Shown here: piece by piece, positions 1 through 64,000 of the stretch | Numbering within the stretch: the stretch's first letter is position 1 | How the letters are laid out: each line of letters begins with the position of its first letter | NCBI RefSeq assembly: GCF_000196895.1 | Contig: NC_014297.1 | Coordinates: forward strand, 1,116,001-1,180,000 | Reading direction: 5' to 3' | Length of the DNA: 64,000 bases | From: Halalkalicoccus jeotgali B3 | GTDB lineage: Archaea; Halobacteriota; Halobacteria; Halobacteriales; Halalkalicoccaceae | The notes under the pieces: generated by a model | The model's database searches: none | The model's input: only the letters and a program-made list of their open reading frames with translations | Told to the model about the DNA's origin: nothing | Made by a program: the position numbers and the translations under genes

Positions 1-223
1 CCATCTCCAGGTCGGGGAAACCGAACTGGCCGAGCACGGTCGAATAACCGCTCATGTAGATGGCGTCGTGGCCGGTCATTTCGGCGAGCCGGGCGTCGAG
101 TGCGTGATAGGCGCCGGGTGCGAAGACGAACTGCTGGTCTTCGAGTTGGCGGCGGAACTCCCTGCCGGCGGGGTTATCGATGTCCCGAACGGTCGTGTCG
201 GTATCGCCGATATTCTCGATCAT
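1..223 (-). CDS. aceA: Isocitrate lyase, N-terminal part (cut by window start)
   Basis: The 74 visible residues match the N-terminus of the haloarchaeal isocitrate lyase/PEP-mutase-fold family: the stretches FAPGAYHALDARLAEM and YMSGYSTVLGQFGFPD are diagnostic. The enzyme cleaves isocitrate to glyoxylate and succinate in the glyoxylate shunt (cytoplasm). The catalytic KKCGH-type loop lies outside the window, so activity cannot be judged. The ATG at 223 overlaps the stop of a small upstream ORF (ATGA), suggesting translational coupling. Family assignment is firm; isocitrate lyase versus methylisocitrate lyase is less certain from this fragment. Confidence 0.85.
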   Translation of the reverse strand, partial: MIENIGDTDTTVRDIDNPAGREFRRQLEDQQFVFAPGAYHALDARLAEMTGHDAIYMSGYSTVLGQFGFPDLEM

Positions 224-441
224 CGGGCTTCCTCCGTGGGGGTCTCGATGAGGTGGCTCCAGACTTCCTCCTCCATCGTCTCGCGGCGGTCTCGCGAGGA
301 GCTTGCGGGGGTTAGTTGCGGAACGATCGGCAGTCCGGTGTTGTCGGTGTCGGTGTACATTGGGTTTCGGTCGCGGGCGGTCTGTGGGCGGTGCGATCGG
401 GCGGCGAATCGCTTTCGTACACGATTTTTCACGACAGTCAT
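220..441 (-). CDS. Small ORF coupled to aceA
   Basis: A 73-codon ORF ending in a TGA that overlaps the aceA ATG. It is charged (the N-terminus is basic, the C-terminal third acidic, ending EEEVWSHLIETPTEEAR) and I do not recognise a family. A TATA-like box at 461-470 sits about 25 nt before its ATG at 441, as expected for a leaderless haloarchaeal transcript, so it would be the first gene of the aceA transcript. A second in-frame ATG (codon 28) could be the true start. It could instead be only a leader; coding status is unproven. Confidence 0.45.
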   Translation of the reverse strand: MTVVKNRVRKRFAARSHRPQTARDRNPMYTDTDNTGLPIVPQLTPASSSRDRRETMEEEVWSHLIETPTEEAR

Positions 442-460
442 GGAAACTCCGAACTGCTAC

Positions 461-470
461 TTAACTATAA
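461..470 (-). promoter_or_regulatory. TATA box for the aceA transcript
   Basis: On the minus strand the box reads TTATAGTTAA, centred 24-25 nt before the ATG at 441. The surrounding 110 bases (441-558) are strikingly AT-rich for this genome and hold a second TATA-like stretch (TTTAAA, 482-487), so two promoters or an operator are possible. Confidence 0.5.
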
Positions 471-558
471 CGATTAATCATTTTAAACAGATGAAGGACA
501 CCCTATGATCGTTAATTAATAATATTGGCAGTATATCACACACTCTTCTCGGCGCTTC

Positions 559-1809
559 TCACTCGCGGCCGTCGAGCAGTTCGTCGGCCAGCAGCGGGAC
601 GAACGTCCCGATGTCGGTGACCATGCCGACCGTTTGGGCGCTCCCGCGATCCTGCAGTTGAGTGACCGTCGCGGGGTTGATGTCCACACAGACGACGCGG
701 GTGGTCGAGGGCAGGCAGTTACCGACCGCCACGGAGTGAAGCAGCGTCGCGAGCATCAACACGAGATCCGCGTCGTGGGCCTGCTCGCGAATGGCGTTCT
801 GGGCGGCGATCGAGTCGGTGATGGTATCCGGAAGCGGGCCGTCGTCCCGGATCGAGCCCGCGAGCACGAACGGGATGTCGTTCTCGACACACTCGTACAT
901 GATCCCCGAGTCGATCTTGCCCTCCGCGACGGCCTCGGGGATCCCGCCCGAGCGGATGATCTCGCTGATCGTGTAGATGTGGTGTTTGTGGCCCTTTCGA
1001 GGGTGCTCTAGGGTCTCGACGTCCATCCCCAGTGAGGTGCCATAGAGGTCGCGTTCGAGGTCGTGGACCGCAAAGCCGTTGCCGGCGCTGATCGAATCGA
1101 CGTAGCCCTCCCGTACGAGGCGGGCCAGATCGTTTCGCGCCCCCGAGTGGATCACTGCAGGGCCGGCGACGACCATCACCGATCCGCCCCGGTTTTTGGT
1201 CTCGGCGATCGCGTCGGCGACGTTCCCGATCTGGGTGGTCGCGGGGCGCTCGCTGCTGACCCCGCCCTGCATGAACCCGAAGGCCCCACCGGCATCGCGC
1301 GGCCGTTCGGGCGGGTTGACGCGGATGCCCGTATTGCCCGTCACGACGAGATCGCCCTTCTCGATGGCGTTGAGAACCTTGGTGTAGGCACGTGGTCCGT
1401 CGTGATCGTCCTCGCCCCCGTCGGGGTCGATCACGACCGCACAGTCCATCTCGATGCGTTCGACCCCGATCCACTTGCCCTCGTATCTGATCTCGGTGGG
1501 GTGGTTCGTCGTCGAGTAGAAGCCCGCGGGAACGACTCGGTCGTCGGGCGCGGGCTCGATTCCGGCGTCGATGGGGTCCTCGAGGGTCGCGCCGGTCTGG
1601 TTGAGTTGATGCAGGATCTCGTGGAGGACGTCCTCCTCCTCGGCGGAGACGCGCATTCGGGCGTAGGTCTCCTCGTGTTTCCGGGTACCGACGTCGAACT
1701 GCTCGATATCGAACCACCCGCCCATGTCCATGACGATGCCGAAACACCGCCCCATCACACCCGAGTCGATGATGTGCCCCTCCAGTTCGACCGTTCGCGA
1801 GACGCTCAT
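559..1809 (-). CDS. LOR/SDH-region protein, archaeal ornithine cyclodeaminase (ArgZ/OCD-like)
   Basis: The 416-residue protein belongs to the family formerly called LOR/SDH bifunctional enzyme conserved region. Members include the NAD-dependent archaeal ornithine cyclodeaminase and the C-terminal half of cyanobacterial ArgZ/AgrE. The N-terminal about 120 residues carry the LOR/SDH-type domain (start VSRTVELEGHIIDSG), followed by a Rossmann-like DHS-type domain with VVAGPAVIHSG and the family signature VLAGSIRDDGPLPDT. Expected reaction: ornithine to proline plus ammonia in the cytoplasm. It lies 36 nt downstream of the exchanger gene on the same strand, perhaps co-transcribed. Family is sure; the exact substrate is inferred. 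Confidence 0.82.
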   Translation of the reverse strand: MSVSRTVELEGHIIDSGVMGRCFGIVMDMGGWFDIEQFDVGTRKHEETYARMRVSAEEEDVLHEILHQLNQTGATLEDPIDAGIEPAPDDRVVPAGFYSTTNHPTEIRYEGKWIGVERIEMDCAVVIDPDGGEDDHDGPRAYTKVLNAIEKGDLVVTGNTGIRVNPPERPRDAGGAFGFMQGGVSSERPATTQIGNVADAIAETKNRGGSVMVVAGPAVIHSGARNDLARLVREGYVDSISAGNGFAVHDLERDLYGTSLGMDVETLEHPRKGHKHHIYTISEIIRSGGIPEAVAEGKIDSGIMYECVENDIPFVLAGSIRDDGPLPDTITDSIAAQNAIREQAHDADLVLMLATLLHSVAVGNCLPSTTRVVCVDINPATVTQLQDRGSAQTVGMVTDIGTFVPLLADELLDGRE

Positions 1810-1845
1810 ACTCGCCCATTACGCGCATGGCCCAAAGCCCCTGCG

Positions 1846-2865
1846 TTAGACGAGAACACCCGTGAGTCCGAGGCTTTCGAGCGTAAGCCAGAGCAAAAAG
1901 GCGAGATAGAGTCCGAGCAACGTCCATGGCTCCCAGGAGGCGAGTTCGAGGTCGGTCCTGAGGAACGCAAACAGCGCGACCGTCGCGAGGACCAGAACGG
2001 CGATCAGTGGGACGACAACCGCGAAGTCGACGGCCACCGCTTCGGTCGTCACGGCGCTCGCGACGATCACCCCCGCGGGGACCGCGACCAAGAGGTCGAA
2101 GACGTTGCTCCCGAGGACGTTGGCGATGCTGGTCACGTCGTGATCACGTTTCGCGGCGGTGACGCTGACGAAGGCGTCCGGAAGGCTCGTCGCGGCGGCG
2201 ACGACGGTCAGCCCCCAGACGAAACTCGGCGTGCCGAAGGCGTTGCCGAACCCGATCGCCGCCCGGACGAGCGCCTCGACGCCGAAGAGGATCGCCGCGA
2301 GGCTCACGAGCATGTATGCCCACTGCGTTGCCGGAGCGATCCCCGAGACGTCGGGAGCGTCGTGCTCGATGGTGTCCTCGTACTGGATGAACAGATAGAG
2401 GAGGTAGGTCCCGATCGGGATGGCCGCGAGGACGGGCGTGATGGTTCCCGAGACGCCGTTCTCGACGGGGTAGTAGATCACCGCGAACGAACACATCAAC
2501 AGGAAAACCGCGATGGAGACGAAGTAGAACTGTGCCTCCTTGTAAACCACATCTCGGTTTACGTTTAAGGCCCCCGGGCTGAAGGTCGTCGCCAGTCCGG
2601 GGATCACGAGGACGTTGAAGATCGCAGAGCCGATGATCGCACCGACGCCGAGGTCGAACTCGCCATGGATCAGCGGCGCGACGACCGCCGTAGTGAGTTC
2701 GGGAAAACTGGAGGCGACTGCGACGACGAGCGCCCCCTGTACGATCGCCGGAAGCCCGTAGTACGCCGAGAGCCTGTCGGCGGACGTTTCGAGCCAGTCG
2801 CTCGCCGTCCAGACGACAGCGGTACCCACGAGCGCGAGGACGACGTACCACGCGAGGGCCAGCAT
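1846..2865 (-). CDS. Sodium/calcium exchanger family membrane protein
   Basis: A 339-residue CaCA-superfamily antiporter with about ten membrane segments. Both inverted alpha-repeats are visible: SSFPELTTAVVAP near residue 55 and ATSLPDAFVSV in the second half, containing the acidic ion-binding residues. It exchanges Ca2+ (or another cation) for Na+/H+ across the cytoplasmic membrane. I chose the ATG at 2865 because the N-terminal hydrophobic helix starts there; the open frame extends upstream to 3057 but that part is antisense to the SRAP gene and hydrophilic. The ion specificity is not readable from sequence. Confidence 0.85.
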   Translation of the reverse strand: MLALAWYVVLALVGTAVVWTASDWLETSADRLSAYYGLPAIVQGALVVAVASSFPELTTAVVAPLIHGEFDLGVGAIIGSAIFNVLVIPGLATTFSPGALNVNRDVVYKEAQFYFVSIAVFLLMCSFAVIYYPVENGVSGTITPVLAAIPIGTYLLYLFIQYEDTIEHDAPDVSGIAPATQWAYMLVSLAAILFGVEALVRAAIGFGNAFGTPSFVWGLTVVAAATSLPDAFVSVTAAKRDHDVTSIANVLGSNVFDLLVAVPAGVIVASAVTTEAVAVDFAVVVPLIAVLVLATVALFAFLRTDLELASWEPWTLLGLYLAFLLWLTLESLGLTGVLV

Positions 2866-2918
2866 ACTCGTCGAATCGTCGCTGGGAATGAAACCGGTGT
2901 CGTTGTCGTGACGCCGAA

Positions 2919-2927
2919 GTTTATACC
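2919..2927 (+). promoter_or_regulatory. TATA box for SRAP gene
   Basis: GTTTATACC is centred 27 nt before the ATG at 2950, fitting a leaderless transcript. It lies in the 84-nt divergent gap with the exchanger gene. Confidence 0.55.
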
Positions 2928-2949
2928 CACGCCACCCCTTATCCGAACC

Positions 2950-3618
2950 ATGTGTGGACGTTACGCCCTGTTTACGCCACCCGACGAGTTGGCCGAACGC
3001 TTCGACGTAGCGGTGCCGGATATCGAGCCGACGTACAACGCTGCTCCCTCCCAGCACCTACCGATCGTCCCCGACGACGCCGAGGAGATCCGCTTCGCGC
3101 GCTGGGGGCTGACCCCCGAGTGGGCCGACGAACGGCGGGATCTGATCAACGCCCGCGCCGAGACGATGACCGAAAAACCAAGTTTCAAGGATACTCGACG
3201 CTGTCTGGTCCCCGCCGACGGCTTCTATGAGTGGGTCGAACAGGGCGGCGGCAAACAGCCCTACTACGTCTCCCGGACGGACGGCGAGCCCTTCGCGATG
3301 GCCGGACTTCGGACGCACTGGACGCCGCCGACCCGCCAAACCGGTCTCGACGCGTTCTCCGACGGGGAAACCGGTTCCGAGGACGCCGAGGCGGTCGAGA
3401 CGTTCGCCGTCGTCACGACCGAACCAAACGCGGTCGTCGAGAAACTGCATCACCGGATGGCCGTAATCCTCGACCGGGAGGGCGAACGCGAGTGGCTCTC
3501 CGGGGACCCCTTCTCGCTCGCCGCCGCCGACGACCTGCGGACGTACCCCGTCTCGACGGCGGTCAACAGCCCCGACACCGACTCGCCCGAACTCGTCCGG
3601 GAGGCTGTGGATGTCTGA
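2950..3618 (+). CDS. SRAP-domain protein (YedK/HMCES-like)
   Basis: A 222-residue single-domain SRAP protein. The start MCGRY places the catalytic Cys at position 2, which after removal of Met forms a covalent thiazolidine with abasic sites in single-stranded DNA. Other conserved elements are present: N67 in INARAET, E94 in GFYEW, and His in KLHHRMAVIL. Role: shielding abasic sites in ssDNA at forks. The start at 2950 is fixed by the need for Cys2. The last 8 nt overlap the next gene (HAD phosphatase), indicating one operon. Confidence 0.92.
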   Translation: MCGRYALFTPPDELAERFDVAVPDIEPTYNAAPSQHLPIVPDDAEEIRFARWGLTPEWADERRDLINARAETMTEKPSFKDTRRCLVPADGFYEWVEQGGGKQPYYVSRTDGEPFAMAGLRTHWTPPTRQTGLDAFSDGETGSEDAEAVETFAVVTTEPNAVVEKLHHRMAVILDREGEREWLSGDPFSLAAADDLRTYPVSTAVNSPDTDSPELVREAVDV

Positions 3619-4306
3619 GTACGACGCGGTCGTCTTCGACAACGACGGTGTGCTCGTCGAGCGAACGAGGAGGGACGTGCTTCACGGCGCGATCCGCGAG
3701 ACCTACGAGGAGTTCGGCGTCTCGCCGGCCGAGGCGGAGGTCGAGGCCCTGCTCGGCGTGACCCGCGAGTCGGTCGACGAACTCGCGACCGAGTACGGTC
3801 TCGACACCGCCGAGTTCTGGTATCGCCGCGACATGCTCGCCTCGCGCGCCCAGTGTGAATCGATCGAAAACGGCGGCAAGCCCCTCTACGAGGATATCGG
3901 TGCACTCGACGAGCTCTCACCTACCCTGGGCGTCGTCAGCAACAACCAACACCGCACCATCGAGTTCATCCTCGAGCACTACGACCTGCACCACCACTTC
4001 GAGACCCACTACGGCCGCGAACCCACCCTGGCCGGGATCGAGCGAAAGAAACCCAGCGCCTACTACATCGAGCGCGCGCTGACTGATCTGGACACCAGAA
4101 ACGCCCTGTACGTCGGCGACAGCGGCGTGGACGTGCTTGCCGCACGGGAGGCCGGCCTCGACTGTGCGTTTATCCGCCGACCTCACCGTGAGGACTACGA
4201 CCTGCCCGCCGCACCGGCCTACGAGATCCGCAGTTTAGCGGACCTGCCCGTGATCTGTCGCGGAGACGGCGAGGCGTTCCGGCCGGATATGGAATCAGCT
4301 ACATAG
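3611..4306 (+). CDS. HAD-family hydrolase (phosphoglycolate-phosphatase-like)
   Basis: A 231-residue HAD phosphatase. Motif I is FDNDGVL (residues 9-15; Asp10 nucleophile, Asp12 acid/base), motif II is the VSNN serine near residue 110, motif III a lysine in ERKKPSAYY, and motif IV GDSGVDV. The helical cap between motifs I and II marks subclass I. The substrate is probably a small phosphorylated metabolite; the sequence does not say which. It overlaps the SRAP gene by 8 nt, so it is translated from the same message; a damaged-nucleotide role is possible but only suggested by that neighbour. Confidence 0.85.
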   Translation: MSEYDAVVFDNDGVLVERTRRDVLHGAIRETYEEFGVSPAEAEVEALLGVTRESVDELATEYGLDTAEFWYRRDMLASRAQCESIENGGKPLYEDIGALDELSPTLGVVSNNQHRTIEFILEHYDLHHHFETHYGREPTLAGIERKKPSAYYIERALTDLDTRNALYVGDSGVDVLAAREAGLDCAFIRRPHREDYDLPAAPAYEIRSLADLPVICRGDGEAFRPDMESAT

Positions 4307-4326
4307 CGGGAGTTCACAGGGCGAGT

Positions 4327-5046
4327 ATGCGACTCGCACGCGCCCTGACCGACGACGGGGTTCGGGAAGGAGAGCTTTCCGACGGAACGCTCAGCACCGA
4401 CGACGACGAGTACGAGGTCGGACGGGAGGACCTACTCGCGCCGTGTGTCCCCTCCGCGCTGTACTGCGTCGGGCGCAACTACGCCGCAACGCTCGATCAG
4501 ATGGACTACGAACGGCCCGAGGAACCCGACTTCTTCATCAAGCCGCCGGTCTCGGTGATACCGACCGAGACACCCATCCCGTATCCCACCTTCTCCGAGG
4601 AGGTCACCTACGCCGGCGAACTCGCCGCGGTGATCGGCGAGGAGTGCAAGAACGTCACCCCGGAGGCGGTCCCCGACGTGGTTCGGGGCTATACGATCAT
4701 GAACGACGTCGACGCGCTCGACCAGCAGGGCCGCACGGCCCGCAAGGCCTTCGACGGCTCGGGACCCTTGGGTCCCTGGATCGAGACCGACCTCGACCCC
4801 CGCGGGATCGACATGCACACCGAGATCAACGGGGAGGTTCGTCAAGAAGCGAACACGGAACTGATGCTGTTCGACGCCCACGAGATCGTCTCCTATCTCT
4901 CCGAGCGCTTTACCTTCTCGCCGGGGGACGTCATCGCCTTCGGCAGCCCCGCGAACCCCGGGACCGTCGAACCCGGCGACGATATCGAGATCACCTACGA
5001 GGACGTCGGCACGCTCCGGAACGGGGTCGCGAAACCGCGTCGATAA
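4327..5046 (+). CDS. Fumarylacetoacetate hydrolase (FAH) family protein
   Basis: A 239-residue FAH-fold protein with the typical blocks: CVGRNYAATLDQM, KPPVSVIPTETPI, the metal site in EVTYAGELAAVIG, GYTIMNDVDALD and the closing GDVIAFGSPANPGTVEPGD. Members hydrolyse or decarboxylate 2-oxo/acylpyruvate compounds (acylpyruvase, oxaloacetate decarboxylase, 2-hydroxyhepta-dienedioate isomerase) using Mg2+ or Mn2+. The specific substrate is not determinable here. It starts 20 nt after the HAD gene and ends 3 nt before the convergent alpha/beta hydrolase. Confidence 0.85.
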   Translation: MRLARALTDDGVREGELSDGTLSTDDDEYEVGREDLLAPCVPSALYCVGRNYAATLDQMDYERPEEPDFFIKPPVSVIPTETPIPYPTFSEEVTYAGELAAVIGEECKNVTPEAVPDVVRGYTIMNDVDALDQQGRTARKAFDGSGPLGPWIETDLDPRGIDMHTEINGEVRQEANTELMLFDAHEIVSYLSERFTFSPGDVIAFGSPANPGTVEPGDDIEITYEDVGTLRNGVAKPRR

Positions 5047-5049
5047 CCC

Positions 5050-5871
5050 CTACCGTTCGACTTCCTCGAGCAGTCCCGTGAGCACCGCATCGAACGCTTC
5101 CGGGTTGTCCTGGTTGACCAGGTGGGCGGCGTCGCGGATTTCGTGGACGTCACACCCGAGCGCACTCGCGAGGTCCCGGCTCTGGCGTTTGACCGGCGGG
5201 GCTTCGTGTTCACCGTAGACGACGCGTGCGGGGGCGGAAAGCCGGTCGAGTTCGGGCGGACGGAACCGGTAGAGCGCCGCAAACACCTTCTTGAACTCGT
5301 CTCTCGGCATCGCCTCGACGGTTTCGAGGGCGGTGGCGCGAACCTCCGAGTCGCGTGCGAGCCACGGACCCCCGGTCAACGGGCGGATGGTTGAGAGAAG
5401 CGACCGAAACGTCGCCCCGCTTCCCGTAAGGGCGAGCGAACTCGCGAGCATCGGGAGTGGCGTGAGCAGTCGCTTCATCGGGCCCGGGATCGCGACCGGC
5501 GGGAACGTCTGGACCGCACCCGCGAGCACGAGTCCGCGGATCCGGCCGGGATGGCGGGCGGCGTAGGTCTGTGCAACCATCGACCCGAGCGAGAGCCCAC
5601 AGAGAACGCACTCCTCGATCCCCAACTCCGAGAGCAACGCGTCGAGGTCTGCGGCCAGCAGACCGATCGAGTAGCGGCGGGATTCGGATGCGCCGGTGCG
5701 ACCGTGCCCCCGGAGGTCGGGGGTGATCACCCGGTACTCCTCGCCGAACCGTTCGCGCTGGCCGGCCCAACTCGCCGCAGAGAGCCAGCCACCGTGCAGA
5801 AATACGAGCGGTGGGCCCGATCCATCGTCGTCGTACGCGAGCCCGATCGTCGGGGCGTCCGTGGTTGTCAC
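5050..5871 (-). CDS. Alpha/beta hydrolase
   Basis: A 273-residue alpha/beta-hydrolase-fold enzyme. The oxyanion motif HGGW is at 26-29, the nucleophile elbow GLSLGS places Ser94 as the catalytic serine, and a catalytic His is in DAAHLVNQDNPEAF near the C-terminus. The lipid-like cap region between residues 120 and 190 is typical of the esterase/3-oxoadipate enol-lactonase group. Start codon is GTG at 5871. No substrate can be assigned. Confidence 0.85.
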   Translation of the reverse strand: MTTTDAPTIGLAYDDDGSGPPLVFLHGGWLSAASWAGQRERFGEEYRVITPDLRGHGRTGASESRRYSIGLLAADLDALLSELGIEECVLCGLSLGSMVAQTYAARHPGRIRGLVLAGAVQTFPPVAIPGPMKRLLTPLPMLASSLALTGSGATFRSLLSTIRPLTGGPWLARDSEVRATALETVEAMPRDEFKKVFAALYRFRPPELDRLSAPARVVYGEHEAPPVKRQSRDLASALGCDVHEIRDAAHLVNQDNPEAFDAVLTGLLEEVER

Positions 5872-5949
5872 GACCGGTGTACGCGTTCGATGGCCCTGAA
5901 TCGTTCGCTTGCCGCTCGGTAGCCCCGAACCCCGATGATCCTCGACGGG

Positions 5950-6468
5950 TCACTCGAACAGCTCCTCGTGGCGCTCGGCGAGGTTCGTGTACGCACCCGA
6001 GGAGTGTTCCTCGAAGATCGTTTCAGGATCGATCGTCGTCTCCGAGAGCGGCGTCACCTCCGCGGGAACCCCCCGAACGAACGATTCGGACGGGATCTCG
6101 TAGCCCTCCGGGACCGTCGTCCCGCTGGCGACGATGCTGCCGGCGCCTACGACGACCCGGGAGTTGACCGACGCGTTGAACCCGACGAGCGCACCGTCCT
6201 CGACGGTCGCGTCGTTCAACACCGCGCCGTGGCCGATCATCACCCGTTCGCCGAGCGTCGAGGCGTGGACCGTCGCGTTGTCCCCGACGTGCGAACGTTC
6301 CCCGATCACGACCGGCCCGACGTCGCCGCGCAGAACCGCGCCCGGCCAGACGCTCGCTTCTCCCTCGACGCGCACGTCGCCGACGAGTACCGATTCGCGG
6401 CTCACGCGCGCCGAGTCCTCGATCGTCGGTTCGGTCCCCTCGAACCCGTAGCCACCCCCTCGATTCAT
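5950..6468 (-). CDS. Gamma-carbonic anhydrase fold protein (left-handed beta helix), one Zn ligand replaced
   Basis: A 172-residue left-handed beta-helix protein of the gamma-CA/YrdA/PaaY group, with hexapeptide repeats across residues 12-130 (for example VLVGDV, AVLRGDV, VMIGHG). Gamma-class enzymes bind metal through three His. Here H68 (TVHAS) and H80 (IGHGAV) are present but the third position, five residues after H80, is Asn85 (AVLND instead of the usual xLHG). It may therefore bind metal weakly, use Asn as ligand, or have lost hydration activity and act as an acyl-carrier-type or structural homologue. Trimeric cytoplasmic protein expected. Confidence 0.82.
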   Translation of the reverse strand: MNRGGGYGFEGTEPTIEDSARVSRESVLVGDVRVEGEASVWPGAVLRGDVGPVVIGERSHVGDNATVHASTLGERVMIGHGAVLNDATVEDGALVGFNASVNSRVVVGAGSIVASGTTVPEGYEIPSESFVRGVPAEVTPLSETTIDPETIFEEHSSGAYTNLAERHEELFE

Positions 6469-6526
6469 GGGTACTGGTATCTATCGCCACAAGTGAAAAC
6501 GGTTCCGGCGATCGGGTGTCCCGGCA

Positions 6527-8314
6527 TTAGGGTGTCGGCGTCCGTTCGTGTCGCGACGCGGTCACCGTCCGGGTGATCGGCATCTCCAGCAGCGTCAACA
6601 GACCGCAGAGCGCGGCGGTATGGTCGGCCCCTGCCATGTGGGCGTCGTAGGTCCGCCGGACGGCGTCGTACTCCACTAGGGGCAGGGCCCGAATGGTCGG
6701 CTCGCGGCGCTCGAAGAGCCTCTCGATCCAGTCGGTTTCCCTGAGCGTCGCCGCGTTGCCGGCGGCGTCCGAGCGCAGTTCCGCGCCCATCGTCGCGAGG
6801 CGGTGGAGCCACCGGGGCCGAGAGAGGGCCAGTCCGCTCGCGTCGTGGGGGACGGCGGCCAGTTCGGGTGCGAGGCGCGCGAGCGCCCGGTCGACGAGGT
6901 TGTACCGCAGCGCGTACGCCCTGGGCATCCGTAATGCGAGATCGATCAGCCGCCGGTCGAGGAACGGGTGGACCGTCGGGAGGACCTGCCCGTCGCTGTA
7001 GCGGTCGAAGGAGGTCTCGTTGGTCAGCGGGAACCAGAACCCGTGGGCCGAGAGCGCACCGTAGGACGAGTAGGCCATCCCGTGATCGACCACCGGGGTC
7101 CCGGTCGAGAGGTTTCGCTCGTGGGCTCGCTCGACGACGCCGTCGGGCAGGTACGGCGGTGTCGACGTGTCCCGCGCTTCGAGGACGTCCGCGCGCGTTT
7201 CGATGTTTTGGGCGGCCGGAACCGGCAGCGATGCCCCCGGAACCGAGAGGCGGCGAGTCGGTGTCGTCCAGCCCTTGAACAGCACGTCCGCGTAGAGCCC
7301 GGAGACGAGCGCGTCGACCTCGCGGCGCAGGGTCGCCTCGACGCCGATCGCCCGGCCTTCGTTGAACCAGCCGACGAAGTTGCTCACCGCGGCGTTGCGC
7401 CGGAGCAGGCGCCTGTCGTATCCGGGTTCGTGCTCGAAGCGAGTGAACGGGACGCCGGCGAGATCGGCCACCAGTCGTGCGGTTTCGACCTCGCCCGAGG
7501 GGTCCGCGAAGCCGTAGGCGTCGACGCGATCCAGCGTCGCGAGGACGAGGCGCGAGTCGCTGCCTCCCGAGAGCAACAGCCCGTATCGCCGGTCGGCGCG
7601 GATCCGGTCGTCGATCGCGTCGAGGAACCGCTCGGTAAACTGATCGACGAACGCCGACAACGGGCGGTTTTCGGGCCGGTGAATCGGTTGCCAGTACCGT
7701 TCGGCCCGCACCTCGCCGGCGTCGGGATCGAGGGTCACGACCGACGCCGGCGGGAGCTGTTCGATCCCCGAAAGCGGCGTGTGCAGCCCGCGGACGGTCT
7801 TCGTTCCCAGATACTCCGCGAGGTACTCGGGGACGTACCCGGTCTCGATCCCCGGGTGGCCCGCAAGGGCCTGGATCGACGTCGAGAACGTGATCGCCCC
7901 GCGTTCGGCACGGTAGTATACTGGTCGTGTTCCCAGCCGATCGGTGACGATCCGGACCCGGTCGCCGTCCGGGTGCTCGACGAGACAGACGAACTCGCCG
8001 TTCATCTCCGCCAGCGCTTCGATACCGTCCTCGGCGTAGGCCCGGGCGCAGAACTCGGCCGTGGTGACCTCCGGCGGGCGCCGCTCGTACCCCTGCTGTC
8101 GTTCCCGGCTGTAGACTGCCCCCCAGACGACCAGCGAGGCACCCTCTCCGGGGACCGTGGCCGGTCGCCCCGCCCGGTCGTGAGCGATCACGCTACCGCG
8201 GAGTCGCCCCGTCCCGTACTCGAAGCGTTCGTCCGTCTCGGAACGCGAGAGCGCCGCGGCGATCGGTTCGACGTCGAGGCGTCGCGAGCCGTACGATCCA
8301 CAGAGGCCGACCAT
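6527..8314 (-). CDS. Asparagine synthase-like protein without the glutaminase Cys
   Basis: A 595-residue protein with an N-terminal Ntn-type GATase-II-like domain (about 1-200) and a C-terminal PP-loop synthetase domain. SGGSDS at 249-254 is the ATP pyrophosphatase loop. In AsnB the processed N-terminus begins with Cys (MCxIxG); here the sequence is MVGLCG, so Val occupies the Cys position and the nearby Cys5 is not at the N-terminus. Glutamine hydrolysis is thus unlikely; free ammonia or another amine could serve. Calling it asparagine synthetase would be over-reading: related proteins amidate other acids. A TATA box lies 27 nt before the ATG. Confidence 0.8.
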   Translation of the reverse strand: MVGLCGSYGSRRLDVEPIAAALSRSETDERFEYGTGRLRGSVIAHDRAGRPATVPGEGASLVVWGAVYSRERQQGYERRPPEVTTAEFCARAYAEDGIEALAEMNGEFVCLVEHPDGDRVRIVTDRLGTRPVYYRAERGAITFSTSIQALAGHPGIETGYVPEYLAEYLGTKTVRGLHTPLSGIEQLPPASVVTLDPDAGEVRAERYWQPIHRPENRPLSAFVDQFTERFLDAIDDRIRADRRYGLLLSGGSDSRLVLATLDRVDAYGFADPSGEVETARLVADLAGVPFTRFEHEPGYDRRLLRRNAAVSNFVGWFNEGRAIGVEATLRREVDALVSGLYADVLFKGWTTPTRRLSVPGASLPVPAAQNIETRADVLEARDTSTPPYLPDGVVERAHERNLSTGTPVVDHGMAYSSYGALSAHGFWFPLTNETSFDRYSDGQVLPTVHPFLDRRLIDLALRMPRAYALRYNLVDRALARLAPELAAVPHDASGLALSRPRWLHRLATMGAELRSDAAGNAATLRETDWIERLFERREPTIRALPLVEYDAVRRTYDAHMAGADHTAALCGLLTLLEMPITRTVTASRHERTPTP

Positions 8315-8335
8315 CGTTCGTGTTACGAATGGCAG

Positions 8336-8344
8336 AATATTTAT
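8336..8344 (-). promoter_or_regulatory. TATA box for the asparagine synthase-like gene
   Basis: The minus strand reads ATAAATATT, centred about 26-27 nt before the ATG at 8314, consistent with leaderless transcription. Confidence 0.55.
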
Positions 8345-8448
8345 TATTGAGTAGCTATACGATCGCCCGATACCACGTCATATGCCAGCACGGGCCGGTG
8401 AACGTTGGGTTCGCAACGCTTTCGGCCGCCGGCCGGTCATCGGGGGTA

Positions 8449-9639
8449 ATGAGCTACCGGATCGGTCTCGTCGGCAAACCCTCGGTTGGCAAGTCGACCT
8501 TCTTCAACGCCGCGACGATGAACGACGTCCCCGAGGGAGCCTATCCCTTCACGACGATCGATCCCAGCGTCGGCGAGGCGTACGTCCGCGTCGAGTGTGC
8601 CGCCCCCGAGTTCGACCGCTCGTGCACACCGGAAACGGGTTTCTGTCGCGACGAGACCCGCTTCGTCCCCACCAAGCTCGTCGACGTCGCGGGGCTGATC
8701 CCCGGCGCTCACGAAGGCAACGGGCTCGGAAACCAGTTCCTGACCGACCTCAACGAGACCGACGTACTCGTCCACGTCGTCGACTTCTCGGGGACGACCG
8801 ACGCCGAGGGCGAACCCACGGAGGGCCACGACCCGCGCGAGGACATCGACTTCCTCGAGACCGAACTCGACATGTGGTACCTCGAGATCCTCGAAAAGGG
8901 GATCGATAAGTTCGAGGGGAGGTATGGAGGCGAGGAGGCCGACATCGAGGTCGAACTCGCAGAACAGATGAGCGCCTTTCGGATCAACAAGGACGAGGTC
9001 AAGCGCCTGATCCTCCGACTCGACCTCGGGTTCGAGCCCGCCGAGTGGGACGTCGAGGACCGCGAAGCGCTCGCCCGTGAGATCAGAAAGGAGACGAAAC
9101 CGATGGTGATCGCCGCGAACAAGATGGACACGCCCGCAGCCAGGACGAACTACGAGGCGATCACGACCGACCCCGAGTACGAGCACCTGACGATCGTTCC
9201 CGCGAGCGCGCACGCCGAGAAGGCGCTCAAGCGCGCCGACGAGCAGGGTGCGATCGAGTACCGGCCCGGCGACGGCGACTTCGAGATCGTGGGTGACCTC
9301 TCTTCCGACCAGGAAGCCGGACTCTCCCAGATCGGGGAGTTCGTCCGCGAGTTCGACGGGACGGGCGTCCAGCGCGCGCTCGAAGCCGCGCTGTTCGAGG
9401 AGCTCGACGCCATCGCCGTCTTCCCCGGCTCGGCGAACGGTGACCCCGAGGACGGGAAGTTCATGCGTGACTGTTTCGTCCTGCCCGAGAGCTCGACCAC
9501 CGAGGACTTCGCGTACTTCCTGCATTCGGATATCGGCGACGGGCTGCTCCACGGGATCGACTGTCGGTCCAACCGCCAGGTCGGCGCCGGCCACGAACTC
9601 TCGCACCGGGACGTCATCGAGATCGTTTCTACCAACTGA
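8449..9639 (+). CDS. ychF: Redox-regulated GTPase/ATPase YchF (Obg superfamily)
   Basis: A 396-residue YchF/OLA1-type P-loop NTPase. G1 is GKPSVGKST at 9-17, G3 is DVAGLIPGAHEG, G4 is NKMD, and the C-terminus (about 310-396) is a TGS domain (AVFPGSANGDPED...RDVIEIVS). YchF proteins bind ribosomes and influence stress translation. The start at 8449 (MSYRIGLVGK) is chosen because the P-loop begins at residue 9 as in the family; the frame stays open to 8320 but that stretch is promoter-like. An insert near residue 155-190 (GGEEADIEVELAEQM) is normal for archaeal members. Confidence 0.93.
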   Translation: MSYRIGLVGKPSVGKSTFFNAATMNDVPEGAYPFTTIDPSVGEAYVRVECAAPEFDRSCTPETGFCRDETRFVPTKLVDVAGLIPGAHEGNGLGNQFLTDLNETDVLVHVVDFSGTTDAEGEPTEGHDPREDIDFLETELDMWYLEILEKGIDKFEGRYGGEEADIEVELAEQMSAFRINKDEVKRLILRLDLGFEPAEWDVEDREALAREIRKETKPMVIAANKMDTPAARTNYEAITTDPEYEHLTIVPASAHAEKALKRADEQGAIEYRPGDGDFEIVGDLSSDQEAGLSQIGEFVREFDGTGVQRALEAALFEELDAIAVFPGSANGDPEDGKFMRDCFVLPESSTTEDFAYFLHSDIGDGLLHGIDCRSNRQVGAGHELSHRDVIEIVSTN

Positions 9640-9681
9640 ACGGACACAACGACTATGCGGGTCGCTGTCGTAACACGAGGC

Positions 9682-9834
9682 ATGGCCAGCGTACAGGCCG
9701 ACTCGCGCTGTCTGAACTGCGGCTTCACCGCTGCGTCGGGGAGCGACGAGTGGGCGCACGTGGCGGTTCCGAAGCTCGGGACGCTCACGCAGTGTCCCGA
9801 GTGCAACAGCACGAACGTCACCAGCGGGCGCTAG
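9682..9834 (+). CDS. 50-residue zinc-finger mini-protein
   Basis: The ORF encodes 50 residues with two paired-cysteine knuckles, CLNCG at 10-14 and CPECN at 38-42, enough to fold one zinc ribbon. It fits the class of haloarchaeal CPxCG-type mini zinc-finger proteins. An in-frame ATG at 9655 would add nine residues; I prefer 9682 because the cysteine spacing then matches a compact ribbon. It lies 42 nt after ychF and its TAG stop is interleaved with the stop of the convergent gene (CTAG, 9831-9834). Function unknown, likely nucleic-acid or protein binding. Confidence 0.7.
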   Translation: MASVQADSRCLNCGFTAASGSDEWAHVAVPKLGTLTQCPECNSTNVTSGR

Positions 9835-11399
9835 CGGGCCCGTTCGAGGACCGTTCCGTCCTCGCCGACCGCTACCGAGAGCGCGCCGGCGGCGACCGCG
9901 AACAGGTCCGACGCCGTCGGCGAGTCGACCGACTCCCAGTCGCCATCCCGATTTTCGTGGATCGTTCCCTCGGGGCCGACCGCGATCCACTCCTCGTCGT
10001 CCGTAGCCAGCCCGGTCACTGCATCCTCCGAGACCCGAACCGGCGTCCAGACGCTCCCGTCGAACCGCTGGACGACTCCGGAGTCGTTCGCGACTACAAC
10101 CGTCTCGTCGGTCGCGGCGAGCGCGTCGAACCCGCTCGCGTCCTCGATTCCGATGTGTTCGAACTCCTCGCCCTGAAGCCGGTAGACGCCCGCGTTGGTG
10201 TCACAGCAGTAGCCGAGCGATCCGTCGAGGAACGCGATCGCGCTCATCGAGGAGCCGCTGCCCGGTTTGACTGGTTCGGCCCACTCGACTTCGCTGCCGT
10301 CGTACTCGCCCAATAAGACCTGCCCGGAGCCGTTGACCAGCGCGACGCGCTCCTCGTCGGCCGCGCCCACGACCGCGAGACCGGACCAGTTGTCTGTGAT
10401 CCCCTCCGGGGCCGAGTGGTCCGTGTGGCGAGCAGTAGCAGGGTCGTAGCGCCCGAGGGCACCGCCGTCACCGGCGACCCAGATCGCCCCGCCGTCGGTG
10501 GTGGCGTCGACCCCGCGGAGCGTCTCCGAGGCGGCCCCCGGGCCGTTTTCGAGGGCGGCTTCCCACTCGCTGCCGGGTGGGCGCGCGAGCAAAACGCCGC
10601 CCTCCCCGACCGCGAAGGCCCGCTCGTCCGCCACGACGGCGTCGAACAGCGCCCCGTCGGTCGGCGCGTCGGCCTCGACCCATTCGTCCGGCTCGCTCTC
10701 GTCCGCGCCGGTCTCGTCGGCCTCCGTGATCCCGTCGGTCGATGCGGGCCCGTCGTCGTCCCGCTCGTGTGATTCGTCACCGATCGCGTCGGGTCCCGTC
10801 GGCTCCGACTCGGCTTCGGATCCGCCCCCAGTCCCGCCTGTAGGTTCGGCTCCGCCCCGTCCGGTTGCCGCCGGGTCGTCCACGGGGTCGGATTCGTCGT
10901 CGAGGGTCCCGTCGTCCTCGCCGACCGACTCGGTGGCGCTCCCGGGTCCAGTTTCGAGGGCTCCGTCGGGCGGGGAGCCGGATCCCGCTCCGGCGGGGGC
11001 CGACCTCGCCGCGGTCGTGGTCCCTGGGGTTCCTTCGGCCGTCGGTCCCGTGTCCCGGTCCGGCCGCTCCTCGTCGACGTCGCTCGCCGTCGCCTCGGCG
11101 TCGGTACTGGCGTTCGTGACGGCGGGCCCGTTTGCGGCCGACCGGTTCGAACCGGTCGCTTCGCCCGTCTCGCCGTCTCCGCCGACCGGTTCCGGGGCAT
11201 CTCCGTCGCGGGTCAGATAGAGGTAGATCGGCGGGAGGACGTAGACCGCGATCGCCAGCACGACGAACCCACGGTGGACGAACGTCAACAGCCCGAAGGC
11301 GGTCAGGGCGGTCGCGGTGATGGTGTGAATGCCGGTGTGGGCGTACTCGCGGTAGAACGTGAGAAACCCCTCATCGCCACCCTCGGCGGCCGTACTCAT
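9831..11399 (-). CDS. Membrane-anchored beta-propeller-like protein with long acidic linker
   Basis: A 522-residue protein of unknown function. Residues about 15-62 form two membrane helices (TITATALTAFGLLTFVHRGFVVLAIAVYVL, given here as residues 27-56). Residues about 70-230 are a low-complexity linker rich in Thr, Ser, Gly, Asp, Glu and Pro. Residues about 235-522 contain repeated blade-like units (VGEGGVLLAR, VAGDGGALGRYD, VANDSGVVQRFD, VGPEGTIHENRDGDW, VGEDGTVLERAR) resembling PQQ/Ycf48-type propellers. The start MSTAAEGG at 11399 is chosen because it directly precedes the helices; the frame runs on antisense to the CBS gene. Which side of the membrane the propeller faces is not clear. 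Confidence 0.7.
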   Translation of the reverse strand: MSTAAEGGDEGFLTFYREYAHTGIHTITATALTAFGLLTFVHRGFVVLAIAVYVLPPIYLYLTRDGDAPEPVGGDGETGEATGSNRSAANGPAVTNASTDAEATASDVDEERPDRDTGPTAEGTPGTTTAARSAPAGAGSGSPPDGALETGPGSATESVGEDDGTLDDESDPVDDPAATGRGGAEPTGGTGGGSEAESEPTGPDAIGDESHERDDDGPASTDGITEADETGADESEPDEWVEADAPTDGALFDAVVADERAFAVGEGGVLLARPPGSEWEAALENGPGAASETLRGVDATTDGGAIWVAGDGGALGRYDPATARHTDHSAPEGITDNWSGLAVVGAADEERVALVNGSGQVLLGEYDGSEVEWAEPVKPGSGSSMSAIAFLDGSLGYCCDTNAGVYRLQGEEFEHIGIEDASGFDALAATDETVVVANDSGVVQRFDGSVWTPVRVSEDAVTGLATDDEEWIAVGPEGTIHENRDGDWESVDSPTASDLFAVAAGALSVAVGEDGTVLERAR

Positions 11400-11487
11400 T
11401 GACGGCCCTACTCGCGCGACGCCGATGAGGCTTTCCGTTGCACCGTCGGACCACAAGACATAGCCCTCCACCGAGTGACCATCACAC

Positions 11488-11982
11488 ATGGACCTCTCCG
11501 CCCGCGAGATCATGACGACCGACGTCGAGACCGCCAGCCCCGACGACGAGGTCGGCACCGTGCTCGAACGCCTCGCGAAGGCCGATTTCAACGGCTTTCC
11601 GATCGTCGAGGACGGTCGGGTGGTGGGGATCGTCACGCAGGGTGATTTCGTGCGGCTCTTTCGCAAGAAGGATCGGCTAGTCTGGATCCCCATCGGCGTC
11701 CCGCCCTTCAGCGAGACGCTGCCATATGCCGTGGACTTCTCGCTCGACGAACTCGATCTGGGTATCGACTTCGTGAAGAACGCCCGCAAGGACGTGCGCG
11801 AGATCATGACGACGGACGTCGTCACCGTCGAGGCCGACTCGGGCGTCGGGGAGGTCCTCTCGATTCTCGCGGGCGAGGACCGGGACATCAACCGCGTGCC
11901 GGTCCTCGAAGACGGGGGACTCGTCGGGATCATCACCCGAGAGGACCTCCTGCGGGCCCTGCGAGTGGAACTGGATCGTTGA
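11488..11982 (+). CDS. Tandem CBS-domain protein
   Basis: A 164-residue protein made only of two CBS domains: residues 8-60 (IMTTDVETASPDDEV...GIVTQGDFVRLF) and 104-160 (IMTTDVVTVEADSGV...GIITREDLLRAL). Such Bateman modules bind adenine nucleotides and act as energy or ionic-strength sensors for a partner protein. No catalytic domain is attached. It is divergent from the propeller protein (gap 88 nt) and precedes an unknown membrane protein. Confidence 0.9.
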   Translation: MDLSAREIMTTDVETASPDDEVGTVLERLAKADFNGFPIVEDGRVVGIVTQGDFVRLFRKKDRLVWIPIGVPPFSETLPYAVDFSLDELDLGIDFVKNARKDVREIMTTDVVTVEADSGVGEVLSILAGEDRDINRVPVLEDGGLVGIITREDLLRALRVELDR

Positions 11983-12035
11983 GCGCAAGCTTCTCTACGC
12001 TGGATGACTAATCGTACCCTGACTGGGGGAGGACG

Positions 12036-12689
12036 ATGATCCAACTGGGAGGACTAACGATCACGTGGGGGATGGCAGTGCTCGCACTCGCGCTCGTCGC
12101 AGGAGCCGTGTGGCTGGTCCGGCGGTGGCCGTATGCGGTGCTCGTCGTCGTCGGCCTGGTCGGGGCGGTTCACGCGCTGGCCTACGGGACGGCGTATCTC
12201 GACGCGGCCCGGGTCACGAGCGCGCGCGAAACGGCGATCGAACTGGCCCGCGAGGGCTTTCTCGTGGCCGCCGCCGGCCTCGACGCGGCCTTCGGTACCG
12301 TCCGGGAACTGATCGCCGCCGGCCTCGCGGTTCTCGACGGGACGCCGATGCCGGCGGCCTCGACGTCGGTACTGGAGTTCGTGGCCTTCCTGCTCGGGGC
12401 CGTCGTCGTGAGCGGTCTCGTCGCCGGCGCGGTGCTCTGGATCGTCCACTGGGCCGACGGCACGCCGCTCGGGGCGTGGCTCGCGGGGCTGGGCGTGGTC
12501 TTCGGTGCGACGGGGATCCTCTGGACGTGGCTCCCCATGGGACTCGCCGAGATGAACGCGATCTACGCCGTCGCGATCGTCGCCGCGATCCTCGCGGGCG
12601 TGGTCGGCGCGGGCTATGCGATCTCCGCGCTCACGGCGACCGACTCGCCGACGATCGGCCCGCGAAAACGGATCCGTGCGGACCGATAG
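12036..12689 (+). CDS. Unknown membrane protein, about five helices
   Basis: A 217-residue hydrophobic protein with membrane segments near residues 8-28, 32-52, 108-135, 145-168 and 174-198, ending in a basic tail (GPRKRIRADR). No recognisable family motif. It is 53 nt after the CBS gene and 45 nt before the duplicated unknown protein, all on the same strand, so it may be in a transcript with them. Confidence 0.65.
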   Translation: MIQLGGLTITWGMAVLALALVAGAVWLVRRWPYAVLVVVGLVGAVHALAYGTAYLDAARVTSARETAIELAREGFLVAAAGLDAAFGTVRELIAAGLAVLDGTPMPAASTSVLEFVAFLLGAVVVSGLVAGAVLWIVHWADGTPLGAWLAGLGVVFGATGILWTWLPMGLAEMNAIYAVAIVAAILAGVVGAGYAISALTATDSPTIGPRKRIRADR

Positions 12690-12734
12690 GCGCCCGACCG
12701 ATAGCCTATCCCGCGTCGAACCCCTCGAGAGGGT

Positions 12735-13463
12735 ATGCCCGAGTGGCCCGATCTGCAGGGTGATAGCGAGGCGGTGCGGACCCGACGCGACGAACTGGTC
12801 GGGGAGGTGCGCGATCACGCCGGACGAGTCGCCTACCAGCTCGCCCGGCTACAGGGTGGCGAGTACGGCCAGCGGACCTTCTCGACGAAACGGGGCGAGT
12901 GGACCGTCAAATACGAGGCTGGCGACCTCCAGTATCTTCGCTACGATCCGGCCGCCGGCTCCGAAACCTACGTCGTCTCGACGAAACAGCCCCCCGAGCC
13001 CGCGGCGCTCGCGGACGCCCTTTCCGATTACGGGGCGTTCGTCGAGGCCTACAACGAGTACGTTCGCTCGCTGGACGGCGTCCTCGATGGGATCGAGACG
13101 GAGTTTCCGGCCGTCCAGACGACCGACGAGGTCGTCGCCCAGCGCGATCGCGTCCTCGGACGGATCCGCGAGGCCTGTGATCTGATCGCGGGGGAACTCC
13201 ACCGCTACGAGGGCGGTGAGTACGGCACGTTCACCGCCCGCGTCTCGGGGACGCGCTGGGAACTGAAGTGGGACCGCGACGGCGCCTCGTACCTCCGGGT
13301 CGGTGGTTCGGGGGGCGTCTATCTCCTCTCGCAGTACGAACCGCCCTCGGCGACGGACATCCGCGAGCACGCGCCGGCGTTTCCGGGATTCGTCGCGGCG
13401 TACAACGATCACGTCGAGGACGTCGAAAGCGACCTGCGAGAAGTGTCGATCGGGACGGAGTAG
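12735..13463 (+). CDS. Unknown protein made of two tandem repeats
   Basis: A 242-residue soluble acidic protein I do not recognise. It is an internal duplication: residues 19-119 and 138-236 align, sharing a helical start (ELVGEVRDHAGRV / RVLGRIREACDLI), GGEYG (41-45 and 160-164), an alternating W-x-x-K-[YW] strand, a Y[VL]xS...PP turn and an F-V-x-A-Y-N-x-x-V helix (102-110 and 219-227). The pattern helix-strands-helix suggests a small alpha/beta module repeated once. Start ATG 12735 follows directly after the membrane-protein gene. Confidence 0.7.
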   Translation: MPEWPDLQGDSEAVRTRRDELVGEVRDHAGRVAYQLARLQGGEYGQRTFSTKRGEWTVKYEAGDLQYLRYDPAAGSETYVVSTKQPPEPAALADALSDYGAFVEAYNEYVRSLDGVLDGIETEFPAVQTTDEVVAQRDRVLGRIREACDLIAGELHRYEGGEYGTFTARVSGTRWELKWDRDGASYLRVGGSGGVYLLSQYEPPSATDIREHAPAFPGFVAAYNDHVEDVESDLREVSIGTE

Positions 13464-13760
13464 CCTAGTGTGTGATTAAGGGTTATTACTAGTTAGAATC
13501 GATATATGGGGAACTGTTATTATAGGCCATCACTTCCGTTCGCACATGGCATGACAGAAAAGCACACACCGACGTGATCCGATACGGAGTATCGCCTGCG
13601 AACGCCAACCGCCATGTGTAATCCTCGGAGCCCGCCACCGCCGTAGAGGCCCGGCAGTGGCTGTCGTTCTCCATTACGCCACATCCGCCACGACGAGTTC
13701 TCGCTTGATCCCGATGGCCCGCTTCGAAGAGACGCAGGATACCGCCCCGTTCGGACGACG
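13464..13760 (+). other. Intergenic region with a hairpin, no clear gene
   Basis: About 297 bases between two convergent genes. The first 60 bases are AT-rich (TATA-like stretches around 13500). An 8-of-9 stem pairs 13634-13642 with 13653-13661 around a 10-nt loop. A 61-codon minus-strand ORF (13489-13674) has no recognisable features and I do not count it. The region may carry the 3' ends of both neighbours or a small RNA. Confidence 0.3.
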
Positions 13761-14672
13761 TTACTCGGCCCGGTCGTCGGACCCGACCCCGAAAGCGGGC
13801 CGATCCCCGATTCCCGGTTTCGGTGGCGATGCCCGCTTGTGGGCCGATGATCGACAGCGCCGGCCGTACTCTTCGACCATCCCGCGTTCGACGCCGAGTT
13901 CGTCCGCGACCGTTTCCGCGCGCTTTCCCTCGTCGATGAGTCCCGTCAGGATCGCATCGAGCAGGTCGTATGGTGCGCCGAGGTCGTCGGCGTCGGTCTG
14001 CCCGGCCCAGAACCCGGCGGTGGGGTCCTTTTCGACGATCCGCCTGGGGACCCCCACCCGGGTCGCGAGCGCCCGGACTTCTGTTTTGTAGAGATCACCC
14101 AGCGGATGCAGATCCGCCCCGCCGTCGCCGTACTTCGTGAAGTAGCCGAGCAGCAACTCCGAGCGGTTCGCGGTCCCGAGTACGAGCGACGAGCGAACGT
14201 TGGCCGCGTAGTACGCACAGGTCATCCGGAGCCGTGCGACGACGTTCCCGAGTGCGTCCCGCTCGTCCGTCGGTCCGATCGTCGGGGCGACCTGCGTCTC
14301 GAAACGGTCGAGCAGCCCCCGTAGTTGGACCTCCCGATGTTCGATCCCCAGCCCCTCGGCGATCGTCCGGGCGTCCGTCGCGTCGAGGTACTCCGTCTTG
14401 TGACAGGGCAAGCGCAGCGCCAACACCCGATCGGCTCCGAGGGCCTCGGCGGCGATCGCCGCCGTCACCGTCGAGTCGATGCCGCCACTCATCGGGACGA
14501 CGACCCCCTCCGCATCCGCCCGCTCGACGCGCTGGCTGATGAACGAGACGACCTCCTCTCGAACCCGTTCGAGGTCCATCGACGCCGTCAGGAACGGTCC
14601 TTCGTGAGGGTGTTCGAAAAACCGACCGTACGTAGTTTTATTCTCGATATACTCTGCGGTACAATCTTCCAT
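13761..14672 (-). CDS. nadE: NAD+ synthetase
   Basis: A 303-residue ammonia-type NAD synthetase that converts nicotinic acid adenine dinucleotide to NAD+ using ATP and NH3. The PP-loop SGGIDST, the family block VLGTANRSELLLGYFTKYGDGGADLHPLGDLYK (about residue 165-197) and EKDPTAGFWAGQTDADDLG are all intact. No nitrilase/glutaminase domain is attached. I chose ATG 14672 because a TATA box (14697-14707) is centred 30 nt upstream; a downstream ATG at 14579 would give a 272-residue protein closer to other family members, and is the main alternative. Confidence 0.9.
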   Translation of the reverse strand: MEDCTAEYIENKTTYGRFFEHPHEGPFLTASMDLERVREEVVSFISQRVERADAEGVVVPMSGGIDSTVTAAIAAEALGADRVLALRLPCHKTEYLDATDARTIAEGLGIEHREVQLRGLLDRFETQVAPTIGPTDERDALGNVVARLRMTCAYYAANVRSSLVLGTANRSELLLGYFTKYGDGGADLHPLGDLYKTEVRALATRVGVPRRIVEKDPTAGFWAGQTDADDLGAPYDLLDAILTGLIDEGKRAETVADELGVERGMVEEYGRRCRSSAHKRASPPKPGIGDRPAFGVGSDDRAE

Positions 14673-14696
14673 GTCGGTAGACACTCGACTATCTAT

Positions 14697-14707
14697 CATA
14701 TATAAGC
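14697..14707 (-). promoter_or_regulatory. TATA box for nadE
   Basis: The minus strand reads GCTTATATATG, one of the strongest TATA elements in the window, centred about 30 nt before the ATG at 14672. A purine-poor, T-rich BRE-like stretch lies just upstream. Confidence 0.6.
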
Positions 14708-14793
14708 ACTATCCTTAAACAAAGTAAGGTGTTCTGGCGAGCCCGGCGTCCCACCCGGGATCTACACGCTCCGTAAGAACGGGCCGGAACCGG

Positions 14794-14982
14794 TTAGTCG
14801 CGATCGGCGCTGAAGGCGGGCGAGACGCCGAGGTTCTCGTCGTCGATCAGACAGCCGAGCCGGCGACGGCAGCCGGTGTCGAAGGTCGCCGGCGCGCCGG
14901 CAGTCGGCTCCCTGTTTCGTTCGATGGGAGTAGTTCGTGGCGATTCGGTCGCGGGTCGGTGGGGTTGTGGGGTGCTACTCAT
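14794..14982 (-). CDS. Doubtful small ORF in the nadE-hpt gap
   Basis: A 62-codon reading frame (within a longer 96-codon frame reaching 15084) in the 490-base gap between nadE and hpt. The C-terminal half (GCRRRLGCLIDDENLG) looks less random than the Pro/Thr-rich N-terminus, but I recognise no family and see no promoter or SD. The rest of the gap (14708-14793 and 14983-15164) shows nothing I can interpret. Confidence 0.25.
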   Translation of the reverse strand: MSSTPQPHRPATESPRTTPIERNREPTAGAPATFDTGCRRRLGCLIDDENLGVSPAFSADRD

Positions 14983-15164
14983 CGGGTGTCGGGTTCCATG
15001 ATCGGAAAGCGATGCTGGCGGGGTGGCGGTCAGTCCTGGACACGTACTACCGACATCTGTAGTTCGTCCCAGCAGCCGATACATAATGAATGTTCGGGTA
15101 GATTGGGGGGCTGCCGGATCGGACGGTACGGTATCGGGCAGGGTCGAACCGGCGATTCGACCGC

Positions 15165-15710
15165 TCAGTGGACGAGTACCTCGCCGTCTTCGACGGTGAT
15201 GTCGAGCAGGCTCGTCACCTCGAACTCGGTGTCGTCGAGTGCGGAGGGACCGACCTTCCGCAGCACGACGACGACGTCGGCGATCTCGGCGCCGATATCC
15301 GAAAGCGAGGCACAGATCGCCGCGAGGGTGCCACCGGTGCTGAGCAGATCGTCGACGACGAGCACGCGGTCGCCGGCCTCGACGTCGTTGATGTACATCT
15401 CCGATTCGGAGTAGCCCGTCTGTTGGTGGAGCGAGACCTCGCCGTCGAGCCCGTAGGCGCGCTTTCTGATCACCACGAGCGGGATGTCCGTCTGCAAGGA
15501 GAGGGCGGTCGATAAGTGGATCCCCATCGCCTCGGGCGTGACGATCTTATCGACGTCCAACTCCGCCGTCTGCATGAGTTCGACGACGACCTCGCGCAAC
15601 AGCGCGGGATCGAGCATCGGGACGCCGTTGCTGATCGGGTGGACGAGGTACTCGTAGCCGTCCTTGTCGATGATCGGCGCGTCGTCGAGCGAGGCGATGA
15701 GCGTCTCCAT
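15165..15710 (-). CDS. hpt: Hypoxanthine/guanine phosphoribosyltransferase (archaeal Hpt)
   Basis: A 181-residue type I phosphoribosyltransferase for purine salvage, condensing hypoxanthine or guanine with PRPP. The PRPP loop [13 protein letters not shown] is intact, and the N-terminal block [15 protein letters not shown] plus [15 protein letters not shown] are typical of the archaeal Hpt/APRT-like family. Adenine specificity cannot be excluded by sequence alone. Start ATG 15710; a TATA-like CTTTTAGCC lies about 30 nt upstream. Confidence 0.87.
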
Positions 15711-15914
15711 GGCACGGCTTCGGGCATTCGGGCTAAAAGCGGATCGTTCTGCCGGGTGGCCTCGGCACTCATAGGGCTCCTCATCGCACGCTGCCTAGAC
15801 GTGCTCGGTGCGGGTGTTCGTCATCGGCCGGTGATGACTACCGGCGGCGTGCCAAAGAGGGTTGCTTTCGGCCCGCTCGTCCCGATGATATGTTGATGGT
15901 CGAACAAGCGATAC

Positions 15915-15924
15915 TCGTATATCG
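15915..15924 (+). promoter_or_regulatory. TATA box for the Bat-like regulator
   Basis: TCGTATATCG is centred 26 nt before ATG 15946 and decides the start codon (MSTVIEF) against the in-frame ATG at 15931. Confidence 0.55.
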
Positions 15925-15945
15925 ATCCGAGTGCCAGAGTCAGTG

Positions 15946-16596
15946 ATGAGTACCGTCATCGAGTTCACGGTTCCTGCGGACTCCTGTTCGCTGGGCCGGG
16001 CACTAGGCGGTGAGTCCGAAGCGCTGATCGAAATCGACCGCATCGTCCCGACGGACGACACCATCCTCCCCTTCTTCTGGGTCTGGGGTCGGGATCCAGA
16101 GGCGTTCGTGGCGTCCGCGAACGACGAACCCGCGATCGACCGGATCACGCTGGTCGACCGCGTCGAGGACGGCGCGCTGTTCTCCGTCCGATGGAACCGC
16201 GAGGAGGCCGGGACGCTGTTTGCGATCAGTCGCTCGGAGGGAGCGTTGCTGGACGCCCGAGCGACCCCCGAGGAGTGGCACTTCGAGGTCCGATTCGCCG
16301 AGCGGACCGACGTCACCGACTTCCGATCGTTCTGTGAGGATCGGAACGTTCCCCTGACGATCGAACGGGTGATCCCGACACACACTCCCGACGAGGACCG
16401 CTACGGACTCACAGCCGAGCAACAGGAGGCACTGACGGTCGCCTACCGACAGGGCTACTTCGAGGAGCCCCGCAGCGTCACGCTACAGGAGGTCGCCGCG
16501 GAGCTTGGCATCTCTCCGCGGGCGGTCGCGGGCCGACTGAGACGCGGGCAGGCGGCCCTGCTCGAACATATCGGTCTGTCGTCGTACCCGGCGTGA
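15946..16596 (+). CDS. Bat/HTH-10-type transcription regulator
   Basis: A 216-residue haloarchaeal regulator. The N-terminal about 150 residues are the Bat-associated GAF/HTH-linked domain; the C-terminus (about 155-210) is the HTH-10 helix-turn-helix: LTAEQQEALTVAYRQGYFEEPR, with recognition part VAAELGISPRAVAGRLRRG (listed here as two separate stretches, residues about 156-177 and 184-202). Such proteins control bacterioopsin or stress genes; the target here is unknown. Its stop codon is followed within 2 nt by a strong TATA box with no gene behind it. Confidence 0.85.
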   Translation: MSTVIEFTVPADSCSLGRALGGESEALIEIDRIVPTDDTILPFFWVWGRDPEAFVASANDEPAIDRITLVDRVEDGALFSVRWNREEAGTLFAISRSEGALLDARATPEEWHFEVRFAERTDVTDFRSFCEDRNVPLTIERVIPTHTPDEDRYGLTAEQQEALTVAYRQGYFEEPRSVTLQEVAAELGISPRAVAGRLRRGQAALLEHIGLSSYPA

Positions 16597-16597
16597 G

Positions 16598-16606
16598 TAT
16601 ATAAAT
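16598..16606 (+). promoter_or_regulatory. Orphan strong TATA box
   Basis: TATATAAAT is a near-ideal archaeal TATA element starting 2 nt after the Bat-like regulator stop. Transcription on the plus strand would start near 16628, where no ORF begins. A 5-bp inverted repeat GTTCA/TGAAC (16609-16622) sits between TATA and the expected start, a position suitable for an operator. On the minus strand the same box could fire antisense into the regulator. Confidence 0.5.
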
Positions 16607-16627
16607 CAGTTCAGCTGTGAACGGATA

Positions 16628-16760
16628 GAGCAATACTGTCGGCGGGACTATCGTAGTCTGCGGCCCGACGAGTTCCGTACCGACGGAAGATACGGCGCTC
16701 ACCCGCTGTCGGCTGTGTCACGCATCGGGCCATGGAACCGCTGTCAGAGGCACCCACCCG
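16628..16760 (+). ncRNA. Candidate small RNA
   Basis: Downstream of the orphan promoter the plus strand can form consecutive hairpins: GTCGG/CCGAC (16638-16642 with 16665-16669) enclosing GACTA-TCG-TAGTC (16646-16658), then TTCCGT-ACCG-ACGGAA (16673-16688), a perfect 6-bp stem with a tetraloop. No ATG or GTG near the expected start opens a useful frame. The right boundary is a guess set by the convergent end of dys at 16765. It matches no RNA family I know. Confidence 0.35.
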
Positions 16761-16764
16761 GAGT

Positions 16765-17847
16765 TCATCCACCTTCTTCCTGTTCGATTCGCTCGCGAGC
16801 AGCCGCCAGCACCAGCGGGAGCGTGATCGTCGCGTCCGCGTAGACCGAGGCGTTCTCGCCGGCCTTCTCGATCTTGCCCCACGAGCGCGCCTCGTCGAGC
16901 GTCGCCCCCGAGAGCCCGCCCGTCTGAGGAGGATCCATCGTCAACTGCACCGCATAGTCGTAGGCGGTCGGCGTCACGAGCATCGTCTGGAGGACGTAGT
17001 TCTTCGGCACGCCGCCGCCGACGACGAACGCCCCCGTCCGTTCGGCGTGGTAGGCGAGATCGTTCAGGTGGGTCATGTCCGAGAGCGCATCCAGCGAGAA
17101 CGCCGATGTCTGGGAGTACATCCACGCCTGCAGGCCGAGCACCGAGTCCTGGATCGCGGGACAGTAGATCGGGACGCCCGCCTCGTAGGCCGCGGCGGCG
17201 ATGCCAGGGTCCTCCTCGATTCCCTCTTCCCGATTGACCTCTGCGGTCGCCCGCCCGAGTTCGGCGGTCAGCTCCTGAATCGAGACCGTCCCATCGAACG
17301 CGGGAAAGACCTCCTCTCGGAGGTGGGTCTCGAGCAGGGTGAAGTGTTCCTGTGGGAGATAGACGTTGTAGATCCGGTCGACCCATTCGTCGCGCAGGGT
17401 TTCGTCGTGTTCGCGTTCGGTGTCCTCGCCGTGCTCCCCGTGTTCACGCGAGTCGTCGGGCGAGTGTGAGCAGGGCGCGCCGGGCCGTCGGTCGTGTGGT
17501 CCGGCGCGCCCGTGGTGGTGCTTGCCGCCGATCCCCTCGATGGCGTCGTGGGTGAGGTTCGCGCCGGTCGTCACCAACGCATCGATATAGCCGTCGCGGA
17601 TCAGATCGACCACGAGCCGGCGCATCCCAGTGGGGACCATCGCGCCCGCGAGCCCGAAGAAGACGCTGACGTCTTCCTCTCCGAACATCTGTTCGGTGAT
17701 CCCGATCGCCCGGTGGAGGTCCGCCGCGCCGATCCCTGCGTTGCCGTACTCGGCGGCCAGTTCGCCGACGCTCATCCCGGCGCGAACCCTCGCGTGCTCG
17801 ATCGGATCGTGGGCGAACTCCTCGCGTGGAGGGGTTTCGTCGGTCAT
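16765..17847 (-). CDS. dys: Deoxyhypusine synthase with His-rich insertion
   Basis: A 360-residue deoxyhypusine synthase, which transfers an aminobutyl-type moiety to the eIF5A lysine using NAD. The NAD-site block VTTGANLTHDAIEGIGG, the PQEHFTLLE region and the catalytic-lysine block SWGKIEKAGENASVYADAT are intact. Residues about 113-146 form an insertion rich in His, Asp, Glu and Arg after GGKHHHG, lengthening the loop near the active site. Start ATG 17847. Agmatinase and eIF5A lie 1.3-2.5 kb away on the same strand, completing the pathway. Confidence 0.92.
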   Translation of the reverse strand: MTDETPPREEFAHDPIEHARVRAGMSVGELAAEYGNAGIGAADLHRAIGITEQMFGEEDVSVFFGLAGAMVPTGMRRLVVDLIRDGYIDALVTTGANLTHDAIEGIGGKHHHGRAGPHDRRPGAPCSHSPDDSREHGEHGEDTEREHDETLRDEWVDRIYNVYLPQEHFTLLETHLREEVFPAFDGTVSIQELTAELGRATAEVNREEGIEEDPGIAAAAYEAGVPIYCPAIQDSVLGLQAWMYSQTSAFSLDALSDMTHLNDLAYHAERTGAFVVGGGVPKNYVLQTMLVTPTAYDYAVQLTMDPPQTGGLSGATLDEARSWGKIEKAGENASVYADATITLPLVLAAARERIEQEEGG

Positions 17848-18198
17848 GAATCTGCTGGGACCGGCAGGCGTTTCAAGCGTTCGATACCACGATGGAAAGG
17901 GGAATAGCCATGCGGGGCGGCCCGTTGTCGGATGGTCGGACCGCCCCCTGTTCGCCGGCGGTGCGGTTTCTGCCAGGAGACCGCACAGAGACGAACACGG
18001 GTCGAGCGTCGTTGGACCCGTCCGTACTCCTCCGATCGGGCTGTGAGCCCCCGGGGGAATACACCAACGTGTACTACCTGATAGCCCATTACTATCCACC
18101 AATTAATTTCGTGCGTTCTGTCCTGATCGTTTCCGATACCGAATTAGTGATACATTTATTACCTACTCGATGACGGTTTTTGACGTCAAATTACTGAA
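17848..18198 (-). other. Hairpin-rich region upstream of dys (leader or small RNA)
   Basis: This 351-base gap contains five stem-loops in a row: 17914-17923/17938-17947 (9 of 10 pairs), 17961-17967/17980-17986 (7 bp), 17997-18003/18015-18021 (7 bp), 18038-18042/18046-18050 (5 bp) and 18060-18064/18069-18073 (5 bp, 4-nt loop). A TATA-like AATTAATT at 18101-18108 would start a minus-strand RNA near 18078, just before the last hairpin, making a roughly 230-nt leader of dys or a separate RNA. Several weak ORFs cross it in different frames; none looks real. 18109-18198 is AT-rich spacer. Confidence 0.4.
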
Positions 18199-18960
18199 CT
18201 AAATTCCCGTCGGGGCGTCGATCCACGTCGCTTCGAGCCCCCAGTCATCGGCGAGCGCCTGTAGGGAGCGAACGCCGAACGTCTCGGTCGCGTAGTGGCC
18301 CCCGAGCGCGACCGTCACGCCGGCTTCGCGGGCCTCGTGGTAGATCTGCTGTTTGCCCTCGCCGGTCACGAACGCGTCCGCACCCGATTCGGCGGCCTCA
18401 TCCAGCCAATCGGCCCCGCTTCCGGTGACGATCGCCACCTCCGAGAGGGATTCGGGTCCGAAATCGAGGATTCGCGCGTCCCGACCGCCGGTATCGAGGT
18501 CCGAGAGCGTCTCGGCGAGTTCGTCGACACCGAACGCAGAGGGCGCATGCCCGGATAGTCCAATCGTCTCGCCGCCGAGCGAGCCGAAGGGCTCCGAGTC
18601 TTCGAGTCCCAGACGATCCGCGACCCCGGCGGCGTTTCCGAGTTCGGGATGGGAATCGAGCGGGAGGTGCGAGACGTACAGCGCCACCTCGTTTTCGATC
18701 AGCGCGGCGATCCGGTCGTGGGCCCGGCCCGTGATCCGCTCCAGCCCGCCCCAGACCAGCCCGTGGTGGACACAGAGGACGTCCGCGCCGGCCTCGGCGG
18801 CCCGCTCGATGGTTTCGACGGCGGCGTCGACCGCGAAGGCGACGTGGCCGACCTCGCCCTCGGAGCCGACCTGGAGGCCGTTCGCGCTCGCGTCGAGATC
18901 GGCGAAGGCGTCTGTTCGGAGCCGCTCGTCGTAGCGCTTACACAGCATCATCAGCTTCAT
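18199..18960 (-). CDS. Nif3-like dinuclear metal centre protein (DUF34)
   Basis: A 253-residue Nif3/DUF34 protein. Metal-ligand motifs are present: CVHHGL near residue 66, HLPLDSHPE near 100, and the C-terminal TGEGKQQIYHEA plus GGHYATE. Nif3 proteins form hexamers with a two-metal site; biochemical role is uncertain (GTP cyclohydrolase I type 2 annotations are unproven). I take ATG 18960, 26-27 nt after a TTCTTAAC TATA-like element; a GTG at 18981 is an alternative. Confidence 0.87.
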   Translation of the reverse strand: MKLMMLCKRYDERLRTDAFADLDASANGLQVGSEGEVGHVAFAVDAAVETIERAAEAGADVLCVHHGLVWGGLERITGRAHDRIAALIENEVALYVSHLPLDSHPELGNAAGVADRLGLEDSEPFGSLGGETIGLSGHAPSAFGVDELAETLSDLDTGGRDARILDFGPESLSEVAIVTGSGADWLDEAAESGADAFVTGEGKQQIYHEAREAGVTVALGGHYATETFGVRSLQALADDWGLEATWIDAPTGI

Positions 18961-19050
18961 GCCGGCCGGTTCGATCGCCACCGTTAAGAACGTGTGTTAA
19001 CGAGTGCGCGTGCGGTTCGCGCAACGTCGGATCGAACGAGGTGACTCACG

Positions 19051-19164
19051 ATGAGCAAGGTTCGAAAGGCCATGCGGACGTGGCGACGGCTGCCACGCAG
19101 CGTCAGACGGCGCATCACCAGCAAGGCACGGCGAATCGTTCGCCGAACCGGCTCCTCGAAGTGA
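19051..19164 (+). CDS. Highly basic 37-residue mini-protein
   Basis: The frame encodes 37 residues of which 16 are Lys or Arg, with no acidic residue (start MSKVRKAMRTWRRLPR, end RRTGSSK). That is extreme in a genome whose proteins are acidic. A perfect SD-like GAGGTGA (19038-19044) lies 6 nt before the ATG, which is better than for most genes here. I recognise no family; ribosome, RNA or membrane binding is plausible from composition. It sits alone on the plus strand between nif3-like and agmatinase genes. Confidence 0.55.
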   Translation: MSKVRKAMRTWRRLPRSVRRRITSKARRIVRRTGSSK

Positions 19165-19195
19165 CGGTCGATCGACCGACGGCGTTCTTTCGGCG

Positions 19196-20020
19196 CTACG
19201 TCCGATTATTCGCGTGTTCGTGGACGAACTCCCTGAGTAGCTTTCCGCCCAGCGCCGCGGCCTGCCCGTCGTCGCGGTCGTTGACCTCGACGACGTCGAA
19301 TCCGACAGCGTGGGGCGCGACCACCCGAACGACCTCACGCATCTCGCGGGGGGTCAGCCCGAACGGCTCTTTGGTGCCCGTCCCGGGGGCGAAACCGGGG
19401 TCCGTCCCGTCGATGTCGACGCTCAGGTAGACGTCTCGTCCCGAGAGGCGCTCCGTCGCGTCGGTCGAGCCGAGCCACGTGCTTGCGTCCTCGGGCGCGA
19501 CGACCGTGACGTCCCCCTCGGCGGCGCGCTCCCACTCTTCTTCGCTTCCCGTGCGAGCACCGACGACGATCGCCTCTTCGGCCGTCTCCAGTACTCGCCG
19601 GGTGATACAGGCGTGGGACCACTCGTCGCCGTCGTACTCGCTCCGGAGGTCCAGATGGGCGTCGATCGTGACGAACAGTTCGGGCTCGGTCGCTCGGACG
19701 CCCGCGGTGCTGACGGTGTGTTCGCCGCCCAGAAGCAGGGGGATCGCGTCGTCCCAGACGACGTCGCGAAGCACACCCGAGAGGTACTCGATGTATGCGG
19801 GCACGTCGTTCCAGGCGTGGACGTCACCGTGATCGGACACGGAGAGGGCAGAGAAGTGCCGGTCGGTCCGTCGGTCGTAGTCGTCGAACGCCTCGGCGAA
19901 CGTTCGGATTCGATCGGGGCCGAACCGCGTGCCGGGCTGGAAACTCGTCGAGACGTCGAGGGGCGCGCCGACGACCACGTACTCGGCGTCCTCGCGTGGT
20001 GCCGACGCACCGGGAAACAT
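19196..20020 (-). CDS. speB: Agmatinase (ureohydrolase family)
   Basis: A 274-residue ureohydrolase with all manganese-site motifs: GGEHTVS near residue 98, DAHLDLR near 120 and DIDGTDPGFAPGTGT near 203. It would remove urea from agmatine to give putrescine, or act on deoxyagmatinylated eIF5A as in the route described for haloarchaea. Its ATG overlaps the eIF5A stop (ATGA at 20017-20022 region), so the two are translationally coupled, which strongly supports a role in hypusination. Confidence 0.9.
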   Translation of the reverse strand: MFPGASAPREDAEYVVVGAPLDVSTSFQPGTRFGPDRIRTFAEAFDDYDRRTDRHFSALSVSDHGDVHAWNDVPAYIEYLSGVLRDVVWDDAIPLLLGGEHTVSTAGVRATEPELFVTIDAHLDLRSEYDGDEWSHACITRRVLETAEEAIVVGARTGSEEEWERAAEGDVTVVAPEDASTWLGSTDATERLSGRDVYLSVDIDGTDPGFAPGTGTKEPFGLTPREMREVVRVVAPHAVGFDVVEVNDRDDGQAAALGGKLLREFVHEHANNRT

Positions 20021-20397
20021 CAGACGATCTTTCGCTGGCCTTCCATCTCGAGGTACTCGATGCTGTCCTCGGGCGAGAGGTCGGCATCGGAGGGCGTGCT
20101 GATCGTGATGGTCTCGTAGGTGTCGAGGTCCATCACCTGTGCGACGGTGTCGCTCTCGACGCTGATGACCTGGCCCTGCTTTCGCTCGATTATCGGGACG
20201 CGGATCTTCGCGTCGACGGGCTGGGAGAAGCTGCGTTTCTTGCTGTCGAAGACGCCCTTGCCTTCGACGCGGGCTTTCGCGCTGCCGTGTTTGCCCGGTT
20301 TCGCAGTACTGTAGTGGGTGATCTTACACGCCGCCTCGTCCATCATGACGTAGCCGCCCTCCTGCAGATCGCGAACCTGCTTTTGCTGCGTTACCAT
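20020..20397 (-). CDS. eif5A: Translation initiation factor eIF5A (aIF5A)
   Basis: A 125-residue aIF5A. The modification loop [12 protein letters not shown] places the hypusine lysine at K36. The N-terminal SH3-like half and the C-terminal OB fold (from about residue 72, [14 protein letters not shown]) are complete. It rescues ribosomes at poorly reactive sequences such as polyproline. Start ATG 20397 ([15 protein letters not shown]); the frame continues upstream only as an antisense artefact of the aminotransferase gene. First gene of a coupled pair with agmatinase. Confidence 0.96.
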
Positions 20398-20441
20398 AGG
20401 GAGCGGTATCCACGGTAGCTGTATAAGTGGTTTGGAACGCG

Positions 20442-21512
20442 CTACTCGTGGCGTTCGATCACACGCCCGACCCGGTCGAGACCCTCCTCGAGGGCCTCGG
20501 TATTGAGTCCAAATCCGATCCGGAAGTACTCCTCGAAGCCGAAGAACTCCCCCGGTGCGAGCACGACGCTCTCTTCTTCGACGACCGCCCGACAGAACGA
20601 TTTTCCATCGGGAAACCCCTCGGGCACGCTGACGAACCCGTTGACGCCGACGGGGTCGTGCCACGACAGCCCGTGTTCGTCGATCCACGCCGCCACCCGA
20701 TCGTGATGCTCGCGCGCCAGCTCGCGGTTCTCTTCGAGGATCGCCTCCTCCTGTCCGCCCAGCGCCTGTTTCGCGACGTGCTGACCGAAGACCGACGGCG
20801 AGATCGTGGTGTAGTCCTTCCAGCGCACAGCCCCCTCGATCACTTCCTTTGGTCCGGCGATCCACCCGAAGCGAAGTCCGGCGAGCCCGTAGGCCTTCGT
20901 CAGGCTCGTCGTGCTGATCCCGTACTCGCCAAGCGAGGCCACCGGCGCGATCGACTCCTCTGCGAGCAGCCGGTAGACCTCATCACAGAGCAGGTACGTG
21001 TCGTTCTCTTCGGCGAGGTCGTACAGCGCCTCGACCGTTTCCTCCGAGTGGTACTTCCCGGTCGGGTTGTTTGGGTTGTTGAGCACGAGCAGACGGGTCT
21101 CGGGTCGAATCGCGTCCGCGACCGCATCGAGATCCAGCGTCCAGTCGGGCGCTTCGAGTTCGACCTGCGAGACCGCACAGATCGACTCGGGTACCGCAGA
21201 AAGCGCCTGATAGGTCGGCGTGACGACGACCGCGTGATCTCCGGGGTCGAGCAACGACCGGAAGACGAGGTAGTTCGCCTCCTGGGTTCCACAGGTGAAA
21301 CAAACCTCCTCGGCCGACCGGCCGTAGCGCTCCCCGACTTCGGCACGGAACTCGGGATCGCCGTCGGTCGGAATCACGTAGCCGAGCTGTCCGGGGTCGG
21401 TGTCGAAGCGCTCTGCGGGGAGGCTTCGGATCCCGCTCTCGGCGAGCATGATATCGGCCTCGTGTTCGTACTCGTCGAACCAGCGTTCGAGCTCGAAGGG
21501 GGCGATCTCCAT
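20442..21512 (-). CDS. Class I/II PLP aminotransferase
   Basis: A 356-residue fold-type I aminotransferase. The PLP lysine is in [15 protein letters not shown], the Asn-Pro block is NNPNNPTGK, the cofactor Asp/Tyr are in LLCDEVYR, and the carboxylate-binding Arg in FRIGFGLN. It resembles aspartate/alanine-type or capreomycidine-synthase-like aminotransferases; substrate not assignable. It lies 44 nt upstream of eIF5A on the same strand. Confidence 0.85.
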
Positions 21513-21536
21513 GCGGCGGCTACGGTGGTGCGTGTA

Positions 21537-21935
21537 TCAACCCTGCCGGTCCATCCCGACTAACTCGGGGGCACACGCCTCGAAGCCGAACCGTTCGTAG
21601 AACTCCGGAACGTTCGCGATCAGGTTGACGTAGGCCGTCTCGGGGGCGTTCTCGTCGAGATACGCGAGCAGCTCCTCCATCACCCGCCGGCCGAGTCCCT
21701 CGCCCTGCCGGTTGGGATGGACGGCGATATCGACGATCTGATAGACGGTTGCCCCGTCGCCGACGATCCGTCCCATTCCGACCGCCCGCTCGCCGTCGCG
21801 GACGGTCACCGCGAACAGCTCGTTGCCCAGTCCGCGGCGGGCGGCCGCCTCGGTGTGGGGGTTCAACCCCGCGGCGCGGCGCAGCGAGACGAACTCCGCG
21901 GGCGTGGGCGGTTCGGTCTCGATTTCGTAGCTCAT
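21537..21935 (-). CDS. GNAT N-acetyltransferase
   Basis: A 132-residue single GNAT domain. The acetyl-CoA loop is RQGEGLGRRVMEELL (motif A, Q/RxxGxG/A) near residue 77, followed by ANVPEFYERFGFEAC. Acceptor substrate is unknown. Stop lies 24 nt from the aminotransferase ATG. Confidence 0.87.
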   Translation of the reverse strand: MSYEIETEPPTPAEFVSLRRAAGLNPHTEAAARRGLGNELFAVTVRDGERAVGMGRIVGDGATVYQIVDIAVHPNRQGEGLGRRVMEELLAYLDENAPETAYVNLIANVPEFYERFGFEACAPELVGMDRQG

Positions 21936-21966
21936 AGTCGGGTGGAAGGACGCGGGATCATACTGA

Positions 21967-23631
21967 TCACTCCTCGCGGCGCCTTCGCATGCTCTGGCGG
22001 GTGAACTGCGGTCGGGCGCGGATCCCCTTGCGGCGGCTCTTGAACGACCGATAGAGCACGTAGATGATGAACACCGACACCAGCGCGGGGACGACGGCGG
22101 GCTGCCAGGCCCGAAACGCGTAGATGATCGACGTCGAGATGAGCGTCACCGAGAGGATCAGCCCGTAGATCAGCCGCTTTGCGAACCGGTCGAAGACGTT
22201 GTTCGGGTCCTCGATATCGACGTTGACTGCGACGTTCCCGCGTTCGAGTTTCGTCAGCGTGCGGTCGGCCGTCTGGGGCAGGCGGATCGATGCCCGCGTC
22301 GAATCCCACAGCTCCCGGCCGGTCTCCTCGGCGACCTGTTTTGCCGTCTCCTCGCGATAGCCCTCTTCCGAGAGGTACTCCGTCGCGGTTTCGATGAAGT
22401 CGAAGTCTGGATCGAGCGTGACACAGACACCCTCGACGACCGTCGCGACACGAAGGACCAACGCGAGGTTCGACGGCAACCGGAGGGGGAACTCGTAGAT
22501 GGTGTTTTCGATCTGGCTGATGATCTGGTTGACGCGGTACTGTTCGATCTGCTCGCCGCGGACGTCCGCAATCGCCAGTTCCATCACCTCGCCCATCACC
22601 TGCCGGTCGGCTTCCGGGGAGAGGGTCCCCATCTCGATCAGGGTGTCCAGAATGGCGTCGATGTCCTGGTTGGCGACGGCGATGTAGAACTCGACGATCT
22701 TGCCCTGGATGAACGGGTCGACCCGCCCGCTCATCCCGAAGTCATAAAAGACGATCGCCCCGTCCTCGCGAACCGCGAGGTTGCCGGGATGGGGGTCGGC
22801 GTGGAAGACCCCGTCGTCGATGATCATCTGGAGGTAGGTCCGTTGCAGGGTTTCCGCGAGTTCGTGGCGGTCGATCCCCTTCTCGTCGAGTTCGCGGACG
22901 TTGCTGATCTTCGTCCCGCCGATGTACTCCATGGTGAGGACGCGTCCCGTCGAGTGGCTCTCGACTATCCCGGGGATCCGAACCCGGTCGTTGCCCGCGA
23001 AGTTCCCGCGGATCTCCCGGAGCATGTCGGCTTCCCGCTCGTAGTCCATCTCCTCGCGGATCGTCTTCGCGAACTCCTCCGAGAGGTTCTCCAGTGAGAA
23101 CGCCTGAGCGTCCTGGACGAACCGCAACAGTAGGGGAAGGGAGAACTTGATCACCCGCAGGTCGGCCTCGATCAGCGACTCGATGTCGGGTCGCCGGACC
23201 TTCACCGCCACGAGCCGGTCGTCGATATAGGCCCGGTAGACCTGTCCGAGACTCGCGCCGCTGATCGCGTTGCGGTTGAACTCCGAAAAGCGCTCCTCGA
23301 CGGGGCCCAGGTCCTCCTCGAGGACCTTCTTCGCTTCTGCCCACTCGGCGGGCGGGACCTCGTCTTGGAGCTTCGAGAGTTCCTCGATGTACGCCGGCGG
23401 GAGGACATCCGGGCGCGTCGAGAGCAACTGACCGAGTTTGATGAACGTCGGTCCCAGCGTCAACAGCGACTCCAACAGCCGATTTGCACGCTCGCGCTGG
23501 GTTTCGACGTCCACCTGCCGTCCGCGCCCGAAGAACACGAATCGGCGTCGATCCCGCGTATAGGCCCACAGCAACGGCAGGAACTGCCATGCAACGACGA
23601 AAAACCGGCGGTACGCACGGAGCCGTACCAT
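21967..23631 (-). CDS. ABC1/UbiB-family atypical kinase
   Basis: A 554-residue protein of the UbiB/ABC1/ADCK family. The N-terminal KxGQ motif (FIKLGQLLSTRPDVLP), Ala-rich nucleotide loop (SGASLGQVYRA), VKVRRP lysine, catalytic HADPHPGN and FYDFGM motifs are all present. The C-terminus has two membrane helices (about residues 485-530). UbiB proteins are ATPases tied to polyprenyl-quinone lipid metabolism; here menaquinone is the likely context. It follows hsp20 by 6 nt. Confidence 0.9.
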   Translation of the reverse strand: MVRLRAYRRFFVVAWQFLPLLWAYTRDRRRFVFFGRGRQVDVETQRERANRLLESLLTLGPTFIKLGQLLSTRPDVLPPAYIEELSKLQDEVPPAEWAEAKKVLEEDLGPVEERFSEFNRNAISGASLGQVYRAYIDDRLVAVKVRRPDIESLIEADLRVIKFSLPLLLRFVQDAQAFSLENLSEEFAKTIREEMDYEREADMLREIRGNFAGNDRVRIPGIVESHSTGRVLTMEYIGGTKISNVRELDEKGIDRHELAETLQRTYLQMIIDDGVFHADPHPGNLAVREDGAIVFYDFGMSGRVDPFIQGKIVEFYIAVANQDIDAILDTLIEMGTLSPEADRQVMGEVMELAIADVRGEQIEQYRVNQIISQIENTIYEFPLRLPSNLALVLRVATVVEGVCVTLDPDFDFIETATEYLSEEGYREETAKQVAEETGRELWDSTRASIRLPQTADRTLTKLERGNVAVNVDIEDPNNVFDRFAKRLIYGLILSVTLISTSIIYAFRAWQPAVVPALVSVFIIYVLYRSFKSRRKGIRARPQFTRQSMRRRREE

Positions 23632-23637
23632 CCGGGC

Positions 23638-23994
23638 CTATGCGTCCTCGATCGGGATGATCGTCTCCTCGGTCGGCGGTCGGCGGGGGATTTCCAGTTC
23701 GAGGACGCCCTGATCGAGGGTCGCGTGGGCGTCCTCGCCGATCGCGTCCGGGGGCAGGGGCAAGTCCAGATCCACGAACAGCGAACGGTCCTCGCGGACG
23801 TACTCGAAGTCAGCGGGGACCGTCTTCTCGCGGCGCGCTTCGACCCGAATCCGGCGGTCTTCGGTCGTGATCTCGGTGGTCTCGCCCGTCGTGCCGGGCA
23901 GGTCGATCACCACCAGATACGCCTCCTCACCTTCGAGCAGGTCGGCGAAAACGGCTTCGGGCAACTCCCGCAGGGCCTCGCGCAGCGCTGACAT
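23638..23994 (-). CDS. Hsp20/alpha-crystallin-type small heat shock protein
   Basis: A 118-residue alpha-crystallin domain protein: a short N-terminal helix, a beta-sandwich (residues about 25-105) with DFEYVREDRSLFVDLDLPLPP and the closing G-x-L motif DQGVLELEIPRRP. The IXI-type tail (ETIIPIEDA) is present. A holdase chaperone; it starts the short operon with the UbiB gene. Confidence 0.85.
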   Translation of the reverse strand: MSALREALRELPEAVFADLLEGEEAYLVVIDLPGTTGETTEITTEDRRIRVEARREKTVPADFEYVREDRSLFVDLDLPLPPDAIGEDAHATLDQGVLELEIPRRPPTEETIIPIEDA

Positions 23995-24032
23995 ACCCGA
24001 CGGTAGGGACGCGGGGGCGAAAAAGCCCGCGG

Positions 24033-24809
24033 TCAGGCGACGAACACGAGCAGGCAGATCCCCGCGACGAGCGCCCCCGGCACGAGATACAATCCGCCGC
24101 GACCGAGCGCGCGAAGCCCCGTCGCCCGCGGCGAGCGATCCGATACCAGCAGTCGGGTCCCCGATTCGACGTCCGCCCCGACCACCGCGTTGACGCTGCC
24201 CGCACGCCCCGATTCGGGTCGAGCCCGCCCGAGGACGTAGACAGCCCCGCCGGGCCGGAGCCGCCGTTCGGTGTAGCGCCGGTCCGTCCCCGTCGACAAC
24301 GAGAGCGGTCCCACGTCGAGGTGGGTGTTCTCACTGGAGAGGTCGTCGTTGTCCTCGATGTACCGCCGGATCTGCTCGGACGGGGCGGTCCCGCCGTCGA
24401 CACGGACTTCCTCGACGTCCCGCCCGAGCCGTACGTTGGCCGCGCGCGGATCGACGAGTACGCTCCCTGAGTCGTCCGCGAGCACGAACGGTCTCGACCG
24501 GGTTGCCGAATCGACCTCGGTCCACGAACCGCCGTGCTGGTTCGACTCGTACTCCTCGACGACGACCTCCGCGAGCAGGCACTCCGTGCCGGTAACGGGG
24601 CCCGGGACCGTCCCGTCTGTGGTCCGTGCGGTGCCGTGGAGTTCGATCGCTCCCTCCGAATCGGTCAGCAGATCGCTTACCCGCCCGGTCGGGGCCGAGA
24701 ACACCCGGTAGGCGGTGTGGAACTCGCGGCCGGCGACGAGGATCGACCCGAGGACGACGACCCCACAGACCACGAGCACGAGGAACGCGATCGGGGAGGC
24801 GAGGACCAT
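24033..24809 (-). CDS. GIDE-like membrane protein without RING
   Basis: A 258-residue protein with a membrane helix at each end (about 4-26 and 236-257) and a soluble middle resembling the GIDE domain of MUL1/SPL1 ubiquitin ligases: an ELHGTARTTDG segment, cysteine-bearing TGTECLLAEVVVEEY, a PFVLADDSGSVLVDPRAA strand pair, and RYTERRLRPGGAVYVLGRA. No RING domain follows. Function unknown in archaea. A second protein with the same layout is at 52440-53267. A TATA box lies 27 nt before the ATG. Confidence 0.7.
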   Translation of the reverse strand: MVLASPIAFLVLVVCGVVVLGSILVAGREFHTAYRVFSAPTGRVSDLLTDSEGAIELHGTARTTDGTVPGPVTGTECLLAEVVVEEYESNQHGGSWTEVDSATRSRPFVLADDSGSVLVDPRAANVRLGRDVEEVRVDGGTAPSEQIRRYIEDNDDLSSENTHLDVGPLSLSTGTDRRYTERRLRPGGAVYVLGRARPESGRAGSVNAVVGADVESGTRLLVSDRSPRATGLRALGRGGLYLVPGALVAGICLLVFVA

Positions 24810-24831
24810 AGCCGAACGTCACGGTTTCTTG

Positions 24832-24864
24832 ATGTAAACGTATCGGCGACGTGGGCTTTTATTC
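24832..24864. promoter_or_regulatory. Divergent TATA boxes, GIDE-like gene and moeA1
   Basis: Minus-strand GTTTACAT (24832-24839) is centred about 27 nt before ATG 24809, and plus-strand CTTTTATTC (24856-24864) is centred 26 nt before ATG 24886. Both fit leaderless transcription from a shared 76-nt gap. Confidence 0.55.
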
Positions 24865-24885
24865 CCGGGGCCGCAACCCCCTCGT

Positions 24886-26103
24886 ATGAGTCAGGACGAC
24901 CTCCAGCGCTCGGGGTTCAAAGAGCGCACGCGGATCGACGAGGCCCGCGAGCGGTTGCTCGATCGAGTCACGCCACACGAGCGAAGCGAGCGGGTCTCGC
25001 TTGCGCGCGCGGACGGTCGGACGCTCGCCGCCCGCGTGTCGGCGCCCAAGCCCGTCCCGGGCTACGACCGGGCGGCGATGGACGGCTACGCGGTGCGCGC
25101 AGCGGACACCTTCGGCGCGAGCGAGCGCTCGCCGAACCTCTTGCGAGAGGGCGAGGACGTCGGTCCCGAGACCGCGGTTCAGGTTCACACGGGAAGCGAA
25201 CTCCCCGCGGGCGCGGACGCGGTCGTGATGATCGAACAGGTGGCCGAAATCGGCGGCGAACTGGAGGTCAGCGACGCGGTCGCCGAGGGCGAGAACGTCG
25301 GGCCGACGGGGGAGGACGTATCGGAGGGCCAGACGCTCTACGAGCCGGGCCACCGGGTTCGGCCCTCGGATCTCGGCCTCCTGAAATCGGTCGGGCTGAC
25401 GGACGTGGCGGTCCGCGAGCGACCCACCGTCTCGGTAATCCCGACCGGCGAGGAACTCGTTCAGGCGGACCCCCAACCGGGCGAGGTGATCGAGACGAAC
25501 GCGCTAACCGTCTCGCGGTTCGTCGATCGCTGGGGCGGCCGGCCCACCTATCGGGATATCGTCACCGATGACCACGAGGCCCTTCGGGCGGCGATACAGC
25601 GCGACCTCACCAAGGACCTGATCGTCACGACAGGGGGGTCCTCGGTGGGCGAACGCGACCTCATCCCCGAGGTCGTCGACGACATCGGCGAGGTGCTCGT
25701 CCACGGTGTCGCCCTCAAACCGGGCCACCCGGTTGCCTTAGGTATCGTCGAGGATACTCCCGTACTGATGCTACCGGGCTATCCCGTCGCGTGCATCGTC
25801 AACGCCGTGCAGTTCCTCCGGCCGGCGCTCAAACGCGCGGGCGGGATGGCCTGTGAGGATCACCCCACGACCGAGGCGGCCCTCGAACGCAAGATCAGAA
25901 GCGAGCCCGGAATCCGGACGTTCGCGCGGGTGAAACTCGACCGGGACGGTGGGGAACCCACGGCGCTTCCCACGCGGGTCAGCGGCTCGGGCGTGCTTTC
26001 GAGCGTGGCGCTTGCGGACGGCTGGGTTGTCGTGCCCGAGGAGCGCGAGGGGATCGCCGAGGGCGAGACCGTCGCCGTCGAGAACTGGGAGTGGTCGCCA
26101 TGA
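24886..26103 (+). CDS. moeA: Molybdopterin molybdotransferase MoeA (first copy)
   Basis: A 405-residue MoeA, which inserts molybdate (or tungstate) into adenylated molybdopterin. The domains follow the usual order: domains I/II with YDRAAMDGYAVR and TGSELPAGADAVVMIEQ, the MoCF/MPT-binding domain III with VIPTGEEL, TTGGSSVGERD and LPGYPVACIVN, and C-terminal domain IV. Its stop overlaps a 44-codon ORF (ATGA at 26100-26103) that leads into the second moeA. A cytoplasmic molybdoenzyme (53463) in the window is a candidate client. Confidence 0.92.
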   Translation: MSQDDLQRSGFKERTRIDEARERLLDRVTPHERSERVSLARADGRTLAARVSAPKPVPGYDRAAMDGYAVRAADTFGASERSPNLLREGEDVGPETAVQVHTGSELPAGADAVVMIEQVAEIGGELEVSDAVAEGENVGPTGEDVSEGQTLYEPGHRVRPSDLGLLKSVGLTDVAVRERPTVSVIPTGEELVQADPQPGEVIETNALTVSRFVDRWGGRPTYRDIVTDDHEALRAAIQRDLTKDLIVTTGGSSVGERDLIPEVVDDIGEVLVHGVALKPGHPVALGIVEDTPVLMLPGYPVACIVNAVQFLRPALKRAGGMACEDHPTTEAALERKIRSEPGIRTFARVKLDRDGGEPTALPTRVSGSGVLSSVALADGWVVVPEEREGIAEGETVAVENWEWSP

Positions 26104-26234
26104 GTTCCGTCGGACGACTCGCTCACGACGTTCGCGAGGCTTCGACCGACGACACCGCTGGAAACGAGTTCCAGCGTGCTCACGAGAGCGTTGCTCGCAT
26201 GAACCTCACGCTCACACCGGAGGTGCTCGCATGA
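26100..26234 (+). CDS. 44-residue ORF wedged between the two moeA genes
   Basis: A reading frame of 44 residues (start MSSVGRLAHDVREAS, end NLTLTPEVLA) whose ATG overlaps the moeA1 stop and whose stop overlaps the moeA2 ATG, both as ATGA. It therefore fills the gap exactly. A weak GGAG lies 6 nt before its ATG. I recognise no family. Either it is a real mini-protein of the molybdenum operon, or a translated bridge that carries ribosomes from moeA1 to moeA2. Confidence 0.5.
   Translation: MSSVGRLAHDVREASTDDTAGNEFQRAHESVARMNLTLTPEVLA
26219..26225 (+). promoter_or_regulatory. Shine-Dalgarno site of moeA2
   Basis: GGAGGTG lies 5 nt before ATG 26231, inside the 44-codon ORF, and decides the moeA2 start. 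Confidence 0.6.
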
Positions 26235-28099
26235 GCGAGCGAAAGGAGTTCCGCGAACTCGTCCCCCCGGAAGAGGCCCACGAGGCGATCGCGTCGCTCG
26301 ATGTCGGCGGCGGTACCGAGGAAGTCCCGCTGCGCGAAGCCCGCGGGCGGGTGCTCGCACAGCGAGTCGATGCCACGCTCGACGTGCCGGGGTTCGACCG
26401 CGCGAGCATGGACGGGTATGCTGTTCGTGCGCGCGACACCTTCGGCGCGGGCGAAGCCGACCCCGTCGTGCTCGAACTGTCGGGGGCGGTCCACGCCGGC
26501 GAGGAACCCGAGATCCGGGTTGAGGAAGGGGCCTGCGCGGAGATCTCGACGGGGGCCGTGATGCCCGAGGGTGCCGACGCGGTGGTGATGGTCGAGCGAA
26601 CCGACGAGGTCGAAAACGGGATCGAGATCCGCACCTCGCTCGCGCCGGGCGATCACGTCATGCTCGCCGGCGCGGACGTCGCCGCCGGCGAGCGCGCACT
26701 CGGGCCCGGAACGCAGTTGACGTCACGGGAAATCGGCTTGCTGTCGGCACTGGGCGTCGATTCGGTGCCCGTGCGGGCGAAACCCCGCGTCGGGATCGTC
26801 TCGACGGGCGATGAGCTGGTGCGCCCGGGCGAGGCGGTCGCAAGCGAGCGCGGACAGATCTACGACGTCAACAGCTACACGGTCGCCACCGCCGTCGAGG
26901 AAGCGGGCGGCGAAGCGGTCCTCTATCCCCACGCCGGCGACGACTACGAGGAGATGGAGCGGATCCTCACCGAGGCCGCAGCGGAGTGCGATCTGGTGCT
27001 GTCCTCGGGCTCGACGTCGGCGAGCGCCGTCGACGTGATCTACCGCGTGATCGAGGACCAGGGTGAACTCCTGCTTCACGGCGTGGCGATCAAGCCCGGC
27101 AAACCCATGCTCGTCGGCGAGTTCCCTGACTCGGCGTACGTCGGCCTTCCCGGCTACCCGGTCTCGGCGCTCATGATCTTCCGGCACTTCGTTGCGGGCG
27201 CGATCCGCCGGGCTGCCGGCGTCCCCGAGCCGCCCACGGCGACCGTCGAGGCCGAAATGGCCGTCGAGGAGCGCTACGAGGAGGGACGTACCCGACTCAT
27301 GCCCGTCGGTATCCTCGAAAGCCGTGGCCGCACCCTCGCGTATCCCGTCGATAAGGGCTCGGGTGCGACGACCAGCCTCGTCGAGGCCGACGGGATCGTC
27401 GAGGTCGATTCCGATACCGCCTACCTCGACCCGGGCGAGCCCGTCTCGGTCACGCTCTTCTCGCCGGACGTCCGCCCGCCGACCGTCTTCGGCGTCGGCG
27501 AGGACGATCCCACCCTCTCGAACCTCCTCGACGACCTCGACCGGCCACGATATCTCGCTATCGGCGGGCGTCAAGGTCGACGCCGCCTCGCCCAGGGCGT
27601 TCCCGACTTCGCCGTCGTTACGGGCGGGAGTGACGACATCGAGGCGACCGAGCTCGGCGCCTGGACCCGCGAGTGGGGGCTGGTCGTCGGGTCGGGGAAT
27701 CCCGAAGGCATCGAGGGACTTTCGGATCTCGTCGACCGGGAGCTACGGTTCGTCAACCGACCCACCGACGCGGGGCTCAGGACGACCCTCTCAAAGGCGA
27801 TCGAGCAGCTCGCGGCGGCCCGCGGGGAATCACGCACCGAGCTGGTCGAGCGGATCGACGGGTTCGAACTCGCCGCCCGTGCCCAGGAGAGCCCCGCACG
27901 AAAGGTCGCCGCGGGGGGCGCGGACGCGGGGCTCGGACTGCGTTCGACCGCCGAAAAACTCGATCTAGACTTCGTCGCACTGGGCGAAGAGCGGGTGCGG
28001 GTACTCGCAAACCCCGACCGGGTCGGGAAACGGGGCGTCGAAGCGCTCAAAAACGCGCTCGCGAACGTCGACCCGGAGCTACCGGGCGTCGGGCGCTGA
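26231..28099 (+). CDS. moeA: MoeA with C-terminal PBP-like domain (second copy)
   Basis: A 622-residue two-part protein. Residues about 1-400 are a complete MoeA (FDRASMDGYAVRARD, STGAVMPEGADAVVMVE, VSTGDEL, SSGSTSASAVD, LPGYPVSALM). Residues about 415-622 form a periplasmic-binding-like domain (PRYLAIGGRQGRRRLAQGVPDFAVV, given as residues about 533-557) of the type found fused to archaeal MoeA, possibly a molybdate/tungstate or cofactor sensor. It shares only family-level similarity with MoeA1, so it is an old paralogue that may serve tungsten or a separate step. The end overlaps the convergent HAD gene by 21 nt. Confidence 0.9.
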   Translation: MSERKEFRELVPPEEAHEAIASLDVGGGTEEVPLREARGRVLAQRVDATLDVPGFDRASMDGYAVRARDTFGAGEADPVVLELSGAVHAGEEPEIRVEEGACAEISTGAVMPEGADAVVMVERTDEVENGIEIRTSLAPGDHVMLAGADVAAGERALGPGTQLTSREIGLLSALGVDSVPVRAKPRVGIVSTGDELVRPGEAVASERGQIYDVNSYTVATAVEEAGGEAVLYPHAGDDYEEMERILTEAAAECDLVLSSGSTSASAVDVIYRVIEDQGELLLHGVAIKPGKPMLVGEFPDSAYVGLPGYPVSALMIFRHFVAGAIRRAAGVPEPPTATVEAEMAVEERYEEGRTRLMPVGILESRGRTLAYPVDKGSGATTSLVEADGIVEVDSDTAYLDPGEPVSVTLFSPDVRPPTVFGVGEDDPTLSNLLDDLDRPRYLAIGGRQGRRRLAQGVPDFAVVTGGSDDIEATELGAWTREWGLVVGSGNPEGIEGLSDLVDRELRFVNRPTDAGLRTTLSKAIEQLAAARGESRTELVERIDGFELAARAQESPARKVAAGGADAGLGLRSTAEKLDLDFVALGEERVRVLANPDRVGKRGVEALKNALANVDPELPGVGR

Positions 28100-28744
28100 A
28101 GCGAGTTCGAGCTCCGAGAAGCTGCGCACGCGGTGGTCGCCGAGCACACAGACGCCCCGGCTGTCGGTGCCGTGGCGCTCGACGTGGATCGCGTCGAGGC
28201 CGGCGTTCCAGGCCGCTCCCACGTCGTTTGCCCCGTCGCCCGCGAGCACGCCCCGGCCCTCGGCGCCGAGATCCCCGATCGCTCGCTCGACGGGCGTCGG
28301 GTCGGGCTTCCAGCCCAGCTCGTCCGAACAACAGACGACGGTGTCGAACCAGTCGGTGATATCGAGCCGGTCGAGGACGGGCTCGGTGAGATCGGGTCGA
28401 CAGTGCGTGACGAGCCCAACGGGTCCCTCGAGGTCGGCGACGAACCCCGCGTCCTCGTACAGCCGCGTCGCTTCGACACGCTCTGCGGGGGTTTCGACCG
28501 CGTCGAAGGCGGCCCAGAACGGCTCGCGGTCGAGGCCCAGCGCGGCGATCTGTGCCTCCCGATTGGCCCCGAGGCCGTACCAGAGGCCGCGTGCCTCGGT
28601 ATCGGTGAACCTGCGACCGAGGCGCTCGCCCACACGGTCGAACGTCTCACGGACATACGGCCACTCCACGTCGACGAGGGTCCCGTCCAGATCGAGTAGC
28701 CAGAAGTCGTAGTCGTAGTCGGAGTCGGACGCGCTGCCGGTCAT
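28079..28744 (-). CDS. HAD-family phosphatase
   Basis: A 221-residue subclass I HAD phosphatase. Motif I is LLDLDGTLVDVEW (Asp18/Asp20 by count), motif II VTHCRPDL, motif III K in GWKPDPTP, motif IV GDGANDVGAAWNAGL. It resembles phosphoglycolate phosphatase/pyrophosphatase PpaX types; substrate unknown. Its 3' end overlaps moeA2 on the other strand. Confidence 0.85.
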   Translation of the reverse strand: MTGSASDSDYDYDFWLLDLDGTLVDVEWPYVRETFDRVGERLGRRFTDTEARGLWYGLGANREAQIAALGLDREPFWAAFDAVETPAERVEATRLYEDAGFVADLEGPVGLVTHCRPDLTEPVLDRLDITDWFDTVVCCSDELGWKPDPTPVERAIGDLGAEGRGVLAGDGANDVGAAWNAGLDAIHVERHGTDSRGVCVLGDHRVRSFSELELASAPDAR

Positions 28745-28803
28745 CGAGTGTCGTCCCTACGGGCTCACGGTCATATCAGCGTATCGCCTGCACTACCCGT
28801 TTC

Positions 28804-29175
28804 CTATCCGTCGGGTTCGACCTCGATCGAACTCCCGAAGTACTTGTTCAGCACCTCGCTTCCGGCCGTGGCGTTGAACAGGTCGAGATCCGCCGCGATC
28901 GCCTCCTTGAGCGCTGCGTACTCCTCGTCGGTGGTTTCGAACCGGCGATAGTCGACGGCCTCGACCGGGACGCTGAGTGCCTCCTCGGCGAGCGAGCGCA
29001 GGTGTTCTGGCGCGTTCGCCTCGCCGCGCCAGAGGGTGTCCCGGAAGAACAGCCACCCCTCCTCGCCCGGCGGGGCCGCCTCCTTCGAGAGGGTCGTCTC
29101 GAAGGTCGCCGGTTCGATCCGGAACCCCCGGTCGGGCTCGGGGCGAAACCGGACGCGAAAGACGTACCGGCTCAC
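28804..29175 (-). CDS. LWR-salt family protein
   Basis: A 123-residue protein of the haloarchaeal LWR-salt family, named for the LWR motif seen here in FFRDTLWRGE. It has the expected start YVFRVRFRPEP and the C-terminal NKYFGSSI. Function is unknown. GTG start at 29175, one base beyond the stop of the pterin dehydratase gene, with GAGGTGA around the junction acting as SD. Confidence 0.8.
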   Translation of the reverse strand: MSRYVFRVRFRPEPDRGFRIEPATFETTLSKEAAPPGEEGWLFFRDTLWRGEANAPEHLRSLAEEALSVPVEAVDYRRFETTDEEYAALKEAIAADLDLFNATAGSEVLNKYFGSSIEVEPDG

Positions 29176-29176
29176 C

Positions 29177-29452
29177 TCAGCCCTCGTCGTTGACGCGCTC
29201 GGCCATCTCGATATCCTGGTCGGTGATGCCGCCCTCTTCGTGACTGGTAAAACGGACCTCGACCTCCTCGTAGCCGACGATCATCTCGGGGTGGTGAAAC
29301 TCCTTTTCTGCGAGTTCGCCGACCTCGCGGGCGAAATCAACCCCTTCGAGGTAGTCGTCGAACTCGAAGGTCCGGGTAATCTCCTCGCCGTCTCGCTCCC
29401 AGCCCTCGGGGAGCCGTGACTGGATCTCCTCGTCGTCGAGCAGTTCTGCCAT
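29177..29452 (-). CDS. 4a-hydroxytetrahydrobiopterin dehydratase (PCD/DCoH)
   Basis: A 91-residue pterin-4a-carbinolamine dehydratase. The catalytic signature is EFHHPEMIVGYEEVEVRFTSHEEGGIT (split: residues about 51-77), with the active-site His pair and the distal His. In archaea without phenylalanine hydroxylase it may recycle pterins or play a moonlighting role; it is 49 nt after hemA in the same operon. Confidence 0.9.
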   Translation of the reverse strand: MAELLDDEEIQSRLPEGWERDGEEITRTFEFDDYLEGVDFAREVGELAEKEFHHPEMIVGYEEVEVRFTSHEEGGITDQDIEMAERVNDEG

Positions 29453-29501
29453 ACCGCCACGAGGACGCGCAGGCGAATAAAAGCCGGCCCCGGACCGTGC
29501 G

Positions 29502-30812
29502 TCAGTCGTCCTCGATTCGGGCGGCGACCTCCGGCGGGACTCCCTCCGAGGAGTCGGGCCCGATCGTCTCGGCGCGAGTCGCTCCCTCGGTGGGATCGAA
29601 CAGCTGGATGGCGGTGTTGATGGTCTCCCAGTCGTCCTCTGCGGCCGCCTCGCGCAGGCTCTTGGTGGGAGCCGAGAGCAGCTGGCCCACCAGGGCGTCG
29701 GCCATCGCCTCGACGGTTTCCCGCTGGTCGTCGGTCAGCCCGCCTTGCGATTCGAGCTTCGCGAGGGCAGTCGTTACCTCCGAGCGCTTGATGTGCTGGG
29801 CGCCCTCGTACATCCCGCTGATCGCGTCGTCGGCCTGTTTTCGCTTGAACTGCCCGAGCAGGTGCTCGAGTTCGCGGTCGATCATCGTCTCGACCGTCGA
29901 GGCCGCCGCCGCCCGCTTTGCTGCGGTCCGTTCGGTGACCGTCTCGAGGTCGTCGAGATCGTAGAGGGTCACCGACGCGTCCGTCTCTGAGTCACGCTCG
30001 ATGTCTCGCGGTTTCGCGAGGTCGACGACGCACGTCTGGGGGTCGAACGTCCCGGCGTCGAGGACCGGCTCGTCGCTGCCGGTCGCGGCGATCACCACGT
30101 CGACGCCCGACAGCACCGTCTCGAGCCCGTCGAGCGAACGCGCCTCGGCGTTGACCGGGAGCTCCTCGGCGATCCGTTCGGCCCGCGAGCGGGTTCGGTT
30201 CGCGACGACGAGCTCCGAGAGGTCGTATCGCGAGAGCGCCTGTGCGGCGAGGGTTCCCATCTCGCCGGCCCCGATAACGAGTGCACTCGCACCGTCGATC
30301 TCGCGCTCGCCCGTGATTAGCGAGACGGCAGCGCTGCCCAGCGAGACGACCCCCTCGTTGATCGCCGTTTCGGTGCGCGCGCGCTCGCCGACGTGGATCG
30401 CCTTCAACAGGGCGTCGTCCAGTATCTCGCCGAGCGCGCCGATCCCGCGGGCCTCGGCGTAGGCCTCCTTGAGCTGGCCGATGATCTGGTCCTCGCCGAC
30501 GACCAGCGAGTCGAGCCCAGCGGCCACCCGGAGGAGGTGGCGGAGACTTTCCTCGTGGCCCGACCACGTCGCCGCCCCGTCCGGGAGCTCCTCGGTCCAC
30601 GGACCGAGCGCTCGCCGCCCCGTCGCGATGTCGTCACTGACGACGTAGGCCTCGGATCGGTTGCACGTCTGGAGGGCAAACGCCTCCGTGACGCCCTCGC
30701 GGGCCAGCAGCGTCTCGATCAACTCGTTTCCGTCGGGGCGACAGGCCTCGTCGATCGTATCGACCGAGGCGGTCTCGTGGGTGACCCTGACCCCCGTGAT
30801 GACGCCACTCAC
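29502..30812 (-). CDS. hemA: Glutamyl-tRNA reductase
   Basis: A 436-residue glutamyl-tRNA reductase, the first committed step of tetrapyrrole synthesis (C5 pathway). The catalytic Cys is in LQTCNRSEAY, the substrate domain contains AAGLDSLVVGEDQIIGQLK, the NADPH Rossmann domain VIGAGEMGTLAAQAL, and a dimerisation helix follows (ERTAAKRAAAASTVE). The C-terminal 30 residues are an acidic extension. GTG start 30812 overlaps the upstream stop (GTGA). Confidence 0.95.
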   Translation of the reverse strand: MSGVITGVRVTHETASVDTIDEACRPDGNELIETLLAREGVTEAFALQTCNRSEAYVVSDDIATGRRALGPWTEELPDGAATWSGHEESLRHLLRVAAGLDSLVVGEDQIIGQLKEAYAEARGIGALGEILDDALLKAIHVGERARTETAINEGVVSLGSAAVSLITGEREIDGASALVIGAGEMGTLAAQALSRYDLSELVVANRTRSRAERIAEELPVNAEARSLDGLETVLSGVDVVIAATGSDEPVLDAGTFDPQTCVVDLAKPRDIERDSETDASVTLYDLDDLETVTERTAAKRAAAASTVETMIDRELEHLLGQFKRKQADDAISGMYEGAQHIKRSEVTTALAKLESQGGLTDDQRETVEAMADALVGQLLSAPTKSLREAAAEDDWETINTAIQLFDPTEGATRAETIGPDSSEGVPPEVAARIEDD

Positions 30813-31453
30813 GGCGACCGACCCTCCGATTCGACTCTATCGATCACGTCTGCAACCACTTGCGGGCGGTTCGTGTCGCCCGTACGTAAATCCTTCCAAA
30901 CCGCCGACGAGGAGACGACCGCCCGGAGCGCCTCCCGGCGACGCTCGGGGGACAGGTCGGCCAGTTCCTCACGCAGTTCGGCGGTCAGTTCGGCCATCTC
31001 GCCGGCCCCCGCGAGTTCGGGTTCGATCCGTTTTCTGAGCTCCCGGCTCAGTGCCGGGCTCCGCCCGCCCGTCGAGATCGACACCACCACCCCTCCCTCG
31101 CGAACCGTCGCCGGCACCACGACGCTTCCGGGTTCCCGGGAGCCGTGCGTGTCGGCGCGATTGACCAGCACCCCGCGCTCGCGGGCCTCGCGTTCGACCG
31201 CCTCGTTCAACTCCTCGTCGTCGGTCGCCGCGACGACCAGCGCCGGATCGGCCCGCTCGAACCACTCGGGCACGTCCGCGGGCGTCGGCGCCGCCCGGAC
31301 GAGTTCGCTCCCGTCGAACGCCCCCGAGAAGGCGGGGCTCACGACGACGACGCGAGCCTCGCGCGAAAAGCGCCGGGCCTTTCGCGCGCCGACGCTCCCG
31401 CCGCCGAAGATCAGCACCGTCTGGCCCTCGAAGTCGTGCAACAGCGGGATCAT
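30809..31453 (-). CDS. Precorrin-2 dehydrogenase/sirohydrochlorin ferrochelatase domain (siroheme synthase N-terminal part)
   Basis: A 214-residue CysG N-domain/Met8p-like protein. It has the NAD-binding GGGSVGARKARRF, the domain block VVAATDDEELNEAVEREARERGVLVN and the SISTGGRSPALSREL segment. It oxidises precorrin-2 to sirohydrochlorin and probably inserts iron. It is coupled to its neighbours by ATGA (31450-31453) upstream and GTGA downstream, so all three are one operon. Confidence 0.92.
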   Translation of the reverse strand: MIPLLHDFEGQTVLIFGGGSVGARKARRFSREARVVVVSPAFSGAFDGSELVRAAPTPADVPEWFERADPALVVAATDDEELNEAVEREARERGVLVNRADTHGSREPGSVVVPATVREGGVVVSISTGGRSPALSRELRKRIEPELAGAGEMAELTAELREELADLSPERRREALRAVVSSSAVWKDLRTGDTNRPQVVADVIDRVESEGRSP

Positions 31454-32514
31454 TCGGTGTTGGCCTCGGCGCGTTCCTCCAGCCTGATGCCGGTCTTTTT
31501 CAGGATGCGCGACGAGAACAGCGTGTCCCAGTCCGCCTCGCCGACGTCCCAGAACTCCGCCATGCGCTTTCGGACCCGCTCGATGCGCTCTTCGCTTTCG
31601 GCCTCGCTTCGCCCGTGAGTCATCGCGAAGAAGTTGTACGGCCAGACCCCCTCGTGGCGCGGGCGCTCATAACAGTGGGTGACGAAGGGCAGCGAGGCGA
31701 CCGCGGGCCCGACCTCGCCCACGAGGTCGTCGGGGACGTTCCAGACGGTCATCCCGTTCTCGGTGTAGCCGAGCGCGTAGTGGTTCGGAATCGCGCCCAC
31801 GCGCCGGATCTTCCCCTCGCGGTCGAACCGTTTGATCGTCGCGCGAGCCCATTCGGGATCGGCGCCGAGGCCCTCTGCGATCTCCTCGTAGGGATTGGCG
31901 ACGATCGGGAAACCGCCTTGGATCGCGAGGACCAGATCGCGCTCGTCCGGCGAAAGCGTCGTGCTGTCGGTCGGCTCGACCGCGGGACCCAGATCCGAGC
32001 AGTCGACGTCGCCCTCGGAGATCGGTCCCTCGAGCATGAACTTCGCCTCGACGCGGAACTCCCGCTGTTTGGGCAGGTTGTACGTCTCCTCGCCCGTCTC
32101 GGATTCGATCTCGGCGAGCACCTCCTCGACGCGCGATTCGTCCGCCACCGAGAGGACGAACCACATGTTCAGATGGGGGTGCTCGCGCTCGTAGTTATGT
32201 GCGACCTCCCGGTGGCCGTTGACCGCCTCGGCGACCGCCTCGAAGCGTTCTTCGGGGGCGTGCATCGCCACCAACGTCGCGGTTCCTCCGATCTCCTGGG
32301 CGTTCACCAGCGCGCCGAATCGCGTGAGGACGTCCGCCTCGTCCAGACGCCGAACGCGTTCGAGCAGTTCCTCGCCGCCCACTTCGACGCCCCGCTCCGA
32401 GAGCGCCCGTGCGGCGTGCTCGAAGGGGCGTTCACAGACCGGAAACCCACCCTGAAAGGCGTTGAGCAGGGCGCGGTCGACGCGGTCGAGGTCCTCGACC
32501 CGAGCCCGATTCAT
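31450..32514 (-). CDS. ahbAB: Fused siroheme decarboxylase (AhbA-AhbB)
   Basis: A 354-residue fusion of two Lrp/AsnC-like siroheme decarboxylase subunits: N-terminal half about 5-170 (DRALLNAFQGGFPV, RVRRLDEADVLTRFGALVN) and C-terminal half about 185-340 (DLVLAIQGGFPIVANPYEEIAEGL, IRRVGAIPNHYALGYTENGMTVWNVP). The product turns siroheme into 12,18-didecarboxysiroheme for the alternative heme pathway. The conserved catalytic His/Tyr are in the second half. Often annotated as a regulator because of its AsnC fold; that is wrong here. Confidence 0.88.
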   Translation of the reverse strand: MNRARVEDLDRVDRALLNAFQGGFPVCERPFEHAARALSERGVEVGGEELLERVRRLDEADVLTRFGALVNAQEIGGTATLVAMHAPEERFEAVAEAVNGHREVAHNYEREHPHLNMWFVLSVADESRVEEVLAEIESETGEETYNLPKQREFRVEAKFMLEGPISEGDVDCSDLGPAVEPTDSTTLSPDERDLVLAIQGGFPIVANPYEEIAEGLGADPEWARATIKRFDREGKIRRVGAIPNHYALGYTENGMTVWNVPDDLVGEVGPAVASLPFVTHCYERPRHEGVWPYNFFAMTHGRSEAESEERIERVRKRMAEFWDVGEADWDTLFSSRILKKTGIRLEERAEANTE

Positions 32515-32561
32515 ACGCGACGCTCGGGGTTCGCGTGGGATAAGCGTCGCGCTCCGCCCCG

Positions 32562-32963
32562 CTACTCCCGAACGCCGGTGACCCGAAAGCCCGCCTCGCG
32601 GATCCCCGCGAGGATCGCCTCGTGATCCGCCGACGCCTCGTAGTAAAAGACGACGTCGAAGGTGCCCTCCCGGAGGAGCTGCTGGCACTCCCAGACGAAC
32701 TCGTCGCCCTCGATGGTCAGCCCCTGGTGCTGGTTCGAGGAGAAGTCCGTGTCGTCGGTCCCCGAATAGACGTAGGTGTCGGTCGGGTCGTGGCCCGCGC
32801 CCTCGGCGATGATCTCGCCGATGTCGACGGTCGCTTGATGCATCTCGATGTCGTCGGAACTCTCCAGTTCGGTGTGGACGATCGCGCCGGCCAGTTCGAT
32901 CTCACCGGGTTCGAGCAGCCGTTTGGTCCGCTCGTAGAGGTCGTCGTCGAGCGTCTCGCTCAT
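32562..32963 (-). CDS. Haloarchaeal conserved protein (DUF5778-like)
   Basis: A 133-residue acidic soluble protein, start MSETLDDDLYERTKRLLEPGEIEL, containing VYSGTDDTDFSSNQHQGL and VFYYEASADHEAILAGIREAGFRV. I associate it with the haloarchaeal DUF5778 family but not firmly. No function known. The ATG at 32963 follows from the conserved start; the frame is open further upstream only by chance. It precedes the ahbAB operon by 47 nt. Confidence 0.7.
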   Translation of the reverse strand: MSETLDDDLYERTKRLLEPGEIELAGAIVHTELESSDDIEMHQATVDIGEIIAEGAGHDPTDTYVYSGTDDTDFSSNQHQGLTIEGDEFVWECQQLLREGTFDVVFYYEASADHEAILAGIREAGFRVTGVRE

Positions 32964-33081
32964 ACGATCGGTGGGCGTGCCGGCCCTATACCGTTCACGG
33001 TCGGCGTCGCTGGTGGCGCGTGAAAATGACAGAACGTGGTTCGCGGGCGGATGCCCCCGATCGATCGAGTCGAATCCGAGA

Positions 33082-33276
33082 CTACAGTCGCTCGAGGTTG
33101 ACTGCGCGCGGGCCCTTGTCGGCCTGCTCGATGTCGAACTCCACTTCCTGGCCCTCTTCGAGGTCGGGGCCGCCGACGTCTTCCATGTGGAAGAACACGT
33201 CCTCCTCGGAATCCTCGCTGTCGATAAAGCCGTAACCACCGGTGTCGTTGAAGAAATCAACCGTACCTTTCGCCAT
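33082..33276 (-). CDS. cspA: Cold-shock domain protein
   Basis: A 64-residue cold-shock OB-fold protein. RNP1-like GGYGFIDSED (in place of KGFGFI) and RNP2-like DVFFHME are present, followed by the acidic end typical of haloarchaeal Csp. RNA chaperone role. A TATA box (33301-33309) gives a leaderless message from ATG 33276. Confidence 0.93.
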   Translation of the reverse strand: MAKGTVDFFNDTGGYGFIDSEDSEEDVFFHMEDVGGPDLEEGQEVEFDIEQADKGPRAVNLERL

Positions 33277-33300
33277 TGCAACTACCGCTTCGTCATCCAC

Positions 33301-33309
33301 CTTTAAAAA
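33301..33309 (-). promoter_or_regulatory. TATA box for cspA
   Basis: The minus strand reads ATTTTTAAA, centred 29 nt before ATG 33276. Confidence 0.55.
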
Positions 33310-33430
33310 TGTGCGCACGTCCCGCCGAGAAACGACGACCGGGCGACAGATACGACGCGGTGGGTCGGAGGGCGTTCAGATGGGTCCCAACCGACAGTAT
33401 CATTGTATCGGGTGGCGTCGCCGCAGATAG

Positions 33431-34327
33431 ATGGTATCGCTCGCACGCTCGCTTGGTTCCCGCGTGTACGAGAACCTCCTCCTGCGCGAGATCGACGACG
33501 GACCCACCCACGTCGCCGTCATCCAGGACGGCAACCGTCGGTACGCCCGCAAACAGGGCACCGAAACCTCCGACGGGCACCGTGCCGGCGCACAGACCAC
33601 CGAACGGGTGCTCAACTGGTGTGAGGAACTCGGCATCGAGGAACTCACCCTGTATGCCTTCTCGACGGAGAACTTGGAACGTCCCCCCGACGAGCGAGAG
33701 GCGATCTACGGCCTGCTGTGTGAGAAACTCCGAGAGTTCGCCGACGCCGACCGGGTCCACGACGGCGGCGTACGGATCCGCGCGCTCGGGAACCTCTCGC
33801 TGCTTCCCGAACGGGTGCAGGAGGCCGCCCGGTACGCTGAGCGACGGACCCGGGAGTACGACACCTTCGTGCTCAACATCGCGCTTGCCTACGGCGGCCG
33901 GGCCGAACTGTTGGGGGTCGCTCGCGACGTCGCCCGGGCGGTCGAGACCAGCGATCTGCGCCCACGCGAGATCGACGCCGACGAGATCGACCGGCGACTG
34001 TACGACGACGAACTCCGGGACGTCGACCTGATCATCCGCACCGGCGGGGACGAACGTACCTCGAACTTCCTGCCGTGGCACGCCAACGGCAACGAGGCTG
34101 CGGTCTTCTTCTGTGCGCCCTACTGGCCGGAGTTCTCGAAGGTCGACTTCCTCCGAGCCGTTCGGACCTACCAACACCGCGAGGCCTCCTGGCAGCGCAC
34201 GCGAACCCGGCGCGCGATGGCGCTCGTGGGCGCGCTCTCGGACGTCGATCTGCCGAAGGCACGGGACGTCCTCGACGGCGAGAGCGAACCCGCTACCCGG
34301 GAGACCCCTGTGCCGATCGAACGATAG
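33431..34327 (+). CDS. uppS: cis-Prenyltransferase, catalytic-type subunit (UppS family)
   Basis: A 298-residue cis-prenyltransferase that elongates allylic diphosphates with IPP, probably toward dolichol-type lipid carriers for glycosylation. The catalytic Asp is D33 in QDGNRR, followed by the FSTENLERP block and the IPP-binding RTGGDERTSNFLPW. It lacks the C-terminal RRFGG motif of homodimeric enzymes (its tail is TRTRRAMALVGALSDV). A second homologue with the opposite defects lies at 36822-37430. ATG 33431; a TATA-like TGTATC lies 27 nt upstream. Confidence 0.92.
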   Translation: MVSLARSLGSRVYENLLLREIDDGPTHVAVIQDGNRRYARKQGTETSDGHRAGAQTTERVLNWCEELGIEELTLYAFSTENLERPPDEREAIYGLLCEKLREFADADRVHDGGVRIRALGNLSLLPERVQEAARYAERRTREYDTFVLNIALAYGGRAELLGVARDVARAVETSDLRPREIDADEIDRRLYDDELRDVDLIIRTGGDERTSNFLPWHANGNEAAVFFCAPYWPEFSKVDFLRAVRTYQHREASWQRTRTRRAMALVGALSDVDLPKARDVLDGESEPATRETPVPIER

Positions 34328-34377
34328 TCGCCCGAGTTCGACCCGAACGCTATTGTTACTGGCTGCGTATTGATAGC

Positions 34378-35226
34378 ATGGTACATTCGTTCGACGACCG
34401 CGATCGGGACGGATCGGACGGTCCGTCGGGACGGCCGCCGGCGACCGAGGACGTCGCCTTTCTCACTCGGTCACAACACCGAACCGTCGTTCTCGACGCG
34501 CTTGCCGACCGCCCGCGGGATCGGCGCGACCTTCGGACGCTGGCCGGGGTGTCGGCCTCGACGATCTGTCGGACTCTACGTGAGTTCGAGACGCGGTGCT
34601 GGATCCGCAAGGACGGCCACCGCTACGAGGCGACCCAGTTGGGTGCGTTCGTCGCCAGGGGGACCGTCGAACTGATCGACCGGATCGAAACGGAGCGACG
34701 GCTGCGGGACGTCTGGCCGCTGCTCGCCATCAGGGAGGGCGACCTCGGTATCGGCGCGCTCTCCGATGCGGTCGTGACCGTCGCCGCGGCCGACGACCCC
34801 TACCGGCCGGTCAATCGGTTCGTCTCGCTGCTCCGAGAGACCGAACGGTTTCGCTTCGCCGGTCCCGAACTCGCGCTGCTCGAACCCTGCCGGGACGAGC
34901 TCCGGCGACGGATCCTCGACGGGATGACCACGGAGATCGTCGACCCGCCCGGCGGCGCCGACCGCATCCTCTCGACGTACCCTGACCACTGTGCGGCTCC
35001 CCTCGAAAGCGGCAATCTCACGGTCTTCGTATGTGAGGACCTGCCGACCTACGGGCTCTGTCTCCTCGACGACCGGGTCGGGATCAGCGGTTACGATCCC
35101 GACAGCGGCACGGTCCGGGCCCTGATCGACACCGACGCGCCCGCGGTCCGCGAGTGGGCCGAATCGACCTACGAGACCCACCGCCGGAAGGCGCGGCCGC
35201 TCGTCCCCGAAACCGCCGTCCCGTAA
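34378..35226 (+). CDS. Winged-helix regulator with FilR1-type domain
   Basis: A 282-residue haloarchaeal regulator. Residues about 30-95 form a winged helix (SQHRTVVLDALADRPRDRRDL, ASTICRTLREFETRCWIRK); the C-terminal half (about 130-265) resembles the FilR1/methanogen-regulator domain (LTVFVCEDLPTYGLCLLDDRVGISGYD). Target genes are not known; the DUF1326-DUF2182 pair begins 118 nt downstream and is a natural candidate. Start ATG 34378 (MVHSFDD); the open frame upstream overlaps uppS in another frame. Confidence 0.8.
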   Translation: MVHSFDDRDRDGSDGPSGRPPATEDVAFLTRSQHRTVVLDALADRPRDRRDLRTLAGVSASTICRTLREFETRCWIRKDGHRYEATQLGAFVARGTVELIDRIETERRLRDVWPLLAIREGDLGIGALSDAVVTVAAADDPYRPVNRFVSLLRETERFRFAGPELALLEPCRDELRRRILDGMTTEIVDPPGGADRILSTYPDHCAAPLESGNLTVFVCEDLPTYGLCLLDDRVGISGYDPDSGTVRALIDTDAPAVREWAESTYETHRRKARPLVPETAVP

Positions 35227-35288
35227 CGGCTCGACTCCTTCGGGGCCGGCGATCCCTTTCACCGACTGCAATCCGATCACGTCCTCCC

Positions 35289-35297
35289 ACTATATCA
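35289..35297 (+). promoter_or_regulatory. TATA box for the DUF1326-DUF2182 pair
   Basis: ACTATATCA would start transcription near 35320, leaving a leader of about 25 nt that carries the SD GGAGGT (35336-35341) 3 nt before ATG 35345. A leadered gene is a minority type here. Confidence 0.5.
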
Positions 35298-35344
35298 CTA
35301 GTTGCCTACAATACCCGCGCGTCCGTACCTCGACCGGAGGTACC

Positions 35345-35962
35345 ATGTCAGTAGATAACACGAATCAATGGAGCGTCCGAGGGGAGTTCGCCGAGGCCTG
35401 CAACTGCTCGGCCCCGTGTCAGTGTCTCTACGGCGAGGCGCCCGACGACGACGAGTGTACCGGGGCCCTGTTCTGGCACGTCGAGGAGGGCGAGTACGAC
35501 GGGGCCGAACTGGACGGGCTCACGGTCGGCGTCCTCCTCTACGACGAGGGGATCCTCTTCGAGGGGGACTGGAGGGTCGTCTTCCTCCTCGACGACCGGG
35601 CGGACGAGGCGCAGGCGGCAGCCCTCGAGGCGGTCTTTACGGGACAGGCCGGCGGGGTCATGGGTGCGGTCGCCGAACTGGTCGGCGACGTGCGGGCGGT
35701 CGAGACCGTCCCGATCGCCTACTCGAGGGATGAGGACCACGTCTCGATCGCGGCAGGCGAGGTCGCGGCGGTCGAGGCCGACCTCATCGAGGGGTTCGGC
35801 GAGGTTCCCGGCGAGGTGTCCCCGCATCCGGTCACCGCACCGTCGATGGCGGTGACCACCGGAAAGTCCGCCACGGCGACCGTCTCGTACGACGAGGAGT
35901 TCTCGTGGGACGTCTCGGGGAACAACGCCTTCCTGGGCGAGTTCGAGTACGAAGGCGAGTAG
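35345..35962 (+). CDS. DUF1326 protein
   Basis: A 205-residue DUF1326 family protein. The signature is the N-terminal cysteine cluster EACNCSAPCQC with C19, C21, C25 and C27, a likely metal-binding site, followed by TGALFWHVEEGEYDG. The rest is a beta-rich domain with no known activity. It is followed 12 nt later by a DUF2182 membrane protein, a gene pair also seen in bacteria, so the two probably act together. Confidence 0.85.
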   Translation: MSVDNTNQWSVRGEFAEACNCSAPCQCLYGEAPDDDECTGALFWHVEEGEYDGAELDGLTVGVLLYDEGILFEGDWRVVFLLDDRADEAQAAALEAVFTGQAGGVMGAVAELVGDVRAVETVPIAYSRDEDHVSIAAGEVAAVEADLIEGFGEVPGEVSPHPVTAPSMAVTTGKSATATVSYDEEFSWDVSGNNAFLGEFEYEGE

Positions 35963-35974
35963 ACCGGAACCGCC

Positions 35975-36787
35975 ATGTCCACACACGAACTGCGCGATCG
36001 CATCGATCTCAGCCGCCTCCCGCTGGTCGCGCTGTCGGCGTACCTGCTCTCGCTGCTCGCGTGGGTCGCGCTCGTCGGCCGGTGGCTCCCGATGCCGGGC
36101 GGGGAAGCGGGCCACGGCGGTTCGGCGGGGGCGACGATGGCCGACCCCGGCGTGCCGGAGGCGATGGCACTGTCGAGCGGGTTCTCGGGTATCGCGCTCT
36201 ACTTGCTCATGTGGGGCGTGATGATGATCGCGATGATGTACCCCTCGACGGTGCCGCTGTTCCGGCTGTACGGCGGCGCGCTCCGGGACGCGACGGGGCC
36301 CGAACGCGCGGCCCGTCTCGGTGCGTTCATGGGAACGTACGCGCTCGCGTGGGCGCTCACGGGTGCGGTGCCGCTGGCGGTGAACCGCTACCTCCCGATC
36401 GCCGCCCTCGCCGAGGGCCACGGTGCGCTCTTCGTCGGCGGGTCGCTGCTGGTGCTGGCGGCCTACCAGCTCTCGCCGTACAAGCGTCGCTGTCTGGAGT
36501 ACTGCCGATCGCCGCTGGGTTTTCTGACCGAGCACTACCGTCCCGGCGTTCGGGGCGCGATCGGCCTGAGCGCGCGCTTCAGCGCCCTCTGTATCGGCTG
36601 CTGTTGGGCGCTGATGGGGCTCATGGTGGTCGTCGGTTCGATGAACCTGCTGTGGATGGGCGCGATCACGCTCGTCGTCTCGCTCGAACGGCTGGTCCCG
36701 TGGGGCGACCGGCTGGCGACGGGGGTCGGTGTCGTCGCCGGCATCGCGGGCGTCGGACTCGTCGCGAGTTGGCTACTCGTCGGTTGA
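35975..36787 (+). CDS. DUF2182 membrane protein (predicted metal-binding)
   Basis: A 270-residue integral membrane protein with about six helices. It carries a Met cluster in a helix (MMIAMMYPS at 83-91), a cytoplasmic-type loop SPYKRRCLEYCRSPLGF, and CIGCCWALMGLM, giving several possible metal-binding thiols and thioethers, as expected for DUF2182. Residues 40-55 also contain MPGGEAGHGGS-type His. Soft-metal transport or insertion is suggested but unproven. Second gene of the DUF1326 pair. Confidence 0.85.
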   Translation: MSTHELRDRIDLSRLPLVALSAYLLSLLAWVALVGRWLPMPGGEAGHGGSAGATMADPGVPEAMALSSGFSGIALYLLMWGVMMIAMMYPSTVPLFRLYGGALRDATGPERAARLGAFMGTYALAWALTGAVPLAVNRYLPIAALAEGHGALFVGGSLLVLAAYQLSPYKRRCLEYCRSPLGFLTEHYRPGVRGAIGLSARFSALCIGCCWALMGLMVVVGSMNLLWMGAITLVVSLERLVPWGDRLATGVGVVAGIAGVGLVASWLLVG

Positions 36788-36821
36788 TAGCCGACGCCGG
36801 GCTCGCCCCTCGTGCTTCGGC

Positions 36822-37430
36822 CTACCGGCCGAACCGCCGGCTTCGTTTCTTGTAGTCGAGCACGGCTCTGAGGTAGTCGCGTTTGCGAAAGTCCCGCCAA
36901 TTGACGTCCGTGAAGTACAGTTCCGCGTAGACCGACTGCCAGATCATGAAATCGGAGAGACGCTCGGCCCCGGTCTTGATCAACAGATCGGGTTCGTCGG
37001 GAAAGACCAGTTGGGATTCGATGTCCGCATCGCGGATCCCGTCGGGGTCGCGCTCGCCGCGTTCGACCTCGTGGGCGAGTCCGCGCACCGCGCGGGTGAA
37101 CTCGCGTTTTCCCCCGAGTCCGATCCCGACGCTGATCGGGGCGTCGACCCGTCGGGTGTCGTCGGGTCCGCGGACGTCGACCGCCCGGGGAGCGTCGATT
37201 TCGGCGAGTTCGCTCGCGAGGGTGGGTGCGGCCGCCGGGTCCAATACGCTCACATAGACGGTCACGCGGTCGGCCTCGTACTCGAAGGCCCACCGGAGGA
37301 CGTCCTCGAGGGTCTCGTAGGCCCCTCGTTCGAGGAGGTCACGTTCGGTGATCACGATGGCGACGTGGCTCGGGGACGCCCCGTCGTGGCGTCGAACGCG
37401 GGCGGCGAGATACCGGTCGTACAGACCCAC
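36822..37430 (-). CDS. cis-Prenyltransferase homologue lacking catalytic Asp (NgBR-like subunit)
   Basis: A 202-residue UppS-family protein. At the DGNRR position it has HVAIVITERD, so Thr28 replaces the catalytic Asp; it still has a LLIKTGAERLSDFMIW block, ELYFTDVNWRDF, and ends in RRFGR, retaining the C-terminal RxG motif. This combination resembles the accessory subunits of heteromeric cis-prenyltransferases. I take GTG 37430 (MGLYDRYLAARVRR) because family members start so; the frame is open to 37484. It is divergent from the DUF92 gene. Confidence 0.82.
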   Translation of the reverse strand: MGLYDRYLAARVRRHDGASPSHVAIVITERDLLERGAYETLEDVLRWAFEYEADRVTVYVSVLDPAAAPTLASELAEIDAPRAVDVRGPDDTRRVDAPISVGIGLGGKREFTRAVRGLAHEVERGERDPDGIRDADIESQLVFPDEPDLLIKTGAERLSDFMIWQSVYAELYFTDVNWRDFRKRDYLRAVLDYKKRSRRFGR

Positions 37431-37508
37431 ACGCCATCTCTCGCCGGCGGCCCCGTAAGCCTCACGACCCCGCTTTGTGAGCACCTCGGGGATCGCCCCA
37501 CATCCGAT

Positions 37509-37517
37509 AGTATAAGT
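37509..37517 (+). promoter_or_regulatory. TATA box for the DUF92 gene
   Basis: AGTATAAGT is centred 29 nt before GTG 37542, supporting a leaderless GTG start. Confidence 0.55.
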
Positions 37518-37541
37518 GTTCGACCCCGAAACCGGAGCGGT

Positions 37542-38849
37542 GTGACCGGCGAAGTCCGGCGTGCGGGTGCGTTCGCGCTCGTGGGTAGCCTCTCGCTCGC
37601 CGCACCGTTTCTCGGCCCCGCCGCGTTCGTCCCCTTTGCCGCGGTCGGCCTGCTTGCCGCACTCGTCATCGACGGCGGGCCCGTCTTCGACCTCTTTGCG
37701 CGTCCCGGCGACCGCGAGGACAACACGCTCTACGGGCTGGCGGGCTTTTCGCTCGCCGCGACCGGCCTCGCGTTGTTGGTGATCGTCGGCTTTCCCCCCG
37801 AACTGTTCGCCGGCACGGTCTGTCTGCTCGCCGGCGGCAACCTCCTCCAGCAGGTAGTCATAGCCCGCCGGAGCGGGGATATGGCTCCCGCCGCCGGCTT
37901 CGTCGCCGGCGGTTTCCTCGCCGGGACCGCCGCCCAGTTGCTCGTCACGCCCGTCTCGCTTTCGGTCGCGCCGGCCTCGGCGGCGTTTCTCGCGGCCTGC
38001 GGTGCGCTCATCGCCTCGCTGCTCCGGAGCGTTCTCTACGAGCGCGACGACCCCCTCGTGTTGCTGAGCGTGGGGCTCGTGTTGTGGGTGATCGCGGATC
38101 TCGGCGTCGAGACCACGCCGGTCGAGATCGCCGCCGCCATCGCCGTGACGGCGCTTTTAGGCTACGTCTCCTATGCGCTGGGGACGGCCTCGATCCCGGG
38201 GATGGTCACCGGGATGTTGCTCGCGCTCGTCACGATCGTCCTCGGGGGCTACGGCTGGTTCGTCCTGTTGATCGCGTTTTTCGCCATCGGCGGGCTCTCC
38301 TCGAAGTTCCGATACGAGAGAAAGCGATCCCGTGGGGTCGCCGAGGACAACGACGGCGCACGGGGCAGCGGCAACGTCCTCGGTAATTCGGCGGTCGCGC
38401 TCGTCGCCGTGTTGGGCTATGCCGCCACGCCCGATCCGCTTTCGGTCGCGCCGGGCGTCTTCTTTTTCGCCTTCGCGGGTGCGGTCGCGACGGCGATGGC
38501 AGACACCCTTTCGAGCGAGATCGGTGGCGTCTACGACACCCCCCGGCTCGTCACCACCGGCGAGCGCGTTCCACCCGGAACCGACGGCGCGATCACGTGG
38601 CAGGGCGAACTCGCCGGGATCGCGGGCGCGCTCGCGGTCGCGGGGCCCACACTCGTGCTCTTCGAAACGATCACCCTGTCGGGGGCGGTGCTGATCGCAC
38701 TCGGCGGCGTCGCGGGTATGACCGCCGACAGTCTGCTGGGTGCGACCGTCGAGAACCGCTGGCTCGACAATCAGGGCGTGAACTTCCTCGCGACGCTGGC
38801 CGGAGCGCTGGCGGCGGTCGCGCTGGCGGCGCTCGCGGGCCTGTTCTGA
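37542..38849 (+). CDS. DUF92-family membrane protein
   Basis: A 435-residue protein with 10 or more membrane helices; residues about 250-430 form the DUF92 core (GGLSSKFRYERKR, NVLGNSAVALVAVLGYA, ADTLSSEIGGVYDTPRL, GMTADSLLGATVENRWLDNQGVNFLA). Plant VTE6, a DUF92 protein, is a phytyl-phosphate kinase, so a prenyl-phosphate kinase role is plausible. The neighbouring divergent cis-prenyltransferase subunit fits isoprenoid phosphate metabolism. Activity is inferred only. GTG start chosen from TATA spacing. Confidence 0.85.
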   Translation: MTGEVRRAGAFALVGSLSLAAPFLGPAAFVPFAAVGLLAALVIDGGPVFDLFARPGDREDNTLYGLAGFSLAATGLALLVIVGFPPELFAGTVCLLAGGNLLQQVVIARRSGDMAPAAGFVAGGFLAGTAAQLLVTPVSLSVAPASAAFLAACGALIASLLRSVLYERDDPLVLLSVGLVLWVIADLGVETTPVEIAAAIAVTALLGYVSYALGTASIPGMVTGMLLALVTIVLGGYGWFVLLIAFFAIGGLSSKFRYERKRSRGVAEDNDGARGSGNVLGNSAVALVAVLGYAATPDPLSVAPGVFFFAFAGAVATAMADTLSSEIGGVYDTPRLVTTGERVPPGTDGAITWQGELAGIAGALAVAGPTLVLFETITLSGAVLIALGGVAGMTADSLLGATVENRWLDNQGVNFLATLAGALAAVALAALAGLF

Positions 38850-38853
38850 AACG

Positions 38854-40146
38854 CTACGCAGGGCCGACCAGTTCTTCGAAGGTGCGGATCCGAACGCTGG
38901 TGGGTCGTTTCGTGTACTGGCCGCGTTCGCGCGCGATCGCCTGCGAGACGCCCCGCTGGGCCGCGACGTCGAGGACGCGCTGGCTCAAATCGCCGTCGAG
39001 GACCATCGCGTGTGGCGGTTTCCCGGCGTCCCGAACCGTCTCGAAGGCGTCCTCGGTGGGCGCGTTCGCGAGTTCCCGGAACTCGCCATCGAGCAGGCGG
39101 ACCATCCCCGTGCCCTCGCCGATCACCGCCTCGGCGTGTTCGCGAAGCGACTCGGGTTCCGGCTCCACCGAGGCCTCGACTCCCGACTCGTCGTCGGTGT
39201 CAGCGGGGCGATCCGCTCCCTCGTCGATAGTCGGTTCGACCGACGCTCGGGCCCCTTCGCCCGGCGTTTCTGCGTGGCCGTCGGGGGCGGGCCGGGCGCT
39301 ACCGTCGGTTGCGGCGACGGCCTCGTGTGGACCCTCCTCGACCATCGCCTGATACGAGACCTTCTCCCGGAGCGCCTCGGTGACCTCCTCCCGGGAGAGG
39401 TCCTCGACCGACCGACCCGCGGGCGCGAAGGCGACCGAGTCGATCTCGCCGACCTGTGCGAGTTCCTTCATGATGAGTTCGCCCCCGCGGTCTCCGTCGA
39501 GGAAGGCCGTCGTCGTGCGCTCGTTGGTGAGTTCGGCGACCGCCTCGGGGACGTTTGTCCCCTCGACGGCGATGGCGTTCTTGATGCCGTACTTCAACAG
39601 CTGGAGAACGTCCGCCCGCCCCTCGACGACGATGATCGCGTCGCCGCCGGCCACGCGGGGCCCCGCAGGATAGCCCTCGTACTCGGTGATGTCCTCGACG
39701 CGAACGCTCTCGCGCACCTGATCGAGCAACTCGTCGCTCGAGAGCACCGTCTCGTCGAAGGCCGTCGAGAGCAGGTCCCGGGCCCGGCTGACGACCTCGC
39801 GGCGGGCCGCCGCACGGGTGTCCTCGATGCGGCTGATTTCGAGGGTCGCCCGGCAGGGCCCGACGCGCTCGATGGTTTCGAGCGCCGCCGCGAGAACGGC
39901 GGTCTCGACCTTGTCCATACTGCTGGCGACGGTTACAGTCCCAGTGGACTGGCCCGCTTGGCTCGCGATCTCGACGTCGATCCGCCCGACCTTCGAGGAC
40001 TGCTGGAGGTCGTGGATCTCCAGGTCGTCGCCCAACAGCCCTTCGGTCTGGCCGAAGATCGCGCCGACGACGTCACTCCGCTCGACCACCCCGTCGGCCG
40101 TGATGTCCGCGTGGATGAGGTATTTCGCAGTATCGTTGAGTGTCAT
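38854..40146 (-). CDS. dnaG: Archaeal DnaG primase-like protein
   Basis: A 430-residue archaeal DnaG. The N-terminal archaeal domain starts MTLNDTAKYLIHADI; the TOPRIM domain (about residues 165-245) has IIVVEGRADVLQLLKYG and FLDGDRGGE. A low-complexity acidic Ala/Pro/Glu-rich linker covers about 280-345, then the C-terminal region. In archaea it is associated with the exosome and RNA metabolism and has primase activity in vitro. Its stop is 4 nt beyond the convergent DUF92 stop. Confidence 0.94.
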   Translation of the reverse strand: MTLNDTAKYLIHADITADGVVERSDVVGAIFGQTEGLLGDDLEIHDLQQSSKVGRIDVEIASQAGQSTGTVTVASSMDKVETAVLAAALETIERVGPCRATLEISRIEDTRAAARREVVSRARDLLSTAFDETVLSSDELLDQVRESVRVEDITEYEGYPAGPRVAGGDAIIVVEGRADVLQLLKYGIKNAIAVEGTNVPEAVAELTNERTTTAFLDGDRGGELIMKELAQVGEIDSVAFAPAGRSVEDLSREEVTEALREKVSYQAMVEEGPHEAVAATDGSARPAPDGHAETPGEGARASVEPTIDEGADRPADTDDESGVEASVEPEPESLREHAEAVIGEGTGMVRLLDGEFRELANAPTEDAFETVRDAGKPPHAMVLDGDLSQRVLDVAAQRGVSQAIARERGQYTKRPTSVRIRTFEELVGPA

Positions 40147-40256
40147 TGGTAACTGTCATGAACGTCTCCATGACGCCGTACGGTTCGCGCCCGACGGGGA
40201 AAATAATTGCCGTCTGCGTTCGACACGTACTCTCCGGGGCTCTCGCGGCGCTCGAC

Positions 40257-40514
40257 TCACCGACCCCCGTCGCGGGCGTCGTGTCGGTACTCCTCGAAGA
40301 TCGACTCGATGGTCTCGCGGGCGTCCTCGCGGCTCGTCTCGCCGAAGCGGTACTCCCCGATGGGGACGCTCTCGACGACGGCGATCGCTGCGGGGTCCTC
40401 GATCAGGAAGACCGTGACCGTCTGTGCCCCGTACCAGACCGCCATGAGCCGGCGATCGGCGCTGACGGCGACGTACTGTGCCTCGTCGATCGCTTCATCC
40501 AGTTCGATCGTCAT
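40257..40514 (-). CDS. Small conserved-looking haloarchaeal protein
   Basis: An 85-residue acidic protein, MTIELDEAIDEAQYVAVSAD..., with a beta-rich middle (RLMAVWYGAQTVTVFLIEDP) and a helical acidic end. An ATG at 40559 in the same frame would give 100 residues; I prefer 40514 because GGGAGG lies just upstream and the extra segment is unlike the rest. No family or function recognised. It is divergent in orientation from nothing nearby and is 111 nt beyond the dnaG start. Confidence 0.6.
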   Translation of the reverse strand: MTIELDEAIDEAQYVAVSADRRLMAVWYGAQTVTVFLIEDPAAIAVVESVPIGEYRFGETSREDARETIESIFEEYRHDARDGGR

Positions 40515-40579
40515 GTCCTCCCGGTGGGCACCGACCGTGTTAGTTCTGCTCCCGGTCATGGGTAATCCCCGGCCGATGG

Positions 40580-41266
40580 CTATCGCGGCGCCGAACGGGA
40601 GGCACGTGTCGTCGCCTTCTTCGCACGGGTCGCAAGCGCGAGAAACGTGATCCAGACCGTCAGCAGCGTCGCGCCCCACGCGGCGACCAGAAACGCCGTC
40701 GTGTTGCCCGCAAGCGCGACGGCCGCCGGCTCGGCGTACGGGAGGGTCGTGTGGTGTGGTCCACCGAGAACGGGAACGAAGTAATCGACCGTGAGATCGA
40801 CGCTGTACCAGACGAGCGCTGCGGCGATCGCCGAGATCGAAAAGTCGCTGTAGCGTTGGATCAAAAAGGCCTGTGCGACCATTCCGAGGTGACTCACCAG
40901 CAGGAAGGCGTACATCGGGGGGGCGGTCCCCGCGAGGAAGGCCTCCCGGAAGGCGACGAGGACGAAGGGGGTCCACAGTCCGAGTTTGATGTTGCCGAAG
41001 AAGGCGAGCATATCCACCAATTCACTCTGTCGGTCGAGCTTCCAGAGGGCGAGACTCAGTGCGATAAAGAGGGTGGCGAGCGGGCTGTCTGGCACCCACG
41101 GCCACATTACCGCCGGCGTGCCCGCGAACTGAAAGCGGTAGTACCAGAAGCCAAAGGCCGTTCCCACCACGTTGATCGCGACGATGAGCCACGCGTACCG
41201 CAGCGCGAACTCCTCCAGCCGGCGGGGGAGGGGCGCGAGCCACGCGGGGAGTGTCGGCCCGGTCAT
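40580..41266 (-). CDS. DUF1405 membrane protein
   Basis: A 228-residue membrane protein with about six helices, matching the DUF1405 pattern: start RYAWLIVAINVVGTAFGFWYYRFQF, then MWPWVPDSPLATLFIALSL, WTPFVLVAFREAF, and DLTVDYFVPVLGGPHHTTLP. Highly conserved prolines and WYYRFQ/WPWVPDSP are family hallmarks. Function unknown. Confidence 0.87.
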   Translation of the reverse strand: MTGPTLPAWLAPLPRRLEEFALRYAWLIVAINVVGTAFGFWYYRFQFAGTPAVMWPWVPDSPLATLFIALSLALWKLDRQSELVDMLAFFGNIKLGLWTPFVLVAFREAFLAGTAPPMYAFLLVSHLGMVAQAFLIQRYSDFSISAIAAALVWYSVDLTVDYFVPVLGGPHHTTLPYAEPAAVALAGNTTAFLVAAWGATLLTVWITFLALATRAKKATTRASRSAPR

Positions 41267-41354
41267 TATCCCGATGGGTGGGTGTGTGAACCAAAGACCT
41301 GCCGGTTCGACGCTCGACCCGACGGATTTAGGGCGACGAACCCGGAGCTACCGT

Positions 41355-42428
41355 ATGGACGACCGAGAGACACTGATGATGACGCCCGGACCGACCGCAC
41401 TCCCCGAGGAGGTCCGCGAGGCGATGGCCCGCCCGATACAGAACCCCGATATCGAACCCGCGTTTAGCGAGTTTTACGGGGACTTCCTCGGGAAACTCGC
41501 CCGCGTCTACGGCACCGACGACGACCTCGTGGTACTGGCGGGCGAGGGGATGGTCGGGTTGGAGGCGAGCGTCGCTTCGCTGATCGAACCCGGCGACACC
41601 GTCCTCTGTCTCGCGAACGGGATCTACGGAGCCGGGTTCGGGGACCTCGTTTCCCTCCACGGCGGCGAGCCCGTCCTCCACGAAGTTTCGCCCACGGAGG
41701 GGTTCGACCCCGAGGCGGTCCGGGAGGCGGTCGAAGAACACGAGCCCGACGTGGCGACGATGGTCCACTGCGAGACGCCGACCGGCGTGTTGAACGATTT
41801 CGACGGGGTTCTCGACGTGTTCGACGAGGCGGGCGTGCTGACGATCTGCGATGCGGTCTCCTCGCTTGGCGGCGTGGAGGTGCCGACCGAGTCCATAGAT
41901 ATCTGCCTCGGAGCCTCCCAGAAGTGTTTCAGCGCGCCGCCCGGCCTCGCGACCCTGTCGGTGAGCGAGGCGGCCTGGGAGCGAATCGAGGCAATCGAAC
42001 AGCGCTCCTTTTATTTGAACCTCGAACCGTGGCGCGATCTCGGGTTCGAGGACCCGCCGGCGGCGTTCCCCTACACCCACTCGGTCTCGGACCTGTACGC
42101 GCTCGACGCGGCGCTCGACCGGCTGCTCGACGAGGGCATCGGAACCGTCTTCGAGCGCCACGCGCGGGCCGCAGCGCACTGCCGGGAACGCGGGCGTGAC
42201 CTCGGATTGGAGCCGTTCGCGTCGGAACACAGCTCACCGACCGTTACCGCCTTCGCGGTCGAGAACGCGGACACGCTCCGAGAGCGGGTCGCGACGGAGG
42301 GCGTCGTTCTGGCGACCGGCCTGGGGGAGTTCTCCGAGAGCGTCCTTCGGGTCGGTCATATGGGCTACAACGCCGAAATCGGGAGAGTCGACCGCGCGAT
42401 GGACGCGCTCGAAGCCGTCCTCGATTGA
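41355..42428 (+). CDS. Class V aminotransferase (alanine-glyoxylate/serine-pyruvate type)
   Basis: A 357-residue class V PLP aminotransferase. The start MMTPGPTALPEEVREAM, CDAVSSLGGVEVPTE, PLP lysine in ASQKCFSAPPGLATL and the carboxylate-site Arg in RVGHMGYNAEIGRV are all present. Likely converts glyoxylate or serine/alanine pairs. A GATTTAGGG TATA-like element lies 26 nt before ATG 41355. Confidence 0.9.
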   Translation: MDDRETLMMTPGPTALPEEVREAMARPIQNPDIEPAFSEFYGDFLGKLARVYGTDDDLVVLAGEGMVGLEASVASLIEPGDTVLCLANGIYGAGFGDLVSLHGGEPVLHEVSPTEGFDPEAVREAVEEHEPDVATMVHCETPTGVLNDFDGVLDVFDEAGVLTICDAVSSLGGVEVPTESIDICLGASQKCFSAPPGLATLSVSEAAWERIEAIEQRSFYLNLEPWRDLGFEDPPAAFPYTHSVSDLYALDAALDRLLDEGIGTVFERHARAAAHCRERGRDLGLEPFASEHSSPTVTAFAVENADTLRERVATEGVVLATGLGEFSESVLRVGHMGYNAEIGRVDRAMDALEAVLD

Positions 42429-42479
42429 TCTCATCGCTTCGGCAGTGACAGTTATCGTGGTTCGGGACGAACGGACGTC

Positions 42480-42662
42480 ATGTCAGTTGATACGAACTCC
42501 GAACCGGACGAGGGCGATTCGGATGCGAATATCGGGGTGGGAATAGCTATCGGCGTCGCCCTCGGCGTCGGGATCGGGACAGCGACGGACGACCTCGCAC
42601 TGTGGCTCCCGATGGGGATCGCCCTCGGGGTCGCCATCGGGGCGGGGATGGGAACCCGGTAG
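42480..42662 (+). CDS. 60-residue glycine-zipper membrane protein
   Basis: A 60-residue protein: an acidic N-terminus (20 residues), then two Gly/Ala/Ile-rich hydrophobic stretches ([16 protein letters not shown] and [13 protein letters not shown]) separated by DDLALWLPM. The GxxxG spacing fits a glycine-zipper hairpin in the membrane. No family certain; it starts 52 nt after the aminotransferase and is followed by pdxS. Confidence 0.65.
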
Positions 42663-42723
42663 CGAAGCGGCGACGCATGGCACCACCGACACGTATTACC
42701 CATGTCCGTTCTACGGGCCGAGT

Positions 42724-43632
42724 ATGGCCGAGGAGACCGACATCGAGGAGCTGAAACGAGGGACAGATCTCGTCAAACGTGGCTTCGCGCGGATGCAGAA
42801 AGGTGGCGTCATCATGGACGTCGTCAACGCGGAGCAGGCTCGCGTCGCGGAGGAAGCCGGCGCGGTCGCGGTGATGGCCCTCGAAGCGGTGCCCGCCGAC
42901 ATCCGCAAACGCGGCGGGGTCGCCCGGATGGCCGACCCCGCCGACGTCGCGGAGATCGTCGAGAGTGTCTCGATCCCGGTGATGGGCAAGTCCCGCATCG
43001 GGCACACGAAGGAGGCCCAGATCCTCGAAGCCGTGGGAGTGGACATGATCGACGAGTCGGAGGTGCTGACCCCCGCCGACGACGCCTACCACATCGACAA
43101 GCGCGACTTTACTGCGCCGTTCGTCTGTGGGGCACGCGATCTGGGCGAAGCTCTCAGGCGGATCGAGGAGGGCGCGGCGATGATCCGCACGAAGGGCGAG
43201 GCCGGCACCGGCGACGTCAATCAGGCGGTGCATCACCAGCGCCAGATCAAGGGCGCGATCAGGAAGATCGAGGGCATGGCCCACGAGGAACGCGAGGCGT
43301 TCGCCCGCGAGATCGAAGCGCCGGCCCACCTCGTCCACGAGACCGCAGAGGCCGGTCGCCTCCCCGTGGTGAACTTCGCGGCGGGCGGGATCGCGACGCC
43401 CGCCGACGCCGCCTTGATGATGCACCACGGCTGTGACGGCATCTTCGTGGGCTCGGGGATCTTCGGCGCCGAGAACCCCGAGGCGATGGCCGACGCCATC
43501 GTCGCCGCGACGACCAACTGGGACAGTCCTGAAAAACTCGCCGAGATCGCCTCGAACGTCGGCAAGAGCATGACAGGCGACGCGAACGTCGACCTCCCCG
43601 AGGAGGAAAAGATGCAAGACCGGGGCGTCTAA
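42724..43632 (+). CDS. pdxS: Pyridoxal 5'-phosphate synthase subunit PdxS
   Basis: A 302-residue PdxS/SNZ. It makes PLP from ribose 5-phosphate, glyceraldehyde 3-phosphate and ammonia. The active-site blocks [26 protein letters not shown] (Lys89) and the C-terminal [23 protein letters not shown] are intact. The glutaminase partner PdxT is not in this window. A TATA-like CGTATTACC lies about 30 nt upstream of ATG 42724. Confidence 0.95.
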
Positions 43633-43664
43633 ACGAGCTGACGCCGGTTTCGATCGGCTCGAAC

Positions 43665-44885
43665 TCAGAGCACGCCGAAGCCGAACAGCGGCCCGAAGAC
43701 GACGTGGAGGGCGATTCCGACCACGAGTGCCGGAACCGTCGTGTAGATTGAGGCGACGATCGCCGCGGTCTTGTCCATCGCGATCAGGGGAAAGAGCGCG
43801 TCCCCGTCCTGACTGATCGCGTTCGCCGTCAGCGCCGAGAAGGGGATCGCGCCCTCGGCGTAGACGCCCGCGAGGACGATTTGGGGGCCACAGCCCGGGA
43901 TCAATCCGAGAAGCGCACCGCCGACCGGCGCGAGTAGCCCCGCCGCGGCCGCGAACGCCGCGATATCGACGTTGCCGAACTGAACGACGTACTCGTAGAG
44001 CAGGTAGCCCGCGATCACCCAGACGGTGACGAAACTCGTCTCCATCGCCGCGTGCTGGAAGGTGTCGTAGGCGCTGTGAAACGACTCGCGGACGTGCCCG
44101 ACCCCGCCCTCGCCGATGTAGCGCCGGCCGACCGCGTAGAGGTAGACCGAGAGGATCGACCCAGTGATCCCGGCGACGGTGAAGGCTCCTTCGAAGGTGG
44201 GCGCGACGGTCATCGCCACGTCGGGCGCGCCCCGCAGCAGGTAGACGGTGCCTGCGATAAGCGCCACGAGCGCGGTGGCCCACCACGCGACGTGGGCGGC
44301 GTGGCTCAGCCACGTCATGAACCCCGGCTCCCGTTTCCGACTGTGGTCGTGGCTGCACGCGACGCCGTCGTACTCGTGGCCCGGGTTCGCCGCGGGGTTC
44401 GCGCCGGCCGTCCCACTCACGACACCGCCGTCGGTGGCGGTCGGACGGAGTCGGGCGACCGCGCGGTCGACGCGGCCGACGCCGAGGCCGAAGCGGTCGA
44501 TCGCGTATCCCGAGACGATCGCCGCGCCGAACGAGATCCCATACGCATAAAGCGCCGCTTCGGGCGCGAGTGCGAGCAGGACGAACGCCGAGTCGCCGGC
44601 GGTGGCGATCAGCGTCGCGACGACGGTCCCGAAGCTGACGCTCCCCCGGACGTACAGCGGCATCATCACGATCGCGCCGCCACAGCCCGGCGTCAGTCCC
44701 AATAACGCACCGATCAGGGGCTGGGCGCGTTCGTTGCGTTCGAGGCGCTCGACCAGCCGTCCGCCGGTCCGGTACTGCAGGTAGCTGAAGAGGACGACCG
44801 TGATCGCGACGAACGCGCCCACCTGGACGAACCCGTCGCGGACCGACCCGAGGAGGATCCCGACCGGATCAGCCACACTGCTCAC
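43665..44885 (-). CDS. Putative manganese transporter/arsenic-efflux-like protein (DUF2899)
   Basis: A 406-residue membrane protein with about ten helices and two related halves. Each half has a helix-break motif GLTPGCGGAIVMMPLYV and LGLIPGCGPQIVLAGVY, the signature of the putative manganese transporter (DUF2899/ArsP-2) family. A His/Asp-rich loop (CSHDHSRKRE) lies between the halves. GTG start at 44885. A palindrome (44911-44926) lies just upstream, which fits metal-dependent control. Confidence 0.82.
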   Translation of the reverse strand: MSSVADPVGILLGSVRDGFVQVGAFVAITVVLFSYLQYRTGGRLVERLERNERAQPLIGALLGLTPGCGGAIVMMPLYVRGSVSFGTVVATLIATAGDSAFVLLALAPEAALYAYGISFGAAIVSGYAIDRFGLGVGRVDRAVARLRPTATDGGVVSGTAGANPAANPGHEYDGVACSHDHSRKREPGFMTWLSHAAHVAWWATALVALIAGTVYLLRGAPDVAMTVAPTFEGAFTVAGITGSILSVYLYAVGRRYIGEGGVGHVRESFHSAYDTFQHAAMETSFVTVWVIAGYLLYEYVVQFGNVDIAAFAAAAGLLAPVGGALLGLIPGCGPQIVLAGVYAEGAIPFSALTANAISQDGDALFPLIAMDKTAAIVASIYTTVPALVVGIALHVVFGPLFGFGVL

Positions 44886-44910
44886 GCGCCGCCGGCGCTC
44901 GCTCCAATGA

Positions 44911-44926
44911 ATTAGACATCTCTAAT
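44911..44926. promoter_or_regulatory. Palindromic operator candidate of the manganese-transporter gene
   Basis: ATTAGACATCTCTAAT: perfect 6-bp arms ATTAGA/TCTAAT around 4 nt. It overlaps the start site expected from the minus-strand TATA box at 44945-44953, so a bound repressor would block transcription. The shape is similar to DtxR/MntR-type boxes, but no regulator in the window is known to bind it. Confidence 0.5.
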
Positions 44927-45011
44927 CCTATCTTTAGCCTACTACAATATAGGTTTTGCGCAGCGATCGTCGTCCGACCGGGTTTTTATACCGACCGCCC
45001 GACCCTTCGAT

Positions 45012-45982
45012 ATGGAGTTCGGCGTGCTGAGTACGGCGGGTATCGCGCGGAAGGCGTTCCTCCCGGCAGTGGAGGCGAGCGATCACGCGGTCGGCGCGAT
45101 CGCCTCGCGCGACGGCGATCGCGCGCGAAGCGTCGCCGAGGAGTACGCGATTCCCCGCCACTACGGGAGCTACGAGGCGCTGTTGAGTGACGATGGGATC
45201 GACGCGATCTACGTCCCGCTGCCCAACGGGTTGCACGCCGAGTGGACCCGGAGGGCGACCGACGCGGGCCTCGACGTGCTCTGCGAGAAACCGCTCGCAG
45301 CGGACGCCGCGGAGGCCCGGGCGGTCGTCGAGCACTGTCGCGAACGGGACGTGACGCTGATGGAGGGGTTCATGTACCGCTATCACCCCCGCACGGAGCG
45401 CGCCGTCGAACTCGCACGCGAGGAGTTGGAGGGCGTTCACTCGGTGTCGGCGACGTTCAAGTTCCCGCTCGAAGGATCGGAGGACGTGCGCCTCTCGCCG
45501 GAACTGGCCGGCGGGAGCCTGATGGACGTGGGCTGCTATGCGGTTTCGGTGGCGCGGCACTTCTTGGGCGAGCCCGAGACCGCCTTCGCGACCGCCCACG
45601 ATTCGCGGGACGCCGGCGTCGACACCGATCTCACGGGAATTCTCGACTTCGGCGGGGGCACTTCGGCCCGTGTCGCCTGTGGGTTCGACTCGCAACTGGT
45701 CCATACCGCGTCGAGGGGGAAAACGGCTGGATCGAGGTCGAGGACGCCTTCGACGCGCCCACCGACGAACCGACCGAGCTTACCTATCGGGTCGACGGCC
45801 GTGAGGGCACGGAGACCTTCGACCCGATCGACCAGTTCCGCCTCGAAGTCGAGGGCTTCGCCTCGGCTGTCGAATCGGGCGAGTCCCCGCGGACGGACGG
45901 CGAGGAGGCGATCGAAAACATGGAGGCCATCGACGCGCTGGCCGAGAGCGCCGAGCGGGGCGAGGTCGTCGACGTCGAGTGA
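45012..45982 (+). pseudogene. Gfo/Idh/MocA oxidoreductase with frameshift
   Basis: The N-terminal Rossmann part (MEFGVLSTAGIARKAF, DAIYVPLPNGLHAEW, EKPLAADAAEA and MEGFMYRYHPR; about 230 residues) reads in one frame to about 45702. The C-terminal part (PYRVEGENGWIEV... to SAERGEVVDVE, about 93 residues) continues in the frame one base back, ending at 45982. Restoring one base near 45702-45706 gives a normal-length (about 323 residue) dehydrogenase. Either a real mutation or a sequencing error. TATA TTTTTATACC at 44983-44992 is intact. Would act on a sugar or related substrate with NAD(P). Confidence 0.8.
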
Positions 45983-45986
45983 TCTC

Positions 45987-46862
45987 TCAGAACAGTTCCG
46001 CACCGCGTCCGACCCGCGTCTGGTAGGCGCGCGCCTCGATTCCCTCCCCGGCGAACCGATCGAGCATCGCGCTCGCGATGGGTTTTCGCCGGCGCTCCTC
46101 GCAGGCGGCGATGATCGCCGGGCCCGCGCCGCTGACGGTCACGCCGGTCGCGCCCGCTTCGAGGGCGGCTTCGCGCACGTCGGCGTAGCCGTCAATGAGG
46201 TCCGCGCGCGCGGGCGTGACGATCCCGTCCTCCATGCCCTGTCCGACGAGGTCGGGATCGTCACGGAACATCCCCGCGACGAGCGTGGCGGCCCGGCCGA
46301 CGCACTCGACGATCTGTGAGACCTGTGCCGAGCGCGGTACCACCCGGCGGGCGTCCCGCGTCGAGATCACGATCTCGGGCAGACAGACCACCAGCGGGAT
46401 CGAGGCGTCGACCTGCGTGACCCCCTCGGGGGTGGCGATCGTAAACCCGCCCATGATCGAGGGCGCGACGTTGTCGGCATGGGCCTCCCCCGAGACCAAC
46501 GCCTCGCCCTCGGCGGCGTAGGGGACGAGTTCCTCGCGGGAGTAGCCCAGATCGTAGGCCGCGTTGATCCCGACGGCGACGGCGGCGGCGCTGGCCGCCG
46601 AGGAGCCAAGCCCCGAGGAGGGACGAACCCCCTTGTCGATCCGGATGGTCGCGGGCGATTCGAGTGCCTTCGCGACCGCGCCGGCGACGTTCTTCTCGGG
46701 GTCCTCGGGAATGAACTCGCTTCCCGCCCCCGCCATCTCGATCGTCGTCGCCTCGGCGGGTTCGACCCGAACGACGTCGGCGGGCTTCGAGAGCGCCGCG
46801 CCGAAGACGTCGAAGCCGCTGCCGAGGTTCGCGCTCGTCGCGGGGGCCCGCACGGTAACCAT
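45987..46862 (-). CDS. thrB: Homoserine kinase
   Basis: A 291-residue GHMP kinase. The start VTVRAPATSANLGSGFDVFGAAL, the ATP loop RPSSGLGSSAASAAAV and the C-terminal VSGAGPAIIA identify homoserine kinase, which phosphorylates homoserine in threonine synthesis. ATG 46862; stop 5 nt from the convergent dehydrogenase end. Confidence 0.94.
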   Translation of the reverse strand: MVTVRAPATSANLGSGFDVFGAALSKPADVVRVEPAEATTIEMAGAGSEFIPEDPEKNVAGAVAKALESPATIRIDKGVRPSSGLGSSAASAAAVAVGINAAYDLGYSREELVPYAAEGEALVSGEAHADNVAPSIMGGFTIATPEGVTQVDASIPLVVCLPEIVISTRDARRVVPRSAQVSQIVECVGRAATLVAGMFRDDPDLVGQGMEDGIVTPARADLIDGYADVREAALEAGATGVTVSGAGPAIIAACEERRRKPIASAMLDRFAGEGIEARAYQTRVGRGAELF

Positions 46863-46907
46863 ACCCGCCCTTCTTGTAGGGCCAGCAAAAAGGTAGCGTC
46901 TCCGCGC

Positions 46908-47498
46908 TTACGCGTCGCCCTCGTCGCGAACGCCCGGTGCGCTCCCGACGTCGACGTCCTCGGGTTCCTCGCCACCGCCGACGCCGACCTCGCCGTGTTC
47001 GTCTTCGACGTACAGGTCGTCCGCAAAGCCGCCCTCGGCGTGGGGATGCTCGGGATCGTCGAGTTTGTCGAGGGTCGCCGGTGCCTCGGGGATCCCGTCG
47101 GCGGGCCGGAAGGAACCGAGCGGGTCGTCGATGGTGATATCGTAGCGCTCGAAGAAGTTCGCGTAGCGCTCGTAGTGTTTTTCGAGTTCGTCGACGGGGA
47201 TCTCCATCATCTCGGTCCATCCATGATTGAAGAAGTCGAAGTTGGCCTGGATGTGGGTGATCTCGCGGGCACCCGCCTCGTCGAAGTCCTCTTCGAGCGC
47301 GCGCAGGTAGGTGTCCATCGTCGCGTCGAAGAAGGCGTCCAGATGTGCGCGACGTTCCTCTTGTCTGTGTTCCTCGGCCTTTCCGAGGAAGATCCGCGTG
47401 TGCATCTTCACGAGTCCGTAGTTCGTGACGGTGCTGATGCCGGGAGTCGACAGCGCCTTTTTTGCGGCCCAGTGGCGCGGGTTCTGTCGGATCTTCAT
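46908..47498 (-). CDS. Haloarchaeal conserved protein (DUF6149-like)
   Basis: A 196-residue, mostly helical acidic protein, start MKIRQNPRHWAAKKALSTPG, then helices about 30-120 (RALEEDFDEAGAREITHIQAN, DELEKHYERYANFFERYDITI), with a variable acidic tail (about 145-196). I link it to DUF6149 with moderate confidence. No function known. Located 45 nt upstream of thrB. Confidence 0.7.
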   Translation of the reverse strand: MKIRQNPRHWAAKKALSTPGISTVTNYGLVKMHTRIFLGKAEEHRQEERRAHLDAFFDATMDTYLRALEEDFDEAGAREITHIQANFDFFNHGWTEMMEIPVDELEKHYERYANFFERYDITIDDPLGSFRPADGIPEAPATLDKLDDPEHPHAEGGFADDLYVEDEHGEVGVGGGEEPEDVDVGSAPGVRDEGDA

Positions 47499-47591
47499 GC
47501 GAGCGGGTTAGAACGCCAAAACCTTGAACGTCCCGACGACGATCCTTTCGGAATAGCAACCGACTTTACCCCTCGTGTCGAACCGACGGCC

Positions 47592-48827
47592 ATGACCCAG
47601 TCGTACGTGATCATCGGCGATGGGATCTCGGGGAGTTCCGCCGCCGAAACCCTCCGCGAGAAGGACCCCGACGCGGAGATCACGGTCATCACCGACGAGG
47701 GTGAACCGCTGTACAACCGCATTCTCATCAAGGAGTTCGCCAAAGGAAAACTCCCCGAAGCGCCCATCTCGATCCACGACGAGGGCTGGTACGAGGACCG
47801 GGACATCACCCTCTCGCTGAACACCCACGTCACCCGCATCGACCCCGACGCTCACGTCGTCCACACCCACGAAGGTGCGGATCTGGAGTACGACAAACTG
47901 CTGATCGCGACGGGCGGCACGCCGACCCAACTGCCCGTCGAGAACTCCGACGCGGACGGGATCCACCACTTCTGGACGTTCCAGGACGCCCGCAACATCG
48001 AGGCCGACGCCAGCGAGGCCGAGACGGGCGTCGCCGTCGGCGCGGGCCTGCTGGGGATCGACCTGGCGGCGATCTGTGGCGCCCAGGACGTCGCGGGCAA
48101 ATATCTGATGCGCGGGAACCGCTGGTGGCGCTATGCGCTCTCGCTGGACGGTGCGGAGATCATCCACGATGGACTCCGGGAGAAGGGCGTTGAGCCGGTC
48201 TTCGACAGCGGTGTCGACCACTTCGAGACGGACGACTCGGGACGCGTCACCGCCGCGGTCGACCCCAACGGCGACCGCTACGAGGCCGACTTCGTCGGGA
48301 TCGCTATCGGGCTGAACTTCAACACCGAGTACCTGCGGGGATCGGGTATCGAACAGGACGAAGGGATCGTCGTCGACGAGTACATGCAGACGAACGTCGA
48401 CGACATCTACGCCGCGGGCGATCTCACCCGGTTTTACGACACGATCCTCGGCGAGTACGCCCAGAACGGCTCGTGGGGCTCGGCAAAGGAGCAGGGCAAG
48501 ATCGCGGGCGTCAACATGGCCGCCGACGAGGAAAGCGAGGCGTTTCGCTGGGTGTCCTCCTACTCCATCACCCACTTCGATTTCCCCTTCCTCTCGTTTG
48601 GTCACCCCACCCTCGGCGACCAGCACATCGAGCGCAAGTACTCCGACACCGAGTGGCGCCGCATCGCCATCAAGGACGGCAAGGTCGTCGGCGGCGTGCT
48701 GATCGGGGATCTGGCCCCCCAGACCCGCCTGAAGAAGCTCATGCGCGAGGAGACCTCCGTTGAGGGCCAGACAGAGGTCCTGCTCGAAGAGGAGATCGAC
48801 CTCGACCAACTCGTGGTCTCGCAGTAA
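47592..48827 (+). CDS. FAD/NAD(P)-dependent pyridine nucleotide-disulfide oxidoreductase
   Basis: A 411-residue flavoprotein. The FAD motif IIGDGISGSSAAE is at 7-19, the active loop PLYNRILIKEFAKGKLPE, second NAD(P)-binding GVAVGAGLLGIDLAA near 141, and the FAD-closing DIYAAGDLTRFYDTI near 275. It resembles the reductase part of NirB/rubredoxin reductase. Electron acceptor is unknown. A CGACTTTACC TATA-like box lies 28 nt before ATG 47592. Confidence 0.87.
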   Translation: MTQSYVIIGDGISGSSAAETLREKDPDAEITVITDEGEPLYNRILIKEFAKGKLPEAPISIHDEGWYEDRDITLSLNTHVTRIDPDAHVVHTHEGADLEYDKLLIATGGTPTQLPVENSDADGIHHFWTFQDARNIEADASEAETGVAVGAGLLGIDLAAICGAQDVAGKYLMRGNRWWRYALSLDGAEIIHDGLREKGVEPVFDSGVDHFETDDSGRVTAAVDPNGDRYEADFVGIAIGLNFNTEYLRGSGIEQDEGIVVDEYMQTNVDDIYAAGDLTRFYDTILGEYAQNGSWGSAKEQGKIAGVNMAADEESEAFRWVSSYSITHFDFPFLSFGHPTLGDQHIERKYSDTEWRRIAIKDGKVVGGVLIGDLAPQTRLKKLMREETSVEGQTEVLLEEEIDLDQLVVSQ

Positions 48828-48940
48828 CGGTATCGCATACCGGTTCGACGCCCTCGCTCGGGGTGGTGTGATGACACCCCGTCGATTTTGCCGTCTTTCG
48901 GACCGCTAACTGGAAATCCGGGAAACACCTACCGAATAGG

Positions 48941-49453
48941 ATGGTATCGATCAACAGGGGACGGATGGCTGCCGAGATCGACGGGGAGTACGTCGTCTAC
49001 ATCAACGGGATGCGGCTCAACAGGCTCCGAGCGCTCCCGAGGTATCTCTACGCCGGCATCCAAGCCGGGAGGATCTTCAAACGGTTGGAGGCGGATCCGG
49101 ACAGCGGATTTCTGGGTTATCTGCCGGCGTACATGAGCCCGCGAAGCGGCGCCGCCATCCAGTACTGGCGCTCGCTCGAGGACATCAGACGGTTCGCACA
49201 GGACCCGGACGACCGTCACGTCCCGGTGTGGCGGTGGTACAACGAGGCGGGCGGAAACGACGGCGGACTCGGGTTCTGGGCCGAACTCTACGTCGTCAAG
49301 GACGGCAGTTTCGAGACGTTCTACCGCAACGTACCGCCCATCGGACTCGGCGAACACGGGTCGCTCGTTCCGATGACGACCCATCGCCGAGGACTCGGCC
49401 TCTCCGACGAGGAAACAGCCGTACATCCAGCCGACGACACCAATAACGGGTAA
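48941..49453 (+). CDS. DUF4188 protein
   Basis: A 170-residue protein with the DUF4188 pattern: VVYINGMRLNRLRALPRYLYAGIQAGRIFKRLEADPDSGFLGYLP (split over residues 18-62), IQYWRSLEDIRRFAQDPDD, and GFWAELYVVKDGSFETFYRNVPPIGLG with a conserved His close by. Family members are distantly related to ferredoxin-like monooxygenases. Function unknown. It follows the FAD oxidoreductase by 114 nt. Confidence 0.8.
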   Translation: MVSINRGRMAAEIDGEYVVYINGMRLNRLRALPRYLYAGIQAGRIFKRLEADPDSGFLGYLPAYMSPRSGAAIQYWRSLEDIRRFAQDPDDRHVPVWRWYNEAGGNDGGLGFWAELYVVKDGSFETFYRNVPPIGLGEHGSLVPMTTHRRGLGLSDEETAVHPADDTNNG

Positions 49454-49504
49454 GGCCCGCTTCGAGGCACACACCGAAGGTCCTCGACACCCTTCTCCGA
49501 GTCG

Positions 49505-50350
49505 ATGGTAGCAAACGAGAGCGACACGTTCGACATCGGCGGCGAGTTGACCGTCCACCGGCTCGGCTTCGGCGCGATGCGTCTCACCGGCGAGAACATC
49601 ATCGGGCGACCCGAGGACGAGGGGGAGGCCCGGGAAGTCCTCAAACACGCCCGCGAGATCGGCGTCGACTTCGTCGATACGGCCGACTCGTATGGCCCGG
49701 CGGTCAGCGAGCGCCTGATCGGCGAGACCCTCTCGGGGGACGAGGACGTTACGGTCGCCACGAAGGGTGGCCTGTGGCGCACGCTGGACGGGAACTGGCC
49801 GCCGTGTGGTGATCCCGAGTACCTCCAGAACGCCCTGCTGGGAAGTCTCGATCGCCTCGGCGCCGAGTCGATCGACCTCTATCAGTTCCACCGCCCCGAC
49901 CCTGAGGTGCCTTTCGAGGACTCGGTCCACCAACTGGCCGAGTTCAAGGACGAGGGCCTGATCGAGCACGTCGGCGTGAGCAACGTCTCGGTCGAGCAGT
50001 TAGAAACTGCCCGCGACATCGTCGAGGTCGCCACGGTGCAAAACGAGTTCAACGTCGGCGACCGGAGCGACGAGGACGTTCTCGAAGCGTGTGAGGACGC
50101 CGGAATCGGCTTCATCCCGTGGTCGCCCATCGGCTCGGGCGACAACGATTTGGGCGGGAAGGGTGAGGCGGTCGCGGAGATCGCCGGCGCCCACGACGCG
50201 AGTGACTCCCAGATCGCGCTGGCGTGGCTACTCCAGCGCTCGCCGGTGATCCTTCCGATCCCGGGGACCTCGAGCGTCGAGCACTTAGAGGAGAACGTCG
50301 CGGCCTCGGGGATCGACCTCACCGACGACGAGATGGCTCGCCTAGAGTAG
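49505..50350 (+). CDS. Aldo/keto reductase
   Basis: A 281-residue AKR TIM-barrel oxidoreductase. The catalytic tetrad is seen: Asp in VDTADSYG (about 58), Tyr in the same block, Lys in VATKGGL and His in LYQFHRPDP. The NADPH motif IPGTSSVEHLEEN is near the C-terminus. It resembles bacterial AKR11/YdhF-type reductases; substrate unknown. Confidence 0.92.
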   Translation: MVANESDTFDIGGELTVHRLGFGAMRLTGENIIGRPEDEGEAREVLKHAREIGVDFVDTADSYGPAVSERLIGETLSGDEDVTVATKGGLWRTLDGNWPPCGDPEYLQNALLGSLDRLGAESIDLYQFHRPDPEVPFEDSVHQLAEFKDEGLIEHVGVSNVSVEQLETARDIVEVATVQNEFNVGDRSDEDVLEACEDAGIGFIPWSPIGSGDNDLGGKGEAVAEIAGAHDASDSQIALAWLLQRSPVILPIPGTSSVEHLEENVAASGIDLTDDEMARLE

Positions 50351-50390
50351 GAAGCGGTACCGTTTTCGGTCGCCCCGGCCGAATACGGGT

Positions 50391-50798
50391 ATGAACGGGG
50401 ATGCGGACATGACGCTGGCGTTCGATCTGGCGGCGCTCCAGGAACTGGCCGAACCCGACCGGGTCTTTACCGACGCGCGCCAGTGGACCGAGTACGTCGG
50501 CGTCGTCAGCGAGAAGCCGACCTACGTCGTGACGAACTTCACGCGCAAACACCGGATCCGCCAGGACTTCTTCTCGGGCCCGCGCGGTCGCGAGGAGAGT
50601 CTAGAGAGCGTTCGCGAGCAGTTCGACACCGAACGCCACGTCTTCGTCGGCACGGGCGAGGAGGACCGCGAACTCGCAGAGCGGGTCGGCTGGGAGTACC
50701 TCCCGGTGGCGGACGCCGCCGAGGCGGCGGGCTGGACGCTGGCAGACGACGCCCCCGAACCGGAGCCCGACGAGGACGAACGGGACGACTGGCCCTGA
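50391..50798 (+). CDS. Haloarchaeal conserved protein (DUF7124-like)
   Basis: A 135-residue acidic protein, start MNGDADMTLAFDLAALQELAEPDRVF, middle VVTNFTRKHRIRQDFFSGPRG, C-terminal tail Asp/Glu-rich (DEDERDDWP). A haloarchaeal family of unknown function; an ATG at 50409 is an equally possible start. Confidence 0.65.
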   Translation: MNGDADMTLAFDLAALQELAEPDRVFTDARQWTEYVGVVSEKPTYVVTNFTRKHRIRQDFFSGPRGREESLESVREQFDTERHVFVGTGEEDRELAERVGWEYLPVADAAEAAGWTLADDAPEPEPDEDERDDWP

Positions 50799-50837
50799 AC
50801 CGGGGAGACTTACTACGCAGGCCGGGAAGCGATCGAT

Positions 50838-51659
50838 ATGGCACTCGACGTCGTCCGTGCGCTGACGGAAGGCTTAGACCGACTCACGAGTCGCAACGGT
50901 TTCGTGTTCGTCGGCGCCTTCACGCTGATCGCGATCGTCGGCAACGTCGCCCTCGACAGCGCGACGGTTGCGCTCGAAGCGCTGACTGCCGACTTGGCTG
51001 CCCAGACGGACCAACCCCAGCCACAACCGCTGCCAGAGGGCGCGACGCCGCTTGCGGTCGATCTGCCTGGGTCCGTGATCGCCCTCCTGGTCCTCGGGTG
51101 GCTACTCGCGTGGGCAGCGACGAGCGTCCTCGCCGTGCGGGTCGTGGCGAGCGACCACACCGAGGCGATCCCCGACGATCTGCTCTCGCGGCGACTGACG
51201 CTCGCGACGGTCAACGAGGTATTCGCCCGGATCGTCGTCCTGACGCTCATCGGAATCGGGTTCGTCGCCCTCGTTCTCCCGGGGATCTTCCTCGCGATCT
51301 GTTTCTACTTCGTCCGGCCGCTGATCGCCATCGAGGACCGAAACGCGATCGATGCGATGACCGAGAGCTGGCGCCTCTCGCGGGGCAACCGGATCCGGAT
51401 CCTCCTCTTGCTGGTCGGGGCGGTCGCCGTCTATGCAGCCATCTCGATCGCCGGGACCCTCGGCGCGCTGGCTCTCTCGGCGCTTCCCGTTGTGGGAACG
51501 GTGATCTCGATCGTCTTTGCGGCGGTCGCGAACGTCTTCTGGCTTGCCGTCTCCGCCCGGGCGTTCGTCCAGTTTCACGAGCCGGTCGAACCGGAACCCG
51601 AGGCCGGGGGGTCCGAGCCGGACGACGGATGGGACGACCCGCCGGGCGTCGAGTGGTAG
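50838..51659 (+). CDS. Membrane protein, glycerophosphodiester-phosphodiesterase-membrane-domain-like
   Basis: A 273-residue protein with about six membrane helices (about 20-40, 78-103, 132-160, 188-208, 213-235). The middle RPLIAIEDRNAIDAMTESWRLSRGNRIRI resembles the amphipathic segment of the haloarchaeal DUF7847/GlpQ-membrane-domain-like family. The tail is acidic. Function unknown. Confidence 0.65.
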   Translation: MALDVVRALTEGLDRLTSRNGFVFVGAFTLIAIVGNVALDSATVALEALTADLAAQTDQPQPQPLPEGATPLAVDLPGSVIALLVLGWLLAWAATSVLAVRVVASDHTEAIPDDLLSRRLTLATVNEVFARIVVLTLIGIGFVALVLPGIFLAICFYFVRPLIAIEDRNAIDAMTESWRLSRGNRIRILLLLVGAVAVYAAISIAGTLGALALSALPVVGTVISIVFAAVANVFWLAVSARAFVQFHEPVEPEPEAGGSEPDDGWDDPPGVEW

Positions 51660-51700
51660 AAAACGCGCCCTTTAACCGGCCGACGGGGTAAGGAAAAGCG

Positions 51701-52228
51701 ATGGCAACGCCACGGGTTCCCGGTGACGAGGCGATCGAACTCCCCTGTGGCGAGTCGGTCTCGCTCGCCCAACTGGACATGGGGATGCGCGAGTACGCCT
51801 GTTCGTGCGGGGAGCGCCACGCCCTCGTGATGGACGTCCACCCACCCTCGCGGTTCGTCCCCGAGGCGATCGTCGCGGTGCTCAGAGAGACCGTCGAAAC
51901 CGAAGACGAGTTCGGCGAGTTCGGCACGCCCCACATCATGGGCGTCGTCCTCGAGGAGTTTCCCGACGGAGTCGTCGCCGAGGACGTCTCGGAGAACGGC
52001 CAAGTCGGGTATTCGATGCTCTGGCTGACGGACTTCGACTCCCGACGCCTGCACGTCGTCGTCGTCGAGTTGCTGGTCGAACTGATGGAACACGCGATCA
52101 GCCACAGCGAGGACTCGGGGGCCACAAGCGAGTTCGAAGAGCAGATGCTCGAGTTCGACGTCGAGGCGTTCGTCGACGATTATCGAACGGCCCGCGAGTT
52201 CGAGAGCGAGTTCGACCGGCCGGCTTAG
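51701..52228 (+). CDS. Haloarchaeal conserved protein (DUF5815-like)
   Basis: A 175-residue protein, start MATPRVPGDEAIELPCGESVSL. The N-terminus has CGESVS and CSCGERH (a possible half zinc site), then FVPEAIVAVLRETVE, VLEEFPDGVVAEDVSENGQVGY and a helical end. It matches a haloarchaeal family (I believe DUF5815). Function unknown. Confidence 0.68.
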   Translation: MATPRVPGDEAIELPCGESVSLAQLDMGMREYACSCGERHALVMDVHPPSRFVPEAIVAVLRETVETEDEFGEFGTPHIMGVVLEEFPDGVVAEDVSENGQVGYSMLWLTDFDSRRLHVVVVELLVELMEHAISHSEDSGATSEFEEQMLEFDVEAFVDDYRTAREFESEFDRPA

Positions 52229-52407
52229 TTACTTCTACAGTAGTTCGCAGTCGTTTCGTACTCTGTGCATGATCCGTGCCGCCGGTTCACGGCCCAGGTA
52301 TCACCGGTGTCACTGTAAGACGTTCATGTCCCGTCTTGAGTCTGCGCCTATCTGATCTCGTTGGCCCGGCTTGCGTTTCTCGTGGATCTCTGTCCGTTTC
52401 GTTCCGT

Positions 52408-52417
52408 GTATTTAATA
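52408..52417 (+). promoter_or_regulatory. TATA box of the second GIDE-like gene
   Basis: GTATTTAATA is centred 27-28 nt before ATG 52440. Between it and the start lies an inverted repeat ATTCT-AAT-AGAAT (52421-52433), a possible operator. The gap 52229-52407 holds no recognisable gene. Confidence 0.5.
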
Positions 52418-52439
52418 CATATTCTAATAGAATGGATTT

Positions 52440-53267
52440 ATGGAAGACGTAGTCCTAGCTCTCTTGTTCAGCATCGGATCGCTTCTGGCCTTCGTGTGGT
52501 TCGGCTACCGAGGTGCGATTGTTTACCGTCTGTACAGATCGGTTTCGAACGGTGGTGGTAGCGATAGATCTGACCTCGTTGACGGGCGCAAAGCGACTGT
52601 CGAAGGGGATATCGTTATCGAGCAGGCTGCAAACGAAACCTACCCGGGAGAAACAACTCTTGAGTCGGTACCGGCCGCACTCTTGCTCTGGCGCGTCCGC
52701 AAGCGAAAGAACCGATCCGATGGATGGGATATGGTTGAATCCGGTTTGGAATCTGGCGTGTTCAAGCTAGATACCGGCGGCGGCCAGATCCGCGTCGATA
52801 CGGACTGGCTTGTCAAACAACATGGAGATACGGGTATTGACTCGCTTACACCATCCGATTTGAAGAGTGAGTCGTTCAGGGATTCGCTTGCGGCCAAGAC
52901 GGGTGTCGTATCACGATACGTCTACTTCGACCGGTTCCGCGATACCGTCGATGCTATGAAAACGGTGTCCTGGCCCCCGAACAGTTATCAGCATCTGGAA
53001 CGTTCACGACAGAACTATCGGATCGAAGTCGCGATGGCGCCCGAAGCGAAATCGCTGACGGTCCATGGTCAGGTCGCCATCGAGCAGGGCGAAGTCGTAC
53101 TATCCGGATCCGATAGCGTGCCGATGGCGATAGCCGATACTGGAATCGAATCGCTAGAAAGTAATCTGCGAGCGCAGATGACCACGTCCGGTGTGTATGC
53201 CTTTGGCTCGCTCATCGCCTCGGCGGCCTTCTTCTACGTGTGGGTGCTCCCCGAACTCCCCCTTTAG
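52440..53267 (+). CDS. GIDE-like membrane protein, second copy
   Basis: A 275-residue protein with a membrane helix at each end (about 5-30 and 248-270) and a soluble GIDE-like middle: ATVEGDIVIEQAANE, AALLLWRVRKRKNRSDGWDMVESG, GVFKLDTGGGQIRVDTDWLV and a late SLTVHGQVAIEQGEVVLSG. It shares layout with 24033-24809 but little sequence. Codon use is less GC-biased than its neighbours and it sits in AT-rich surroundings, hinting at transfer. Confidence 0.65.
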   Translation: MEDVVLALLFSIGSLLAFVWFGYRGAIVYRLYRSVSNGGGSDRSDLVDGRKATVEGDIVIEQAANETYPGETTLESVPAALLLWRVRKRKNRSDGWDMVESGLESGVFKLDTGGGQIRVDTDWLVKQHGDTGIDSLTPSDLKSESFRDSLAAKTGVVSRYVYFDRFRDTVDAMKTVSWPPNSYQHLERSRQNYRIEVAMAPEAKSLTVHGQVAIEQGEVVLSGSDSVPMAIADTGIESLESNLRAQMTTSGVYAFGSLIASAAFFYVWVLPELPL

Positions 53268-53462
53268 TCCGGCTGTACGCTACTGGCGTCGTTTCAGTGC
53301 TGACTGTTTCTCCCCTTCGCTCCCCCTGGTGATCGCCGTCGTACGGCTTTCCAGCCGACCTTGCTGGCCCGCCTACTGGTCCCCGCCCCTGTTGGAAGAG
53401 GAACCGTCCCGTTCGTGTACAACCATGCAAATAGGTTTGTGTATGAGCGTTCAGGATGCGGT

Positions 53463-54698
53463 ATGGCAACTACCGACCGCTCGCGGGAGCGCCGCGAGGA
53501 GATCGAGGCGATCCTCGAACGCAAGCCGGGCGTCCGCGAGGTCCGCGACGAGGCCGACCGCTACACCGTCGTCGGGGCCGCGGGCCGAGGAACCTACGCG
53601 AACTGGCTGACGCCCATCGAGGAGCACTTCGTCTGTCACCGCAACGCAATCCCCGAGATCGCGGACGACTCCTGGACGATCACCTTTTCCGGCGGTCTCG
53701 ACGGCGAGGCCTCCGTGGCCGACCTCACCGAGCGATTCCCGACAGTCGCGGTCGCGCACACCATGGAGTGTGCGGGCAACGGCCGCGGCCAGCACGACCC
53801 CGAGACCGCGAGCGTCCAGTGGGGTTTCGAGGCCGCCGCCACCGCCGTCTGGACCGGCGTTCCCCTCAGTTCCGTTCTCCGAGCGTTTTCGGAGGAACTC
53901 CCCGAATCGGGATGGCTGACCGCCATCGGCGGCGACCCCGGCGAGGAGGGGGTCTTCGCCCGGTCGATCCCAGTCGAGAAGGCGACCGACGACTGCATCC
54001 TGGCCGTCGGCGTCAACGGCCGGCCGATCCCCGCCGAACACGGCTACCCAGTACGATTGCTCGTTCCGGGCTGGTACGGCGTCAACAGCGTGAAGTGGCT
54101 CGACGAACTCCGACTCATGGACTCGATGGTCACGGAGGGCTCGCTCGACCGACCCGGGCGCCACGCCGAGTGGCAACAGGACGAGTACCGGATCCATCCC
54201 GCGGGTGAGACCCCTGAGCCGATGGAAACCATCGAAACGTTCGACACGTGGGACCAGTTCGAGTCCGACGAGATCGACCATCCCTACACCTTCGACGAGA
54301 ACGTGATGTCGGTGATCGGCGCACCCGACGGCGAGGAACCGGTCCGCGCCGGAGAAGTCGACGTCTGTGGCGTCGCGTGGGCGGGCGACGATACGGTCGA
54401 GCGCGTCGAGGTCTCGACGGATGGCGGCGAACACTGGAGCGAGGCAGAACGGTTCGGCCCCGACTACGCGGGCGCGTGGCGGCTCTTTCGGACCACGTGG
54501 GACGCGACGCCCGGAACACACACGCTTGTCTCGCGGGCGAGCGACGACCGGGGCCGGACCCAACCGGCGACGATCGGCACCCCCGAGGAGGGGTTCGGAG
54601 CGCTCGATTCCGGCCGATACCCGTGGAACGAGGGCGGGTACGCCGCGAACGCCTATCTGCCGAACGCGTTCGAGGTCGAGGTCGAACCCGAGAGGTAG
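53463..54698 (+). CDS. Sulfite oxidase-family molybdopterin oxidoreductase
   Basis: A 411-residue Mo-pterin enzyme of the sulfite oxidase fold. The Mo-ligand cysteine is C103 in TMECAGNGRG; the Mo-co domain (about 40-280) also has GVPLSSVLRAF and LLVPGWYGVNSVKWL, and the C-terminal Ig-like dimerisation domain (about 295-405) has VDVCGVAWAGDDTVERVEVSTDGG. No signal peptide or Tat motif is visible, so it is cytoplasmic as it stands. ATG 53463; TATA-like TGTGTATG 26 nt upstream. The gap 53268-53462 shows no gene. MoeA proteins in the window can supply its cofactor. Confidence 0.88.
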   Translation: MATTDRSRERREEIEAILERKPGVREVRDEADRYTVVGAAGRGTYANWLTPIEEHFVCHRNAIPEIADDSWTITFSGGLDGEASVADLTERFPTVAVAHTMECAGNGRGQHDPETASVQWGFEAAATAVWTGVPLSSVLRAFSEELPESGWLTAIGGDPGEEGVFARSIPVEKATDDCILAVGVNGRPIPAEHGYPVRLLVPGWYGVNSVKWLDELRLMDSMVTEGSLDRPGRHAEWQQDEYRIHPAGETPEPMETIETFDTWDQFESDEIDHPYTFDENVMSVIGAPDGEEPVRAGEVDVCGVAWAGDDTVERVEVSTDGGEHWSEAERFGPDYAGAWRLFRTTWDATPGTHTLVSRASDDRGRTQPATIGTPEEGFGALDSGRYPWNEGGYAANAYLPNAFEVEVEPER

Positions 54699-54777
54699 TC
54701 TTCGAATCTCGAAACGCGGCTTCGCTTTTCACAACGTATCGTTCCTCTTATTACGATGTGCGAACTGGGTCCGGGTG

Positions 54778-57700
54778 ATGACCGACGAGGACACGGTCGA
54801 CGGGGAGCAACGGACGATCCTTCTCATCGGAAGCGGCCCGATCCAGATCGGGCAGGCCGCCGAGTTCGACTACTCCGGCGCCCAAGCCTGCCGAGCGCTT
54901 CAAGAGGAGGGGGTCCGAGTCGTCCTCGTCAACTCAAATCCCGCGACGATCATGACCGATCCCGAGATGGCCGATAAGGTCTACATCGAGCCGATCACGA
55001 CCGAGGCCATCGCGGAGATCATCGAAAAGGAACGCCCCGACGGCGTCATTGCCGGTCTGGGCGGCCAGACGGGGCTGAACGTCACCGCCGAACTCGCAGA
55101 GGAGGGCGTCCTCGAGGAGTTCGACGTCGAGATCATGGGCACGCCCCTCGAGACCATCTACGCGACCGAGGACCGCGATCAGTTCCGCGAGCGCATGGAG
55201 GAGATCGGACAGCCGATGCCCCGCTCGCGCACCATCGAGTCCGTCGGCGAGGTCGAGGACGCCGTCGAGGCCGTCGGCGGCCTGCCGGTAATCATGCGCA
55301 CGACCTACACCCTCGGCGGGTCGGGGTCGGGCGTCGTCGAGGAGATGGACGAACTCAAGGAGTCGGTCCGCAGGGGACTTCGCCTCTCCCGGAACGGGGA
55401 GGTACTGATCACGGAATCCATCTCGGGCTGGGTCGAACTCGAATACGAGGTGATGCGCGACGCCGACGACTCGTGTATCATCATCTGCAACATGGAGAAC
55501 ATCGACCCGATGGGCATTCACACCGGCGAATCGACCGTCGTCACCCCTTCGCAGGTGATCCCCGACGAGGGCCACCAGGAGATGCGCTCGGCGGCGCTGG
55601 AAGTCATTCGCGACCTGGGGATCCAAGGCGGGTGTAACATCCAGTTCGCCTGGCACGACGACGGCACGCCCGGTGGCGAGTACAGGGTCGTGGAGGTCAA
55701 CCCGCGGGTGTCTCGCTCCTCGGCGCTGGCCTCGAAAGCGACGGGGTATCCCATCGCCCGCGTAACGGCGAAGGTCGCGCTCGGAAAGCGTCTCCACGAG
55801 ATCGAAAACGAGATCACCGGCGAGACGACCGCCGCCTTCGAGCCGGCGATCGACTACGTCGTAACCAAAGTCCCGCGCTGGCCCAAGGACAAGTTCGACG
55901 AGGTCGAGTTCAAACTCGGTACCGCGATGAAGAGTACGGGAGAAGCGATGTCGATCGGGCGGACCTTCGAGGAGTCACTGTTGAAGGCGCTTCGCTCGAC
56001 GGAGTACGTCCCCGACGTCGACTGGGGGACCCTCTCGGACGAGGACCTCGAGGAGGGGTACCTCGAGACGCCCTCACCGGATCGCCCCTACGGGATGTTC
56101 GAGGCCTTCTCGCGGGGCTATTCGGTCGAGGAGATCTGTGAGTTGACCGGGATCTACGAGTGGTACGTCGAGCGCTACGAGACCATCGCCAGCGCGGCCG
56201 ACGCCGCACAGAACGGCGAGTTCGGGGAGGCGGCCGAGATCGGCTTTACGAACGCACAGGTCGCGGCGGGGATCGACGCCAGCGAGGCCTCGACGATCCC
56301 GCAGGCCGACGGCGGCGCGATCGACGCCGTCGAGGCGAGCGCGCCCGAGCGCGACTTCAAGCAGGTCGATACCTGCGCCGGGGAGTTTGCTGCCTCGACG
56401 CCGTATTACTACTCCGCACGCGCCCGCGGCGACCGGCTGGGCCGCGACGAGGTACAGGTCGATACCGACGCCGAGAGCGTCGTGATCGTCGGCGGGGGCC
56501 CGATCCGCATCGGCCAGGGCGTCGAGTTCGACTACTGTACGGTCCACGCCGTCCAGGCACTCCGCGAGAACGGTATCGAGGCCCACGTCGTCAACAACAA
56601 CCCCGAAACCGTTTCGACGGACTACGACACCTCCGACGGGCTCTTTTTCGAACCCATCACCGCAGAGGAGGTCGCGGACGTGATCGAGGCCACGGGTGCC
56701 GACGGCGCGATGATCCAGTTCGGCGGCCAGACCTCCGTCGACATCGGCGAACCGCTGGAGCAGGAGATCGAGCGTCGTGGACTGGACTGTGAGATCATGG
56801 GTACGGCTGTCGACGCGATGGACTTAGCGGAGGACCGCGACCGGTTCAACGGACTCATGGACGAACTGGGCATCGCCCAACCCGAGGGCGGCACCGCGAC
56901 CAGCGAGGCCGAGGCGCTCGATCTCGCCCACGAGATCGGCTATCCCGTGCTCGTTCGCCCTTCCTACGTGCTGGGCGGGCGGGCGATGGAGGTCGTCCAT
57001 TCCGATTCGGAGCTCGAGGAGTACATCGAAGAAGCAGTGCGTGTCGCCCCCGACAAACCGATCCTCGTCGATAAGTTCCTCGAAGGCGGCGTCGAACTCG
57101 ACGTCGACGCCGTTTCCGACGGCGAGCGCGTGCTGATCGGCGGGATCATGGAACACGTCGAGAGCGCCGGGGTCCACTCGGGGGACTCTGCGTGTATGAT
57201 CCCGCCGCGCTGGCTCGAGGCCGACGCGATGGGGCGCATCCGCGAGGTGGTCGAGCAAATCGCCCGCGCGCTCGACACCGTGGGCCTGCTCAACGTCCAA
57301 CTGGCCGTCTACGAGGGCGAAGTCTACGTCTTGGAGGCGAACCCCCGGTCGTCCCGGACGGTGCCGTTCGTCTCGAAGGCCACCGGCGTCCCGATTGCGA
57401 AGCTCGCCGCCCGCGTGATGGCCGGCGCAAGCCTCGACGACCTGGATGCGAGCGAGGGGATCCCCGAACAGACCAGCGTCAAGGAGGTCGTCCTGCCCTT
57501 CGACCGCCTGCCCGGATCCGACCCGCGCCTCGGCCCCGAGATGAAGTCCACCGGGGAAGTCATGGGCACCGCCGATTCGTTCGGCAAGGCCTACTGGAAG
57601 GCCCAGCAGGCCGCCGGCGCCGTCCTCCCGCGCGGGGGCACTGCCGTGATCGATCTGGACGTCGACGGCTTCGACGAGTTCTACGAGATCAGGGAGTTCG

Positions 57701-57915
57701 AGGACGTGCCCGAAGCGATCCGCGAGGGCAAGGTCGATCTGGTGATCACGCGCGATCGCGAGTCACTCCAGACCGCCGTCGAGGAGGACGTCACCTACTA
57801 CTCGACCGCGCCGAGCGTGCAGGCGGCCCTCGAGGCGCTGCGCGCGCGCGACGACCCCCTCGATGTCCGGGCGGTTTCGGACCGGCCCGTCCGCGAGGCC
57901 GAGTGGGGGCGATGA
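54778..57915 (+). CDS. carB: Carbamoyl-phosphate synthase large subunit
   Basis: A 1045-residue CarB. It consists of two homologous synthetase halves, each with an ATP-grasp domain (first half LLIGSGPIQIGQAAEFDYSG...LGGSGSGVVEE; second half VIVGGGPIRIGQGVEFDYCT...VRPSYVLGGRAMEVV), a linking oligomerisation region (about 400-560) and a short MGS-like allosteric end. It makes carbamoyl phosphate for arginine and pyrimidines from glutamine-derived ammonia. TATA-like TCTTATTAC lies about 29 nt before ATG 54778. The small subunit carA is 1.6 kb away on the other strand. Confidence 0.96.
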   Translation: MTDEDTVDGEQRTILLIGSGPIQIGQAAEFDYSGAQACRALQEEGVRVVLVNSNPATIMTDPEMADKVYIEPITTEAIAEIIEKERPDGVIAGLGGQTGLNVTAELAEEGVLEEFDVEIMGTPLETIYATEDRDQFRERMEEIGQPMPRSRTIESVGEVEDAVEAVGGLPVIMRTTYTLGGSGSGVVEEMDELKESVRRGLRLSRNGEVLITESISGWVELEYEVMRDADDSCIIICNMENIDPMGIHTGESTVVTPSQVIPDEGHQEMRSAALEVIRDLGIQGGCNIQFAWHDDGTPGGEYRVVEVNPRVSRSSALASKATGYPIARVTAKVALGKRLHEIENEITGETTAAFEPAIDYVVTKVPRWPKDKFDEVEFKLGTAMKSTGEAMSIGRTFEESLLKALRSTEYVPDVDWGTLSDEDLEEGYLETPSPDRPYGMFEAFSRGYSVEEICELTGIYEWYVERYETIASAADAAQNGEFGEAAEIGFTNAQVAAGIDASEASTIPQADGGAIDAVEASAPERDFKQVDTCAGEFAASTPYYYSARARGDRLGRDEVQVDTDAESVVIVGGGPIRIGQGVEFDYCTVHAVQALRENGIEAHVVNNNPETVSTDYDTSDGLFFEPITAEEVADVIEATGADGAMIQFGGQTSVDIGEPLEQEIERRGLDCEIMGTAVDAMDLAEDRDRFNGLMDELGIAQPEGGTATSEAEALDLAHEIGYPVLVRPSYVLGGRAMEVVHSDSELEEYIEEAVRVAPDKPILVDKFLEGGVELDVDAVSDGERVLIGGIMEHVESAGVHSGDSACMIPPRWLEADAMGRIREVVEQIARALDTVGLLNVQLAVYEGEVYVLEANPRSSRTVPFVSKATGVPIAKLAARVMAGASLDDLDASEGIPEQTSVKEVVLPFDRLPGSDPRLGPEMKSTGEVMGTADSFGKAYWKAQQAAGAVLPRGGTAVIDLDVDGFDEFYEIREFEDVPEAIREGKVDLVITRDRESLQTAVEEDVTYYSTAPSVQAALEALRARDDPLDVRAVSDRPVREAEWGR

Positions 57916-57958
57916 CTGCCGGGTAAACCTTCAACCGGCTCGCGCCGGTAGGTCAACT

Positions 57959-58660
57959 ATGGCTATCGAGACCGTTCTGGTGGCGGGCGCGAGCGGGAAG
58001 ACGGGTCGCGAGATCCTGCACCTCCTTCGGAACACCGACCTCCACGTGCGCGCGATGACGCGCGACCCCGCGAACGTCGGCCGCCTCACGCGGCTGGGAG
58101 CCGACGAGGTGATCGTCGGGGACCTCCTCGAACAGGCCGACGCCGACCGGGCGGTCTCGGGGGTCGACACCGTTCTCTGTGCCGTGGGAACGAAACCGGG
58201 ACTCGACGCCCTGACCGGCGGGTTCGTCGACGGACAGGGTGTGATCAACCTCGCCGACGCCGCGAGCGAAGCGGGCGTCGAACGGTTCGTCTTCGAGTCC
58301 TCACTGGGGGTCGGCGACGCGAAAGCGGGCCTACCCCTGCCCGCGCGCGTCCTCATCGGGCCGATCCTCCGGGCGAAAGACGACTCCGAGACCCACCTCC
58401 GCGAGTCGGGGCTGACGTATACGATCCTCCGGCCCGGCGGGCTGACGACCGGGCCGCCCTCGGGTGAAGTCGTCGTCGGCGAGGGCGGCGATTCTGTTTC
58501 GGGCCGTATCTCACGGGCCGACGTCGCCCGTCTGATGGTCGCCGCGCCGTTTACCCCCGAGGCCGAAAACCGCACCTTCGAGGTCGTGAGCCACGAGGGA
58601 CTCCGGGGGTCGCCGAAAAACGTCGTCCCGATGACGTGGGTCGAGCCGAGCGTGGCCTGA
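57959..58660 (+). CDS. NAD(P)H-binding protein (NmrA/atypical SDR type)
   Basis: A 233-residue atypical short-chain-dehydrogenase-like protein. The nucleotide motif GASGKTG is at 10-16, then RAMTRDPANVGRL and FVFESSLGVGD; YTILRPGGLTTG is the substrate-side signature of the NmrA-like group. Catalytic Tyr-x-x-x-Lys is not obvious, so it may be a redox sensor or a reductase with another mechanism. 43 nt after carB. Confidence 0.83.
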   Translation: MAIETVLVAGASGKTGREILHLLRNTDLHVRAMTRDPANVGRLTRLGADEVIVGDLLEQADADRAVSGVDTVLCAVGTKPGLDALTGGFVDGQGVINLADAASEAGVERFVFESSLGVGDAKAGLPLPARVLIGPILRAKDDSETHLRESGLTYTILRPGGLTTGPPSGEVVVGEGGDSVSGRISRADVARLMVAAPFTPEAENRTFEVVSHEGLRGSPKNVVPMTWVEPSVA

Positions 58661-58695
58661 GTCGGACGGACCGACCGCACGTAGATTTGTCACGA

Positions 58696-58704
58696 AAATA
58701 TTTA
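58696..58704 (+). promoter_or_regulatory. TATA box of the GDPD gene
   Basis: AAATATTTA is centred about 30 nt before ATG 58730. Confidence 0.55.
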
Positions 58705-58729
58705 ACGCATTCCACCGGATAGGACGCCA

Positions 58730-59548
58730 ATGATTCCCGATACGGACGTCGAGGCGATGTGGGCCGTCGGGCCCGACGTGGCGAGCGCACCTCCTCCGAT
58801 CCCCGAGGGGACGCCCGCGCTGATCGCACACCGCGGGTTCGCGGGACAGTACCCCGAGAACACGGTGGGTGCGATCCGGGCGGCCTCCCGGACGGCCGAC
58901 TGGATCGAGATCGACTGTCGCCCGACCGCCGACGGCGATCCGGCCGTCTTTCACGACCACCGGCTCGATCGCCTCACCGACCGGCGCGGCCTCGTCGCCG
59001 AGACACCGAGCGAGGTGGTCTTCCGGACGGAAGTGCTCGAAAGCGGCGCCTCGATCCCCCGTCTCGACAGGGCGCTCGAGGCCGTCGGGCCCGACGTCGG
59101 CGTCGTCCTCGACCTCAAGGGCCGGTTCGGCGCTCTTTCGGGTCCCGACGGGCGCTCCGAGACGTGGGACTGGGTCGCGTCGGCACTCGACACCCTCGCG
59201 GGGGCCGACCGTCGCATCCTCGTCTCGACGTTCTGGGAGGACGCGCTGGCTGCCGTCGAGGAGACGGCGGACGTCCCGACTGCCGTCCTGTTCTGCGAGG
59301 ACGCCGCGGGCGGGCTGGCGGTCGCTCGCCGGTATGGCTGTGAAGCGATCCACCCCGCCGCCCACCTGCTGACCGACGTGGGCGGCGGAGCGGCCCTCGT
59401 CGATCGGGCACACGAGTCGGGCATGGCGGTCAACGTCTGGTCGCCGGTCACCCGCTACGAGGGCGCGCTTCTTTCGGCTCGCGGGGTCGACGGCGTCATC
59501 ACTGACTACGACGACGTGCTGCGGCCCCGGCGGGTGCTCCCGCCCTAG
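58730..59548 (+). CDS. Glycerophosphodiester phosphodiesterase
   Basis: A 272-residue GDPD TIM-barrel. Active-site residues: His34-Arg35 in AHRGFAGQYPENT, Glu60 and Asp62 in EIDCRPTADGDP, His75 in VFHDHRLDRL. No signal peptide is seen. It hydrolyses glycerophosphodiesters to glycerol phosphate and alcohol; archaeal natural substrate is not certain. Its TAG stop interlocks with the carA stop as CTAG (59545-59548). Confidence 0.9.
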   Translation: MIPDTDVEAMWAVGPDVASAPPPIPEGTPALIAHRGFAGQYPENTVGAIRAASRTADWIEIDCRPTADGDPAVFHDHRLDRLTDRRGLVAETPSEVVFRTEVLESGASIPRLDRALEAVGPDVGVVLDLKGRFGALSGPDGRSETWDWVASALDTLAGADRRILVSTFWEDALAAVEETADVPTAVLFCEDAAGGLAVARRYGCEAIHPAAHLLTDVGGGAALVDRAHESGMAVNVWSPVTRYEGALLSARGVDGVITDYDDVLRPRRVLPP

Positions 59549-60603
59549 TCGGCGGTTGCGACCCGTCGGTCGGCCAGTTCGAGGACGTTATCGAAGAAAT
59601 CGAGCGAGTCGTGGGGACCGGGGTTGGCTTCGGGGTGGTACTGACGGGTGAGTACGCCGAGGTCCTCGCTGTCGAGGCCTTCGGGTGTGTCGTCGTTGAC
59701 GTTCACCTGCGTGACCTCGAGTTCGCCCGGTTCCGAAACCGTGTAGCCGTGGTTCTGGGTCGTCATGACGACCTTGCCGGTGCGCAGGTCCCGGACGGGC
59801 TGGTTGACGCCCCGATGCCCGAAGGTCATCTTCTCGGTGTCGCCGCCCAATGCCCGGGCGACGACCTGCTGGCCGAGACAGATCCCCGCGATGGGGATCT
59901 CGCCGACGAACTCCTCGACGAGTCCCCGGGCGGCCTCGAAGTTCGCGGGGTCGCCCGGCCCGTTCGAGATGAAGAGGACGTCCGGGTCGAGTTCGGTGAT
60001 CTCCGCGGGCGTCGTATCGTAGGGCAGGACGTGGACGTCCGCGCCGCGGTCGGTCAGCGAGGAGGTGATCGAGCCCTTCGCGCCACAGTCGACCAGCGCG
60101 ACGTCGTATTCGCCGCCGCCTTCGACGGTGTAGCGCTCGGCGACGCTGACCTGTGCGCCGATATCGACGTGCTCGCTCATCCCTTTGCACGCTTCGAGCT
60201 CCGCGAGCGCGTCCTCGGGAGTGGCCTCGGGCCCGGCGGCGATCCCACAGCGCATCGCCCCCTCGTCGCGGATCTCGGTGACGAGATCGCGCGTATCGAG
60301 GTGGTCGATCGCGGGGATCCCCTCCTCGGCGAGCCACTCGGCGACGTCGTCGGTTAGTTCGAGGGCGACGGCCGCGGTCGGGTGGATCCGGTCGGACTCG
60401 AATCGCTCGTCTCGGACGCCGTAGTTCCCGATCAGGGGATACGAGAAGGTCAACACCTGCTCCTCGTAGGAGGGATCGGTCAGGCTCTCCTCGTAGCCCG
60501 TGTACGCGGTCGTAAAGACCAGCTCCCCTCGGGCCGTCCCGGGCGCACGCCCGCGCGCTTCGAGAACACGACCCCCTTCCAGTGCCAGGTAGGCATCCGA
60601 CAT
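59545..60603 (-). CDS. carA: Carbamoyl-phosphate synthase small subunit (glutaminase)
   Basis: A 352-residue CarA. The N-terminal small-chain domain covers about 1-130 (YTGYEESLTDPSYEEQVLTFSYP); the class I glutamine amidotransferase has the nucleophile Cys in AGICLGQQVVARALGG and the His-Glu pair in RQYHPEANPGP. It supplies ammonia to CarB. TATA GTATAAACC (60629-60637) lies 30 nt upstream of ATG 60603. Encoded opposite to carB, next to an Lrp-type regulator. Confidence 0.96.
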   Translation of the reverse strand: MSDAYLALEGGRVLEARGRAPGTARGELVFTTAYTGYEESLTDPSYEEQVLTFSYPLIGNYGVRDERFESDRIHPTAAVALELTDDVAEWLAEEGIPAIDHLDTRDLVTEIRDEGAMRCGIAAGPEATPEDALAELEACKGMSEHVDIGAQVSVAERYTVEGGGEYDVALVDCGAKGSITSSLTDRGADVHVLPYDTTPAEITELDPDVLFISNGPGDPANFEAARGLVEEFVGEIPIAGICLGQQVVARALGGDTEKMTFGHRGVNQPVRDLRTGKVVMTTQNHGYTVSEPGELEVTQVNVNDDTPEGLDSEDLGVLTRQYHPEANPGPHDSLDFFDNVLELADRRVATAD

Positions 60604-60628
60604 TACGAGAAGCGTATGAACACGCCGA

Positions 60629-60637
60629 GTATAAACC
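60629..60637 (-). promoter_or_regulatory. TATA box for carA
   Basis: The minus strand reads GGTTTATAC, centred 30 nt before ATG 60603. Confidence 0.55.
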
Positions 60638-60653
60638 TTGCTTTCGAAGCGAA

Positions 60654-60670
60654 GTTACGAATTTCGTAAC
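60654..60670. promoter_or_regulatory. Perfect 17-nt palindrome between carA and the Lrp gene
   Basis: GTTACGAATTTCGTAAC: 8-bp arms around one central base, the best palindrome I saw in the window. It is upstream of the carA TATA box and 34 nt before the Lrp-family ATG, a suitable site for autoregulation and carA control. Confidence 0.6.
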
Positions 60671-60703
60671 GATGAAGCGCGCCCGCCCACAACTACCGCT
60701 CCG

Positions 60704-61114
60704 ATGGACGAACTGGATCGGGAGATCCTCGACGTGCTCCGCCGGGACGCCCGGATCCCGTACACCGAGATCGCAGAGAGCGTCGATACCAGTGAGGGGA
60801 CCGTCAGAAACCGCGTCGACCGGATGCTCGAGACAGGCATCATCGAGCGCTTTACCGTCGCGACCCGGACTGGCAACATCAAGGCGATGATCGAACTCGG
60901 CGTCGACGTGGCCGTCGACACCACCGAGGTCGCAGAACGGATGGCCGACTGGGCGGCCGTCGACTTCGTCTGGCAGGTCAGCGGCGAGCAGGACGTGGTG
61001 TTGATCGTCGACGCGGCCGACACGACCGCCGTCAACGACCTCATCACCCGCGCGCGCGACGTCGAGGAGGTCGTCAGTACCACGACTCGGCTGATCCTCG
61101 ACGAGCAGCGCTAG
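60704..61114 (+). CDS. Lrp/AsnC-family transcription regulator
   Basis: A 136-residue Lrp protein: winged helix at about 3-55 (LDREILDVLRRDARIPYTEIA, SVDTSEGTVRNRVDRMLETG) and RAM-type sensor domain at about 65-136 (AVDFVWQVSGEQDVVLIVDA). It senses amino acids or related ligands. Divergent from carA, with the palindrome between them. Stop interlocks with the PHP gene (CTAG 61111-61114). Confidence 0.92.
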   Translation: MDELDREILDVLRRDARIPYTEIAESVDTSEGTVRNRVDRMLETGIIERFTVATRTGNIKAMIELGVDVAVDTTEVAERMADWAAVDFVWQVSGEQDVVLIVDAADTTAVNDLITRARDVEEVVSTTTRLILDEQR

Positions 61115-61806
61115 TCCTCCGGTGGCGCCCCGACGCCCGGCGTCGGATCGAGCGGGAGGTGGCCTTTGCGTTTGTGGATCCGCTTATATCCCCGCCGGAG
61201 GAGACGGGCGAGCGTTCCACCCGCGACCGCCGGCTCGACCCGTCCCGCCCGGATCGCCCCGACGATCGCCTCGGGGGTCGGTTCGGCGTCGATCTTCGTG
61301 TAGGCCCGCCCGACCTCGACGGGGTAGTGGGCGTCGCTGCCGCCCACGAGTGGAATCCCCCGCTCGTTGGCGATTTCCCGGACCAGCGGCCACGTCCGGG
61401 GGTGTTTGCCGTTGCACTCGATGGCGTCGAACTCGACGTCGGTCTCGCGGATCGTGCTGTTGCGAAACGGGTGGGCGATGATCGCCACACAGCCCCGGTC
61501 GTGGGCCAATTCGACGGCTTCGGCGGGCGTAATCGCTCCCTTCTTGGTTCGAGTCGGCGGATCCGAGCCGACGACGAGGACGTGGCCTTTCGTCGTCGAG
61601 ATCTCGATGCCGGGAACGGAGAGAAATCCCTTGCTGGGGCTGCCGAGCGGCCGATAGTAGTCATGGTTCGTCAGCGCTACGCCATCGAGCCCGCGACGGC
61701 GCGCGACGGCCGCGAGCGCGGCGTGACCGTATGGGTCGAACCGTTCTGCGAGCCGGTCGCGACCGTGGAAAAAGCGCGTATGCGTGTGGAGATCGAGCGA
61801 GAGCAT
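61111..61806 (-). CDS. PHP-domain metal-dependent phosphoesterase
   Basis: A 231-residue PHP domain with the four motifs: DLHTHTRFFHG at residues 5-15, LTNHDYY, GIEIST and the IIAHPFR/GSDAHYPVEVG blocks. Coordinates three metals and hydrolyses a phosphoester; substrate not known (RNA trimming or a small nucleotide). The C-terminal basic tail (RGYKRIHKRKGHLP) is unusual for a haloarchaeal protein. ATG 61806. Confidence 0.88.
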   Translation of the reverse strand: MLSLDLHTHTRFFHGRDRLAERFDPYGHAALAAVARRRGLDGVALTNHDYYRPLGSPSKGFLSVPGIEISTTKGHVLVVGSDPPTRTKKGAITPAEAVELAHDRGCVAIIAHPFRNSTIRETDVEFDAIECNGKHPRTWPLVREIANERGIPLVGGSDAHYPVEVGRAYTKIDAEPTPEAIVGAIRAGRVEPAVAGGTLARLLRRGYKRIHKRKGHLPLDPTPGVGAPPED

Positions 61807-61857
61807 AGTCCCTCTGGGTGTCGCCAGCCCTTTGCGCTTGCGCCTCGACGGTCAGGT

Positions 61858-62784
61858 ATGACCGGTGACGAATCCGATTGCGTCGTCGTTGCGAATCCAG
61901 TGAGTGGCGGTCCCGACGACGACATCTCCGAGATCCGGGAACTGGCGGCCGAGTACGGCTTCGGGCTCGCGGTCTCCGAGGAGTCGGGCGATGCCATCGA
62001 GTTGACCCACGAGGCGATCGAGGCGGGCGCGATCCGGGTCGGCGCCTACGGCGGTGACGGGACGATAAACGAGGTCGTCCGCGGGATCGACGCCGCCAAC
62101 GCCTTCGAGTCGACGACGCTGGGGGTGCTCCCCGGCGGGACGGGCAACAACTTCGCGGGCAACATCGGTGTCGAAAGCGTCGAACACGGGTTCTCGCTGC
62201 TCGCGGAGGGCGAGACCCGGCGGATCGATCTGGGCGTCGCCGGCGACGAACTGTTCGTCAACTCCTGTGTCTGCGGGCTGACCGCCGACGCGAGCGAGGC
62301 GACCTCCTCCGAGTTGAAGGGGCGGTTCGGCGAACTCGCGTACGTCTTCAACACGATCGACCGGATGCGAAATTTCGAGTCGATCCCGCTGCACGTCCAC
62401 GCCGAAGACGAGGAAGTCCTCTGGGACGGTGACGCGATGTTCGTCCTGATCGGCAACGCCAGACGATTTCCCGCCGGCGGTAGACAGCAAGCCAACGTCG
62501 AGGACGGCCTTTTCGAGGTGACGATCATCGAGGATGTCTCGACGGGCCAACTGGTCAGAGAGACCGCGACCCGGCGACTGCTTGGCGGGGAGGTCAGCAG
62601 CATCCACCGCCTCACGGCCCCGTCGCTGACCGTCGACGTCCGACGCGAGGAGCCGGTGTCGTTCAGTTTCGACGGCGAGATCGACCAGTTCAACCGGCTC
62701 CCGTGTCAGGTCCGCCCGCGGACCCTCGCCGTCCGGGTCGGCGAGGGCTACGATCCCGTGCCACCGGAACCGGAGGATGTTTGA
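61858..62784 (+). CDS. Diacylglycerol-kinase-like lipid kinase
   Basis: A 308-residue DAGK-catalytic-domain protein (YegS/DgkB type). The ATP/Mg loop is YGGDGTINEV at 64-73, then LGVLPGGTGNNFAGNI; the C-terminal domain has GLFEVTIIEDVS and a conserved SFDGEIDQF block. It phosphorylates a lipid alcohol, in archaea perhaps archaeol-type or sphingoid-like. Starts after the PHP gene divergent gap and is followed 22 nt later by idi. Confidence 0.9.
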   Translation: MTGDESDCVVVANPVSGGPDDDISEIRELAAEYGFGLAVSEESGDAIELTHEAIEAGAIRVGAYGGDGTINEVVRGIDAANAFESTTLGVLPGGTGNNFAGNIGVESVEHGFSLLAEGETRRIDLGVAGDELFVNSCVCGLTADASEATSSELKGRFGELAYVFNTIDRMRNFESIPLHVHAEDEEVLWDGDAMFVLIGNARRFPAGGRQQANVEDGLFEVTIIEDVSTGQLVRETATRRLLGGEVSSIHRLTAPSLTVDVRREEPVSFSFDGEIDQFNRLPCQVRPRTLAVRVGEGYDPVPPEPEDV

Positions 62785-62806
62785 CCCCGGTCGCTGATAT
62801 CGGGAT

Positions 62807-63373
62807 ATGAGCGCTCAGGACACCGCGGGCGAACAATCCCACGCGAACGCCCGCCAGAACGTCGTCGCGGTCGATGCCGACGACGCGAAACAGGGCGTCG
62901 TCAACCGACTCGAGGCCCACACCGGCGAGGGGATCCGCCACCGGGCGTTTACCGCGCTCGTTTTCAACCACGACGATCACGTGTTGTTGGCCCAGCGAAG
63001 CCCGGACAAACGCCTCTGGGACACCTACTGGGACGGCACCGTCGCCTCCCACCCCGTCGAGGGACAGAGCCAGTCGGACGCCACCGAGGCCCGACTCGCC
63101 GATGAACTGGGCATCCAGTCGAACCAGTACACCGACCTGCGGGTGACCGATAAGTTCGAGTACAAACGCTACTACCCCAACGAGGGCCTCGAATGGGAGG
63201 TCTGCTCGGTACTGAAATGCACGCTCGACGACACCGCGCTCGACCCCGACGAGAGCGAGGTCGCGGGACTCATGTGGGTCCCCTACGAGCGCCTCTATGA
63301 CAACCCCAAGTGGTACCGCCAACTGCGCCTCTGTCCGTGGTTCGAGATCGCGATGCGACGGGACTTCGACTGA
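62807..63373 (+). CDS. idi: Isopentenyl-diphosphate isomerase (type I), catalytic Cys replaced
   Basis: A 188-residue Nudix-fold type I IPP isomerase. Metal and active-site elements are present: RHRAF near 44, SHPVEGQS (His82), and E129/E131 in GLEWEVC. The position of the catalytic cysteine of E. coli Idi (TNSVCGHP) is occupied by Ala80 (DGTVASHP). The remaining Cys133 is next to the Glu pair. Still most likely IPP/DMAPP isomerisation for archaeal lipids, but the missing Cys should be noted. Co-directional with the lipid kinase gene. Confidence 0.85.
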   Translation: MSAQDTAGEQSHANARQNVVAVDADDAKQGVVNRLEAHTGEGIRHRAFTALVFNHDDHVLLAQRSPDKRLWDTYWDGTVASHPVEGQSQSDATEARLADELGIQSNQYTDLRVTDKFEYKRYYPNEGLEWEVCSVLKCTLDDTALDPDESEVAGLMWVPYERLYDNPKWYRQLRLCPWFEIAMRRDFD

Positions 63374-63407
63374 GGGGCTTTTTGGGTTCGGCGCGAAAAG
63401 GAACGAC

Positions 63408-64000
63408 ATGGCACTCGACAGTCGCGTCTATCGCCTCGTTGACGGTCCCGCGAACGTGTATCTCGTCGACGACGGCGAGTTGACCCTCGTCGACGCCGGC
63501 GTTCCGGGCGACGCGAAGGCGATTCGCGACGGGATCCGCGCGCTCGGCCACGCCGTCGTCGACGTGGATCGGGTCCTCCTGACCCACTACGATTACGATC
63601 ACGTCGGCGCGCTCGCCTCGCTGGGATTGGACGCGCCGGTCCACGCGGGCGACCCCGACGGAACCTACGTGACCGGCGCGGCGAAACCGCCGCGTTCGAA
63701 CCTGAAGGGCCTCACCCAGCGTGTAATGGCTCGGAATCTCGATTTCCCGGACCTCACCACGGTCCCCGTGGCCGACGGCGAGGAGATCGGCGACTTTCGA
63801 GCCTACCACACGCCGGGCCACACCGCCGGGCACATGGCGTATCTCCACGAGGACCTCGACATCGCCTTCCTCGGCGACTGCGTGCGCGAAACGGAGAGCA
63901 CCCTTCAGCCCATGACCGGCTGGCTGTGTGCGGACGCCGAGCGAAACCACGAGAGCATCAAGGACCTCTCGGCGCGCACGCCGACGTTCGATTACGGCGC
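63408..64000 (+). CDS. Metallo-beta-lactamase-fold hydrolase, C-terminus cut off
   Basis: The first 197 residues are visible. The metal motif is LTHYDYDHVGAL, that is H-x-D-x-D-H rather than the classic H-x-H-x-D-H, followed by PGHTAGHMAYL and LGDCVRET. It is a cytoplasmic hydrolase of unknown substrate (glyoxalase-II-like or other). ATG 63408; the window ends within the helix after PTFDYG. Confidence 0.8.
   Translation, partial: MALDSRVYRLVDGPANVYLVDDGELTLVDAGVPGDAKAIRDGIRALGHAVVDVDRVLLTHYDYDHVGALASLGLDAPVHAGDPDGTYVTGAAKPPRSNLKGLTQRVMARNLDFPDLTTVPVADGEEIGDFRAYHTPGHTAGHMAYLHEDLDIAFLGDCVRETESTLQPMTGWLCADAERNHESIKDLSARTPTFDYG

Follow-up and report, generated by a model that had tools for sequence, protein, structure and literature searches.

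A probable two-subunit cis-prenyltransferase in the haloarchaeon Halalkalicoccus jeotgali

Introduction

Methanosarcina mazei has three cis-prenyltransferase paralogues, one of which, MM_0014, is a short-chain enzyme that was characterised on its own (PMC8131916), while MM_0618 and MM_1083 act together as a heteromer with C45–50 products, a result of Emi et al. (2019) that we take from its citation in PMC8131916. In humans the corresponding complex consists of DHDDS, whose active-site residues have been described as two substrate sites, S1 and S2 (PMC7573591), and NgBR (NUS1). Reviews present heteromeric cis-prenyltransferases as typically eukaryotic, with chains over C70 (PMC7839719).

Here we analyse two cis-prenyltransferase-like genes of Halalkalicoccus jeotgali B3, found in a window of 64,000 nucleotides (NC_014297.1, positions 1,116,001 to 1,180,000, forward strand; coordinates below count from its first letter). 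Judged by their sequences and those of their relatives, their products, P0001 and P0002, are very probably the two subunits of one DHDDS/NgBR-like heteromeric cis-prenyltransferase making a dolichol precursor.

Results

Two genes with complementary products

The features considered here are as follows.

33431..34327, plus strand: gene for P0001, predicted catalytic (DHDDS-like) cis-prenyltransferase subunit; 298 aa, ATG start (PF01255, PDB, AF2/Foldseek)
33527..33529, plus strand: Asp33 codon, equivalent to DHDDS D34 and E. coli UppS D26; Asp in all 91 catalytic-type sequences that cover this position
34193..34324, plus strand: C-terminal extension of P0001 past the domain, without RxG; helical to about residue 282
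34378..36787, plus strand: three genes between the subunit genes, for an HVO_A0261/FilR1-type regulator, a DUF1326 protein and a PF09948 protein (domain matches)
36822..37430, minus strand: gene for P0002, predicted non-catalytic (NgBR-like) cis-prenyltransferase subunit; 202 aa, GTG start (PF01255, NUS1 profile match, AF2)
36828..36836, minus strand: codons R199-F200-G201 (RxG), followed by one residue; present in 84/84 partner-type sequences
37347..37349, minus strand: Thr28 codon, at the catalytic Asp position (alignment of 84 partner-type sequences)
37542..38849, plus strand: gene for a DUF92 (PF01940) membrane protein, divergent neighbour of the P0002 gene (PF01940, E 3.4e-58)

Both subunit frames are open where the initial annotation had placed them, and its spacing of about 2.5 kb on opposite strands is confirmed by a gap of 2,494 bp between two convergent genes, which are the only two PF01255 genes in the H. 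jeotgali genome. The P0002 orthologues start at the same residue, which supports the start at 37430 and led us to reject the upstream GTG at 37484, from which the protein would have 220 aa. The translations also bear out what had been read from the two proteins, namely that P0001 has Asp33 and no C-terminal motif of the RRFGG type and that P0002 has Thr28 in place of the Asp and ends in RRFGR. Neither protein combines the Asp with RxG in one chain.

P0001 matches PF01255 over positions 1–216 of 219 (E 3e-68), the whole domain minus its last three positions, and reads HVAVIQDGNRRYA around Asp33. Among solved structures in the PDB it aligns over the full domain with UppS of E. coli (E 2.7e-45) and with human DHDDS (E 5.7e-42). 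Its AlphaFold2 model (pLDDT 83), for which human DHDDS (6z1n_A) was the best Foldseek match (E 4.8e-22), adds to the domain a helix at the N terminus and a long one at the C terminus; the C terminus runs about 43 residues beyond the homology and lacks RxG. Nine of the S1/S2 residues of DHDDS (D34, R37, R38, E81, N82, R85, R205, R211 and S213) correspond to D33, R36, R37, E80, N81, R84, R203, R209 and S211 of P0001, which are invariant or nearly so among 93 catalytic-type relatives. The sole S1/S2 residue listed in PMC7573591 that the catalytic type does not conserve is DHDDS K84, which is Glu83 in P0001.

P0002 matches PF01255 over positions 116–219 of 219 only (E 2.9e-26). DGN, the arginines that bind FPP and part of the N-terminal half are missing; the sequence reads HVAIVITERD with Thr28 aligned to the catalytic Asp and ends in KKRSRRFGR, and its C-terminal half is retained, with KTG...R/S and Glu170. 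As a single sequence it matched known enzymes over the C-terminal half only. A profile built from 53 P0002 relatives matched the PDB chain of human NUS1/NgBR (6z1n_B, E 4e-11) and did so colinearly, from profile position 16 through the last residue. The segment SPSHVAIVITE of P0002 corresponds to LPVHMGLVITE of NgBR, with Thr at the Asp position in both. The AlphaFold2 model of P0002 (pLDDT 88) has the cis-prenyltransferase fold, and its best Foldseek matches were homodimeric UppS and DHDDS (TM about 0.6–0.73); because Foldseek did not single out NgBR, which was not the top match, the fold alone does not decide whether P0002 is NgBR-like. No hydrophobic span that could serve as a transmembrane anchor was found in P0002, which starts VGLYDRYLAARVRRHDG, or in the extended frame.

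The motifs are partitioned across the family

A motif survey of 158 loci yielded 93 distinct catalytic-type and 84 partner-type proteins. DGN was present in 91 of the 93 catalytic-type sequences, the other two ending at the edge of their locus, and in none of the 84 partners, where the residue at the Asp position was T (59), S (9), A (7), K (4), D (2) or G (2). Conversely, all 84 partners have [R/K]-x-G at the C terminus, with no more than one residue after it, and catalytic-type proteins lack RxG at the homologous position with a single exception, L138 from another class, which ends in RIRAGE; the loss is thus near-universal rather than absolute. Numbers of this kind (91/93 against 0/84, and 84/84 for the RxG end) argue that the split is not due to chance, and the complementary defects proposed for the H. 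jeotgali pair recur almost without exception in the 93 and 84 relatives. The C-terminal extension of the catalytic type is short or missing in several other classes, and P0002 is conserved at about 70% identity across its class.

The two genes co-occur

The initial annotation had made co-occurrence one of the points on which its reading could fail, and co-occurrence is what the genomes show: 291 of 292 genomes of the class (Halobacteria) have at least two PF01255 genes, with exactly two matches in 281, three or four in ten and one in one. The lone exception, G071, is a 120-contig draft with the partner gene only. Elsewhere in the phylum (Halobacteriota), at least two PF01255 genes were found in 110 of 112 sampled genomes of other classes. 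A BLAST search with P0002 returned matches in 292/292 class genomes; we set it aside as a co-occurrence statistic because it also counts matches to the catalytic paralogue.

In the sample of other classes, two genomes of one family (G298 and G306, family f18), at about 91% completeness, had zero PF01255 matches, reflecting either an assembly gap or the absence of a cis-prenyltransferase.

The surplus-copy genomes that we examined had mostly gained catalytic genes while keeping a single partner, G194 having two of each. A duplicated catalytic gene beside a single partner fits a shared accessory subunit; yeast, in which Rer2 and Srt1 have a common Nus1, offers a comparison (PMC7839719). Extra catalytic paralogues with one partner were seen at L037, L046, L048–L053 and L058 (genomes G225, G060, G067, G097, G104, G147 and G259). 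At L054 (G002) a third, distant PF01255 match lies within a 622-aa open frame.

Gene order is conserved

Both positions were available for 74 class genomes, a sample biased to genomes whose matches were listed; the subunit genes lay within 10 kb of each other in 65, convergent in 65/65 and within 1 kb in 42, and were unlinked in the remaining 9. Outside the class, 17 genomes gave 12 near pairs, of which 11 were convergent, often within 160 bp. At two loci (L135:1390-2781 and L136:1396-3087) the catalytic and partner frames overlap tail to tail, so the 3′ ends of their transcripts would be mutually antisense.

In a congener (L004:1400-1600) the two stop codons are only 11 bp apart and the three-gene block is absent, from which we attribute the 2.5-kb spacing in H. 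jeotgali to the three intervening genes. The regulator, DUF1326 and PF09948 genes at 34378–36787 are probably not part of the enzyme, and their block represents either an insertion or a deletion within the genus.

The DUF92 gene, single copy in the H. jeotgali genome, is divergent from the partner gene at 30 of 30 class loci (L003–L032). Several other classes have it in this position too, and it is kept at loci with unlinked subunit genes. The same arrangement was observed at L055, L056, L119–L122, L128, L136, L146, L147, L149, L156 and L177–L180. We take VTE6 to belong to the DUF92 (PF01940, VTE6/TMEM19) family, and by this analogy the DUF92 protein may act on polyprenyl phosphates, making it, as a lead, a candidate polyprenyl-phosphate kinase or related enzyme. 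VTE6 is the plant phytyl-phosphate kinase (PMC5694494).

The pair groups with Methanosarcina proteins

In a phylogenetic tree the catalytic types formed one clade (support 97/81) and the partners another (100/99), each containing an H. jeotgali and a Methanosarcina protein. MM_0014 (PDB 7caq), against which P0001 scored E 3.8e-17, fell into a separate clade C. Human NgBR fell to the side of the partners (99/100), but its branch, at 4.3, makes long-branch attraction a possible cause.

A Methanosarcina-type genome (G401) contains an orthologue of MM_0014 (L117, E 6.5e-132), one catalytic-type protein (L104) and one partner-type protein (L129). Because G401 otherwise holds only the MM_0014 orthologue, we assign L104 and L129 as the orthologues of MM_0618 and MM_1083, an assignment by elimination within G401. 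Relatives of L129 occur in named Methanosarcina and Methanothrix records.

Discussion

The proposal that these genes encode a two-subunit cis-prenyltransferase is supported by the motifs, the co-occurrence, the gene order and the orthology with Methanosarcina. The Methanosarcina precedent invoked for it is real (PMC8131916), and both the tree and the elimination make P0001 and P0002 orthologues of MM_0618 and MM_1083. In the mechanism that we envisage, P0001 would hold the active site, with Asp33 binding Mg2+ and, together with Arg36, Arg37 and Arg84, the allylic pyrophosphate, and with Arg203, Arg209 and Ser211 binding isopentenyl pyrophosphate (IPP). P0002, its own active site lost, would pair with P0001, and its C-terminal Arg-Phe-Gly-Arg tail would cross the interface to complete the P0001 active site. 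The complex would then extend a trans-allylic diphosphate with IPP to a polyprenyl diphosphate of roughly C55–60, which would be converted to dolichyl phosphate, the carrier for N-glycosylation that supplies surface-protein sugars. We infer complex formation, insertion of the tail, mutual dependence, and the product and its chain length. Several points run counter to the proposal: Foldseek put homodimeric enzymes and DHDDS ahead of NgBR for the P0002 model, DHDDS K84 is replaced by Glu83, the genes, being convergent, are not in one operon and are unlinked in 9 of 74 class genomes, and paralogy with vertical descent could yield co-occurrence without a complex.

An improbable alternative has P0001 acting as a homodimer whose site is completed by its own C-terminal extension, leaving P0002 as a separate regulator or with some other role. 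P0001 does have a full domain and a helical extension, the orthologue L138 ends in an RxG-like sequence, and for some plant enzymes restoration of activity in yeast rer2 has been reported when no partner was co-expressed (PMC8904820). Yet the extension carries no conserved RxG and dwindles or disappears in several other classes, and the invariable partner RxG, the near-universal co-occurrence and the heteromer reported for the M. mazei orthologues, as cited in PMC8131916, speak against this alternative. The complementary motifs and co-occurrence likewise disfavour two independent homodimers.

Could P0002 itself be an active short cis-prenyltransferase of different specificity? Its retained C-terminal half, with KTG...R/S and Glu170, speaks in favour, but it has neither DGN nor the FPP-site arginines, its N-terminal half is incomplete and PF01255 is matched only from position 116, so we give this reading very little credence. 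Less credible still is that loss of the catalytic Asp marks P0002 as a functionless, decaying, pseudogene-like paralogue, a notion we find next to untenable given about 70% identity across the class, a single clade phylum-wide and an invariant C terminus; the same conservation rules out a truncated or pseudogenised UppS. We thus favour the heteromer of P0001 and P0002.

The split gene pair spans nearly the whole phylum and is apparently ancestral; within this phylum it had previously been shown in a single methanogen only. A broader scenario, in which the split is ancestral to the phylum and was kept convergent alongside the DUF92 kinase-family gene, and in which eukaryotic DHDDS/NgBR comes from the same ancient split instead of an independent origin, seems to us possible but rather doubtful. 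The mechanism itself is known; what appears to be new is the phylum-wide distribution, the conserved convergent pair and the conserved DUF92 neighbour. In the open-access literature searched we found no report of a haloarchaeal heteromeric cis-prenyltransferase and no earlier report of the broad distribution and conserved convergent pair.

If our reading is true, an entire archaeal phylum has the two-subunit form as its rule, and since the dolichols reported from this phylum are about C55–65, subunit splitting is not tied to very long chains. Genetically tractable haloarchaea would then provide a soluble model for the human disease complex, the annotation of the non-catalytic gene as a generic 'undecaprenyl synthase' would be corrected, and DUF92 would be pointed to as a candidate polyprenyl-phosphate enzyme.

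Comparison with known systems

The H. jeotgali pair resembles MM_0618/MM_1083 in combining a DGN subunit without RxG and an RxG subunit without the Asp, in the same two tree clades. It differs in that the sampled Methanosarcinaceae show no linkage of the two genes, while H. jeotgali has them as a linked convergent pair and also lacks the third paralogue, MM_0014, of M. mazei; and whereas the M. mazei product is C45–50, the dolichol phosphate of Haloferax is reported to be C60 (PMC10821996). With human DHDDS/NgBR the pair shares the same division of labour. P0001, like DHDDS, has N- and C-terminal helices outside the domain and keeps the S1/S2 residues, unlike it in K84 alone; P0002 aligns colinearly with NgBR, with VITE at the Asp position in both and an end of RxG plus one residue, but it has no transmembrane anchor and is identical to NgBR at only 33 of 174 aligned positions. 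P0001 is also like the homodimeric UppS of E. coli in its fold and catalytic residues (the E 2.7e-45 match); in UppS, however, Asp26 and RRFGG lie in one chain, and here they are split over two.
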